From Cynocephalus volans (Eukaryota > Chordata > Mammalia > Dermoptera > Cynocephalidae): a DNA stretch of 64,000 nt. This document shows, in pieces, positions 1-64,000 of this stretch. The notes under the pieces were generated by a model, which did not search any database, was not told the origin of the DNA, and saw nothing but the letters and a program-made list of their open reading frames with translations. The stretch lies in NCBI RefSeq assembly GCF_027409185.1, contig NC_084463.1:66201852-66265851 (forward strand), written 5' to 3'. The translations under genes and the position numbers were made by a program. Each line of letters starts with the position of its first letter. The stretch's first letter is position 1.

Positions 1-1171
1 TATTTTTATTCCATTAGTTTCTATATTAGATTTTTTTTAGGCCTTAAAAATAATTTTCTGCAGTTTTTATGCAACTATGAAACCCATAACCACCTAAAAT
101 GTTAAATATAATGTGTTAATATACTAGTTTTTATACACATTAACATAAAATGTGTTGAATTCATTACAAAACATTGTAAAATTCCTATTTGCTGTCTCTT
201 TAAACTCTTCAGTTTGCAGACTAAAATTTGAAAAGTATTCAAAAACAATCCAACCAACTGGTAAGGGCTCCCAAGAAGTAGCATTGATCACCATAGGAAA
301 TATTGGAAATAAAGATTAATTTGTGGTTCATTAACCTATCTCTGCATTCTTTAGTGTAGAGCAGAAAGCCCTGTGTTTATCTATTTTTTTTAAAAGGTAA
401 TCGATTAATTGTTACTGATTATCACTGTAGGATGACTATTTACCTTTTCTGAAAGTAAAGGTACTCTCTCTGATGGTCTGAATTGACTCTGGGAAAACTG
501 TTTTCCTAAACTAGAAATAATAGATAATTTTTACATTTTGCTTTTTTTGAAAGGATGAGTTTGATTTTTAAGTTAAAAGAATAAATTCAACTGTTTATAG
601 TTTTAGGCATTGAAAGTTGAAGTTAACGTTGATTAAATTAGAGTAAACTGAATCAATTTTTCATCGTCTTTGGAAAACTGCATCAGTGACATAGGAGGCA
701 GAGAGCATGGACTATTAGCAGAGAGACTAGGAGTTGTGTTGTTTATTACAATCATGGAGTCATTGGGAGAGAAAAAAAGAGAGACAGAGAGATTTTGGAA
801 GTGCTTCTGGATTAATCAGCTAATACAAATAACTCTAGTATCATCCCAACTTTTACCCTCTGCCCCAAGATTTAAGCTTGTCCAAGTAATTTAGGTATGA
901 TTGAGAACACTGCTTTTTTTTTTAAACAAAAAGGATATGAGAGGGCTATCTCATCTCACGTTCTCATTTGTATCACAGTATAAATCCAGTCTGTCTATAT
1001 TTATCAAGCCTAGGTTTCTACTGAGGGTAAATTAATGTGTAGATTGGACAGAGCTCAAGCAGACAAGTAGAACTATCCAAAAGCTTTTTTCCAAAGAATA
1101 ACTTCCACAAGAATAACTTTATCTCCTCTCTCTCTCTCTTTAAATTTTTTTTCGATTTTATTTTCAGAAAC
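1..1171. other. Intergenic, upstream of the TRIM-like gene
   Basis: AT-rich sequence with short scattered open frames that lack splice signals or a recognisable protein. A CT-rich run lies just before the TRIM start codon at about 1120-1145. I see no convincing gene or repeat here; any promoter of the TRIM-like gene would have to lie here or further left. Confidence 0.5.
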
Positions 1172-1582
1172 ATGGATTCAGATACCTTGCAAGCCTTCCA
1201 GAGTGAGCTCACATGCTCCATCTGCATAAACTACTTCATAGACCCTGTCACCATCAACTGTGGTCACAGCTTTTGCAGGCCCTGCCTATACCTCTGCTGG
1301 GAGGAAGCCCAAACGTCAATGTGCTGCCCTGAGTGCAGGGAAATATCAGAGAAGCCAGACTTCAAAACCAATATTGCACTCAAGAGGCTGGCTTCACTTG
1401 CTAGACAAGCCAGGCCTTGTCACGTTGACAGCTCTAAGGACCAGATCTGTGTGGCACACAAGGAGGCAAAGGGGCTCTTCTGTGAAGTGGACAGAAACCT
1501 GCTCTGTGGACCCTGCTCTGAATCACTGGAGCACAGGGCTCACAGCCACAGTTCGATAGAATGTGCTGCGGAGGAATACCGG
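1172..1582 (+). pseudogene. TRIM-like exon 1: RING finger and B-box
   Basis: It opens with MDSDTLQAF, a start typical of the TRIM43/64 group. The C3HC4 RING follows (CSIC, then CGHSFC, RPC and CPEC). The B-box has its C/H ligands in ICVAH, LFC, CGPC and HRAHSH. The exon ends in EEYR at a good donor (CGG|gtatgt), 137 codons, phase 0. On its own this exon is undamaged. The in-frame ATG is preceded by a T-rich tract and an AG, so a 5' UTR exon splicing in just upstream is plausible. Confidence 0.85.
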
Positions 1583-2149
1583 GTATGTGATACCCCTAAA
1601 GCAAATTTGGAATCTATAGGATTCTAAATCAGAGAGAGAGAGATGAGGACTTATGATAATGAAGTTGATGAGAATGGAGATGTTGGAGGTGGTAATTTTT
1701 CAATATAAATCCCAAGCTATCGATATGTCCTTTCCATGTTGCTAATCAATGTGATACTATAATCATGGTTGGGCTTAGCACTCAGTAAGGGAATTTTCCT
1801 TAGGAACATTGTCCAAATATGGGGAATTGGTGCGGATGTGGAGCAGGTGGCTAGTAGCAGGAATACTGGCTTCTGCTGCAAGCAGAACTCCTTTATAGAA
1901 AGATTATATAAAAACAAATTTCTCAGGAGATGGATTATATTATCTGCAGGGTGACTTAAAACTCTCTATTAAATATTTCCGTCACATTTAATATCCCAAA
2001 TATTAGAATCAAATTGCTTATCATGGAAAAACCTGACCACTCCATTCTAACTCAAGACTACTATTCGCTCAACCACAGATTTTCCTATAGATAATGGGAT
2101 GAAATCTACAATATCTTCTTTGTCACTAAAGCTCTTGGTTATTTTGCAG

Positions 2150-2245
2150 GAGAAATTTCTAAAGAAAATGGACACCATACGGAAAATGACTCAGGAAATG
2201 CAAAACCATCTAAATCAGGAAACTAGTAAAATCCATTCATTAGCG
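2150..2245 (+). pseudogene. TRIM-like exon 2 (96 bp, coiled coil)
   Basis: The acceptor is ttgcag|gag and the donor gcg|gtaaga; 32 codons, phase 0 at both ends. The product starts EKFLKKMDTI and is a charged helical segment. A 96-bp second coding exon is diagnostic of TRIM genes of this class. No lesion is seen. Confidence 0.8.
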
Positions 2246-2972
2246 GTAAGAATGAAAATGTTTTATTTGTTTTTATGCAAATTGACATAATGCTGGCTTA
2301 TACTATTTAAAGTCAAATTACACGTTAAAGGATAGTGGTTTCTTCCCAGGAAAAGTAGTGGTTTCAAGTGGTACATCAGTTATTACAAGTATACAGATCA
2401 ACACAAACTAATGCAAAGAATACTAGTATATTGGATAAACGGGACGTGATAGGTATTTATAGTTCAACTTTGAAGGTTTGGATAAACCTTCTCCAACACT
2501 GAGGTTAAGACAGCCTTGAACTGTCTTAAGTTTTAGTGTGAAGGAGAGAAGAGAAATAGAATAGTACATAGCAGAAAAATACAGTAATTTTTAAAAATCT
2601 ATATAATATGATGTATACTTAAATATGTTGAAATATTTAGAAAAATCAGGCAAAGGAACAACAGGAAAGTAAGAAGATTCAGGAAGTAGAGAAAGTAATT
2701 GGTGTAGTAAGAATTATGTAGAAGCATCATAGGGAGAGAAGCTCAGACTCTGTAAATTTTGATTTAAATAGGAAGAGTGGGTGGGAAACATAAAGGATGG
2801 CCAGAAAAGACTGGAAAATATTCAAGACCCTTTGAAGGTCTGAGGCAGAAAGTTTAGAAATGATTTGCTTGATATATTTGAAGGTGTAAGTTGTAAGGAA
2901 ATCATACCTGAAGTTGTAAGTTTTCTGTTGAGAATGAGGACATGTGATCTTTTTAACTGAATATCTCTGCAG

Positions 2973-3203
2973 CACTATGTGGCTTTACAGAAGGTGACGA
3001 TCAAAATTCAATGTCAGAAGATACATCTGTTTCTCCACGAGGAGGAGCAACTCCATCTAGAGACAATAGACAGAGACGCAGCGGAGACTTTCCAGCAACT
3101 CAGGAGCAGTGAAGTCAGGATGACCCAACAGAAAGAACACCTAGAAGAAATGCACAGAGAGCTGGCTGAGACGTGCCAGAAGCCTGCCGCGGAGCTGCTC
3201 CAG
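2973..3203 (+). pseudogene. TRIM-like exon 3 (231 bp, coiled coil)
   Basis: Acceptor ctctgcag|cac, donor ctccag|gtgagg, 77 codons, phase 0. It contains LHEEEQLHLE and EMHRELAETCQKPAAELLQ, matching the standard TRIM43/49/64 coiled-coil exon, whose usual length is also 231 bp. No lesion is seen. Confidence 0.82.
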
Positions 3204-3837
3204 GTGAGGGGGAGGGTCCATCCTGAGACACGGGAATGCTTTCTTGGCAACGCAGTCCAGACATTGAAATGTCCCCTGCATATGCCATTTCTCTCAGCTG
3301 AGTGATATGTGCTCCTTGTCTCCCGTCGTTATGTTTGTTCAATCACTTACTTATGCATATTCTGGTAATCCCCGGGCGAGTTTTGCCATTTTATGAAATA
3401 GCATAGGATAGACTGCTCTTCAGGAGACTGGGAGTATTATCCACACAGAGAGATTATACAAAATCAGCCAACCGGTGTGATCAGAGGAAAGTCAACTTTG
3501 CTGAGGTAATGCTCCATTTATGTCCCCTAATCGATCATCACTCCCTGCTGTCCCACACAAAAGCAGTTTGCTGAAGACATTGAGGCTTTGCCTCTTGTCA
3601 ACTCAAGGTTTACAGAATTCTGTAATCAATTTTAATGCAGTCTATTATATATATTTCCCTGTTTTGTTTCAATTGTCATAAGTGGTCAGACCTCTCCCTG
3701 GAAGTAGACTAATGCAAAAAAAATTGGAATAAAATTTTTTTGGAGGGTTAAAAATAATTGATACAAAACAGAATCAATGAGATTCCGTAGGAGATGGAGA
3801 AATAGGTTGATGGTTTGACTACCCCAGTGTCATTGCA

Positions 3838-4052
3838 GGGTTATGAGTTTAAGGAGAGAAGCAACCACAGCTGAACGTCAGAAGATGCCTGCAATTCTTC
3901 ATGAAGAGGAGCAACATCAGTTAGAGAGACTATGAAAGGAGGGCAAGGACATTTTTTAGCAACTCGAGGAAAGTAAATTCAGAATGGCTCCAAAGAGGGA
4001 GATATTAAGGACATATGAGGAACTGAAGGAAACAGATATGGAGCTGTTCCAG
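3838..4052 (+). pseudogene. Decayed extra copy of a TRIM 231-bp coiled-coil exon
   Basis: Translation shows ERQKMPAILHEEEQHQLERL followed by a stop, then ILRTYEELKETDMELFQ and a usable donor (ccag|gtaatg). The order HEEEQ..LE, then EELKE..ELFQ, repeats that of the intact exon at 2973-3203. At least two in-frame stops exclude its use as a full coding exon. It is probably a tandem exon duplication or the remains of a neighbouring TRIM copy. Confidence 0.65.
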
Positions 4053-4620
4053 GTAATGACTGACAAATGGGGTATCAGGATGTTGAACATTCATGTGAAG
4101 TTATTTTTCTGTCTCAACTGAAATCCATCTCCTATTCTATTTTCATCATTTGTTTCCAAAAACATCGTTCTAAAACTGCAGCTACTTAGTTTCAAGGACA
4201 TTGCCTCTCTAAGGGATTCTACAAACCAGAGATCCCTCCTACTTTATCCATGAACAACAGAATTTTGTAGAATGGTTAAGGTAACATCCTCAAGAAATAC
4301 TTCCCACCTAAAAATTAATAATATATTTTGACTTTTTGAAAATTCGAAAAAGAATAAGCTGTTTATTGACATTTAGGTTAACTCATGGACATAGAAAGAT
4401 GGAGCAATTTGGGAATCTAGGCTTGCATTACTATCATTTTGGGGTATACCAACTTTGGAATTAGTTAGGGCCTGGGAACGATGGCTCATTAACTTATTCA
4501 TAGTTATAGCAGAGCACAGAGACTCCCCAGGCCTCCTCCCCCTTGTCTCACACTGAGAATGTCTTCAAAAATCAGATTTTACCAGGACATTAATTTATGA
4601 CAGTAGGGTAGACTGATTTT

Positions 4621-4637
4621 CTTCTTCTTGTTGTTGT

Positions 4638-4675
<38 letters not shown>

Positions 4676-4676
4676 A
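4621..4676 (+). repeat. (GTT)n microsatellite
   Basis: A run of GTT/TTG triplets, broken once near its start, ending in ttag. The 18-codon open stretch that follows does not match a TRIM exon and has no donor. Confidence 0.9.
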
Positions 4677-4809
4677 GGACATAGAAAATGCTTCCCAGGA
4701 AGAAAGACAGTGGGGAAATAATAACTTCTGAAACCATTTCACAATCTTACCCCGGACCTAGTGGAAGAGGTATCTTGTGAAAAGCACTGTTTCATTTTTC
4801 TTCTCACGG

Positions 4810-4832
4810 GCTTTTGGAGACATAATGCACAG
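4810..4832 (+). pseudogene. TRIM-like 23-bp microexon with damaged acceptor
   Basis: Exactly 23 bp, encoding AFGDIMHR in frame with exon 3, followed by a strong donor (acag|gtgagt). TRIM relatives have a 23-bp exon encoding DFGDILHR-like residues here. The preceding dinucleotide is GG (ttctcacgg) where AG is required. If the exon is skipped, exon 3 joins the next exon out of frame and the SPRY domain is lost. Confidence 0.75.
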
Positions 4833-5693
4833 GTGAGTGTGTACCTGGATTCCAGCAGATGATCTTTCAGAGTTTCCCCAAATATCAGGCAGGATCTACT
4901 AAAGTGATGGCATAATTTATTGGGATATTAATTCAATATCTGCCTGGATCTACTTTTCCCCTCTCCCATCCAGGTATACATCTTTTTAGTGTCATGCTGA
5001 GTGATTTTATTTGGCAGGTTTAATACAAATGTTGCAAAAACAAACAAACAAAATGATAAAAAATTGTCCCTTCATTCCTGACTTTTTTTAGTTCTCCAAA
5101 GCCTACACGTATGAAGGAGGACCGCTGAGTTTTGTAGGTGGTGAAAAAGTCAAATACCTCACAGAGGTTGCCAGCAGATGCTGGGGAGAAAGGAAGAGAG
5201 AGAAAGAGAGTATACTAACAGACTCTATATGCACAAGTTTTGAAAAATAGATGAAACAAACCCTTAAGGTGTTAACAGCTGTGTTTTCCTCTAGGAAAGC
5301 TCTGCTTTAGGAAGCAGATCTCCCTGTCTGGAGAAGTTCCGCAATTTCTACCCTGTGAAGATAGCAACAGACACACCAGTCTTCAGAGAACCCCTCATTT
5401 CCAGATGGAGATTTCAGCGAAGTTTGCTAATGGACACCAGAATTTCATTCCTGAATATGCTCAAGGGCATAAGAGACTAAGGATCTTTACAGATTTCTGG
5501 GCAATAGCAGGAGCAATTAGACTAAATGCTGACATTTTAGCAATATACTTAAAAATTCAGGAATTGTGAATAAGAATTTGACAAGGTGGTAATTTTTAAA
5601 TTTCAAAATTAGTGCATTAAAAGTATTCTGATGAAGTCTCTTATATATAAGAATAATATTTTTTATGGCTGCCCTGCATCTTTGTCCTTGCAG

Positions 5694-5791
5694 GAGTACA
5701 TCAGTGCTGGTGCATACGCCCCAACCTTTGCATCCAGAGATCAGTGTGGGGCCTATCACTGGACTGATGGATGGGCTCAACCACTTCCAAG
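5694..5791 (+). pseudogene. TRIM-like 98-bp exon before SPRY
   Basis: Acceptor ttgcag|gag, donor ccaag|gtgagt. Read in the phase left by the 23-bp exon, it gives [15 protein letters not shown] then [14 protein letters not shown]. This matches the MPQPxNPEL..GPITGL linker of the TRIM43/64 group. It enters with two bases pending and leaves with one, consistent with both neighbours. Confidence 0.78.
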
Positions 5792-6801
5792 GTGAGTGTC
5801 AACCCATTGGCTGTATTCCCGTGATCTAGTATTTATTGTTAGGAGCCCGTGAGAAATATTTTCCCCTTTGTTAATGGTTTTAGATATTTTCAGAAATGAA
5901 TCATATAACTATGCAATCCTTTAACTGAGTATGTCCTTACAGGCAGATTTACAATATCAAGAGTTAATGATAGTGCAAAACATAAATATGACCCAGGTTC
6001 ATATGTAGTGAGTCATACAGTTAGTAAAAGGAATGACACATAGAAAATGAAAATTTTAATAAATGGATCAGTGATCAGATTTCAGCTTAATTTCTCACTG
6101 TTACATACAAAATTATACATTTATTCAGTATATTTAATTTTGAATTGTTAAGCAATTTTGGGGGGATATATAGCTTGCTAGAGCTTGTTTGTTTTTAATT
6201 TTTTTCACAGTGGATAGATTGTATTCATATAATGTAAAAAATATGAGTTACAATGTAAAAACGTAAAAGGAATTTCTTATAGACTAAAGTAGTAATAAAA
6301 ACAAAAATAATTTCAGCTTACAATATAAAAAGCTGCATGTTATATTTCAAAATGCACATATGGACATATAGATTTTCTTCCAGTTCCCTTAGAGGTTCTT
6401 AGATAAGGGAATATCTTCACATCTCATTCAAAATGATGACACTATTACTTAGAAATAAGAAATGTCTTTCTGATACTAACCTGTATAACTAAAAAGAAAG
6501 TTCAGGAGATAAATTACTGGCTATTTTGATTTGAAAACTGAATTGAAAGAGATTGATTTTACATTTGACTCTCAATATTTGAATTCTCAAAAATTTTCAA
6601 TATTTTTGGTTAGGGATTTGTTTGCTCTGTAGATGTTTTCATCATCCCTATAATTTATTAGATATTACAACCTAAGCTATTCTCACTGTTGTAACCTTAT
6701 ATTTTTCAGGAAATTAACCTTTTGGTAGAACAACTTTTATCTCAGGGCTTTAAATTTTCATTATTTACATATATGTCTATGTATGCTTTTTCTTTTTTGA
6801 G

Positions 6802-7256
6802 TGGATGTTTCTCTGGATCCTCAAAGAGTCAATAGTCAAGTCCTCCTATCTGGAGAGTTGAGAAGGACTAGTCTTGGATGTGATCCTCATGATGCATCCT
6901 ATATCTCTCCAAAACCTGGATGTTTTCTTGCGTGGGGTGTGCAGACTTTTACCTCTGGCAGACATTACTGGGAGGTGGATGTGGGGGACTCTTGGAATTT
7001 GTCTTTTGGTGTCTGTAATGATTATTAGAAAGAGAAGAATAGTTATGATAAGATAGACGAGAAGGAGGGATTCTTTCTTCTTGGATGTGTTAAGGAGGAC
7101 ATTCACTGCAATGTCTTTTCCATCTCCCCATTTTTATGGCATTATGTGCCAAGGGTGATTGATCTAATAGGAGTATTCATGGATTATGAAGGTAGAACTG
7201 TGTGCTTTATTAATGTTGCTAAAATTTCCCTTATATACAGCATCCCTTTTTGCTAG
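6802..7256 (+). pseudogene. TRIM-like SPRY (B30.2) exon with premature stop
   Basis: The acceptor is ttttttgag|tgg. The frame runs VDVSLDPQRVNSQVLLSGE, then GVQTFTSGRHYWEVDVGD, a classic SPRY core (F-xSG-xHYWEVDVG), then FGVCNDY and a TAG stop at 7026-7028. Beyond the stop the frame stays SPRY-like (FFLLGCVKED, then GVFMDYEGRTVCFINV) and ends at TAG 7254-7256. The premature stop is a single clean change in an otherwise well-kept domain, so the inactivation looks recent. Confidence 0.8.
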
Positions 7257-7479
7257 AAAGCTGGTAGAGCAATATTTTGGGGTGTGTCTACGAGGGTGTT
7301 TCCAGAAGACATTAGCACGTGGGCCTGAATGAACTAGGTGGGAAAGATGTGCTTTCGAGATGAGTGGGCACCATCCAATCTGCTGGAGACCCTGAGAGGG
7401 AAAAAAAAAAAAAAAACAGAGGAAAAGATGAATCTTTCTTTATCTGCAAGAACTGGGATACATTCAGCTCTTCTGTCTG

Positions 7480-7740
7480 TGAACATCAGAACTCAAGACT
7501 CTTCAGCTCTTGTGTTCCAGCATTTAAACCAACGGCACCATTGGCTTCCTTTGTTCTGAGGCTTTCACACTTCAACTGAGCCACGCTAAAGGGCATCCAG
7601 TTTGCAGATGGCCTATCATGGGACTCCTCAGCCTTCACAATCCTGTAAGCCAATTCCCCTACTAAATCCACTGCCATATATTTATTACAGACATATACTT
7701 TTGTTTCTGTCTCTCTGGAGAACCCTGAATAATACACCAG
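7480..7740 (+). mobile_element. Old LTR-like repeat fragment
   Basis: The stretch ending in ctctctggagaaccctgaataataca reads as the reverse complement of the start of the repeat at 28496-28990 (tgtattagtc..ctccagagaaacag). I recognise the family as a common ancient mammalian interspersed repeat, but I cannot fix its name. Confidence 0.5.
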
Positions 7741-9645
7741 GTGCTGTCTTCATGTAACACTGCCATTCTGGGAAAAGCCACATGGTCTCCTGGTCCTTCT
7801 GATGGTTTATGAAGCCCAGGATAACTCAGGGCAGCTGCTTTTTCCAACACTTCCTCTCACCTCACCACCAGCACGGTATACTTATAGTGGAAATTGAAGG
7901 CCCATATTTCCACATTGCACCATCCAATTTGGTATAATTTTTGTGTTTTAGGTTCTTTTTGTTTGTGCATCTACAAATCATATTTAGTAAATACTGGGCA
8001 AAATCATTTTTGATATTAATCTGCATAAAAAGGGGAAGTTCTCAAAAAGGCCACCCAAATGAGAAGAAGCCTTGTGGAGGGTGCAGAGGGAAAACCTTTC
8101 TCTGTGACACACAGGATATGGATGGAGGGCTCTGCCTGGTCTGCTCTTATGTGGTTGTTGCCGAACATGGGGTATTCCTTAGAGTGCAGCCTCAAGTCAG
8201 GATACTGCAGAAAAGCATGTGCTGAAGGTGAGGAAAGTGAAATTTCTAAACCAGATTATTGAAGCATTGTTCATTCTTGGCTTCTGCCAACCACCCAGAA
8301 CTTTTCCCAGAGCTTAGTTTCAGCATCTCAAGTTTCTAGATTTATTGGAAAAGATACCAGATAAGGGTTTGTTGAGAATAATTTTGTCAAAGAGTCCTAC
8401 CTTATTTTCACCTGGATGATGGCAGTAGTTACCAGAGAAAAGTTCAAAGGAACGTGAAACTCAAAACTGAATCTTACCTTTATATCACTTTATAGAATCA
8501 CCTTTGTAGAATCTGGTGTAGATTTTCCTCAGGAAACATAGAGGTCTGTCTTCTATGCAGGGCTAGAAATTAGCCCCAAATGCCTGGAAAACTGTAAGGA
8601 TCAACCATTCTATTTTCTTACAAATAAGTGGGACCAAAAAATATATATTTTATTTTCTGATTACACAAATACCACAGTCTTCTCATTAACATTTTATAAA
8701 ATACAGAAAAAAGGATAAAATAAAATTGCTTTAATATCATCCCTAGAAAAACCTAGTTAATATTTTTTAAAAATATATTACTTTTTTAATAAATACACAC
8801 TTCTGTACTTCAATGAGAAAATAATTGTGCTAATAAAATTGGTTAAGAATTGGAAAATAAAGCCCTTGAGATTTTTATCTGTAGGCCCCCAAGAGAGAGA
8901 GATTGTGCTTTTGAAATCTAAGATCACCTTCAAAAATCAAAATTTTAAAGACTTAGTAGATTTTCCATGTGAAATGTATATATACATTTATTTCTGAAGA
9001 TTGAAAGACCAGACAATAATTCCCACTCTTTCCAAATATTGCATTCCCATAGCTGAGTCATTTGGTGAGAAATATATAAGAACAAAAAGGTCATCTATAT
9101 TTAATTGCCAAATTGTAGAAGAGTGGGAATATGAGTTATTCTTTTTAAAAAATTCTTTCTTTCTCATTTTTACCATTGTTGTTGTTTTTGTTTTGTTGTA
9201 ATGCAAGTTATAAATTAAGTTGACCCAAGGAGCTCCCTGAACTGGGACTTCCTGGCTTTTCTCTCCTTTAGCATCTGAGATGGGTCAGGCCATGTCAGGC
9301 AGAAAATTTTATTTCCTGCCCTTGCTGAGAGGCCTAAAGAGCAGCAAGAAAACATCTGATGTTACATAACTCACGAATAATGTAAGTACATAGAGAACAT
9401 AAAGTTGAAAGGGTGGTGAATAAACCACTTATATCCTTAGTATGAAAACTAAAGGCAAACAGAAGACAACAACAAATACAACAATTATATAAAAGATATT
9501 AAAAGATGCAACTTGAAACAACAGAATTTCAAAAGGTAAAGGGGTAATGACATTAAAGCATAGAGTTGTTTTTTTTTCTTAGACACCAAAATTAAGTTAT
9601 TATTAGTCTAAAATAATCTGCTATACCTATAACATTCTTTTTTGT
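7741..9645. other. Intergenic, nothing recognised
   Basis: AT-rich sequence with only short chance frames (for example 7941-8225 and 9001-9201). I see no gene, RNA or clear repeat. Confidence 0.4.
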
Positions 9646-9649
9646 TGTT

Positions 9650-10870
9650 GTTGTTAAATTTGTATGGACCCACAAAAAGACCCTATATGGCTAAAAGTAT
9701 CTTGAACAAACAAACAAACAAACAAACAAAAAACCAAAGTTGGATCTATCACACTACCTGACTTCAAAATATTCTATAAAGATATAATAACCAACACAGC
9801 ATGTTACTGGCATAAAAACAGACAAATAGAAAAATGGAACAGAGAGAGCCTGGAAATGAATCCACACACTTACAGCCAACTGAATTTTGGCAATGGTGCC
9901 AAGAATATACAGTAGGCAAAGGATCGTCTCTTGAACACAAGGGGTTGGGAAAACTGGATATCCACTAAGAGAAGATTGAAACTAGACCCCTATCTTTTAC
10001 CATTCACGAAAATCACCTCAAATTGGATTAAAGACTTAAATTTAAGACCCCAAACTATGAAACTACTAGAAGAAAACATAGGAGGGGTGATACATGAAAT
10101 GAGACTCAGCAGTACTTTTTTGAGCAAGACTACAAAGGCACAGGCAATTGAAACAAAAGTACACCAATGAGACTACATCGAACTAAAAAGCTTCTGCCCA
10201 GCGAGGGATCCTATCAACAAAATGAACTGACAACCTATAGAATGGGAGAAAATGTTTGCAAACTACACATCAGACAAGAGGCTAATATCCAGAATATATA
10301 AGGAACTCAAATGCTCAAAACCACTAATCATCAGGAAAATGAAAATTAAAACCTCAATGAGGTATTTCCTCACTCCATTTAGAATGACTATTATCAAAAA
10401 GACAGAAAATAACAAGTGCTGATGGGGATGAGGAGAAAAGGGAACCCTCCTGCATTGTTACTGGGAATGTAAATCAGTACAGCCATTGTGGAAAACAGTA
10501 TGGAGGTTCCTCACAGAAACAAAAATAGATTAACCTTATGACCCAGCTATCCCACTACTGGTATATACCCAAAGAAAATGAAATCACTATATCAAAAAGA
10601 CACCTGCACTCCCATGTTCATTGCAACACTATTCACAATAGCCAATGCATGGAATCAACCTAAATGCCCACTAGTAGATGAATGGATAAAAAATACTGTG
10701 ACATATATACACAATAGAGTACTATTTAGCTATAAAAAGAAAAATAAAATCCTACAATTTGCAGCAACATGGAAAATATACATACACATCATAACTGAGT
10801 TCTTGATTGTAGACTATCATTGTCTTCACATTAGACCCAGAGAGAAGCAAAAGCCTTTTAGACGGGACTG
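9650..10870 (+). mobile_element. L1 fragment, 3' part of ORF2 and start of 3' UTR
   Basis: Typical L1 ORF2 C-terminal sequence on the plus strand, including the stretches around gcatgttactggcataaaaa, agccaactgaattttggcaa and tgggaatgtaaatcagtaca. Frames are broken by many stops, and an (AAAC)n stretch lies near its start (about 9706-9733). It is an old 5'-truncated copy. Confidence 0.85.
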
Positions 10871-10984
10871 AATAAAAAATTCTCAACTTTATTCTATATG
10901 TATTTATGTATCTGTGTGTTTAAAGGTGTGGGTATGTGTGTACTACTACTTGAAGTTATGTGTAATATATAACATAAAGCTGTA

Positions 10985-11185
10985 GCTCAGTTTAGAAGCC
11001 ATGCAATAGGACAGCAAAACCTAGAATCACCTGGAGGGCCTGTTAAAACATGTTGCTGGGCTCCCCTCCAGGGTGCCTGATTCAGTAACTCTGAGGTGGG
11101 TCTCTGGAATTTGACCTTTCCAACATGTTCCCAGTTGATGCTGCTGATCTGGTGACCACAATTTGAGAACCACTGCTTTAAGCAT
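10985..11185. mobile_element. MER5-like non-autonomous hAT DNA transposon
   Basis: The pattern tagaatcacctggagggcc, then ctgattcagtaactctgagg, then tttgagaaccactgctt is typical of MER5-type hAT-Charlie derivatives. It has no coding content. Confidence 0.6.
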
Positions 11186-11319
11186 ATCTGGTGTAAAAAT
11201 CCGTAAGTGGTGCTAATTGATTTCAGGTGCAATCAGTTATTATCAGATCTTTAGAGTTTTTTCACAGAATATTTTTACTCTCCTGTGTTAATCTACTCAA
11301 TGGGGATAGTGTCTTAGAA

Positions 11320-11430
11320 CATTGATTTGATCAACACATGTCGTACACAGGTGATTGTAGTCAACGTTGTACCCCCCCAAATTATGTATAATAAATCATG
11401 CTTTGATCCAAAATAAAACAAACAAACAAA
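11320..11430 (+). mobile_element. Possible L1 3' tail
   Basis: Sequence resembling an L1 3' UTR end (ttgtaccccc..aattatgtataataaa) followed by an A-rich (AAAC) tail. It may belong with the L1 at 9650-10870, separated by the MER5-like insertion. Confidence 0.4.
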
Positions 11431-12194
11431 AACACCAATTCCATTGTTTTAATGCTTTCTGAAGAAAGAGGTGTGGTAACTTCTAAGAAAAATAGACATG
11501 GTCATCAGAAAGTTTGTAACAACAGCAGTCAGAACAAATATTTCTTCTTCCTTTATTATCATTTCACACATTCTTTTCAGGAGAATGTACAGTGAATCAC
11601 AACTTACTGTATTTCAGAGAGGTACTATTTTAAGTGGCAAGACATCCTAACATTGACAAAGGTTCTTCTAAAATGGGGCTTGGCCAGACAGATTTCAAAG
11701 CCTGTCTGGTAGTACCAAATTTAAATTAAAAGGATTACCACCTACATTTGCTTTCAAGTTTTCTGTCAGAAAGTATCTATTTCTGCTGCATTTCTCAAAT
11801 GGGAAGCTTGCCTGAATCCCCCTAGTTTAAGATGATACTTGAACTGTATCATTTCTGTGTGATTTTCATACAGCTTGCTTATTGCTTACTTTGTGATCTA
11901 TTTGTCCTCTATTTTGTGAAGTTGTGGAGAGGAAGATAGAGAAATCCCACCTTCTATTTTGTTCTAACTTATGAAAAAAAAACTTCCTTGTATTGTGAAA
12001 TTTCCTATGCTTTCAAATATTCTATCTACTAAGGATATTTTAAAATAGGTCTTGAAAGAGTGCAAAGAGAACACAGTTTCTGCTAAAAGACAAGCTCTGA
12101 AAAGAAACACAACTGGAATTCCTGATTTTTTTTTTTACTCCGGATTATCATGGTGTTTATCCTAATGTATTTTTTTTAATAATAATTTATTAAC

Positions 12195-12375
12195 AAGTAC
12201 TAATTGACATCTAATAATATGAAGAGGTGGCAACACCAAATGCTGGGGAAGATGTGGAGCTACAGTAACTTTTATTCATTGCTGGTGGGAATGCAAAATG
12301 GTACAGACACTTTGAAAGACAATTTGGTGATTATTTCCCAAACCAAACATATTCTTACCATAGGATCCAACAACA
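12195..12375 (+). mobile_element. Short L1 ORF2 3' fragment
   Basis: Contains gctggtgggaatgcaaaatggtacag and nearby sequence typical of the L1 ORF2 C-terminus. It is short and diverged. Confidence 0.65.
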
Positions 12376-14220
12376 GTGTTCTGTGGTATTTATTTTAGAA
12401 CATAGTGTAGAGAGGGCAGAAATTATCAAGGAAGAGAAGGACATATATTCATACATCATATTAAATATTGTCACAGGTGAGAGTGAGCATGCAAGCAGAA
12501 TGTGAAATTCTAGAAACTCAGACCAGAATTTGCCAGGTGGGTGTTGTTTAAACATCAATGATGGGGATAAACCAGCACTAGTGAGTTCATGTAATCAATA
12601 AGAAGAAGACAGGTCCTTCAGCTGGTCCTACCTGCTGAAAAAACTCATCACACCGTGGCTACAAGGATCCTCACATAAAGGGGTTTGAAAAGCAAAGTGT
12701 GTTGTGCTCAGAGTCATTTGGAGTTGGCTGGCCTGCGAAGACCTCAGAAAGTTGCAGTTGCCATCCAGAGAGCCCAGAGAAAACAGAACCCCAGACCTTG
12801 TTCGATGTATTTTGGGTGGATTTTGCTACAAATGCTGATGAGGCCAATTATCAGGCGAGTACAGGTTTCTGAGTAGATGAATCCCTACTTTCTTCCCTTA
12901 AAAATAAAAAATAGAGGAATTAATTCGACTCTCAGTATACTTAAGAGCTTCCCAAGCAGAAGTAATGTGCCAAGATAATAAAAATTATGTAGTTACTTTC
13001 AGTTTATTCTTGAGCTAGAAAAATTTAATCTCTATCTTTTTATTTAAATGTATAGTATGACGTAACTTTTATTTTTATTCCTTATACATACAGATTGTGA
13101 ATTTTTAGAGAGAAAGTCCTAGATATCATGTAGTTTCTTTGGCGTGATATCTTAACTTCCTTGGAAACTCTTGTTGTAGAATGTGAAAAGTACTAACTTT
13201 CCTGAAACTTCAGGTTGCAGCCTTGGTCATTAAAGTGCTCAGTAGCAATCCAGAAATTGGTGATGGCTGTGGAAATGTGGCGTTGGTTACCACAGCAAAG
13301 TAACAGGAATGAGAGAATCGCCTGGACTCATTCTGGTCCAGAATGGGAATTTTGATTACTTCCAGTTATTTATTTTATAAGCACAATATATTAGATAACA
13401 CTGGTTGTCATTTTAACTTGGGGTTTACATATTTCCTAAAGTGGATGATCTTTTGATAGCAAGTGTGATATGATTGTAGAATATATTGCTCTTCTCTCAT
13501 CAATAGATACCCTTTACATTAAGGTTATTTAAAAGCAAGAGTATTGAACTAAAGGTTGTAGTCTAACCAAGATTGACATAATAATAACTATTTTGTATTG
13601 GGGTAAATGGTGCGGGTTTTTAAAGAGTACAAAATAAAGCATTGAAAGTGGCTAATTTGGGTCACTCATTTTGGTGATTAATTTTAGTGTGTCTTTATAT
13701 GTATAATCATTTTTCCCACCTTGTTTTGTCCATGGGTGGTAAACAGAGTATTTCTGTGTACAGGTGAAGAAGACAAAATGGAAATAACATAGACAAGTGA
13801 TTTCTTCCATTAGCTCACGTAGCAACTGCACATTTCTTCATAATGGCAATTTTCTTTTGATGTTTTATTTGTCCCTATGTGTGACCTTCTGTTGAGAGAG
13901 AGATTATCTTCATCTATACATATCTTCTGAAAACAGTCCCAATCATACTGTATATGATTTTAAATAGCATGAGAGCATTCTAAAAAGTTCATTGAAAGGT
14001 TTGCATTATCTTTTAATTCTGTCGTTCCACAGACTTTTTGAAGTAACCTTGCATGTTTATTCTGATACTTTTTAGTATAAAAAAAGTTCGTGACTTTGTG
14101 AGAAATGACATTTAATTCCTTAAGTGTTTGATTTTTCTTAGACACATATTTCTGCTTCTTTTTCTCATCTTCCCGGTAGGGTTATGTCATACACATTTTC
14201 CAGAGCCTTTAGTTTGTTTT
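12376..14220. other. Intergenic, nothing recognised
   Basis: No recognisable exon, RNA gene or clear interspersed repeat. The short frames here look random. Confidence 0.4.
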
Positions 14221-14221
14221 T

Positions 14222-15496
14222 ATAATTTCTTATTCAAAATATTCTAACATTAATTTGTACATATTTGTGGGGTACAGTATGTTGCTTCAGTACATGAATA
14301 TACTGCACAATGATTCACTTAGTGTAGATAATAGTTTTGTACCCATTAATCCACCACTTTTCCTCCTGCCTGCCCCCAACCACCAGTAACCACAATTCCA
14401 CTCTCTACATCCATGAGAACAACTTTCATTTTTAGATTCCACATATTAATGAGATGATGCAATATCTGTCATTTTGTGCTTTACTTCAACTAACATGATG
14501 GTTTCTGGTTCCATCAATGTTGCTGCAAATGATAGGTATCGTATTTTTTATAGCTGAGTAGTATTCCATTGTGTCTATATACCACAGTCTTTTTTTATGC
14601 ATTCATACATTTATGGACATTTAGGCTGATTTCCTCTCATGGCTATTGTGAAAAGTGCTGTGATGAATATGGGAGTGCAGGTGTCTCTTTGATATATTGT
14701 TTTCGTTTCCTTCGGATATTTACCCAGTACTGGGATAGCTGTGTTGCAGGGTAGGTCTGTATTTATTTGAGGAAGCTCCATATTGTTTTCCACAGTGGTT
14801 GTACCAATTTGTACTCCCAACAGCAATGTAGGAGGTTCTTTTTTCTCTGCATGCTTGCCAGTAATTTTTTTGTCATGTTTATAATAGTCACTATTCTCAG
14901 TCACTATTCTAACAGGAGTGAAAGGATATCTCATTGAGATTTCAATTTGCATTTCTCTGATTAGTGATGTTGAGCACTTTTTTTCATGTGCCTGTTGGCC
15001 ATTTGCATGTCTTCTTTTGAGAAATGTCTGTTCAGATTCTTTGCCCATTTTTTAATTGGGTTATTTGTTTTATTTTTTGCTGTTAAGTTCCTTGAATGTT
15101 CTGAATATTAACCCCTTGTCTGATGTGTAGTTTACAAACACTTTCTTCCATTCTGTAGGTTGTCTCTTCACTCTGATTGTTTCCTTTGCTGTGCAGGAGC
15201 TTTTTAGTTTTAAGTAGTTCCATTTATGTATTCTTTGCTTTAGTTGCCTGTGCCTTTGTAGTCTTGCTCAAAAAAGCACTTCCCACTCCCATTTCGCATA
15301 GTGTTTCCCCCATGTTTTCTTTTAGCAGTTTCATAGTTTTGGGTCTTTAAATTTAGGTCTTTAATCCAATTTGAGGTGATTTTTGTGTATGGTGAGATAG
15401 AGGTCTAGTTTCAGTTTTCTGCATGTGTACATACAGTTTTCCCAGCATGATTTTTTGAATAAGCTGTACTTTTCCTATTGCATATTTTTGGCACCT
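14222..15496 (-). mobile_element. L1, 3' end and ORF2 C-terminal part
   Basis: The reverse complement of L1 3' UTR and ORF2. Recognisable pieces are ttgtacatatttgtggggta, tagctgagtagtattccatt, gatttcaatttgcatttctc and ctttaatccaatttgaggtg. It runs straight into an inserted LTR at 15497 and resumes at about 15921. Confidence 0.88.
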
Positions 15497-15920
15497 GTAT
15501 TAGTCCATTTCTGTTACTTATAACAAATTACTTGGAACTGGGTAATATGTAAAGAAAGCAAAACTTATTCCTTACAGTTTCAGAGGCTGGGAAGTCTAAA
15601 GTCCAGGGAACCCATCTGGTGAGGGTCTTGGTAGTAGCATCAGTGACCCAGAGGGGGGAGAGAAGGGGGAGAGAGGAGGGAGGGGGTGAGGGGGGAGAGG
15701 GGGGAGAGGGGGCTGAACCTCTCATTTGCTCTCCTTTTAAAGCCCTCAGAACCACGCCCCTGACAATGATTATTAATCCATTCACTACTGCATGGTCCTA
15801 CAATCTCATCACCTTTTCAAGGCCTCAACTTTCAATTTCCATAATAGTATTTCCCACCCTGAACTGTTACATTGGGAATTAAATTTTGAGGGGACATTCA
15901 ACCCAAGACAGCATCTTTGT
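15497..15920 (-). mobile_element. ERVL-MaLR-type solo LTR nested in L1
   Basis: It begins tgtattagtccatttctg and ends ggggacattcaacccaagaca, the reverse-complement arrangement of a MaLR (MST/MLT1-like) LTR. L1 sequence stops at ttttggcacctg on the left and resumes with tttgtcaaaaatcagttggc on the right, so the LTR jumped into the L1. No internal retroviral genes are present. Confidence 0.75.
15649..15712 (+). repeat. G-rich GGGGAGA purine tract inside the LTR
   Basis: Runs of GGGGGAGA/GGAGGG of about 60 bp, probably a local expansion within the LTR. Confidence 0.85.
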
Positions 15921-16034
15921 CAAAAATCAGTTGGCAGTAATGTGTGGATTTCTGAACTATTTATTCCATTGGTCAACCTGTCTGTTTTTATGCCAGTACC
16001 ATGCTGCTACGGCCTAGATTTTACTGATTTTTGT
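15921..16034 (-). mobile_element. L1 ORF2, continuation after the nested LTR
   Basis: Carries the L1 antisense stretch from gtcaaaaatcagttggcagt to ttatgccagtaccatgctgc. The normal ORF2 order then breaks off near 16030. Confidence 0.8.
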
Positions 16035-17698
16035 TTAGATGTCTTATGTATCTTTTGTTCCTTTCTTTCCAATTTTCTGTTTGTCTTCTGTATTTGTCAG
16101 TTTCTTGGGGTGATAAACTATTTTTTTCTCTTTTGTTAACATTTTTGTTTTGCTGATAGGTATTGTTCTTTCTTGTGTATTCATGGCAGTGATGGTTGTT
16201 TTTGTGGTATCAAACCAAGTACTTCCTTGAGAATTTTGAGTAGGGCTGGTCGTGTAGTAGTAAACTCCTGCAGTTTTCGTTTGTCTGAGAAATATACTAT
16301 TTGTCCTTCATTTCAGAAGGAGAGTCCTGCTGGGTAAAGTGTTCTTGGCTGGCAATTTTTGTCCTTTAGTGTTTTGAATATATCATCCCATTCTTTTCTG
16401 GCTTTTAGGGTTTCTGATGAAAAGTCTAATATTATTCTGATTGGGGCTCCCTTACAGGTGACTTGCTGCTTCTCTCTTGCAGCTTTTAATATTCTCTTTG
16501 TCTTTGAGTTTTGTCTGTGTGATTATCACATGTCTTGGAGAGGACCTTTTTGTGTTGAATGTGTTTGGTGATCTTTGGGCTTCCTGAATCTGGAAATCTG
16601 TGACTTTCCCTATACCTGGGAAGTTTTCTGGTTTTATTTCATTCAATATGTTTTCAATGCCATTTCCTTTTTCCTCCCCTTCTAGAATACCCATGATTCG
16701 GATATTTGAGCGCTTAAGGTTATCAGTTGTCTCTTTTAGATTTTCTTCAATTTTTTTGATTCTTTTTTCTGGTCTGCCTGTGATAATTCAAACAGCCTGT
16801 CTTCCTGCTCAGAAATTCTCTTTTCTGTTTGTTCAAGTGTGCTGGTTAAACTATGTTGTGTTTTTTATTTCATTGAAGGAATCCTTCAACTCCACAAGCT
16901 CAGCTACATTCTATTTCAAGGCATTGATTTCTTTGTACATTTCTTCTTTCAGATGCTGTATATTTTTTCTCATTTTATTGTGTTGTCTAACTGAGTTTTC
17001 TTGTATCTCATTTAGTTTCTTTAGAATAATTGCTCTAAATTCCTTGTCTGTCATTTCAAAGACTTCCTGTTCCATAGGATCTAGCACTTGAGAGTTATTG
17101 TTTACCTTTGGTGGTGATGTACTTTATTTTTTCATATTTCTGGTATCTTTCCTTTGGTGTTTTGTCATTGTGGCTGGGGGTATCTCAGTTCACTCGTTTC
17201 ACCCTGATTTCTGGCTTTGATCCTGAAGGAACTGCCGCTTCTGGGCAGCAGGAACTAGCTGGGCCTGAAGTTCCGCTCCATCTGCCTTCTCTGGCTGAGC
17301 TGGCTCCAGGTGTGGGGTCTCTGAGCCTCTTAAGTCACTCCCAGAGGCAGGGACCAGACAGGGCCAGAAGTCCTGCTCTGCCTGCCTTCTCCAGCTTGGC
17401 TGGCTTGGGGTGTGGGAACCCAAAGTCTCTTAAGTCTCTCCCTACAGCAGGACTGGCCTGGGTTGGAAGTCCCACCCTACCTGCCTTCTCTGGCCTGGCA
17501 GGCACAGGGCACGTGGGCCCAGAAGCTTTAAAGTTTTTCTATGCATTGGGGAGCAATCTGAACTGGGGTCCTGCGGTGCGTGGCTCCTGCCCACTCCAGC
17601 GCAGATATCAGGTACCCTGTCACTGCTCCTCAATAGCTGCAAGTTGGTTACTCTGTGGGAGACAGCAACATCAGGAACCGACTACTCTGCCATCTTGA
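16035..17698 (-). mobile_element. L1 5' UTR/5' region
   Basis: Antisense L1 5' sequence. Around 16340-16640 it carries the cttttaatattctctttgtc and cttcctgaatctgg pieces typical of old L1 5' ends. It stops with ctactctgccatcttgacc at 17680-17698, the reverse complement of the standard L1 start (ggtcaagatggc). Its direct junction to ORF2 C-terminal sequence at about 16035 means either an L1 with a large internal deletion or an insertion into the flanking L1. Confidence 0.75.
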
Positions 17699-20600
17699 CC
17701 AGAACTCAAAACCTCCCATATTTGTCCATTCAGTATGATATTAGCTGTGAGTCGGTTGTATATGGGCTTTATTGTGTTGAGATACATTCCTCTCCTATAC
17801 CTAATTTGTTGAGTGTTTTTATCATGGAGTGTTGGATTTAATCAAATGCTTTTTCTGCATCTATTGAAGTTATCATATAGCTTTTTTTTCTTCATTCTGT
17901 TGATGTGATGTATTACATGTATAGATTTGCTTATGTTGAACGATCCTTGCATCTCTGGGATGAATTCCACTTGATCGTGGCATATGATCATTTTAATATC
18001 TTGCTGAATTGTATTGGCCAGTGTTTTTGAGTATTTTTGTGTCTGTGTTCATTAGTAGTTTTATTTTTTTGTTGTTGTTGTCTCATTTTCTAGTTTTGGT
18101 GTGAGGGTAATGCTGGTCTCATAAAATGAGTTTGGACATATTCCTTCCTCTTCCAAGTAAATGAAGAGTTTGAAAAGAACTGGTATTCTTTTTTAATTGG
18201 TAGAATTTGGCTGTGAAGCCAAATGGTCATGGAGTTTTCTTTGTTGTAAGACTTATTAGTGCTTCAGTCTCATTACTTGATATTGGTATGTTTAGGTTTT
18301 CTGGTTCTTCATGATCCAACTTTCATAAGTTTTTTATGTGTCTAGGAATTAATACATTTTTTTCTGGATTTTACCATTTGTTTACATAGTTGTTTGTAGT
18401 TTCTTATGATCCTTTGTATTTCTGTGGTATCAGTTTTAATGTCTCCTTTTTTTCTGATTTTGAGTCCTCTTTTTCTTTGTCTAGATAAATTGATTTCATT
18501 TACTTTTTGAAAAAATAACTATTTGTTTTATGCATTTTCTGTAATGTTTTTTAATCTCTAATTCATTTATTTGTGCTCTGATCTTTATTTCTCTCCTTCT
18601 ACCAATTTGGGATTTGGTTTGTTCTTGTTTTTCCAGCTCTTTCAGGTGTAACATTAGGTTGTTTACTTGGAGTCTTTATTCTTCTTTGACATAGGCACTT
18701 ATTGCTATAAACCTCCCTCTTAGAACTGCTTTCCCTGTATCCCTTATTTTTGGCTATGTTGTGTTTTCATTTTCACTTTTCTACAGAAATTTAATTTCCT
18801 TCTTGATTTCTTCTTTGAACCATTCATTGTTTAGGAGGATTTTATTTAATTTCCCTTTTGATGGTGATTTCTAGTTTTATTCCATTGCGGTCATTCAAGT
18901 TGATATACAGATTTTTTTTTTAATTTGTTGAGACTTGTTTCATGTCATAACATATGGTCAATTTTAGAAAATGTTCCATACTGCTGAGAAGAATGTATTC
19001 TATCACTATTGGATGAAATGTTCTATAAATGCATTAGGTCAAGTTGGCCTGTAGTAGAGATTAATTCTGATGTTTCCTGGTTAATCTTCTCTTTGGATGA
19101 TCTGTTGTTTGCTGAATATGGGGCACTAAAATCTCCAACTATATTATGTTGGGGGAGTCTATCTTGTTATGTCCAATAGCAATTGCTTTGTACAACTGGG
19201 TGCTCCAGTGTGGGTTCATGTATATTTAGAATTGTTATGTACTCTTGAATTGATCCCTTTATCATTATATAATAACCTTCCTTAACTTGTTTTTTCACTT
19301 TTGTTGTCTTGAAGTCTATTTTATTTTATCTGATATAAGTATAGCTACTCCTTCTCTTTTTTTGTTTCCATTCACATGAAATATCTTCTTCCACCCTTCA
19401 CTTTCAGCTGGTGTGTGTAATTATTAGTTAAGTGACTGTCTTTTTGGCAGCATATTTTTGGTTCTTGTTTTATAATCCATTGAGCCATCCTGTGTCTTTT
19501 AATGGAGCATTTAATCTAATTTAATATAACATTTAATCTATTTACATTGGGGGTTATTACTGATATACAGGGACTTGTTACTTTGATGTTGCTTTTTTTT
19601 TCTGGTTGTTTTGTAGATTTTAGTTTGTTTCTAGTATTACTGTTTTGTTTTGTGGTTGAGTGGTTTTCTCTAGCTTTAACTTTTGACTTATCACTATTTA
19701 CTTTTAGTATGTCTCTTCTATGTTTTTGTGTTATGGTTACCATGTGGCTTACAAAAAACATGTTACAGTTATAACAAATTATGTTAGATTAATAACAACT
19801 CAAGTTTGATATCTAAGAAAAAAAGTCAAAGCCAACTCTGTGGTTTGCCATCATTCTCCCCTACTTTTGGACCTGTTTTTGCTGTTTCAAGTTACATCTT
19901 TTAATAGTGCCTACCTTTTATATGCTGGTTGTATATGTTAGTGGCTTGTTAGGTTTGTCCTTTAATCTTCATACTAAGAGTGTAAGCACTTTATTCACCA
20001 CCCTTACAATACTAGAGTATTCTGATGTTGTCTGTGAACTTACTTTAATAATGAGTTAGGCACCTTCAAATGTTTTCTTGTTATTCTTTAGCACTGTCTT
20101 TTTCAGATTGAAGAACTCCCTTTAGCATTTCTTGTAAGGCAGGTCTAGTGTTGATAAATTTACTTAGCTTTTGTTTGTCTGGGAAAGACTTTATTTATCC
20201 TTCATATTTGAAGCTTAGTTTTGCTGGAAACAGAGTTCTTGACTGACAGGTTTTTCCTTCAGCATTCTGAATTTATCATTCCATTCTCGCCTGGAATGTA
20301 GGGTTTGCACTGAGAAGTCCACTGAGAGATGTATTGGGGCCTCCTTAAATGTTATGGGTTTCTTTTGCTGCTTTCAGTATTCTTTCATGTCTTTGGTTTT
20401 TGAGAATTTGATTATGATGTGCCTTGGGGTGTTTCCTCTTGGACTGAATTTGATTGAGGACCTCTGAGCTTCCTGTACCTGGATGATATCATCTTTCTTC
20501 ATACTTGGGAAACATTCAACCATTATTTCCTTAAATATACTTTCTACCTCTTTTCCTTTTCCTCTCCTTTGGGTGTGCCAATTATGTCATTTTGCTTGAG

Positions 20601-21905
20601 AGCATCACATATTTGCTCTATTTCTATCTTATTTTTTCCTTTTTTCTTCTCCTTTGATTGGATAATTTTGTGTGTTTTATCTGACTCTTTCCATTGTTTA
20701 AGTCTGTTGTTGGAGCTTTCTATCAAGTTTTTCAATTCACATAATGTATTCTTTATTTCTAAAATTTCTGTTTGCTTTTTCTAAATAAATTCTATTCTTT
20801 CATCAAGTTTCTCATTCTACTCCTGAATTGTTTTTTCCAGATATCACTCAATTTTCTATCTTTATTTTCTTGTGACTCCCTGAACATCCTTAAGAGGGTT
20901 ATTCTGAATTCTGTCTGTTTCACAGATGTTCTGTTCTTTTGTGTCTGTTGCTGGAGCTTTGTTTCCTTTGGTGGCAACATATTTCTGTGTTCTTACTTGA
21001 TCTTTGGGTCTTTAGGTTGATGCCTGGGTATTTGAGGAAACTGCTATGTCTTCTAGGATTTATAGGTGATTTTTGGTTGTGTAAGATCTTTACAGGTTAA
21101 TATCAGAGATTTGTCTCCAATCTGTCCCCCTTTTTCCCCTTTTCCTGTTCTATGGTGGTTGAATAATTACCATCACCACTTAGACTCTATATTGAAACTG
21201 ATGTGCTGTCCTGTGGTTAGTTCCCAAGTTGGTGGAACTTCCTGTGGGGACAAGAACCTAAGCTCTGTGCTTGAGCTAAATTGCTGCTTTGGCACTAATT
21301 CTCTGGGAAAGGCTTTTGGTGCAAATTGTTAATCACTTCTCAGTCTGGACTATGTGGGAATTCCACTTGGGACTGAGTCTTTGTTCAGGTTGTGCCCCCC
21401 TGCAGTTTTATCACGTGACAGATTTCCACTGAGAACAGCTAGCTACCCATGATGAGTCTAATGCTCTCCTGGAGGGCCAGCCTTTTACCTGCACTCCAAG
21501 CACATCCCATGGGACAGGCCTTATATGCATCCCTTAGGATAACTCACTGGCCTCTGGGTGACTCCTTTCTCCAGTCAGCTGCATCTGCTTACTCCTAGTC
21601 AGGCCCTAGGGAATCCTGCCTACAGTTTATATTGCCTGTTGTCTGGTATGTGGCACTCTGAAACTCTCTTCTCCTCTGCAGACTTCAAGCAGATATATGC
21701 AAAGGGTGCCACTGTGGCTTTTTTTCAGCATCAATGCTTATGCTGTAGCTACTGTAGGCCTCCATATCAGAGTGGCCCAGAAGTGGTCAGGGCTCAGAAC
21801 AATAAGTGCCATCTCTGTACCCTCACACTGTGGCCTCTTGCACCTTTGCAAACTTTGCAGGTCTCTTCTCCTCTTCCCCCAGCTCTAGTGGTCCCAGATT
21901 AGCAG
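17699..21905 (-). mobile_element. L1 ORF2 (RT, then endonuclease) to 5' region
   Basis: Read from left to right, it holds antisense RT-region sequence (ttctgcatctattgaagtta), endonuclease-region sequence (tgggatttggtttgttcttg) and then 5'/ORF1-region sequence from about 20100 to 21905. It is broken by many stops and frameshifts, so it is an old inactive copy. It has no 3' end of its own at 17699, so the 14222-16034 piece may be its missing 3' portion. Confidence 0.8.
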
Positions 21906-23310
21906 TCTTTGCTTTTTAATAGTTATAATATGGTTACTTGTGCAGAGAAAAATGCTGGGAATTATCTGTTTCATCATCATGATGGTGTCATAATCCAATG
22001 TCTTTTTTCTATGTCATATTTTTGATTGAATCAATATTCTATCAATTATTGTCTGTATGTAAAATGAGATCATAGATGAGCCATGAGATGTACTATGATT
22101 GTATTTTCAGTTACTTAATACATTTATTTTTCCTGAAGTTGATAAGTTTCATTTTTCTAGCTTTCACTAAAACTGTCACAAATGCACCCTCAAACTTTAT
22201 AATAAAAATGTTTTCTCCAGATTAACATACACATCAGTTGGTCCCTCAAATTCATCTAGAGAATTTTTGCCCTTTTCAGATTTAGTGTGGTAATAGCTTT
22301 CTGCAATTTTTAATCTTGGGGGTCTTTAGCCATGCTGGTTTTCTTTACCTTGCTCATAACATTATGATTAGACTTTTCATTTACAATATCTTCAATCATG
22401 AGTTAGTTTCCTCCTTTTATGCTGATAACAGTTATTTTACAATCTAAGTTGTTAATCTAATTTCTCAACTTTATTTTCCTAACATTCTACTGAAGTTTTA
22501 ATTTGCCTAATGGCATTTTTATTTTACAAAGTACTGTCATCTGAGTTTTTTTTTAAGTCTTATCTTTTTAATAATATTTTTCCCATCTCTGTAACTTTGT
22601 GAGTTTATGTAAACTTGCTTAGTTGTCCCAACTTCCCCATCTTGTAATAGGATAATTGTTGCTTTGCCTCCCATGGATTTGTCACCTCTCTTGCCCTGGG
22701 TGATGGAGCTGCAAAAGGATTACTCAAAGCCCATCTCTTCTGAGCAGTGAGAGACCCCAATGGGGTTAATCTCCCAGAACCCTCAAGAGCAAGGCATTCC
22801 TTCCTTGGGAAATTAACCATGAGTTGGGGTTCTCCCCCACATTTATTTTCCAGACCAGGAAGTTACAGAAAAAGAACATAGGTGGGGTAATAGTTTAACA
22901 ATAGAGGCTGGTAACAAGCAAAGGGACATTCCATGATGCAATTTGCAAAGGGTTAAGTCAATCCACCAACAAAAGCTTGATCTTAGCAAACATTGTTTTT
23001 CCCTATAGCAGTTTCCCAGTATCTTTACATATTAATCAGTAACTTGTCTGTCCTTGAGCCAGCAACCTTGCTGTGTTACAATTTTTTTTATCTTATAACA
23101 GAGACTTTTAGCCTGGGGAAATTTTCCTGTCTTTTGCAAGGTTGACATTTTTATATGTACTTTTAAGAAGTTAGGCTAAACCTGAAACTGCAGGGCTCTG
23201 GAGGCCCTGTGAAATACATTTGCTTCATAAATATTGGTATACTGCACAGATAATAATAACAAACCCACCTTATAGAATTAGGGGGAGGAAAATGAGAAAA
23301 TAAGTATAAA
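21906..23310. other. Intergenic, possible unclassified repeat at 22595-23170
   Basis: The part around 22600-23170 is more GC-rich than its surroundings and looks like an LTR or other old repeat, but I cannot assign a family. There is no coding signal. Confidence 0.3.
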
Positions 23311-23311
23311 A

Positions 23312-23740
23312 CATTTGTATATTATTTTGATAAGGCTGCCATAATAAATTAGCACAAATGGAGTGGCTAAAAATAATTATTCTCTCTCTTTTCTCAAGTC
23401 CTGAAATTAAAAATCAAGGTGTTAGCAGGGTTGGCTCCCTCTGGAGTCTGTGAGGAAAAATCCACCCAATACCTCTATCCTGCTTCAGATGGCTGCTGGC
23501 AACACCTAGCTTTCATTGGCTTGTGGAAGCATAACTCCATATTGCTTCTGTCTTCACATCTTCCTGGTGTCTGTGTCTCAAATTTGCCTCATCTTTATCC
23601 TATGAGAGCACTATTCATAGGATTTAGGTCCCACTCTACATCCAGGATAATCTCCTCTGGAGATTTTGAAATTTATTTCATCTGCAAAGTCTCTATTCCA
23701 AAACAATGGGGTGGACACTATTCAACTTACTGAAATTTAG
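23312..23740 (-). mobile_element. MaLR/MST-like LTR relic
   Basis: The order aaggctgccataataaatta, then aaatcaaggtgttagcaggg, then tcacatcttcctggtgtctg follows a familiar mammalian LTR consensus in reverse orientation. It is diverged and non-coding. Confidence 0.5.
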
Positions 23741-25639
23741 GAAAAATGCCTAGCTAATAAAAGTACCACATAACAAACACAACTGTACTTTCATTTCCAT
23801 TGCTTTACATGCATCATCACAAACTTTAGAATTGGAAAGACTGATTTTTCTTACCTAGATTCAGAATCCAAATATTCCACATCTATGTCAATGTTATATA
23901 ATTCCCCCCATTTCTGAGTTAGAATACATCTTATTATACTTCTAATAATAACTTACAAAATATTGAAGGTTTAAAGCAAAGAACATTTTCCCCTGAGCAA
24001 TTTGAAAGATGTGATCATAAACACAATACGTTTGATTCAAACACAACTTGGCTTCAATTCTTTTTTTCCTTTCTCATATAAATGTTACTTTTATCTGAAT
24101 TATTCTCTCTGTTCCATTTTGCTATAATTTTTCTAAGGACTTTGATTTTAAAAAATCAGAAACAAATTAGTTTAAGAATTCAATAACTTAATTTCACTCT
24201 CTCTTCAATCCTCCTCACTTCATTTATTTAAAAGGCTTGTTCTTTCGTAACTCTTATTTTTAAAAGATTTTTATTTTGGAATAATCTTCAAAATCCTTTT
24301 TCACATCAAAGTATAATATCTGGGCTATTATTATTCCCTGTTTCTACCTCAAATATGGACTTGAATAATACAATTAATTTTTCAGAATATTATAATCTAT
24401 AATTTTCTGGCACATTCATTATTATTTCTCTGACTTTATTATAAAGAACTTCTTTTCTCTTCTGAAGAATATTTTTTAATGTCATTCAAAGGCTATATCC
24501 TTTCATACTCTACTGAAAATTTCAAATAGTTCTCAAAAATACTCTTCTCGGATATTCAGAAGCTCATTTTCAGAAGTTCATCTTCCTTTTTGCTCTTAAG
24601 TCTGATATTTTCTTTCCCTTCTTTTGCTTCTTTTTTTTTTCTTTCCTCCCTGAAGGCTCCTTGTTATATTCCTCTTATTCATCTGCTATTCAGGCAAGAT
24701 CTGGTTTTATTTGTACACAATTTGGCTTATATGAGGCTTTGTTTTAGAGTAGAAGATTATCTTTAAAATATCATTGAAGGAGTTATGAGAATTTGGGGAG
24801 TGATCTGGGGAAACATGTGCCAGAGATATTATACTAGAAAAGCCAAGGTTGGTAAGAAGATTGTAGCCATCAGATCTGCCATGTGTTCAAGATCCAGTAA
24901 GTGACAGGTATTTTGGAGGAATTTTCTGGAGGAGGGAAAACTTTCACTGAGGCTTATGCATGAGGAACAGTTAACTATAGAACATTTGCAATTTTATTTG
25001 GTTTTCATTAAATATTTTCTGTTTGAAAGAAGAAATATCAATCACTACAGAAAGCTTTCACTCTCGTACACAGGGTCTTGAATAATCTATATGTCAGTCA
25101 TTTACTACAGGCTCACAGTCCACCCATAAAAGCAGGAACTCTTAGACTTGTCTCATTCTGTTTCCAGCTTCTCAACTGCACCTTCAGTCATGGTCATTTG
25201 GATTGCACTTAGAAAGTGGTCACATTCAGAACTGTAGAGTGAAAGTCCTTCCCCATTTAGCCATTTTTTTCTCATTTTCCATCCCCAGGACCTTTTTGTT
25301 ATCTTAAGTTTCTTGAGTGAGTGCCCTGGCATTTGTCTTATTCAGTTCTGTTTCAGATAGGCTCTGGTGAGATCTGGCAGAAGACAGGCTGGGTGGGCTG
25401 GGGATGAGGATTTTAACTATTTAAAATGAAGCATATGGAAATTCAGAAATAAAGCAATTTTTTTTTCTTAAAGGTAAATTAATTATACAAGGGACATCAC
25501 AAGTGGGGTGTGATTTTTCTCATTCATCTCAATGAAGATGGGTAATTTTCATTTTATTTCTCCTCAGAAACATAGAACTACATGTACTATAGAAATCTCA
25601 AAAAATTTACCTGCTCAGTCTTGAGAGTGAAGAAGTTTG
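23741..25639. other. Intergenic, nothing recognised
   Basis: AT-rich DNA without a supported gene or clear repeat. It includes the 5' flank of the UBTFL1-like pseudogene. Confidence 0.4.
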
Positions 25640-25649
25640 AGCTCCTGCT

Positions 25650-26890
25650 GAGTTCCCTACATCACTGGAAGCTTATAAGTGGCTCAAAGGCCTGGAAATG
25701 GCTTTGCCTAGAAACCAAAACCGCTGGTCCCAAGAGGACATCCTGACGCTACTAGAATGCATGGAGAATAACCTGCCATCTGATGACAACCAGCACTTCA
25801 AGATAACCCAGTTGGTTCTGGACTGGGAAAAAATAGCTTTTAAAGACTTTTCTGGAGAAATGGGCAAAATTCAAATGCTTAGAAATTTGTCAGAATTTGA
25901 GAAAGTCCTGCACTTTAAAAGAATTAGTCCTAGAAGCTAAGAAATGTATTAATAATTCATAAAAAAAAGGAGGAAAAACAGGGACTCCTCTAAGAAGCAA
26001 GCCCTTGACTGCTCACTTTTCAGTACTCCCAAATGTACTCTGAGCTCAGTTCTGCAAGCTGACCAAAGTCCTGTCAAAGAGTTCCCAATACAAACTGAAA
26101 TATATTCAAGATTTATAGGAGAAACAGGAGTTTGAGGAAAAACTGGCTCAACTCACTGAAGACCACCCTGATATAGCCCAGAACTCTAAGAATATGCTAT
26201 CCCTAAAAGGCACTTAACCAAAGCTCAGAAGTTCTAGGAATGTGTATGAACCAAAAGGTCCTTTTCAGAAAATTATGACTTTTCCAATAAGATGTGATTC
26301 CATAGAGAACCCAAGAAGTCCCCCATGAATGGATACCACATGTCCTACCAGGATTTGTGCCTGAGTATAGAGTTGAACTATGTACCCTTTTATGCATATG
26401 GTGGAGATGAGCAAACTTGGGCAGTGCATCCCACAGAGCCTGAAGGAACATTTTAAGAGCCTGTTTGAGGAGCTGCAGAAATAGCACATGGTGGACCTGG
26501 ACCTCTGCTTCAGAGGTTTGTCTCAAGAGGAATATTCTGCATGAAAAGTGTCTTTTTCTACTAAGCATAAGAACAGATCCAAGACAGGATGCTTGAACCC
26601 CAAGTTGGGATGGACAGATCTGCAGTCTCCATCAGCACAGTCCTGCAAGGAGGGCTTACAGAAGTGCAGGCTCCAGGGGCAGATTCATCAGAGACTTTTT
26701 GGGTCAACTCTCATCCCTCATAGGGATCAGAAGAGAATAAGAAGGAAGGTGGGAAAGAGGACAAAGGACGAACTCCTCAGACACCAGCAGTGGGGATGAA
26801 GATGAAGATCATGGGTCTGAGGCTCCAGCTTATCTTCCTCAGGGGACACCTCAGACTCAGACTCCACCTGAGCTTTAGTGTATGCACAAA
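25650..26890 (+). pseudogene. UBTFL1: UBTFL1-like HMG-box gene, decayed
   Basis: The start MALPRNQNRWSQEDILTLLE, followed by CMENNLPSDDN and FSGEMGKIQ, matches UBTFL1. UBTFL1 is an intronless UBTF-derived HMG-box gene known for early-embryo expression. A frameshift near 25905-25915 moves the frame: KELVLEAKKCINNS then appears in another frame and meets a stop. Further pieces are recognisable: EKQEFEEKLAQLTEDHPDIA near 26120-26170, MNGYHMSYQD near 26320, and SLKEHFKSLFEELQK near 26440-26485. Stops and shifts separate them, so no full product is possible. There are no introns, as expected for this family. The first 80 codons from 25698 remain open but would encode only an N-terminal stub. Confidence 0.82.
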
Positions 26891-27936
26891 GGGTTGAACA
26901 GAGAGCTTTCCAGCAAAAGCCCAGGGCATCCATGTGAAAGGGAGAGGACCTCCTCCTGCCCGTTTTTACTTCCCTGCTTTATTCCTTCCTTCTCCTCTTC
27001 CATACAAAGTAGAACAGGTTGGGAAGAAGGGAACTTGAAGCAGTACTCTCTATATCAGGTCCATAAACATGGGAGGAGGCAGCCCTCCTGAGAGAATATA
27101 AGTTTGAGCCATTATCCCCCCGCACCACCCAATACCACCCCCAGAGTAACTTCACACAATTAAGGCTCTTTGGATAAACAATGAGATGATTGGATTGGGG
27201 GGGCCACATTGGATTAAACCAAATATTCCTGAAGCAAGAAACTTGCATTCCTGATTTTCTACCTGCCAGAGGTGGTAGGAGGACACCTATTAGCCTGTGA
27301 CTCCTCCCTTCTCTGTGGAACTGTCCTTTGGAACTCCTGCACTGAATCCAGGGTGGGGAATATTTGAGAGGTAAGGTAGGTGCCTCGAGAAAATTGCTGG
27401 AATCCTGATTAATTTTCTCTACTCCCTGAAGTAAGGAGTTGGCTATTCCCACAAGTGGGAGTGGGCAGAATCATGTAGGCAGCTATATTTCTATATGTGT
27501 ATATATGTGTTAGCTCTCAATGAGACTTCTCACTAACTTCAAAGAAATGAATATTAAAAAAAACTTACCTATACTAATTTAATGAACTCCTCCGTAGTAT
27601 CAGTGCTTTATGACTTTGGGTACTACCTCTTTTGTAGTGTCTGCATTTATTCTGGGCAGAAGCTCCAAATCCTTCCTATTGCTCCAGGGCAAGTGAATCT
27701 CACACTTAGCATTGAGGATAGATAAAGGAATACATAGGTAGACACAAAGACAACTAAAAAGATATAGAGATAGATACGTATACTACTCTGTTTTGTCTGT
27801 CTGTAAATTCACTAGTATGGCATTGCTTTAATTATGTTCGTTACCTGTTGTGCTTGAAATTCTTAAAGCTACTGCCTTCTCTTTCTTTTTCCTCTGTTTT
27901 CATACTTCGTTCTCGTGAATATTTCATAACAAAAGT
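26891..27936. other. Intergenic, nothing recognised
   Basis: The antisense frame at 26979-27452 (157 codons) has no recognisable domain and no splice context. No other gene signal is seen. Confidence 0.4.
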
Positions 27937-28151
27937 AGTGGTATCCTTTTTTTTTTTTTTTTTTTTTTTTTTGTCTTTTTGTGACCGGTAAGGGGGATTG
28001 CAACCCTTGGCTTGGTGTCACCCACACCGCGCTCAGCCAGTGAGCACATCGGCCATTCCTATATAGGATCCGAACCCGTGGCAGGAGTGCCGCTGCGCTC
28101 CCAAGCGCTGCACTTTCCCGAGTGCGCCACGGGGCTGGCCCAGTGGTATCC
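27937..28151 (-). mobile_element. Dimeric tRNA-Ile-derived SINE (CYN-like) with target-site duplications
   Basis: The body is 27947-28141 on the minus strand, with its poly(A) seen as the T-run at 27947-27972. The direct repeat agtggtatcc flanks it (27937-27946 and 28142-28151). The minus strand carries two tRNA-like units, the first with a B-box ggttcggatcc and an A-box-like tggcgcactcgg. The family resembles CYN SINEs of colugos. Confidence 0.85.
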
Positions 28152-28495
28152 TTTTTATATCTACTGTTCCAAGTGTTTACTTTGTTCCTAGATATTTTGG
28201 TGAATCATAGTGTTTTTCTCAGTTTCAGAAAACAATGGCAATGTTTATAATCTTTATATCTCAATTTTCTCTTTTCAAATTGTTCTGGATTCTCCAAACA
28301 CATGTTAAATAATGGCATTGATACTGACTTTTAGACTAATGAGTAGAGAACTTGTAACCATGAAAATCATGCTAATATACACATTAAAATAAATTATAAC
28401 ATTATAAGAAAGTGCCTGTTTACTAATACTAATTTGCCTTAATGTATATTTTGTATCAACCTATCATCTATTAATGCAACTTTTCCTTAGTGTAT

Positions 28496-28990
28496 TAGTC
28501 AAGTTTCTCCAGAGAAACAGCACTGAGAGATTTTATAATTTTATATGTTATGTATACTTGTATACATAATATGATTTATAATAAGGAATTGGCTCACAAC
28601 ATTATGGAGACTAAGTCGTCTCACGATCTGCCATCTGCAAGCTGGAGGCCCTGGAAAATGCCAGTCATGAAACTTAGTCTGAATAGGAAGGGCTGACACG
28701 CAGGGAAGCAGGTAGTGTAAATCCCAGTGTAAGAACAGAAGATGAGGTGAATGTCCCAGTCCACCTGGAAGGCAGGAAAAGAAGGGGCGAATTCTTCCTT
28801 CCTCAGCCTTTTGCTCTATTTAAGCCCTCCATAAACTGGATGATGCCCACCCATATAGGGGAAGGCAACTTATATTACTGAATCTACTGATTCAAATGCT
28901 AATCTTGTCTTGAAACACCCTCATGGACATACTCAAAAATAATATTTAGTTTGGGCACCCCATGGCAAATCAAATTGAAATATAAAATTA
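28496..28990 (+). mobile_element. Ancient LTR-like interspersed repeat
   Basis: From tgtattagtcaagtttctcc to aattaaccatcata, about 495 bp, with ggaattggctcacaacatta and ggatgatgcccacccatata inside. It is a familiar mammalian repeat, and the fragment at 7480-7740 is its reverse complement. The family name is not certain to me, and the strand is nominal. Confidence 0.6.
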
Positions 28991-30350
28991 ACCATCATAC
29001 TTAGTACAGGCAATTGAAATAATGAATTACTTAATATTAAGTCCTCAATACATTCCATAATTAAACTCATTTGTTTATGCTGTAGAGAAAATATTCCTTT
29101 CTTAGGTCAGGAATATTATCTATGTAAGGCTTCCAGATATATTAAGTTGGCTACTTTCGTTTTTCATGATCAAGATTTGTTTTTCCCAGAGTAATAAAAT
29201 CTGAGGTGGGGAGGGGACGGTATACTTACTAAATATTATATTAAAGTGCATGGCCTTTCCACTCTCCTCCCCAGAAAATGTAGTTAGGGGAGAACTTGAG
29301 GATAATCACTCACTGAACTGTTCCAAACACACAGACACTGAGACTAGACTGGATTAACATTTACTGTTTTGGTTTGCAGAAAATCAGAAAAACTGAATAG
29401 TAAATATGCAAGAGCTCACCTAGGTGCTGTAATGTGCCTGGCACCATGAAAGACCAGAGCAAGGGTAGATAACCTTTTTTTACCAGTGTTAATTGAGCTA
29501 GGGTCTTCGAGGAACTAGTAGGTAGAAGAGAAGAAATGAGATGGCAGAGTTATACAGTTCATACATTTAACGTTTATTGGCTGTCATTCATCAGGGTTTG
29601 CTTTTCGTCAAGTACAATAAACTCCTTGTTTCCTCAACTTGGCCTACTCAGTTTCCTTTCCTGCTTTCTATTTTGTGGTGATCTGTGTTCTCACCATAGT
29701 CATTTCCCTTTGTAGCATGAACTCTTCATGCCCCATGCTTCTATCATTCCTATAGTGACAAATCCCAGATTGAAGTACAGTCCATTTATCTATGGAAATT
29801 CCGATAACAAACCAATTTTCTCATCGAGATCTCCATCACAGAATTCATCCTACTTTTAAAACCTGATGCATCCTTGGCAACGAACCCACCAATTGCCCAC
29901 CAACACAGTGAAGGTGACCTATCCTCTCAACACATAATCAGCAGGTGAGCCCCAGAAGGGTGGCATAGAACTGCCAGGCTGTAGTAGGGTTTTAATAAAA
30001 TTTCTTGATAATTACATTTTCTTCAGGTTTTGCTAGTTGTTACATACAGAAGACAGATTAGTGAAAGAGAAAATATAACTGCTGACAAATATTTTGACAT
30101 CTAAAGAAAACAGGAAATAAGACATAAAGATCTTCAAAAGTTTTTTCTTAATTATATATATGGTGCAGGCTCAAATACATTTTTATGGTTTCTTTTACTA
30201 AAACCAATGTTTAAAACCCATTTTGAGTTTTTACTGAATAAACTGGCAGGAAAGTAAAATACAGGCATTTAGGATTCAGAAATGACTAATACTTTTACTG
30301 CCTTTAAAGTCTTATAGGCAGTTTCAGTAGTATGCTAAATTAAGTATATG
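28991..30350. other. Intergenic, downstream of ARHGAP20
   Basis: No gene is recognised. Part of it could belong to a longer ARHGAP20 3' UTR. Confidence 0.35.
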
Positions 30351-30352
30351 CT

Positions 30353-30809
30353 TTTATTATCTTTAAATTTGGGGGAATTTATCAATTTTTATAAGAATTC
30401 CAGATGGCTGACACATTCAATTTATTTGGAAGATCCTGTTGTAGGTTGTGTAGCTTGTTTCCCTCTTTGACCTTAAACTTGCAAAAGTAGCTTTAAAGAC
30501 ATAATTCTTTTTGCCTCAAAACCAGCAGATACCATAAGTCACATTTGCCACTAGGTAACAGTAAGGTATAGCTCAGGCTAAAAGTAAGATGACTGATTTA
30601 AATGGGGCTCTGCTTGTGATTTTACATCATGCATTTTCAAATTCATGAAAGTATTAGCAATAATTCATAAGTATTAGCAATAATTATCCTTATGCTACCT
30701 ATCCCAGATATCTTGTACAAAGGGGTCATAATAACTATCATCTTTATATTATTAGCCCAGTTCTTGTTCTCGTAGATGTCGGATCCTCATTGTGGTTAAA
30801 TGTCTTTGG
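30353..30809 (-). other. ARHGAP20: ARHGAP20 3' UTR with candidate poly(A) signals
   Basis: Minus-strand sequence after the stop codon. AATAAA hexamers occur on the minus strand at 30421-30426 and 30353-30358. Which, if either, is used cannot be told from sequence, so the left boundary is a guess. A short direct duplication (aagtattagcaataatt..) sits near 30650-30685. Confidence 0.35.
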
Positions 30810-33800
30810 TTAAATGTCTGGGCTGGCCATATCCTCCATTCTCTGATAGCCGGCTGAGGCTCTTCCCCAACGCAGAACTCTAGAAAAGCCCTGACCTACA
30901 AGCTTGACTTCCTTGTGGGACTTCATACACAGTTTGAGTGCGCTGTCTACTAGGCTGAATGGAGAGCTGCTGTGTCTCTCTGATTCCTGGGAGGGAGAAG
31001 AATTATATGAATGGGTTGTCTGCACAGTACCAAGTCCTTCCACTGCCTTCATGGGCATGTCTTTCTGTCTCTCTTCCAGTGAGTTGGCTTCTGCAACACC
31101 AGAAGCATGAGGAGGTGGCTCTGAAAGTCCTTTTAGAGAACCTATTTTATTTTCCTCTGGCCTGGCTGCCTTTGCTTTCGTTTTGAGGGACCAGTTTCTC
31201 AAACTGGCTATACCATTTCTCAACCATGTGTTGAGGTGAAGAGTTATAGAACGCATTCGTGAATGCCACCCTACACTATCCTTATTTGTATTGACGAGGT
31301 GGCTGCTGCCCTGCCCTGATGACGGACCAGGCATTCCAGAAATGAAGTTGGAACTGCTAAAGTCAGAAGAAAGCTCTCCCTGTTTTCTTTGAGCCTGAAA
31401 ATTGCAATCTATTGGAGGGGGAGTTTCAGTGGGTGTAAACACGGAATGTTCAGAAATCTGAGAAAAAGGACTGTCCTGACAGCTCGCTGATGAGCCAGAT
31501 GCGGAAGTGCCTGGGGAGGATAAGCTGGAACAGCTAGTCTTTGGGCAAAAGCTTAATCTTGGGGGTAAAACCTTCTCAGAGTTTTGGTTTGTGGCACTAC
31601 TCTTGCCCAACTCAATCCCCATGACCAAACTCTGATTAATAAGCTTTTGACCCTCCATTTGCAAAGACTTATGCTGTTTGAGATAATCCTCCTCTCCCTG
31701 CAAGAGACCAGCTTCACAGCTGGTTTTATGTTGTTTCTTTGAATCAATCCCCCTGAGATAGATCAGTTTGCAGTGCTGGTTATCTATGTTGGGCTCTGAG
31801 CAGTGCCAGTGTGTCCTTGAACTCTTGAGGGTACCTGTTGTGTGTGGCAGGGAGTATCCCGATGTACCTTCATCAAAGGGCTGGTTCCTGGAATGATCTT
31901 GTGAGGACATATGACTATATGATGCCACAGAAAAGGACACTGGCTTGGACTTAGGGAAAAGTTTTTCATGATTTCCTTCAGTACCAGACATGCTTTTGTT
32001 CTTAATGTTTTGATTGGTGGCATTTTTCTTGCTGACATTGGTGCTTGTGACTGAACTCTGTTTAAAACATATCTTGGACTTAGGGAAAAGTTTTTCATGA
32101 TTTCCTTCAGTACCAGACATGCTTTTCTTCTTAATGTTTTGATTGGTGGCATTTTCCTTGCTGACATTAGTGCTTGTGACTGAACTCTGTTTAAAACATA
32201 TCTTGGACTTAGGGAAAAGTTCTTCATGATTTGCTTCAGTACCAGACATGCTTTTCTTCTTAATGTTTTGATTGGTGGCATTTTCCTTGCTGACATTAGT
32301 GCTTGTGACTGAACTCTGTTTAAAACATATCTTGGACTTAGGGAAAAGTTTTTCATGATTTTCTTCAGTACCAGACATGCTTTTCTTCTTAATGTTTTGA
32401 TTGGTGGCATTTCTCTTGCTGACATTAGTGCTTGTGACTGAACTCTGTTTAAAACATATCTTGGACTTAGGGAAAAGTTTTTCATGATTTGCTTCAGTAC
32501 CAGATATGCTTTTCTTCTTAATGTTTTGATTGGTGGCATTTTCCTTGCTGACATTAGTGCTTGTGACTGAACTCTGTTTAAAACATATCTTGGACTTAGG
32601 GAAAAGTTTTTCATGATTTCCTTCAGTACCAGACATGCTTTTCTTCTTAATGTTTTGATTGGTGGCATTTTCCTTGCTGACATTAGTGCTTGTGACTGAA
32701 CTCTGTTTAAAACATATCTTGGACTTAGGGAAAAGTTCTTCATGATTTGCTTCAGTACCAGACATGCTTTTCTTCTTAATGTTTTGATTGGTGGCATTTT
32801 CCTTGCTGACATTAGTGCTTGTGACTGAACTCTGTTTAAAACATATCTTGGACTTAGGGAAAAGTTTTTCATGATTTCCTTCAGTACCAGACATGCTTTT
32901 CTTCTTAATGTTTTGATTGGTGGCATTTTCCTTGCTGACATTAGTGCTTGTGACTGAACTCTGTTTAAAACATATCTTGGACTTAGGGAAAAGTTCTTCA
33001 TGATTTGCTTCAGTACCAGACATGTTTTTCTTCTTAATGTTTTGATTGGTGGCATTTTCCTTGCTGACATTAGTGCTTGTGACTGAACTCTGTTTAAAAC
33101 ATATCTTGGACTTAGGGAAAAGTTTTTCATGATTTCCTTCAGTACCAGACATGCTTTTGTACTTAATGTTTTGATTGGTGGCATTTTCCTTGCTGACATT
33201 AGTGCTTGTGACTGAACTCTGTTTAAAACATATCTTGGACTTAGGGAAAAGTTTTTCATGATTTCCTTCAGTACCAGACATGCTTTTGTACTTAATGTTT
33301 TGATTGGTGGCATTTTCCTTGCTGACATTAGTGCTTGTGACTGAATTCTGTTTAAAACATATCTTGGACTTAGGGAAAAGTTCTTCATGATTTGCTTCAG
33401 TACCAGACATGCTTTTCTTCTTAATGTTTTGATTGGTGGCATTTTTCTTGCTGACATTAGTGCTTGTGACTGAACTCTGTTTAAAACGTGTCTTATCCCC
33501 TTCCTGGAGAGATTGATTCTGCTTCAGATAATCCTCATCTTTTTGAGAGAAAATTGCAACATGGCTGGACTTGCGTAACTTTTTCTGATAAAACTCCTTG
33601 AGAGAGGAAAGCTTAGAATCTAGATAGTTGGTGCAGGGCTTCGAGCAGCGCTGGAGTCGACTCAGGGTTTTTGGAGCATCTGTTGCATCTGAGGACAGGT
33701 AGCTGGGTGAGCACAAGTCAGATGGGGCACTGAAATGCTCCTGCAGTGGAAGAGCCTCTCTGTACATCACTATAGCGGTCATCAGCTTGGATTCAAGAGG

Positions 33801-36800
33801 CTGGTTCCTTTGAATGTCTTCATCTTTAGACTGGTCTAAGTCAAAGTCACTCGGGGTTAAAAAGCCTTCAACCTCAGGCTGGTCAAGGTCTTCCATCTCA
33901 GGCTGCTCGAGGCCATCAGCCTCAAGCTGGTCAGGGCCTTCGACCTGAGGCTGGTCAGGGTCCACAGCCTGCGGCGGGTCAGGGTCCTCGGCCTCAGGCT
34001 GGTCAAGGCCTTCGACCTCAGGCTGGTCAAGGCCTTCCATTTCAGGCTGGTTAAGGATTTCAGCCTCAGGCTGGTCAAGGCCTTTGACCTGAGGCTGGTC
34101 AAGGCCTTCGGCCTCAGGCTGGTCAAGGCTATACACCTCAGGCTGGTCAGGGCCTTCAACCTGAGGCTGGTCAAGGCCGTCCGCCTCAAGCTGGTCAGTG
34201 CCTTCGGCCTCAGGCTGGTCAAGGCCTTGGGCCTGCGGCTGGTCAGGGCCTTCGACCTCAGGCTGGTCAGGGACTTCCATCTCAGCCTGGTCAAGGCCGT
34301 CAGCCTCAGGCTCGTCAAGGCTTTCGGCCTCAGACTGGTCAGGGCCATCCACCTGAGGCTGGTCAGGACCTTCAACCTCAGGCTGGTCAGGGTCTTCGGC
34401 CTGAGGCTGGTCAGGGTCTTTGACCTCAAGCTGGTCAGGGTCTTCTATCTCAGGCTGGTCAAGGCCTTTGGCCTCAGGCTGGTCAGGGCTTTCGGCCTCA
34501 GGCTGGTCAGGGTCTTTGGCCTCAGGCTGGCCAAGGCCTTCCAGCTCAGGCTGGTCAAGGCCTTCCAGCTCAGGCTGGTCAGGGCCTTCGACCTGAGGCT
34601 GGTCAGAGTCTTCGGCCTGAGGCTGGTCAGGGCCTTCGACCTGAGGCTGGTCAGGGCCTTCGGCCAGAGGCTGGTCAGGGTCTTCGACCTCAAGCTGGTC
34701 AGGGTCTTCCATCTCAGGCTGCTCAAGGCCTTCGGCCTCACGCTGGTAAGGGCTTTCGGCCTCAGACTGTTCAGGGCCTTCGGCCTGAGGCTGGTCAGGG
34801 CCTTCAACCTGAGGCTGGTAAGGGCCTTCGGCCTCAGGCTGGTCAGCGCCTTCGGCCTCAGGCTGGTCAGCGCCTTCGGCCTCTGCCTGGTCAGGGTCTT
34901 CGGCCTCTGGCTGGTCAAGGCCTTTGGCATCAGGCTGGTCAAGGTCTCCCATCTCAGGCTGGTCAAGGCCTTCGACCTCAGGCTTGTCAAGGCCTTCCAT
35001 CTCAGGCTGGTCAAGGGTATCCACCTCAGGCTCCTCAAGGCCTTCGACCTCAGGCTGGTCAAGGCCGTCCTCCTCAGGCTGCTCAAGGCCTTTGGCCTGA
35101 CGCTGGTCAGGGTCTTCGGCCTGAGGCTGGTCAAGGTCTTCGACCTCAAGCTGGTCAGGGTCTTCCATCTCAGGCTGCTCAATGCCTTCGGCCTCAGTCT
35201 GGTCAGAGCCTTCAACCTGAGGCTGTTCTGGGCATTCGGCCTGAGGCTGGTCAGGGCCTTCGAACTGAGGCTGTTCAGGGCCTTCGGCCTGAGGCTGGTC
35301 AGAGCCTTTGAACTGAGGCTGGTCAGGGCCTTCGGCCTCAGGGTGGTCAGGGCCTTCGGCCTCAGGTTGGTCAAGGTCTTCCATCTCAGGCTGGTCAAGG
35401 CCTTTGACCTCAGGCTGTTCAAGGCCATCGGCCTCAGGCTGGTCAAGGCCATCCGCCTCAGGCTGGTCACGGCCTTCAACCTGAGGCTGGTCAGGGCCTT
35501 CGGCGTGAGGCTGGTCAGGGTCTTCCATCTCATGCTGGTCAGGGTCTTCCATCCCAGGCTGGTCAAGGTCTTCCATCTCAGGCTGGTCAAGGGCTTTGAC
35601 CTCAGGCTGGTCAAGGTCTTCCATCTCAGGCTGGTCAAGGCCTTCGACCTCAGGCTGGTCAAGGCCTTTCGCCTCAGGCTGGTGAAGGCTTTCGGCCTCA
35701 GGCTGGTAAAAGTCTTCCATCTCAGGCTGGTCAAGGCCTTCGACCTCAGGCTGGTCAAGGCTTTCGGCCTCAGGCTGGTCAAGACCGTTCGCCTGAGGCT
35801 GGTCAGGGCCTTCGGCCTGAGGCTGGTCAGGGTCTTCCATCTCAGGCTGGTCAAGGCCATCAGCCTCAAGCTGGTCAGGGCCTTCAACCTGAGGCCGGTC
35901 AGGGTCCTCGGCCTCAGGCTGGTCAAGGCCTTCGACCTCAGGCTGGTCAAGGCCTTCCATTTCAGGCTGGTCAAGGACTTCAGCCTCAGGCTGGTCAAGG
36001 CCTTTGACCTGAGGCTGGTAAAGGCCTTTGGCCTCAGGCTGGTCAGGGTCTTCCATCGCAGGCTGGTCAAGGCCTTTGGCCTCAGGCTGGTAAAGGTCTT
36101 CCATCTCAGGCTGGTCTAGGCCTTCAACCTCAGGCTGGTCAAGGCCTTCCGCCTCAGGGTGGTCAAGGCCTTCGGCCTCAGGCTGGTCAGGGCCTTCGAC
36201 CTGAGGCTGGTCAGGGTTTTCGACCTCAACCTGGTCAGGGTCTTCGATCTCAGGCTGCTTAAGGCCTTCGGCCTCAGGCTGGTCAAGGCTATCCGCCTCA
36301 GGCTGCTCAAGGCCTTCGGCCTCAGGCTGGTCAAGGCTATCCGCCTCAGGCTGCTCAAGGCCTTCGGCCTCAGGCTGGTAAGGGCTTTCGGCCTCAGGCT
36401 GGTCAGAGCCTTCGACCTGAGGCTGTTCATGGCCTTCAGCCTGAGGCTGGTCAGGGCCTTCGACCTGAGGCTGGTCAGCGCCTTCGGCCTCAGGCAGGTC
36501 AGGGCCTTCAGCCTCAGGCTGGTCAGGGCCTTCGGCCTCTGGCTGGTCAAGGCCTTCCATCTCAGGCTGGTCAAGGCCTTCGGCCTCAGGCTGGTCAAGG
36601 CTATCCGCCTCAGGCTGGTCAAGGCCTTTGACCTCGGGCTGGTCAAGGCCATCCGCCTCAGGCTGGTCAAGGCCTTCGGCCTCAGGCTGGTCAGTGTCTT
36701 CGACCTCAAGCTGGTCAGGGTCTTCAATCTCAGGCTGGTCAAGGCCTTCGGCCTCAGGCTGGTCAGGGCCTTCGACCTGAGGCTGTTCAGGGCCTACGGC

Positions 36801-39295
36801 CTGAGGCTGGTCAGGGCCTTCGAACTGAGGCTGGTCAGGGCCTTCGGCCTCAGGCTGGTCAGGGCCTTTGGCCTCAGGGTGGTCAAGGCATTCTGCCTCA
36901 GGCTGGTCAAGGTCTTCCATCTCAGGCTGGTCAAGGCCTTCGACCTCAGGCTGTTCAAGGCCATCGGCCTCAGGCTGGTCAAGGCCTTCTGCCTCAGGCT
37001 GGTCACGGCCTTCGGCCTGAGGCTGGTCAGGGTCTTCCATCTCACGCTGGTCAGGGCCTTCCATCTCAGGCTGATCAAGGTCTTCCATCTCAGGCTGGTC
37101 AAGGCCTTCACCCTCAGGCTGGTCAAGGCCTTCGACCTCAGGCTGGTCAAGGTCTTCCATCTCAGGCTGGTCAAGGTCTTCCGCCTCAGGCTGGTCACGG
37201 GCTTCGGCCTGAGGCTGGTCAGGGTCTTCCATCTCACGCTGGTGAGGGCCTTCCATCTCAGGCTGGTCAAGGCCTTCCGCCTCAGGCTGGTCAAGGCTTT
37301 CCGCCTCAGGCTGGTGAAGGCCGTTCGCCTGAGGCTGGTCAGGGCCTTCGACCTCAGGCTGGTCAGGGTCTTCCATCTCAGGCTGGTCAAGGCCATCAGC
37401 CTCAAGCTGGTCAGGGCCTTTGACCTGAGGCTGGTCAGGGTCCTCGGCCTCAGGCTGGTCAGGGCCTTCGACCTCAGGCTGGTAAAGGCCTTCCATTTCA
37501 GGCTGGTCAGGGACTTCAGCCTCAGGCTGGTGAAGGCCTTCGGACTCAGGCTGGTCAGGGTCTTCCATCTCAGGCTGGTCAAGGCCTTCGGCCTCAGGCT
37601 GGTAAAGGTCTTCCATCTCAGGCTGGTCAAGGCCTTCAACTTCAGGCTGGTCAAGGCCTTCAACCTCAGGCTGGTCAAGGTCTTCTGCCTCATGCTGGTC
37701 AAGGCTTTTGGCCTCAGCCTGGTCAGGGCCTTCGACCTGAGGCTGCTCAAGTCCGTCCGCCGCAGGCTGGTCAGTGCCTTCGGCCTGAGGCTGGTCAGGG
37801 TCTTCGGCCTGCGGCTGTTCAGGGTCTTCGACCTCAGGCTGGTCAGGGTCTTCCATCTCAGGCTGGTCAAGGCCTTCAACCTCAGGCTCATCAAGGCCAT
37901 TGACCTGAGACTGGTCAAGGCCTTCAGCCTCAGGATGGTCAAGGCCATCGGCCTCAGGCTGGTCAGGGCCTTCAGCCTCAGGCTGGTAAGGGCTTTCGGC
38001 CTCAGGCTGGTCAGGGCATTCAACCTGAGGCTGGTCAGGGCCTTCGGCCTCAGGCTGGTCAGGGCCTTCAACCTGAGGCTGGTCAGGGTCTTCGGCCTGA
38101 GGCTGGTCTGGGTCTTCGACCTCAAGCTGGTCTGGGTCTTCCATCTCAGGCTGGTCAAGGCCTTCGGCCTCAGGCTGGTAAAGGTCTTCCATCTCAGGCT
38201 GGTCAAGGCCTTCAACTTCAGGCTGCTCAAGGCCTTCGACCTCAGGCTGGTCAAGGCCATTGGCCTCACGCTGGTCACGGTCTTCCATCTGAGGCTGGTC
38301 AAGGCCTTCGGCCTGAGGCTGGTCAGGGTCTTCGACCCCAAGCTGGTCAGGGTCTTCCATCTCAGGCTGGTAAGGGCTTTCGGCCTCAGGCTGGTCAGAG
38401 CCTTCGACCTGAGGCTGTTCAGGGCCTTCGGCCTGAGGCTGGTCAAGGCCATCCGCCTCAGGCTGGTCACGGCCTTCGGCCTGAGGCTGGTCAGGGCCTG
38501 CGACCTGAGGCTGGTCAGGGCCCTCGGCCTGAGGCTGGTCAGGGTCTTCGACCTCAGGCTGGTCAGGGTCTTCCATCTCAGGCTGGTCAAGGCCATCAGC
38601 CTCAGGCTGGTCAGGGTCTTCGACCTCAGGCTGGTCAGGGTCTTCCATCTCAGGCTGGTCAAGGCCTTCGGCCTCAGGCAGGTCAAGGCCTTCGGCCTCA
38701 GGCAGGTCAAGGCCTTCGGCCTCAGGCTGGTCAAGGCCTTCCGTCTCAGGCTGTTCAAGGCCTTCGGTCTCAGGCTGCTCAAGGCCTTCCGCCTCAGGCT
38801 GGTCAGGGCCGTCCGCCTCAGGCTGGTCAGGGCCGTCCGCCTCAGGCTGGTAAGGGCCTTCGACCTGATGCTGGTCAGGGCCTTTGGACTGAGGCTGGTC
38901 AGGGTCTTCGACCTCAGGCTCGTCAGGGTCTTTGGCCTGAGGCTGGTCAGGGTCTTCCATCTCAGGCTGGTCAAGCCCTTCGGCCTCAGGCTGGTCAAGG
39001 CCTTCAACCTGTGGCTGGTCAAGGCCTTCCGCCCCAGGCTGGTCAAGGCCTTCAACCTCAGGCTGGTCAAGGTCTTCCATCTCAGGCTGGTCAAGGTCTT
39101 CAGCCTCAAGCTGGTCAAGGCCTTCAGCCTTAGGCTGGTCAAGACTATGGTCACTGAGGGTTAAGACAGAGTCCATCCTTCTGCTACTCTGGTCTAGTTT
39201 ATTTGCCAAGTCACTACATGGAGCATCCACATCCCCATTTACTTCATTTTCCAAGCTGTCATGGGAAGAGTCACTTGGTTGGAAGCAAGAGATAG
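30810..39295 (-). CDS. ARHGAP20: ARHGAP20 last coding exon, hugely enlarged by two coding repeat arrays
   Basis: The acceptor is a T-run plus gacag|CTATCTCTTGC. The one base pending from the previous exon completes GCT (Ala), and the exon then runs open for 2827 codons to TAA at 30810-30812. In order it encodes: a lead (ISCFQPSDSSHDSLENE.. to LTLSDHS); 220 copies of an 8-residue acidic unit; LTPSDFDLDQSKDEDIQ; a CSxP..YLDSKL..FYQKKL..DEDYLKQ block; 12 copies of a 43-residue unit; a second CSEPN..KLIYLRG..EEDYLKQ block; and a Ser-rich tail with WLRNGIASLRNWSLK. The unique parts match human ARHGAP20 as I remember it, where the whole protein is about 1190 residues. Here this exon alone encodes about 2828. 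The frame upstream of 39295 (MFKAAWAIF..) is intron, not a start. A pseudogene is unlikely because every upstream exon is also intact. Confidence 0.88.
31560..31815 (-). repeat. ARHGAP20: C-terminal ARHGAP20 repeat block, copy B
   Basis: Encodes HWHCSEPNIDNQHCKLIYLRG, then SKKQHKTSC, EEDYLKQHKSLQ, INQSLVMGIELGKSSATNQN. It parallels copy A (33489-33660) followed by one 43-residue unit. These paired blocks probably correspond to the annexin-like repeats described for this protein. Confidence 0.65.
31941..33488 (-). repeat. ARHGAP20: 12 x 129-bp coding tandem array (43-residue unit) in ARHGAP20
   Basis: It spans exactly 1548 bp = 12 x 129. Each unit starts (R/C)FKQSSVTSTNVSK(E/K)NA and ends NH(E)(E/K)LFPKSK(I/P). 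Units are nearly identical, differing mainly as the ANHEE and GNHEK subtypes, which partly alternate. The unit resembles INQSLVMGIELGKSSATNQN in copy B, so it grew from one half of an older duplication. High identity implies recent spread or homogenisation. The encoded segment is basic, Ser/Thr/Asn-rich and probably disordered. Confidence 0.97.
33489..33660 (-). repeat. ARHGAP20: C-terminal ARHGAP20 repeat block, copy A
   Basis: Encodes LQRCSKPCTNYLDSKLSSLK, then EFYQKKLRKSS and DEDYLKQNQSLQ, directly before the first 43-residue unit. It is homologous to copy B at 31560-31815. Confidence 0.65.
33864..39143 (-). repeat. ARHGAP20: 220 x 24-bp coding minisatellite (LDQPEAEG units) in ARHGAP20
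   Basis: It spans exactly 5280 bp = 220 x 24 bp, running without a stop or net frameshift. Each unit reads (L/P)DQP(E/Q)(A/V/M)(E)(G/D). The core D-Q-P is the best-kept part, while the second half mixes EAEG, EVEG, EMED, QAEG, QVEG and EADG. The flanks LTLSDHS-LDQP and EG-FLTPSDFDLDQS resemble each other, so the array seems to have grown inside an older short duplication. The product is about 1760 residues, strongly acidic (about three acidic residues per unit) and proline-rich, so an extended disordered spacer is likely. Longer blocks of units recur, showing segmental duplication within the array. Confidence 0.98.
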
Positions 39296-40421
39296 CTGTC
39301 AAAAAAAAAACCAGAGCATGGTTAACATATTTACTTACCATAAATATAGCCCAAGCTGCCTTAAACACAAACTATGGTGCTTAGTTAAATTCTCTTTTCA
39401 CATAGAGTGTTCAAATCTCTACTCTCAGGAAAGAAAGATTCTGTCACAATCTTCTCAATTGTTAGTGCAGAAGAAAAATAAACTGTTGGGGTATACTGTA
39501 CTAAACTTATCTCAGTTCCTGACAAAACGTTTCTTAAGGTTTTCTCAAAACAGTGAAAATGTTATAAGACCATGAAAAGGTTAAAAAAAAAAACCCAAAC
39601 CAAAACAACAGCATAAGGGAATTAATACTAGGTATACCCAGATTCCAAATAAGACTGCCTTCAACATGGATTGTTGGTGTTTATACATGATTAACTGTAG
39701 TCTTGGGGAAACCATTTACTAACCCTATTAGTTCCTCTTTTACAAAGTTCTTTAATATCCATTACCTTAGTTAACCTTTACAATAATCATTAAGTTAGAT
39801 TTTATTGTATTCCACATTTTACAGATGAAGATACTGATGTTCAGTGGCATAGAATAATTGGTCAAGGATGACATAACTGGCAGTAGAGGAATTCTGGAAG
39901 GTTGTATGTCTTTGAATTCAGCACTTCCCCCACAAAATGATGCTAGTTTTCAAACTGTTTCATAGCACACTAGAATCCTGAGGTGTCTCGGGGACCAGTA
40001 AGAGGAAGGAGAAAAAGGAAAACAAGAACAAAAAACAGGTCTGCCTCTACTGCCTCTGGGCCTTCTACCCTAGTTTTAACAACAGCAATTCTATTATATA
40101 TAGTAGGATTCTTCATAAAGTTTTACTAAAAAAAAAAAAAAAAAAAGCTTCAAACTATAATGCCACAGCACGCTGCCATTAAACATTTCTTGAAGGCTGG
40201 GACCTCATCTTACACATTTCTTAACCCCACCACACTGCTAATATACCCTGACCTATATAGCAGGACTTCTAAGGAAGGAACAGAGGCCCTGGGCCCCAGT
40301 GACCCAGGTCAGAGGCCTCTTTCACCTCAGCTGCTGTGGGCTTCTGGGCAACCACTGTCCCAGCATCTTCACAGACAAAATCTCTCTTTCTCACAAAAAC
40401 CAACCCAATTATTCACAATAC
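39296..40421 (-). other. ARHGAP20: ARHGAP20 intron
   Basis: A normal gt..ag intron. It holds a MIR-like relic around 39690-39900 and a poly(A) run at 40128-40146. Confidence 0.7.
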
Positions 40422-40536
40422 CTGAGGCATTCTCTCTAGTGTCACATCTCACTGAAGTCTCTCCTAAGAGGGAAGTAATTTCTTCACCAAATATCGTGCA
40501 GCAATTTTCAATCAGAAACTGTACAAGCAGGGGAAC
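40422..40536 (-). CDS. ARHGAP20: ARHGAP20 exon: end of RhoGAP domain
   Basis: Acceptor ttttttacag|gtt, donor gcctcag|gtattg, 115 bp (38 codons plus one base). It encodes VPLLVQFLIENCCTIFGEEI then TSLLGETSVRCDTRENAS, the last helix of the RhoGAP fold and the start of the C-terminal tail. The remaining base pairs with CT of the last exon to give Ala. Confidence 0.87.
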
Positions 40537-41706
40537 CTGTAAAAAAGGGAGAATGAACTGCTACTTTTCATATAACGTGTTTATAAATCACATTTTATGT
40601 GAATCTTGATTTTAACAAAAAATACTAAAGTATCCTGAGAAATTTATATGCTTTAAAAGTATACAAAATTTTCCCCTAAAAAATACTTTCAAGAGAAGTT
40701 TGGACATAGAACTTAATTTTAATCAGTGGCCTAAAATTATTTGTGTACTTGGCTTAATGCTAACATTTTATACCAATAGCTCTGTTTGTAAAATTGGGAT
40801 AATTTCAAGTATTCTCTATAGGGTGTTTGGGATGAAGAAATATATTTTGTTATTAAAATTTGTAAAGTATTATTACAAGATAAAGACTTATGCAAAGTAC
40901 TTCTTGTGTAAAGGACAGCTTGTCCTAAGCTTGGGAAGAGGGCTCCTCTGTGGGTATATTGTGAAGGACAGAGACAGCTAGAAAGAACATTTGTGTTTTT
41001 CCTGACTAGTGTCTACCTATGCACTTGTCTGACTAGCTTATCCACTGTTGCCTTCCATAAGCTTCCGAACTGAAAGTGCTTGTGGGGGTAAGAGTTTACT
41101 AGGGGGCTTTGTGCATCCATTGAGATGTACTGGAACCTTTCTGTAGTTTCTTACCCCAGTAGCTGAGGCCAAGGGGCAGGAGGAATGTTGGGAGCAAAGG
41201 AAACTAATATCCCCAAACCCTTTATTAACTGCCAGGCACTACAGGAGTGTGATTTCAAGTAACTACAGTATTATCACCACCTCCATTTTTCAGATGAGGA
41301 CATAGTGGCTCAGTATAACTGACTTTGCCTAAGACTGTACATCTGGCAAATGGGGGGCTGAGAATTAAACCTTGGCTTGTCTAACTCCAAAGTCCTTGGT
41401 TTTTTTTTTTAATTTAATAATCATATGAACTGCTTTATTATCACTTTATGGTTTAAGTCAGTCATAGAGTTTAGCCTCCTTAAAGGGAAAAGAGAAGAAA
41501 TCCAAGTGCAATCTCTTTTCTGCTTAACAATCACCTTCCTATAGCCTATTAGGATAGGATAAAACACTTCACAATCAGTAGACTCAGCTTATAAGGAGGT
41601 GTACTTAAGTTAATTAAGAAACTGTCTTTCAGAATTAATGCTCTGAATTTTGGTTTCAAATTGGGGACTCAGTCCCCCAGGGCATAAAAATGAGAAACTT
41701 CTTTAC
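40537..41706 (-). other. ARHGAP20: ARHGAP20 intron with a MIR-like relic
   Basis: A MIR-type stretch lies at about 41200-41400 (tttttcagatgagg..ggctgagaattaaacc). Nothing else is recognised. Confidence 0.6.
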
Positions 41707-41896
41707 CTTTTTTGTAAATTCACTTTCTACTTCTGGCCTGGAGGAAAGAGGAGGCCAAAGTATGCTTGGAGCGATACACACAGCTAAATTATAAGCAGTC
41801 ATCTGGTTACACGAGGACTGTTGTTCGATGTTGTGTAATACCCCAAAAAGATACCTTAGGAGAACAACATTTGCTCTCGGAAGCTGGTCTAATAGC
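41707..41896 (-). CDS. ARHGAP20: ARHGAP20 exon: RhoGAP core
   Basis: Acceptor tctttag|gct, donor aaaaag|gtaaag, 190 bp. It encodes LLDQLPRANVVLLRYLFGVL, HNIEQQSSCNQMTAYNLAVC, IAPSILWPP and SEFTKK. NLAVCIAPSI is the conserved RhoGAP signature, whose Asn (about residue 272 of the window-coded part) helps bind the Rho GTPase. No lesion is seen. Confidence 0.92.
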
Positions 41897-44800
41897 CTAA
41901 AGACAGAAAAATGTGCTGTTTAAACATTTCATTAAAAAACTTGTAAAGATGGGCAACCCTAACTTTGCATAAGGAACTGTGCAAGTCAAGGGGGTGAATC
42001 AGGAACAGAGTTCAGATATGCAGGAATTTCCGTTAACGTGGTACCATACAAAGTGAGGACTGCCTATACAGAAAGAGAAAATTTTAAAAAGCACTGGGGA
42101 TTTATTTATTTTTTTTGTACACTGCCTTCACAACCCAATGAAAATGTAAAAGAATGCAGAAAAATGTCCCATAAAAAAGTGCTGCCTGAAATATTTCCCT
42201 GAAACCAGTACAATGTGTTTTAGCTGAGGCAAATCCTATAACATTTCAGAATATTCTCAACCAAAACCCACAAAGTTTTCTGATAAACTTTAACAATGAT
42301 TAAATTTAAAGTGCTTCTTTATTTCCAAGTAGCAACACAGAAATGCTGTCTCTTGGTGAGAACCCAAACCTTAGCTATTAAGACTTTCAGGTCTATTCTG
42401 AAAGCTTATGCTCTGCTACACCAGCTTCCAAGGCCAATTTTGTCCCAAATCTCTGTTTCATTGGTATCACTTTCACATATATGTCAAGCTTACAATAGTA
42501 CATTTTCTACTGTTTTCATTTTGTCATTCATAAGGGATTTTATATATTTTTTTCATTTTTATTGAATCAAAATTGATTATACATATTTTGGGGGTTCAAC
42601 ATAGAGATATGTTGACCAAGCAATATTACTAGCCTAAGTATTGTTACAAATCATAATTATTCTTTACACCCTTTGTCCAATCTCTCCCCATACTCCCTGT
42701 AATTACCCTAGATTTCTTCTCTCCTTCTTAAAGAATAATGGTTACTCTGTTGATTTGTTGCCTAGATGATCTGTCCAATGCTGAGAGGTGTGATCAGGTC
42801 CCCCAATATTATCATAGAGCAGATGCTTCTCTGTCACTCTGAAATGGGCTTTGTGGAGAGAGACGTCCTCCTCTTTTCTTTATCTCTGCTGGTGACTCTC
42901 CTTGTGTCAGTGCATTCCAGGGGCTGGTGGACCATTTGCATGGTGGTTGTGGCATCTAGCTGCTTTCATGGCAGCCATGGTTATTGTGACGGCTGTGATG
43001 GGCCACCCACATGGAGGTGATGTTTTTGGCATGCTTCTTGGTGCTGCTGGTGTGCCTGGTTGTGAGGAGTGTCTGGTCCCTGGCTCCATAGCTTGGGTCC
43101 CCAGGTGGGCCCCAAGGAACTGGAGCGGTGCCTGGTTGTGGGAGGGGGCTCCGGTCCCTGGCTTCATGCTTCAGGTCAGCGGGTGGGCCCCGAGGCACTG
43201 ATGCGGTATGTCTGGTTGTGGTTGGGGGTTCTGGTCCCCTTCTCCATGCCCTGGGTCCCCAGGCAGGCCCTGAGGTGCTGGCACAGTGTGCCTGGTTGTG
43301 GGAGGGGGGTCCATTCCCCACTCCATGCCTCATGTCCCCTGGCAGACACCAAGGCACTGGTGGTATGCCTGGGCTGGAACTAATTTTTTGTCCTTTTCAT
43401 CCCACTTCCTATGGGAATCAGTACTTGAGCTGTGTGGTTGAGTTAAATTGCTGCTTTGTTGCTGTTTCCCTAGGGAAGCCTTTTCTTGCAGCTCAGGGTT
43501 TAATGGTTGACCTTATAGGTACTTCCGCCTCTCCAGAGACCTGGTGCACCTGGGTGGTGTAGAAACTATGATCTAGGCCTGAGTTCTTCCATCAAACTGC
43601 ACCCCATACAATTCTGCATTCCGGACCAGTCTCCTCTGAGTGGTCCTGTGCTGACTGGGGGTCAGATCGGCTGTCCTTGCTGTGTCCCAGTGTTCTCCTG
43701 GTGGGCCTGTCTCTCACACTGCCCATGCTCCAAACAGTTCCCATGGGACGGGGCCTGCACTGGTCCCTTGCGATGACTCATCGGCCTCTGAATGGCTCCC
43801 CTTTTTCAGCTGTTCTGGCTCCTCCTGCGTGGCTCCACGGGAACCCAATTAGTGGTCTTGCTCTCCTGGGGGCCACCAAGGCCCTCTTCTTCCTCCCTGC
43901 TGCCTCCAAGTAACTCCATCTGAAGGACACAGCTGCGGCTTCTACCGGCTCCTGCTTCATGCACTCAGCAGTTCCAGCCTTAAAGTGGCTGCAGCATGAA
44001 ATGCTCAGAGCAGTTTTTTCTTTCTGTCATCATGGTTTCTCCCACCTTCATGAACTCCATAGGTCTCTCCTTCTCTTCCCCTGAGCTCCAGCAGCCCCAG
44101 CTTGGCTGATGTTACATTTTTACAGTTGTAAATTTGTTGATTTGTGGGAGAAAGAGATGCTGGGGACCGTCTATTCTGCCATCTTGACCAGAACTTGATA
44201 CAGGATTTTTAAATGATCATTCACCAAAAATGTTTTTTACTACCATTTGGAAAACAGATAAGCTGATATTCATGACTACTGCTTTTTTCAATAAGAATCT
44301 GCAACCTGGGGGGAATAAGGTAATCTGCCTCCTGTTGCACAAACAGCAGAGAGGTCTTTCTTCAGTACAATGGACTGACAATGAGTATATTTTGTTAGAT
44401 AAGTTATGAAGAGCTTTGAAACAGACCAAAAGATTACTGGGTGTATTCAATGGCAAATAAGTCATCTAGCATATGCTTCTGGGTTATCTGTTTCTATGGG
44501 GGCTCTGAGCCTTTGAGCTATTTTACTACTCCACATGTTATAGATAACTGATAGCAGTGTACCTAATACTTGTCTACAGACTTGAAAAATTCTGTCTGAT
44601 GGAGAGACAACTGATTGATCTGCACTCATGTTTAAAAGTTGCTCAAGAAAAAACTGTACTAAACAAGCACACACAAAGAAATTATATTGGGATTCTCGGG
44701 TTTTCTCCTAGTATCTTTTACAGCACAGATTATACTGCATTGTAATTCACAATTTATCTACTTTGCTCTATCAGACTGCAGACTGTGAGTTCCTTGAAGG

Positions 44801-45162
44801 GAGAAAATAGGTCATTTTCTCTGTATCACTTCGGTTGCTGAAGACAATAAGGAGTCATCTGGTTAGTTAGATATTTACTAAAATTAAGACCATAAACTAT
44901 AGATTGGGCCTACATATTAGGTAGTAAACGAATGCGTTTCATTTCCTACCAGATTCAGATATACAGAAGGTATACAATGTTCAAGTATTCCATGTTAATA
45001 AGATGAGGGAAAGAAACAATAACAATGACAGAAGCCAGCATAAATCTATTTTCAAACTGGTCCCTGGGACCATGACTTTGATAATTGTCCTTATTTTAAT
45101 AGACAAGCTTATAAAAGCTTTGTAGAAGTATTTGTGAGACATGACCAAATTAGAATAATTAC
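41897..45162 (-). other. ARHGAP20: ARHGAP20 intron containing an L1
   Basis: A 3.3-kb intron. Its main content is the minus-strand L1 at 42545-44195. Several plus-strand frames at 42766-43562 come from the GC-rich L1 5' region and are not genes. Confidence 0.6.
42545..44195 (-). mobile_element. Internally deleted L1: 3' end fused to 5' region
   Basis: The left side is an antisense L1 3' end (aaaattgattatacatattt). A short endonuclease-like piece follows (about 42765-42900), and then a 1.2-kb GC-rich 5' region. It ends in ctattctgccatcttgacc at about 44171-44189, the reverse complement of an L1 start. Most of ORF1 and ORF2 is missing, so it cannot move by itself. Confidence 0.75.
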
Positions 45163-45272
45163 CTTTGAATTGTATTTATTTTCTCTTCATTGTTTCCTTG
45201 ATCCATTACACAGACCCAGTGATCGTAGAGATTTGATGAAAAAATGCTTCCAGGAATATTTCGCAGAAATTC
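45163..45272 (-). CDS. ARHGAP20: ARHGAP20 exon: RhoGAP domain
   Basis: Acceptor gatgtaag|gaa, donor caaag|gtaatt, 110 bp. It encodes EFLRNIPGSIFSSNLYDHWV then CVMDQGNNEEKINTIQ. The two bases left complete an Arg with the next exon. The DFLRxIP-type motif is well kept (E replaces D at the first position). Confidence 0.9.
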
Positions 45273-48200
45273 CTTACATCGATGGAAAAACAAGCATTTA
45301 AAATCATTATTCTCATGCCAAATATGTATTGGAGAAATAAGAAAGAAAACATCTTGTTGAAAGTTCTGTGAAGTCCTCCCTTCTTCGTACTACACAGAGC
45401 TCTGTGCCTGCTCTCCACTGACTTCTGCACATGGAAACACGTGCTTTTATTTTTTTCTAACGAAAACCATTTGGACAACCAAAGTTTGGATGATGGTGAG
45501 AAAGATAAACGACAACCTATTTGGGCCAAAACCTCCTGTTTTATGTATTTTAAGCAAATTGGTACTTTATAGGGTCTGGCAGTAAACAATCTTAAATCCT
45601 TTTTTCCCTCCTTTCCCTTAAATATCTAGTCCAAGGAAATGCACCAAGATATCTGTGAGATTCATAATCTGGTAATCATTCATTTGCTCATTCTATATAT
45701 ATTTATTCAACACTCTATATGTATTTATACATATATGTCAGGCACTGTTTGAGGTGCTAGGGATAGAGGAGTGAATAAAACAAGTCCATGCTAAATAGTA
45801 TGTCCATGGTACAATATCCTTTCTTAGAGATCCCATTCTGTGGAGACCACTGGCAGGGCTAAGTGGTGAAACTAGATGATGACACAAACAGGATATGACC
45901 AAGGGCATTTGCTGTTTGGATTTTTGTTTATCAAAAGCTTAAAAATAAAACACATTTGGTCTTGGTCCAAGAGTTCATTCTAGGCCAATTTTCTCTGTTG
46001 CTTTCGGTATGACAACAAGAAGGCCAAGCTTGCAGTCTCATCTCCCATCAGTAAACTTTAGTCAGAGAAAACTCAATTCTTTGTCAATGCCAAGCACAGC
46101 CCCAGCCACAGTGGAAGTCATGACTGAACTGCTGCTATGTGTCACATGGGAAAATATTAATGGGGGGCAAGAGAAGGCTAATCAACTGTAACTGAGATTC
46201 TAAGATAATTTGAAGAACATCCTTCTAGTCACTCTGTTAACATATTTTTTTTAGAGTGGTTAACAAGAAGAAGGATGAATTAATTCAAAGTTTTCCACTG
46301 TTCTATTGTATCTTGCAGTAGAAATATACCTGGATACTTGTGGTTCAGATATATTATCACAAAACTTACCTTTTTGGGTAAAGCTATGGAATTTTCATAA
46401 TTCCAAACTAATTTTAGCTGCTGCACTCACTTTAAAAGTCAGTTAGAAGAGGCAAAATTTGTTATTTTAAAATGGGGTGCTGACAATAGCTCTCTTTTTA
46501 AATCTCATTGGAAAACATATTTATGATCTGCCTTCAAGAAAAACATCATTAAATCTTAAACTTACACTTAAAAGATAATAACTCATAATATCTCAATGAA
46601 CTCTCCCACAGCTGGAATAACAAGTTACGAAATAGAGCCATCATCACAGCTGAGAAGGATGTGCGAGCCGGTTCTGAATTACAATCACCAACTCACAGAA
46701 ACCACAGCCCAGACCATCAGCAGAACTCTCCAATTCATTTGAGATGAAATTCTGCCAGATTAAATATGAAATTTTCCTTAAAAGTCTGATAGATCAAAGC
46801 TATAGTGTCTCAAGCAATTTTTGTCCAATTATAGTTTGAGAAGTTAAATTTATACTACACTACTTTAAAACAGTCTTAAAAATGAGAAACAAAAGTTCAA
46901 AAACTTTTGCCAAAATTGATCTCCTTTCATGAAAGCACTTGGAAGAAATGTGACTAAAACAGTTACATAATGATAAACCTTCAATTATTTGGAACCTATT
47001 TAACCAGACTCTTCAATCATTTGGATAATTTTTTGTCTTTTGCTTATTTTTGGAAAAATAATATTTCTGCAATCTAAAACACAAATGAACTCTTCTAGAA
47101 CCATGCTTCTTTGTAATAGCCTCAAGAATTTAGCACAAAATTTTAAGAAGTATGGTGTTGTGAAGAACAGCACATTAAGGAAATTCTTCTAAAACATTGG
47201 TTTTACCTTCCTAAATTGAGAGCTGGCAGAGAACCTAATTATATGAAAAAGAAAAACTCATATGCATATACTCGTATATCCTTGGCATATATATCTAGCT
47301 AAGCATACCACAGATATCCTTATTGTATTTCAGGACTGAAGAGTCATCACAAACCCTGTACAAAACAGATTAGTTGAACCTAGTTAAAACTCTCCAGTTC
47401 TCTTGAGTGATAATTTATTGCAAAAGTCCACAGCAGGGTTTGTTTAAGAGCAGACATGGCCCATTTACCCCAAAACACCTAGTGTTCATGAAGATATGCA
47501 GTAAAATTCTGAAAGCAGCTGGCCACTCAGCTGGAGTAGGGGTATGCAAAAGTCTTCTTTGCCATATTTTCCATCATTTGGTTTTTATGTTTCAGGCCTT
47601 GGGATGCAGGCTGTGGGCCTTGTCTCTACCTGTGGCTCCAGTATACCCCAACACTTTGGGAGATGGGGCCCCCTTCTGCAGGTCTGCAGAAGCTACTACT
47701 GGGGTCAAAAGTTCTGCTTAAAGCTAGTTTTGACTCTAGGTTTTCCAAAAATGTATGACAATTCCAAGAATGTGAGGGAAGAAAACATTTTAGAACTCTG
47801 TCAGCCATGGGTAGATGTGACATAGTAACCATGGGTAAAGGGTAAGAACAATAGAGAATGTCAAATGTAGTAAAAGTGAAAGAAGGCCCAGATGTTGTAG
47901 CCGTTCTTACTCCACTTCCAAAGTAAAAGGCATTAGGGGACAAAGGAAGGAATATTTGTGGGCATGATGGTTATGTAAATGAATGCAATTTTCAGTCATT
48001 TCAATAGTTTTTTGTTTCAGTTCCAAGGCAAATGCTTGTTTATTGCAAGGTAAGCTGTAACTATCTTCGAAAACTTTGCCTTCATTAGGAAGGTAGTGAG
48101 ATAGTGAGAAAATCATCATAAGCAGGATGCTTATTTTTGTAAACATGCTGTGTATGTTTTGATTATTTTAATTTTTAATTACAATTTTTCTTTTTGCATG

Positions 48201-48459
48201 GGGTGGCAGAACTGAAGAAGAGATTGGTGTGAGGTAAAAAAGTTTTTTTAAAGTATATCTGACATGTCATATCATCGGCAGTGGCTTTTAAAGTCCAATA
48301 TTGACTTTTTGAAATGTTTTTAACCTTTTTTAGATTCTAAATCTACTTTGGTTCTTTCCTGATAGAAATAATGTTCATAATGAAACAAAACAAAACATAA
48401 AATGTTTAACTTGCTCCAGAGCTACACCACGGGGTGGATAAAGGGAGAACTTTTCCTAC
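45273..48459 (-). other. ARHGAP20: ARHGAP20 intron
   Basis: An L2-like relic (about 45680-45790, caggcactgtttgaggtgct) is visible. The remaining sequence is AT-rich, and short open frames such as 47407-47943 show no domain or splice logic. Confidence 0.5.
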
Positions 48460-48621
48460 CTTTAAAACAGATGCTATCACAAAAATACATTCACAGTCTA
48501 GGTGTACTTCGACTCCAGAATTCAGTTTCTCTTTTAGCTCTCTGCAGGATTTCAGACTGGCTGATAGCCTGAAGATTCCTTTTGTTAGGGGTCCTTTTTG
48601 ATTAAGAAAGTAAAGCATATC
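48460..48621 (-). CDS. ARHGAP20: ARHGAP20 exon: RhoGAP start with arginine finger
   Basis: Acceptor ccccatag|gat, donor ttaaag|gtagga, 162 bp = 54 codons, phase 0. It encodes DMLYFLNQKGPLTKGIFRLS then SCRELKEKLNSGVEVHLDCE and FVIASVLK. GIFR carries the arginine finger (about residue 163 of the window-coded part) that RhoGAPs insert into the GTPase active site. The protein should therefore still speed GTP hydrolysis on a Rho-family GTPase. Confidence 0.93.
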
Positions 48622-49812
48622 CTATGGGGAAGCAAAGGAAACAAAACAAAAAAGCACTTCACACATACATGCAAGGGAACATGTACTGCAGCTACTAGAG
48701 GACAGATTAAAAGCACTGAAGGATTGGAGCAGGATGGACAGCTAGAAGGATTAAAGTCAATCTTTTAGAGAGTAGAATGGTGGTTACCAGGGGCTGGGGA
48801 TGATGGCAGGGGAGTTAGGGAGATGTTGGTCAAAGGAAACAAAATTTCAGTTAGATAAGAGAAATAAATTTAGGTGACCTATTGTATAACATGGTGATGA
48901 CAGTTAATAACAATGTACTAAATTCTTGAAAATTGCTAGGAGAGTAAATTTTAAGTGTTTACTCACTTTGCTTTCTTTCTATTTGTATGTCCTCTGCTTG
49001 CAGTGTAGGAAGAGAATGGGTTTTAGAGACAAGCAATCCATGGCATTTAAAATCTAGTTATGCCACTTATTTACTGTGTAACCCTTGGTAAAGTTCGGAG
49101 GCTTTTTTTTTTTAATTAGTAAACAAAGGAATGATGACAATAATAACTACCCTCTGTATTTGCTGTGACAGATAAGCTGTGAAGGGGCTAGACTAGTGTC
49201 TGGCATTTATAGATGCACAATACAGCATAAAATGCCACACATCTAGTATAGTGCTTGCAGGATACTGGATACTCAATAAAAATGTTGGTTAACAGTGATT
49301 ATTTAATATATCAACACAAACTCAGTGGCTTTCAACTGACCCATTCTACACACAAAAGATAACTAAATGCCAGAGAATGTATCTTTATTCTTAAATACTT
49401 GAAATACAAATAAAGCAGTTTTAAAAACTTTAAAAAATATGATTAAGTAGTCTCTGTTGGTGAAGTGGTTAAAAAAAAAAACCAGACTTTCAGAACAATA
49501 TGGAGTTGAATTGAAGAAGGATTTGTGAGAGATAGAATATGGATTGTCTATCTACAGAGCAAATTCCAATTTACCTGAGCAGGCTTATATGGCTCTTTCT
49601 TGAAACCAGTAGTCTAGATTATCTCTTATGTCTTCCTTATGATTCTGCAATAGCTAAGTCAGATTTTAATTCTTTTAAATAATGATAATAGAGATTCTTA
49701 GCTAAAGCCAGGGATGTCTATAATCTCTCCATCTGGGGACAGGTTTACTTTCCAAAGTTCCCCATTCCTAAAATTCCTTTCCCATTACTTTACAGGCCAA
49801 AATGAGACTTAC
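48622..49812 (-). other. ARHGAP20: ARHGAP20 intron with L1 and MIR relics
   Basis: An L1 3' end on the plus strand is seen at about 48765-48965 (gaatggtggttaccaggggc). A MIR-like stretch lies at about 49010-49210. Confidence 0.65.
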
Positions 49813-49991
49813 TAAGACAGGTTTGGGCAGATTATCATTCTCACAAATATTTGGCAGAGAAACTCCAAACAGCTGTCCTGGCACAGGAGATGTTGGAGAT
49901 ATGGGCAAGTTGTGCTGGTGAGTGCTAGAGCCTCGCCAAAAGGCCCAGTTTAAGATAGATCTTCTCCTTTTAAATGTCTTCTGATTTGAAT
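49813..49991 (-). CDS. ARHGAP20: ARHGAP20 exon: linker between RA and RhoGAP domains
   Basis: Acceptor tgccttag|att, donor gtctta|gtaagt, 179 bp. It encodes SNQKTFKRRRSILNWAFWRG, then PISPTSPVPGQLFGVSLPN and ICENDNLPKPVL, running into the first RhoGAP helix. The basic, Ser/Pro-rich linker matches my memory of ARHGAP20. The two bases at its start complete Asp with the previous exon. Confidence 0.9.
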
Positions 49992-50405
49992 CTAAGGCAG
50001 AATTGAGAGTATTAGAAAAACTAGTTTAGTTTACTTAACTTTATTTCTATAATTTCCATTTCACTATATGTTCGTTACTATGGCTCAGAAAAGAAATGCT
50101 TATAGATGTCCTTTGTTATTGACAATTCAACCCATGACATTTCTCTATAATATTATGTAAATTAAGGAAAAATCAACTAAGGAAGAATCAAATGTTTGGT
50201 TCTTCTTCTATCTATTTCTGAGACACCACTGGTATGTTTACTCGAGTTTTGGCACTAAATTTCAAAGGTGAAAGAATGGCTTCCTATTGAAATATTACAA
50301 CTTAAAGCAAAAAGTGTTTTTCATACTAACATATACATTTTCCCATTTTAAAGATGAGACTGGGCATCCAGAAATTTGAAGACTGAATTATACTACAATT
50401 AAATC

Positions 50406-50483
50406 ATGAGAAAAAGCAAGCAAGGAGGAGGGAAAGGGGAAGATGGAGGAGAAATAGGAAGAAGAGGAGAAAGAGGAGAAGAG
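50406..50483 (+). repeat. Purine-rich GGAGAA tract
   Basis: About 78 bp of almost only A and G (ggaggagaaataggaagaag). Simple low-complexity sequence. Confidence 0.85.
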
Positions 50484-50883
50484 TTGTTGTCTCTATTAAG
50501 ATGTTCTATGGAAACAAAGAATGCTTTATTGCCTGATGTCCAACTCTACTACTGACAACAGATACAGGAAGGCAATGTCCTTCGTTTTTTCCCTTTCTTT
50601 GCAACTGCAAAGACTTTCCTGTATCTTTTCAGTTCCTGACTTTAAGACGTATGCTTAAGGCAGGATGGATGGGTGCAAACATGACTGAGACTTGCCCTTG
50701 CCATGGCGACATTTATAATCTAATAGGGAACAAGACTGGTGGTGGGGTGAGAGAGGGGAAAAACAAGTATATTAATAAATAAAACATCATAAGGGAGGAA
50801 CAACGGACCAAAGGTATTCAGAAGAAAGTAAAGCACATTGATCCAGTACGAGGGAGAGGAGTGATCCTGGAGGCGTTTGCATT

Positions 50884-50996
50884 TGATTTGGATGTTTTTT
50901 AGGCAGTTGGCAGGTATGGGGATCCGAACCCTTGACCTTAGTGTTTATAACACCATGTTCTAATGAACTGAGCCAACTGGCCAACCTGATTTGGAT
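50884..50996 (-). mobile_element. Monomeric tRNA-Ile-derived SINE (CYN-like)
   Basis: Body 50894-50986, reverse orientation, containing ccgaacccttgaccttagtg and tgaactgagccaactgg. The direct repeat tgatttggat flanks it at 50884-50893 and 50987-50996. Confidence 0.8.
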
Positions 50997-51312
50997 TTTG
51001 AATGAATAAGACTTCAACAGACAGCATCCAGCATAATGCCTTGTACCTAATAAGTACTCAATTGTTATTGAACAATGATTGAAACTGAGGAGAAATTTAA
51101 GTGGAAAAAAACAACATATACAAAGTAGGCAGAAGTAAAAAGGGTCAATAGTGAGTTATGATTTTGATACCACAGTGCTGAAATTTTTGTCATCTGTGTC
51201 TAATTTTAACATGAAAGTTAGTTTGCAAATGATCTGATACATAAAAAGGTTCCATTTTTAAAAGTTCCACTTCTAAAAGTGGCTGGCTCCTTCTCTCCCT
51301 CTCCCTTCCCCC

Positions 51313-51313
<1 letters not shown>

Positions 51314-51368
<55 letters not shown>
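51314..51368 (+). repeat. (CA)n microsatellite
   Basis: About 27 uninterrupted CA dinucleotides. They produce a false poly-(Val-Cys) frame on the minus strand. Confidence 0.98.
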
Positions 51369-51372
<4 letters not shown>

Positions 51373-54213
51373 ACAACAACTATAACCTCTACACAAGTGA
51401 ATGAAAATAAACCTACCTGTAGTCACTAAAGAGTGATCAAAAGAAGGTAGACACTGAAAGTAAAAGTTTGACCCTTCGAAGAAGGGAATGGCATGGCACT
51501 GAATGTTTCCTATTCTTATAGCTTTTATTATGAAGACAGGCCCCAGGGTGGCGGGGCAACTAAAATTTGGAGAGAAACCGGAACTCTTACTGGCTTGGAG
51601 AAATAGAGAACAAAGATAAAGGTACCCACAGCAGCTGGAACGTGAGAGGGAATCACAGAAAGGACAAAACCTGACAGTGGAAGCCCCAAATATTGTACAT
51701 TCAGTTCTGCCCAAATTGCTGGCTAACCCCTAAAGCATGCATTCCTGGGGCAGATTCAAAACATCTTGCAATTAAGGCTAACAGAACCAAGATATGAGAG
51801 GCCACAATACCCAGATAGCACTCACTCACGGTTTGACTCAATTCTCTCTAAGCATCGTCAAATACTAACTTTAAAGAAGTCTTTTATCTCGTTTGGATAT
51901 AATGTACCTTAGCATTTTATTTTCTCAGAATAACCTACTTAAACCAAATATTTAAAAAGCCAAGTTGTGAGAGGAAAGCAAATAAGCAACATTTTATCAG
52001 ATGGCCTTACGACCATCATCCACACTTCACTCCCTTAGGATACAGTAAGTACGTCGTCAATGTACACACAGTCAGGTGGGCAAAAGCTCTTTGGCTTTGA
52101 ACTCAGGAGCCTAGTTAAGACTCTTGGTTCAGACACTTATTTAGGCAGGTTACTTAACTTCTTTCCTTAACTTTAAAATGCAAAGGATAACCTATCCCTC
52201 AAAGGCTTACTGAAAGGATCATGCAAGATAATGTACGGAAAGTATTACTTTGCCCAGGGCATGGGTCAAAGGAATCTTGATTAAAGCTGCCAAGAGACCA
52301 ATCTACTCCTCAAAAACAAGACCTCCTCGCTGTACTTACTCTCCATTTGGTTTAACAGCCTTCTGGAGGTATGTAGACATGAAAGAATACCACTACTCTA
52401 TTAAGAATTTTCTTCCTGCTTTGACATTCCCAACCTACACCATTTTAGAAAACAGAAAAAGAAATGAAACCCTTTCTGAAATCCAGAAAGGGGTTCCTGT
52501 ATGTCTAGCAATGTCAATCTGGGCAAATGTTTGTTTAGTATGTACCATAATATATATGCTGAGTAGCTGTACTCAGTCTGGTTTGCTCACATTTAACCTG
52601 GTTTTATTATTTCTATAACTATGAGATTTACTTGATTTTTTAGCTTTCACATTTCTTAAGAAGAATGCTCTATCACAAGTTATAAACTCAGTTATTCTAT
52701 GAATGTAGACAGAGGTTTAAGTGGAAATTGAGTTCTTTACTTTATCATAAAAAATTTCAGCTGTAGCCATGCTTTTTATGTTCGGCATTCAACCTGAGAG
52801 TCCAGGTTCCCTCTGAGACTGAGAGAAAAAGAATTTTCATTAAAATTTACTTTGGTGCAGAGCCTTTAATGTATAGCCCTTATTTTCTAAATGTCAAAAG
52901 CTGATGAAAAAACATGTTACTGCAAAAAAAAAAAAAAAGATTATGTAAATGTAAAGGAAACTAATTTCATGTAAATCTAGCTTTCCTAAATAACCCTGGC
53001 AAGATTCAGGCTAGTGTTTTTGCATGCTTAAATTAGAAAACTGAATATTAAAAATAACAATCCTTAAAACTTTGTGCGTATAGAATAATAACCACAACAG
53101 TAAAAGCTTTCATTAGAAATTCTATTCTGGCCACATAGCTACAGAAATTAAGAAGACCTTTATTTTTGTTTTTTTCCAGAGTGGGAAATACATATGAGAG
53201 AACATTGGAATGACAGGGCAAACAGGTAAAAGAAGAAACATGTCCCATATTTTACCATCCACTATAAAAGTTCACATTAATTCCAGTGTAGTCCTGGGTC
53301 TGAAGCAGATATGGAAGGTAATAAGCCTGCTGTGGGCTCACAGAAATGGGAGTTCCACTCACAATAGAACCCCAAGAGTTGCTTCAGACCACACTCAGAA
53401 AGATCCCGCTTAATTAACTCTTCCACTTCATTCAAGTTTTTCCAGTAGGTGTGACTAAGCCATTCAATCTTTCATTTAACTTCTGCTCTGTTCTATACAC
53501 TGGACTAAGTCCTGGGATGAGTTCTCAGGCCTTAGAGAAGCTCACAGTCTAAAGAGACATGTAGATATGTAAACAAATAATCACAACGTAAATTTTTAAG
53601 TTACACTAGAGATATGTATACAGTGCTCTGGAGACACAGAGAAAGGGGTAGCTAAAGATTCAAAGAAACAAAGATTTCCTAGAAGTGATATTTGAGTTGG
53701 GTCTTGAGGTCAGATCTTTGAATGTCTATATTCAGCACCCCCAATTAACACTAGAGCTATCTCACTGTGGACCAACCACCCCAAGGATGACTTGTAGTGA
53801 CTCAAGTCTCAGAGGTGGAGTTCTGAGAGATCTATTGCTATTCTGTTTCCAGTGTAAGACTATTTAGTGGGAGGTCTTCTCGACAATGAAGCAGAAATTT
53901 GAAAAACAGATGGAAGATGACTGTGCTCACCTAAAGCGATGCTGGTTAACAAGGATATTTTCTTTGAGCTAACTAGAGAAAACGTCTCTCAGAAATGGAT
54001 GTATGAAGCTTTGTCTAATTGTGGCTTATTTTATTCAGGTGGTTTAAAAACATAATATTAATTCTTCCCAGCCAATATTTTAATAGAAATTATCTTCCTC
54101 TTTTATCTCCTTGCTAATCTTAGAAACAACATATAAATTTCCACATAAGATCACGCAAAATATCTACTTCCTGGGGCTAAGCAATTTAAGAATTTAAGAG
54201 TTCTGTGGATTTT

Positions 54214-54382
54214 AAATATACAGGCCAGGGCCGAGCCCGTGGCGCACTCGGGAGAGTGCGGCGCTGGGAGCGAAGCGACTCTCCCACTGCGGGTTCGGAT
54301 CCTATATGGGAATGGCCGGTGCACTCACTGGCTGAGTGCCGGTCACGAAAAAGACAAAATAAATAAATAAATATACAGGCCA
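54214..54382 (+). mobile_element. Dimeric tRNA-Ile-derived SINE (CYN-like) with 14-bp TSD
   Basis: Body 54228-54368, starting gggccgagcccgtggcgcac, with B-box gggttcggatcc and the end ggtcacgaaaaagac plus a (TAAA)-type tail. A perfect 14-bp direct repeat (aaatatacaggcca) flanks it at 54214-54227 and 54369-54382, so the insertion is fairly young. Confidence 0.9.
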
Positions 54383-55361
54383 AACAGAGTATGATGAACT
54401 CTGAGTATAACAAGTGGCACTTGGTAAATAAAGCCAAATTCCATATATATAATATGTGCTGGAAAAAAAGTATTAGCTCATTTTTCCCTATTAGAAGTCA
54501 GGTTAATTGTTGGTATGTATGTGAAGAAAGGCAGGGAAAGAGAGTGAAGAGAGTCTTCTTCTTAAACTCATTTCCTCCTACGAGGTCTCCTTTTTAATTC
54601 TGATTTATGTTAGGGATGAGTTGGGGGCAAAGAAGGTGGGAAAGAAGGAAACAGAAATATGGACTTTAAAATACATTAAATTTTGATAATCATAGGGTCA
54701 TATATTGTACATCACAATGAGGCTATGGAAGTACTGAAAACAATTTCCAGAGTGGAATGTTGCCTTCAAATAAAAAAAAACGAGTATTAATAAAAGCTGT
54801 GAGGATGTTAACAGTAAGACAAACAATAACTATGTAAAATTGTCTCCATTTCATGAAGTGAGTTAGTACTAACATGTCCACATAATATGGCAGTTGGGTC
54901 TAATGATGAGTCGAGATCTAAGGACAGAAGATCTATGTTGAGTTTTCAGTTCTACTGCTATATGCTTTGTGATGCTGGACACAGTCTGAGTCTGCTCATT
55001 TGTAAAATGGGTAATAATGGAAACTTACATGGTTGTTTTGAGGCTTAAAAGAAAGTATTCTATAAACTGTTATGTTTTATGTAGAAATTACTTGTTAACA
55101 TTATGAAGACTGTTATCATCCAGGGACCAAAAGTTCCATTTGTAGAATTTGTAGGCTCTCTACAGTTCTTTAGTCTTTCTAGATGCCTTTTGGCTTTTTT
55201 ACTTCTCATTAAAACACTGCAAAGATGTAACAGGCAAAGAAACGGAGACCAGTCAAAAGAGATGGTTCTGTTACTTAGGGAAAGCTCTGTTATAAAGTCT
55301 AGTAGAATACTGAGACTTTACCTGAAATGTTTTTGATTAAATGTGCATTCTAATAATCTAA

Positions 55362-57645
55362 ATTAGAGGGCAGCAAACTACAATCCCTGGGCCAAATCTG
55401 GCCTGCCACCTCTCTTTGGATAGCCTGTGAGCTAAGAATAGTTTTTACATTTTTAAAAGGTTGAAAAATTCAGAAGAAGAATATTTGGTGATACATAAAA
55501 AATTTTAAGAAATTCAAATTTTACTGTCTGTAACAGTTTTGCTGGGACACTACCACACTCATTCATTTATGTATTGTCTATGACTGTTTTCACTTCACAC
55601 TCTATGGCAGAGTTGAGTAGCTGTGACCAAGACAATATGTTGTGCTCTCATTGCTTTGCACTGTTGCTCAAGGCACTACAAATTTCAGTGACTCCATTAT
55701 ATTTTGACAATGTTTCAAGTGCCACGTGTGTCATGATACTGCAAATCTATTTTTTTTATTATCCATCATGTCAAAATAAGAAAAGTAGTCTTCCAGTGCT
55801 GAGTTTTTAGGGCACCATGAAGTGTGTATGACATTGTTATTGAATCAATGGGCAAAGTATTGTGGTTACTGTGCAACGACATAACAGCCATGGTGAAAAA
55901 ATATATGTCAACTTTACCTGACTAAGCACTTGTCAATAGATGTTGACATTACCAGACTAAACACTATCACAGTATCCCCAACTTAAAAGAAAGCAACGAT
56001 CAGAAAAATTAGAATATTTAAAATAAAATATCTCATCACCACAGAATTTCTTCACAAAGACAAAAAATGAGAACAGAGTGCAACAAAAGTAAATTTGAGT
56101 GGCTCATTTGTTAGCCAAGAAAGGATAGCCATTTACTAATGGTGAATTGATGAAATCCTGTGTGCTTGTAGTAGATGAAGAAATGAGCCCAGAGAAACTA
56201 GATTTAAGATTATTAGCCTTTTAGTCAGAATAGCTGATCAAATAGTTGAGGACATCAGGAATAATATCAATAGTTAACTAAAACAAGGCAGGTGACTCAC
56301 TTTGGTTCTTAATGAGTTGACAGATGTTACCAATACTGCTCAGTTGCTTATTCAAGAAGTTGATGCCGCGTTTGAAGTGACTGAAGAATTAGCCTTAAAC
56401 AGACTGCATAGAACAACTATGGGTGAGAATATTTTGAAAGAATTTGAGAAAATAATTCAGCACCACCTGAAGTGGAATCTGCTAAAATGTGTTATGTCTG
56501 ATGATGTAGCAAATGTGTGGAGTGAAAAAACGGTGTGATTCAACAAATTTACAAAGGTTGTAAAATTTTTAAATGTTTAATACGTATGGTTTATTCAGTG
56601 TATTGATCAGTGGTACTGCAGGGAATATATTTCAATCTATAAAGTGTTACTGGATTAGTAGTGTCAGCAGTGAACTTCATTTACTCTCATGGACTTAACC
56701 ATTGTCAGTTTTGTGAATCGTCAGAAATAGAAGCCAAATATTAGCCTTTCTTGTACTATCACAGAGCAGTTCAATGGCTCAGCAGTGGTAAAGTTTTATA
56801 ATGATGTTTTAAATTCTGGGCTGAGATTAAACTTTTTATGAATGAGAAGAACTGCTTTCAATCACTATTACTGGACATTGAATGGCTTTATAAGTTAACT
56901 TTTCCTGTAGATTTGATGTTTCTTAATGAATCCCACCTAAAATTACAAGGCAAAACAATGCTTATACATAAAACTTTTAATGCAGTAAAGTCATTCAACG
57001 ATATTTAATCACAAGTAATGTCAAGCTGCTTTATACACTTCTGGTGCTGTCAAAACAAGAAGAAAGATCTCTAGTCCCACACAAGTCTGCAGCACATATA
57101 TTTTCCGAGTTCAAACGATAACTCTAGTAGTCTTTTACCAATCTCCACGCAAGAGGAAAATATCATAACTCAAAATCTATTTATTAAATTGAGGAGCTTC
57201 CACTTAACCTGCAATTGGAAGTGATTATCTTCCATGAAATGAAGAAGAATCTAACACAAGTCTACAAATGCCATCTAAGAGAGAAATGTGCTCAATTAGG
57301 ATTATACGCTCATAGAATGATATCGATATTTGGCAGTACCTATCTGTGTGAAAACGTTTTCCAAGATGAAATATAAAAATCTCATTACAGATCAGAACAT
57401 TTGCAATTGATTTTGACGATTAAGTCACGAACTTTAAAACCCAATTAAGTCAAATTTTATCCCCCTCAAGATAATTCAACTCTTTTTAGTAGACATGTAT
57501 TATGTATAATTATACTCAATTATTATATTTTGAATTCCATCAGTAAAAAACACATGGAAATTTTCTTTCTTTTGTTACATAAGCACCTACCTGCAAATTT
57601 CACTATCGAGCCCCTTACAGAAAAACTTTGCTGACCCCTGATCTA
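55362..57645 (+). mobile_element. Near-complete hAT-Charlie DNA transposon fossil
   Basis: The left end (gcagcaaactacaatccctggg) and right end (ttacagaaaaactttgctgacc) form imperfect terminal inverted repeats (cagcaaact against cagcaaagt). Between them lie broken transposase pieces on the plus strand, for example LNELTDVTNTAQLLIQEVDA at 56302-56370 (continuing FEVTEELAL), typical of Charlie-type hAT transposases. Many stops mean no activity. Confidence 0.75.
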
Positions 57646-60344
57646 AATCAGTGGTTTCTGAAACAGTTGTTCATCAATATCTTCTGTATTAAAAAAAAAA
57701 AAAAACCCACATAAGAGGTTCACCTGCAATTTTTAGTTGCACAGGTGATTCTGATATCCAGCTTGGCTTTGGCACCATTAGGCTATAGTTACTCCATCCC
57801 TGATCCCATTTGCCACAAATCATCTACCTCTGGAACTACCATTATCCTAACTTCCAATAGAAAGAAACTGAGCAGAGGATGCCTACAATTTAACTTAGAA
57901 AGCAAGTCACTGGCAAAACTGAGTAAAACCCTTAGGATTCCTACTCTCTGATTATCAGTCAAATTAATTAAAATTGACAACAGACCCAGAGAAATAGTTC
58001 TGAAAACATGGGTAAAAAAGGTAGAGTGGGAGAATATTATTCTCCATAGCATAGTTATAAAGATTCTCTTTGTATCTTTAATGAGATAACAAATCTAAAA
58101 ATTAATTTGATTATCCATTAAACAAATATTCATTGAGTAAATATTCATTTACATATGCCAGGCACTGTTGCAGGTTCTGGCAATACAGAAGTGAACAAAA
58201 CAGACCAAAATCCCTGCTTTCATGAAGCTCACATTTTATTGGATGGAAAACCATGATACGTCTCTCTATAGCACCCCCTCAGAACAGCCCAAGTAAGTGA
58301 GCAAACAGTTTTATAGTCCAAAAGTTCAACTTACTGTTACAGGACAGGAGAAGATGACTGGTATGAATTCACGGTAAGTTTGTACACCGGTGTTGGCAAG
58401 ATGAGGGAGTCCCTGATGACCGATCTATTAATTTACTGTTGACTTCAGTAAAGTATAGAGTTGGAGGCCAGGTCACCATCAACAGAAAGTGATGGGATTA
58501 AGTGTGTATATGTGTGTGGAGGGGATTCAGACAGAACAGTTGACTCAAGGAGTTGGAAAATGCCTTAGTGATAAAGTTAAGACTCTCTAGCCAGTATAGA
58601 GTGCCCATTTGAGGGTGGTCATTAGTGATATAAAACTGCCCTGCTGCTGTATTATTTCCTCTAGCAGTGTTTCTTTAGAGTTCATCTAAAGAAGGACTTT
58701 TGCTACGTACATAGGAAAGTAGGAAAGAGGGTCAAAGAAGCTGAGGTTATCTGCAAGAGAGATAATCATGATAATCATGGAATTCAAGTTGGATAAGGAA
58801 AGAAGTAAAAATAGGAGTTGACTAAAAGATGGAGAAAGTGATACAGTGTTGTAAGTTATAAGTAGACAGGAGGAATCTGGGTTTCCAGAGAGGAAAAACT
58901 GTTTTGTTTTGTTTTTCCATGTTTCCATGCACAAAGACTAGACGTGTTATTGTAAATGAGGAACTGACAAATCATTTGGGAAGGTCGAGATAGTAAATAT
59001 TGTAGCTTTTGTGTGCCACAGCTTCTGTCCTAGTTATTCAACTCTTCAACAATAGCAAGAAAGCAGAAAAGAAAAAATGAACAAAGGCTGGCTGAAGAAG
59101 AAGAGAGGGCAGTTACAACTCTTTTTGCACAATAAGATGTCAAAATTTGGAATCAATGGAGTGAATAGGAAGATAAGTTTTATGCTAGTATTGCAATTAT
59201 TAAAAAAAATCTATACATGTTTTAATGTGAAAATTATAAATTAAACAATTTTAAATGAATTGAAAGATGTTTTGTTTAAAAAGGGATCTTGGGGTGTAAA
59301 ATTCACAATGAGTGCTGATTTGTCTGTTTTCTCTAAGTTTAGATTGCTACATACACATTTTTCTTAAAGAAGGGTCATTCTACAATAAGGTTAAAAACAG
59401 TATGAGCTACTTTTTCATTAATGCTACATCAGTTGGATCACACACAGAGGAAGTACTTCGAAATTTCTTTTGGCATTCAGACGATGCCTAAAATCTGTTA
59501 TGTGGCAGGTAGGTGGCTTCAGTGATCTCTCAAGGTCCATGCTATGCCTTTAAATTTATTACTCCTTGGGCCCGAGTTTGTGCATTTGCAAAGGCAATTC
59601 CACTGTTCACTGGACCCCCTAGTTGGTTCAAATTGATAAGGGCAACTGTAGAAATTTAGCATCCATTTTCTACTATCCCACTCATAGTTTCTGGTATCCA
59701 TTTTCTATTTCTCATACACTCTTAATTTCAGACTGAGAGCTTAAAACTCAAACTTGGCTTAGGGTAAATTATGTTGGACACCATTTTTATCATTCTAGAG
59801 TCTTTATAATGGGGAGGTAAGAGACAGCTATGTTCACAGGAAATTAATACTCAATTGGTAGGCTAAGGAGAGACTTCTGTAGAAATTATCCTAGTCTTCA
59901 CATAGTTATCAGTCCCAGGATCCAGGCAGGGGATCAGAGTCCCTGACATCCATTACTGACAGCCTCCTTTTTATACTGTGACCATTTAGGGGGAACACAC
60001 AGTGGAGTGTATTACAGTACAAAGAAGGTATTGAAGCACCTGCAGCATTGCCTAGTGCCTTTGACTCTGCAGTGGCCATAAGATTAAAGGGAAAGAATGG
60101 TGAAGAAAGAAGGGATAGGCTGTATTGCTATTAGTTGCTGGTTACATCCGTCATGCCTATTTCTGATTTATAAAATGATCTTCTTCTAAAACTCCATCTT
60201 TCCTTTCAAAACTCCTAGGTAATTCAAAAGAAAAATCACTCCATCTGGCTGGAAGTTTGGGTATTTTCATTTGTACAAAATCTGTATCCAGAAATGAAAA
60301 CTTTTGCTGAAAGAAGGCTCTATGAAGGACAAGAAGCGACTCAC

Positions 60345-60533
60345 CACTCCGTTGCTGGGCCATAGCCAGATGGCTGCGCTTCAGGATGAACTGGCACCGC
60401 ATCTCTTGGGGCAGCTGTTCCATAAGGAAGGGGTCCTGGAAGTTGAGAGGTGTGGTGGAGTCCTTTGATCCCTGTGTCAGGAGTGCAGTGTCTCGAAGGT
60501 GGCTCATTTTAATTCCATAAGGATATTCATGCC
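60345..60533 (-). CDS. ARHGAP20: ARHGAP20 exon: RA domain C-terminal part
   Basis: Acceptor ctgtgtag|ggc, donor gagtg|gtgagt, 189 bp. With the preceding G it encodes GHEYPYGIKMSHLRDTALL, then PLNFQDPFLMEQLPQEMRCQ and FILKRSHLAMAQQRS. This is the end of the Ras-associating domain, which in ARHGAP20 is reported to bind the GTPase Rap1 and regulate the GAP activity. No lesion is seen. Confidence 0.9.
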
Positions 60534-63247
60534 CTACACAGAGAAAAATCTAAATGTAGACTTCAGACAGGCTGATACTGTGAGCATGTGTGCTACAAAC
60601 TGGAATGTACTGCAATTTACCCCTGGTACTTTTGGTATAAAGAATCCTTTTGTTGACTGAATGATCACCATGTTCCTCTTAGTTGGAGACCACTGCATAA
60701 TGTAGGTGGTCCTACCAAAATAGTTTTAAGGATGAGAAGAAAGGAAGGAAGAAAAAAAGTCTTTTAAAATTATCTAGTGTGGAGTGAATGTACAGGTCAG
60801 TTTGTGAGTTGCATAATGTTGGTTTCTCCTATTTGCACATAAGAATATTTAGAGGTATTCCAGTTTCTCCTTTGACACTAACTAGATCTATAAATCTTCA
60901 GCAAATCCCAGTCCTCTCAGCCTCAAATGCATGATTTAAAATACCCTACTCCTATCGCACAACTATTGTAAAGATCAAATAAGTAAACACTGGTGCTTAA
61001 TATTATTTAAATAATAGGGACAATGAACTATGTATGTCAAGAATTGCTATTGTTACTATTATTTAACACAAGATGTCTGACTGAAAAACATTTAATTAGT
61101 TTTTATTAGTTATATAAGTAGAGCTTCTCAAGAGCATTGGGACTGGTTTGATTTATGCTTCCCTCCCACTGCTGCACTCTGAGGCTGGTGTTCATAGGCA
61201 ATAATCAGAAGGAAGACTGCAGGAGATTAGAAACACAGAAAGAGATGCAAAAAGGATTTACAAACTAGAAAAGCTAAACCCTGCACATCTCATCGCAACA
61301 TAATTTTTGCTCTTTAATATTCTAAGTAATTGCATCCTGTTAGTGTAAAGCTCAAACACTACTGGTTTGCAGATTTTTTAAGCACAGGAGTAAGTTCCCT
61401 TCTATTGCTGACTTATCACTAAATGTAACTCAGTAAACGCTTACTGTTCCTTTCTACCTGGCATAGGCACATAATGTCAATATTCGATTAATATCAAGCA
61501 ATACAGCAACTTCTAGGAATTAAGCAAAAAAAAAAAAAAGAAGAAGAAGCCTTCTATAACAGCAATAAAACAATCAATTTATCCAAATAGCCAGCAGCTC
61601 ATCTACAATTGAGGTTTGCAAGGCACATTAAAATATACAATTATTTTTATTTTTATTTTTTGGTATATCGCCAATACAGGGATTGGAACCCTTGACCTTG
61701 GTGTTATAACACTGCACTCTAACCCACTGAGCTAACCAGCCAGCCCAAAATATACAAATAAGAACTGTTATTCAATCGTGGGACAATCACATGTCATGTT
61801 CCATGGTTTTTTAGTAAGAGCTGGTAATGAAGCTTGGAGATGTTTTAAGCTTGAAAGTTACCATTCACCTAGTTTTAATTAAATTAATGTATTTTATTAA
61901 AGCATATTTTAAGTATTTTTTAAAGATTTGCCGACTTTAATTGTTCTCCATTGACTTTACAAAAATGGCAACATTAAGTGAGAGCTAAAAATGAGAAAGA
62001 AAGAAACTACAATCACAATAATACATTGAACTTTGAGAAGTAGAAAACAGAACTGTGATTACAAGAGGTGGGAAGGGGTAGGGGTATTAGGGAGAAATTG
62101 ATTAATGGACATTAAGAATTATTACATTTTGAAATGATAAATACACTAATTCTCCTGATTGGATCACCATATATTGTCCACAAATACTGATAGTCCACTC
62201 TGTACCCCACAAATATGTATAATCAACTATTTCAATAAAAATAAAATTTTCAGATAGAGGGGGAAAAAGAAACCCTGAAATAAGTCAATTTTGTCCTCAG
62301 TTTATGCATGATCACTTTCTACATTCTAAGCATACAGATTTTGTAGAAAAGTTTGGTTTTAGATTACTCAGATCAATGGAAACACTGATTACACAGTAGT
62401 GACCTCACAGATAAATGAAAGGACTGCACAAGATGATGCATGTGAAATGCTTTCCACAATGTCTAGCAGGTAGTAAGCATTTTTCAATTGTTAACAGAAA
62501 TCAACGTCATCAACATCATTCTGTTCATCATCTCAAAATCTGCTACAGATATTGTCCTTCATTTTTATTGCTCTGTTTCTGTTAACGACTCTGAATAAAA
62601 TTACTGATCAAAAAATATTTTTTAGCGAAATGATTTAAATAAGGTGAGGTGTAAACTATATACCAATGCTCCTCAAATCAAATGCTGGGTAACTGAGCTA
62701 CAGAAATAGCAAAGTAAGTTAGTGAAGTGACAGTAGATTAGCCAGTGAAGATTTATATGTTCAAATGGATTAATCCATTTTATTTGATGCCTAGAAAAGT
62801 TCCTGGCACAGGGCAGGTATTTCATACTCACTGGTGGTTTAAGATGCATGACTGGATTATAGACTGGTCTTCCAGAGAGGCAAAATAGTAGATAGGAAAG
62901 GGAACAGAAAATCCCAAGAACTGAATATAAAAAGAAGTGTATGAAGAAAAGGAAATACCAATACATATTGCTGTGTTACAGAAAAAAAGTAAAGGTTTGG
63001 CAAGCTAGCTCTGTTTATAAAGTGAAAAACAGAAGAAAATTCACATTTTTCTTCCCAACTATAAAATTAGCTACTTGAGCAAAGAGATTTTTTCTAACAC
63101 AGAGAAATGTTTAGTAGATATTTATTCTTCATATGAGATTTAACATTTCATAGTATTTAAATTTAGGACCATATGACTAATTCTCTCAGACACTTAGTAT
63201 TCACTGAATTTTAATTATAGTTCTCTTAGATTTTCACAGAAACTTAC
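60534..63247 (-). other. ARHGAP20: ARHGAP20 intron
   Basis: Contains a CYN-like SINE at 61630-61757, an L1 3' end at about 62040-62250 (caccatatattgtccac, then ttcaataaaaataaaa) and a MIR-like relic near 62390-62500. Otherwise nothing is recognised. Confidence 0.6.
61630..61757 (-). mobile_element. Monomeric tRNA-Ile-derived SINE (CYN-like) with TSD
   Basis: Body 61641-61746. Its reverse complement starts gggctggctggttagctcag and continues in a tRNA-Ile-like way through gttataacaccaaggtc and gggttccaatccc. The direct repeat aaaatatacaa flanks it (61630-61640 and 61747-61757). This is the clearest view of the tRNA-Ile ancestry. Confidence 0.87.
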
Positions 63248-63314
63248 CAATGAGTGGGTATGGTGCTGCTTCTTTGCCAGAATTGACCCATAACTGGTAA
63301 TCTCTCTCAGAGCC
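63248..63314 (-). CDS. ARHGAP20: ARHGAP20 exon: RA domain (first exon in the window)
   Basis: Acceptor tctccaag|ggc, donor cattg|gtaagt, 67 bp. It encodes GSERDYQLWVNSGKEAAPYP then LI, and its last base completes Gly with the next exon. It belongs to the RA domain. Exons for the PH domain and N-terminus are on the minus strand and must lie to the right of this window. Confidence 0.85.
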
Positions 63315-64000
63315 CTTGGAGATAAAAGAATTAAAAGTCATAATAAATCTTCAACATTTGGTACTTCGATGAGGACTTTTTTGGGGGGCATTTTTATGTT
63401 TCGTCAAAGGAAAAACCTGGGGACAATGTAAATGCTATATAGGTACACGGGAGTGATTATGATTTTTTTTAGAAAACCCCATCTCTCTCCCCCCAATCCC
63501 CAGTGATGGCTAGGGATCCACAAACTTCAATGGAATCAGGCCCTCAATATAAAGGGAGCCCACGGAATGTGAAATCTTGACTAAATCTTTCTACAAAGGA
63601 AGAACAAACTTTCTGGTTCTAAAAGGCTAATCTCTTCTTTAGAGTCCTGACTTCTGCTATGTCTCTGGACTTCTCAGAGAATATCCGACTTAACCTTCAA
63701 CATGTCCCAGGCAAAGACAACCTTTTTATCCAGAAAGCCACAAACACTTCTGTATGTATGATTAAGAAGTAAAATATCAAAGGCTGATTTTAGTTCAGCT
63801 GCTTCTGAGCAGGAGAAGAAGAGGCTTTGAACAGATAGGCAACTGGCATAGTCTACACTGGTTTTAGTTTGGGCAAGTCCAGTCCTGGGCACAGAAAGAA
63901 TGAGAATTCAATCTAGAGAATAGGCCCAGTCATGGAAAACATAAAACAATAAAATTGTTCACTAGTAGAATTATAACCCCGGAAGGGTTATATTCCTCTA
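63315..64000 (-). other. ARHGAP20: ARHGAP20 intron up to the window edge
   Basis: No further ARHGAP20 exon is recognised. An open minus-strand frame at 63674-63892 does not match this protein. Confidence 0.5.

Follow-up and report, generated by a model that had tools for sequence, protein, structure and literature searches.

Protein-coding minisatellites, in which a tandem unit whose length is a multiple of three lies inside a coding exon, are familiar from variable-number repeat genes such as those for mucins and involucrin, whose products are secreted or cornified-envelope proteins. The accessible part of a report on filaggrin (FLG) describes tandem repeats held in frame in one exon, their number varying between and within species, in a protein that is repetitive throughout primates (PMC5225520). 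Giant disordered proteins can also be encoded by amplified gene copies, as in Laidx, which the available portion of its description gives as X-linked with a Y partner (PMC7263670). A survey of tandem repeats in human proteins finds unit numbers to be mostly ancient and reports none among them with evidence for strong recent duplication and deletion (PMC3995336).

A stretch of 64,000 nucleotides from the Philippine colugo, Cynocephalus volans (the window; C4:66201852-66265851), holds a locus that recalls each of these systems and departs from each. It shares with mucins and involucrin a multiple-of-three minisatellite in a coding exon, but it sits in the gene for a Rho GTPase-activating protein, in an exon where two unrelated units have expanded. 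The array resembles that of FLG in its single-exon, in-frame organization and varying unit number, whereas here a signalling protein with one octamer has gained hundreds, in numbers that vary by paralogue. As with Laidx, amplified copies encode a giant disordered protein, in the colugo a predicted one; unlike Laidx, the family stems from a conserved gene and sits on a contig without the look of an X. In other mammals, ARHGAP20 has the same RhoGAP domain, the octamer ahead of LLTLSDFDL and one 43-aa segment, but it is about 1190 aa long with one octamer, against a predicted 3370 aa or so for the window copy. The array is probably a true coding minisatellite, hosted by an ARHGAP20 family that was amplified recently and is apparently autosomal. 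An earlier sequence-only reading of this DNA knew of no description of such an expansion, and none was found among the matches listed in the open literature, subscription papers lying mostly outside it; ARHGAP20 papers there made no mention of colugo or flying lemur, and "tandem repeat" co-occurs with the gene in an autism cell study.

Two arrays in one exon

The octamer array (Table 1) consists of 220 units of 24 bp, 5280 bp in all, with no stop and no indel inside one open frame, and TRF returns period 24, 220.0 copies, 0% indels and 81% matches. A tandem unit that is a multiple of three thus lies in an open frame, as a coding minisatellite requires, and the uninterrupted in-frame array of exactly 5280 bp that had been read from the letters is borne out. 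The units are diverse: 157 of the 220 are distinct as DNA, and they encode 127 distinct octamers around the consensus LDQPEAEG, with a mean pairwise unit identity of 0.81. Lag analysis found no dominant lag that would indicate a higher-order repeat within the array, and the longest exactly repeated block spans three units here and five in another long copy, A1. Two unit patterns, allowing at most two mismatches each, gave 443 + 376 and 458 + 545 matches genome-wide, with 0 + 0 for the reversed control in either case; those among the matches listed (first places) are on C4. The product of the array alone would weigh 192.5 kDa with a pI of 4.05, and contains 614 acidic against 33 basic residues, together with 285 prolines and 17 aromatics. 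This acidic, proline-rich composition leads to the expectation that the octamer array is disordered. Pfam matches of the arrays (Fibrinogen_BP, Myotoxins) were taken to reflect composition and set aside.

The sequence-only reading had found one coding array in the exon. The octamer array stands, but it is not alone: 12 units of 129 bp, in the same frame, lie further along the exon and had been missed (TRF places their limits at 31944-33494). The octamer array falls within a stop-to-stop frame of 2853 aa at 30810-39371 on the minus strand. A splice acceptor AG is read at 39296-39297, which sets the start of the last exon at 39295, and a T-tract with this AG adjoins the exon upstream (39296-39309); the count of 2830 codons for the exon runs from 39302, three codons ahead of it, to the stop.

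Table 1. Features of the window (positions within the 64,000-nucleotide stretch) and loci of the gene family on contig C4
Feature	Position	Strand	Basis
Last exon of the ARHGAP20-family gene, open down to the stop	30810..39295	-	frame; exon start by reading
C-terminal tail, query for finding copies	30810..31946	-	last-exon read
Second coding array, 12 x 129 bp (43 aa, CFKQSSVTSTNVSKENATNQNIKKKSMSGTEGNHEKLFPKSKI type)	31947..33494	-	TRF, 97% matches
Unique segment of 123 codons between both arrays, FLTPSDFDL...	33495..33863	-	last-exon read
Coding array of LDQPEAEG-type octamers, 1760 aa, net charge -581	33864..39143	-	TRF + unit count
Unique segment, acceptor to octamer array, ~50 codons, ISCFQPSDSS...LTLSDHS	39144..39295	-	last-exon read
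Exon carrying the end of the GAP region (approximate ends)	40401..40560	-	exon reading
RhoGAP exon LLDQLPRANVVLL... (approximate ends)	41709..41902	-	exon reading
RhoGAP exon EFLRNIPGSIFSS...INTIQR (approximate ends)	45162..45272	-	exon reading
RhoGAP exon with GIFR (DMLYFLNQKGPLTKGIFR...; approximate ends)	48460..48621	-	exon reading
Exon NQKTFKRRRSILNWAFW..., ahead of the GAP domain (approximate ends)	49798..49992	-	exon reading
Exon HEYPYGIKMSHLRD... (approximate ends, by reading)	60346..60549	-	exon reading
Exon with GSERDYQLWVNSGKE (approximate ends); earlier exons past the window end	63246..63341	-	exon reading
Long loci (n=9)	C4: 63.06, 63.54, 64.66, 65.71, 66.23 (= window), 66.81, 84.22, 84.74, 86.07 Mb		
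Short loci (n=7), frames 547-923 aa	C4: 3.23, 3.83, 4.99, 5.14, 6.91, 7.38, 67.55 Mb		

Identity of the host gene

The upstream exons within the window are open to their splice sites and encode a RhoGAP domain (Pfam PF00620, E 5.3e-41). Its best PDB match is ARHGAP20 itself (3msx_B, E 2.6e-98, 170 residues) with GIFR aligned, the arginine of which is presumably the catalytic finger. The window gene thus has the domain with its arginine and is closest to ARHGAP20, and the match to 3msx_B upholds the earlier assignment of the exon as a RhoGAP-family last exon of ARHGAP20 type. The GAP domain of the window gene evolves fast: its median identity to 95 orthologue rows is 86.5%, against 94.9% for tree shrew to 94 rows. 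Two other elements were seen in the window: a GC-rich intronic tandem repeat of the same gene at 43052-43360, with about four copies of a 78-80 bp unit, and a tRNA-Tyr-like match at 50906-50983, perhaps a tRNA-derived SINE.

A graded family of copies

The reference, VGP assembly GCA_027409185.1, is one used in a long-read assembly paper, according to the accessible portions of that work (PMC11928578, PMC12090573). It comprises 2.81 Gb in 130 contigs, and C4 has 169,057,324 bases. When this genome was searched with the 377-aa tail, 35 rows came back: 17 fall on 16 C4 loci (that at 7.38 Mb, split over two rows, is counted once), three on a single C2 locus, and the other 15 are weak and lie inside the C4 loci. 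There are therefore 16 ARHGAP20-type copies on C4, and in each of them the main tail match contains no stop. Nine are long loci, with frames of 2551-3275 aa spread over 23 Mb.

Last exons, read in 10 of the 16 copies, are open as far as they could be tested, and octamers were counted in 13. Six long copies carry 262, 177, 220, 226, 224 and 246 octamers and, in the same order, 14, 13, 12, 10, 13 and 13 43-mers by count of the FKQ motif. The four group B copies carry 18, 38, 20 and 18 octamers and one 43-mer each; two of them, B3 and B4, are partly masked (N), and their frames were tested only in part. The loci at 7.38 Mb (partly masked), 3.23 Mb and 67.55 Mb have two octamers each, and the long loci at 64.66, 65.71 and 86.07 Mb are known by their frame lengths, with unit matches at 64.65 and 86.06 Mb. 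Introns and upstream GAP exons are present in nine of the ten copies read (the stretch taken for A2 ends too early), which marks the copies as products of DNA duplication and not of retroposition. About 440 bases past the stop, group B copies also have a second partial 43-mer and tail start at 81-86% identity.

The gene had been taken for a lone ARHGAP20 with a single octamer multiplied about 220-fold. It is instead one of 16 copies on C4, nine of them with very long frames, and the 13 counted range from two to 262 octamers. The single octamer holds as the starting point, as shown below; the growth from it appears as a graded series of 2, 18-38 and 177-262 units in one genome.

Could false duplication or misjoined repeats have produced such a series? 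Assemblies tend to fail at long near-identical copies, and the CloseRead paper, in its accessible part, labels this VGP assembly haplotype-unresolved. However, the units are 19% diverged on average, so that arrays can be ordered in assembly, and of the nine long loci over 23 Mb of C4, the six that were read differ in flanks and array length. An assembly artefact is thus very improbable.

One octamer as the ancestral state

The C2 locus (C2:138113000-138117999) is an old, intronless, broken ARHGAP20 retrocopy that runs from N-terminus to tail and holds one octamer (IDQSEVEG) and one 43-mer region. This dead retrocopy is a fossil of the one-octamer state. Among 121 database relatives, octamers could be parsed in 112: there is one in 110 of these, including P0001 and P0003, which are colugo models with an array left out, and two in P0002 and P0004, both colugo. 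Of the nine unparsed relatives, three show one octamer in the surrounding sequence. The comparison with orthologues that had been proposed as a check thus gives the same answer as the retrocopy: the ancestral ARHGAP20 state is one octamer. The 43-mer region is 161-168 residues long in all 61 of the 121 relatives in which it was parsed (the pattern missed 60), so these have one 43-aa unit.

Similar arrays in other mammals were not seen among the matches listed. The searches covered relatives of 406-1291 aa (best 120 of 246), 1556-4950 aa (one match, a bat) and 650-2067 aa (best 120 of 338); of the relatives added by the last, ten were put through a motif count and none has more than one octamer-like motif, and no row named Galeopterus occurs among the best 120 of 246, 1 of 1 and best 120 of 338. 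An array could be concealed in an annotated relative just as it is in the colugo models. Frames outside annotation, for instance P0005 (408 contigs), should escape such hiding, and they have one octamer. The one match in the longest class, P0121 (northern bat, 2972 aa), was considered as a long-array case and rejected: it is several gene copies strung together, with one octamer in each of the three that contain the octamer region.

Like P0121, the models P0122 and P0130 (sheep, goat) string together several ARHGAP20-like GAP units, and the octamer motif was not found in the sheep and goat models. Camelids have both ARHGAP20 and ARHGAP20-like proteins, of which P0095, P0100 and P0108 share a long stem (0.16), perhaps through independent amplification; P0111 and P0116 are also camelid ARHGAP20-type proteins, by name only.

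Chromosomal setting

Dispersed near-identical copies suggested an X-linked ampliconic family, a possibility that marker searches count against, since they point to C30 and not C4 as the X. Moesin-like exons (94-97%) lie at C30:75.14-75.15 Mb and a match to Xist exon 1 at C30:82.78 Mb (E 1.7e-4, below cut-off), and C30 is read as the X because of these two. Intron-bearing moesin relatives occur on C4 at 5.41 Mb (79-83%) and on C10 (73-95%), read here as radixin and ezrin, respectively. The family therefore does not look sex-linked, and C4 is apparently an autosome. On C4, the moesin relative at 5.41 Mb has copies of the family close by, at 4.99 and 5.14 Mb, and in human RDX presumably neighbours ARHGAP20. 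The radixin-like neighbour thus points to about 5 Mb on C4 as the probable site of the ancestral ARHGAP20 locus, the long copies probably being the dispersed ones. Of the 121 relatives, 34 were selected for a tree, in which the four from colugo make up a single clade (100/100) on a long stem (0.18), next to primates (85/83); this clade, together with the C4 neighbourhood near the moesin relative, identifies the same gene by descent.

How the arrays change

In all ten copies read, the octamer array is a whole number of units. Scanned in steps of 24, the arrays are in phase and unbroken, eight as a whole and two as far as the sequence reached, so length varies by whole units between paralogues. 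When the six long arrays are aligned with units treated as indivisible, aligned units in the 15 pairs differ by 0.4-3.6% at the nucleotide level, with gaps of 1-82 units. Noncoding flanks of the long copies are only 0.2-0.95% apart (A2 left out upstream), and the window's upstream flank is 3.5-3.8% from three group B copies; downstream, long and group B copies can be aligned up to about 140 bases past the stop. In a tree of copies with a crude outgroup, the two-octamer copies at 3.23 and 67.55 Mb cluster with the 38-octamer copy at 4.99 Mb (100/100), so short arrays change quickly too.

As single-stranded DNA, 72-nt windows of the array fold more stably than shuffles (73 windows each): -12.0 against -8.7 kcal/mol for the coding strand of the window array and -13.6 against -9.5 kcal/mol for the other strand. 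Group B arrays show a like excess. Such folding is in line with instability, without being proof of it.

These features would fit a mechanism in which the GC-rich unit expands and contracts through unequal exchange and gene conversion, both inside a copy and from one copy to another. Since 24 and 129 are multiples of three, gain or loss of whole units keeps the frame, so the arrays can run; they would be free to do so while selection purges stops and frameshifts.

Is the array part of the protein?

The open frames argue for translation of the array. Across 1632 bases of unique last exon, intron rates predict that window and group B should differ by 2.5 stops and 6.2 frame-breaking indels, but none is seen (P 1.7e-4), and the same test of the window (A3) against A4 gives P 1.3e-5; the expectation is rough, because indels accumulate more readily in introns than in exons. 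No amino-acid constraint was detectable inside the octamer array by codon positions or substitution ratio: variability does not rise at third positions compared with the other two (mean entropies 0.49, 0.53 and 0.56), and the nonsynonymous-to-synonymous ratio is about 0.9-2.3 times the neutral share (15 pairs, small counts).

The long-array copies may instead be decaying duplicates, open merely through youth. Values of dN/dS near or above 1 would agree with this: long copies against group B give 1.04-1.49 over the unique last exon, and by segment the window against group B gives 0.27-0.59 before the array, 1.06-1.52 between the arrays and 1.22-1.90 in the tail. The divergence of less than 1% in noncoding sequence among the long copies read and the fast GAP domain point the same way. 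Yet the tail match is open in all 16 copies, not one of the roughly 8.7 expected disabling changes separates window and group B, and the window retains GIFR and its exon frames, all of which make decay unlikely.

A second alternative is that the array sits in exon DNA but is spliced from the mRNA as an intron, which would leave a protein of ordinary length. Two NCBI models, P0001 and P0003, do omit the array, joining LTLSDH directly to a last octamer. P0001 is copy B3 by reading, although masking lets B1 score higher; P0003 is of the long-copy type and differs from each of the six long copies read. By reading, the join of the long-copy type fits GT..AG, but those of group B would require a GC donor. 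The donor implied for the long-copy type, ATA/GTCTTG, is very poor: it scores -4.7 bits, whereas the one real donor scored, which closes the 41.7-kb exon, reaches +8.1 and a perfect site would reach 12.75. Introns, moreover, need no stop-free frame, yet these frames are open. Removal as an intron is accordingly judged quite unlikely, and the NCBI introns over the array are read as implausible, the annotation apparently forcing the usual protein length.

If the array is a true coding minisatellite, the predicted protein would grow from about 1190 to about 3370 aa while keeping its RhoGAP front, with a disordered, proline-spaced and very acidic spacer ahead of the C-terminal tail. This spacer would be mostly tolerated, with length mattering over exact letters, if anything does. 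Selection on array length itself can be envisaged, for instance on a giant acidic tether, driven by conflict among the copies, that tunes the place of action of the GAP domain in the germ line. Two different repeats have expanded in the same exon of the same copies, and these long copies have multiplied; ARHGAP20-like named proteins also occur in camelids, a kangaroo rat and a bat. Mouse Arhgap20, in the available part of one study, is a mouse-specific source of testis piRNA (PMC4654475). The lack of visible amino-acid constraint in the array and the dissimilarity of C4 to an X both tell against selected length, which is doubtful at best.

Implications

A true coding minisatellite in an amplified ARHGAP20 family would thus account for the arrays. 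A bolder proposal, tentative and itself unlikely as a whole, is that nine genes of a single colugo autosome encode RhoGAPs of about 3000-3800 aa on acidic tethers of differing length, through a hypermutable array that changes by block exchange and is kept in frame by selection. The family also suggests that annotation can conceal giant repeat proteins through false introns. Related loci of one genome carry from 1 to 262 units, a fossil preserves the state from which they started, and the flanks supply a neutral clock; the colugo series is a natural experiment in how a coding repeat starts, explodes and retains its frame.
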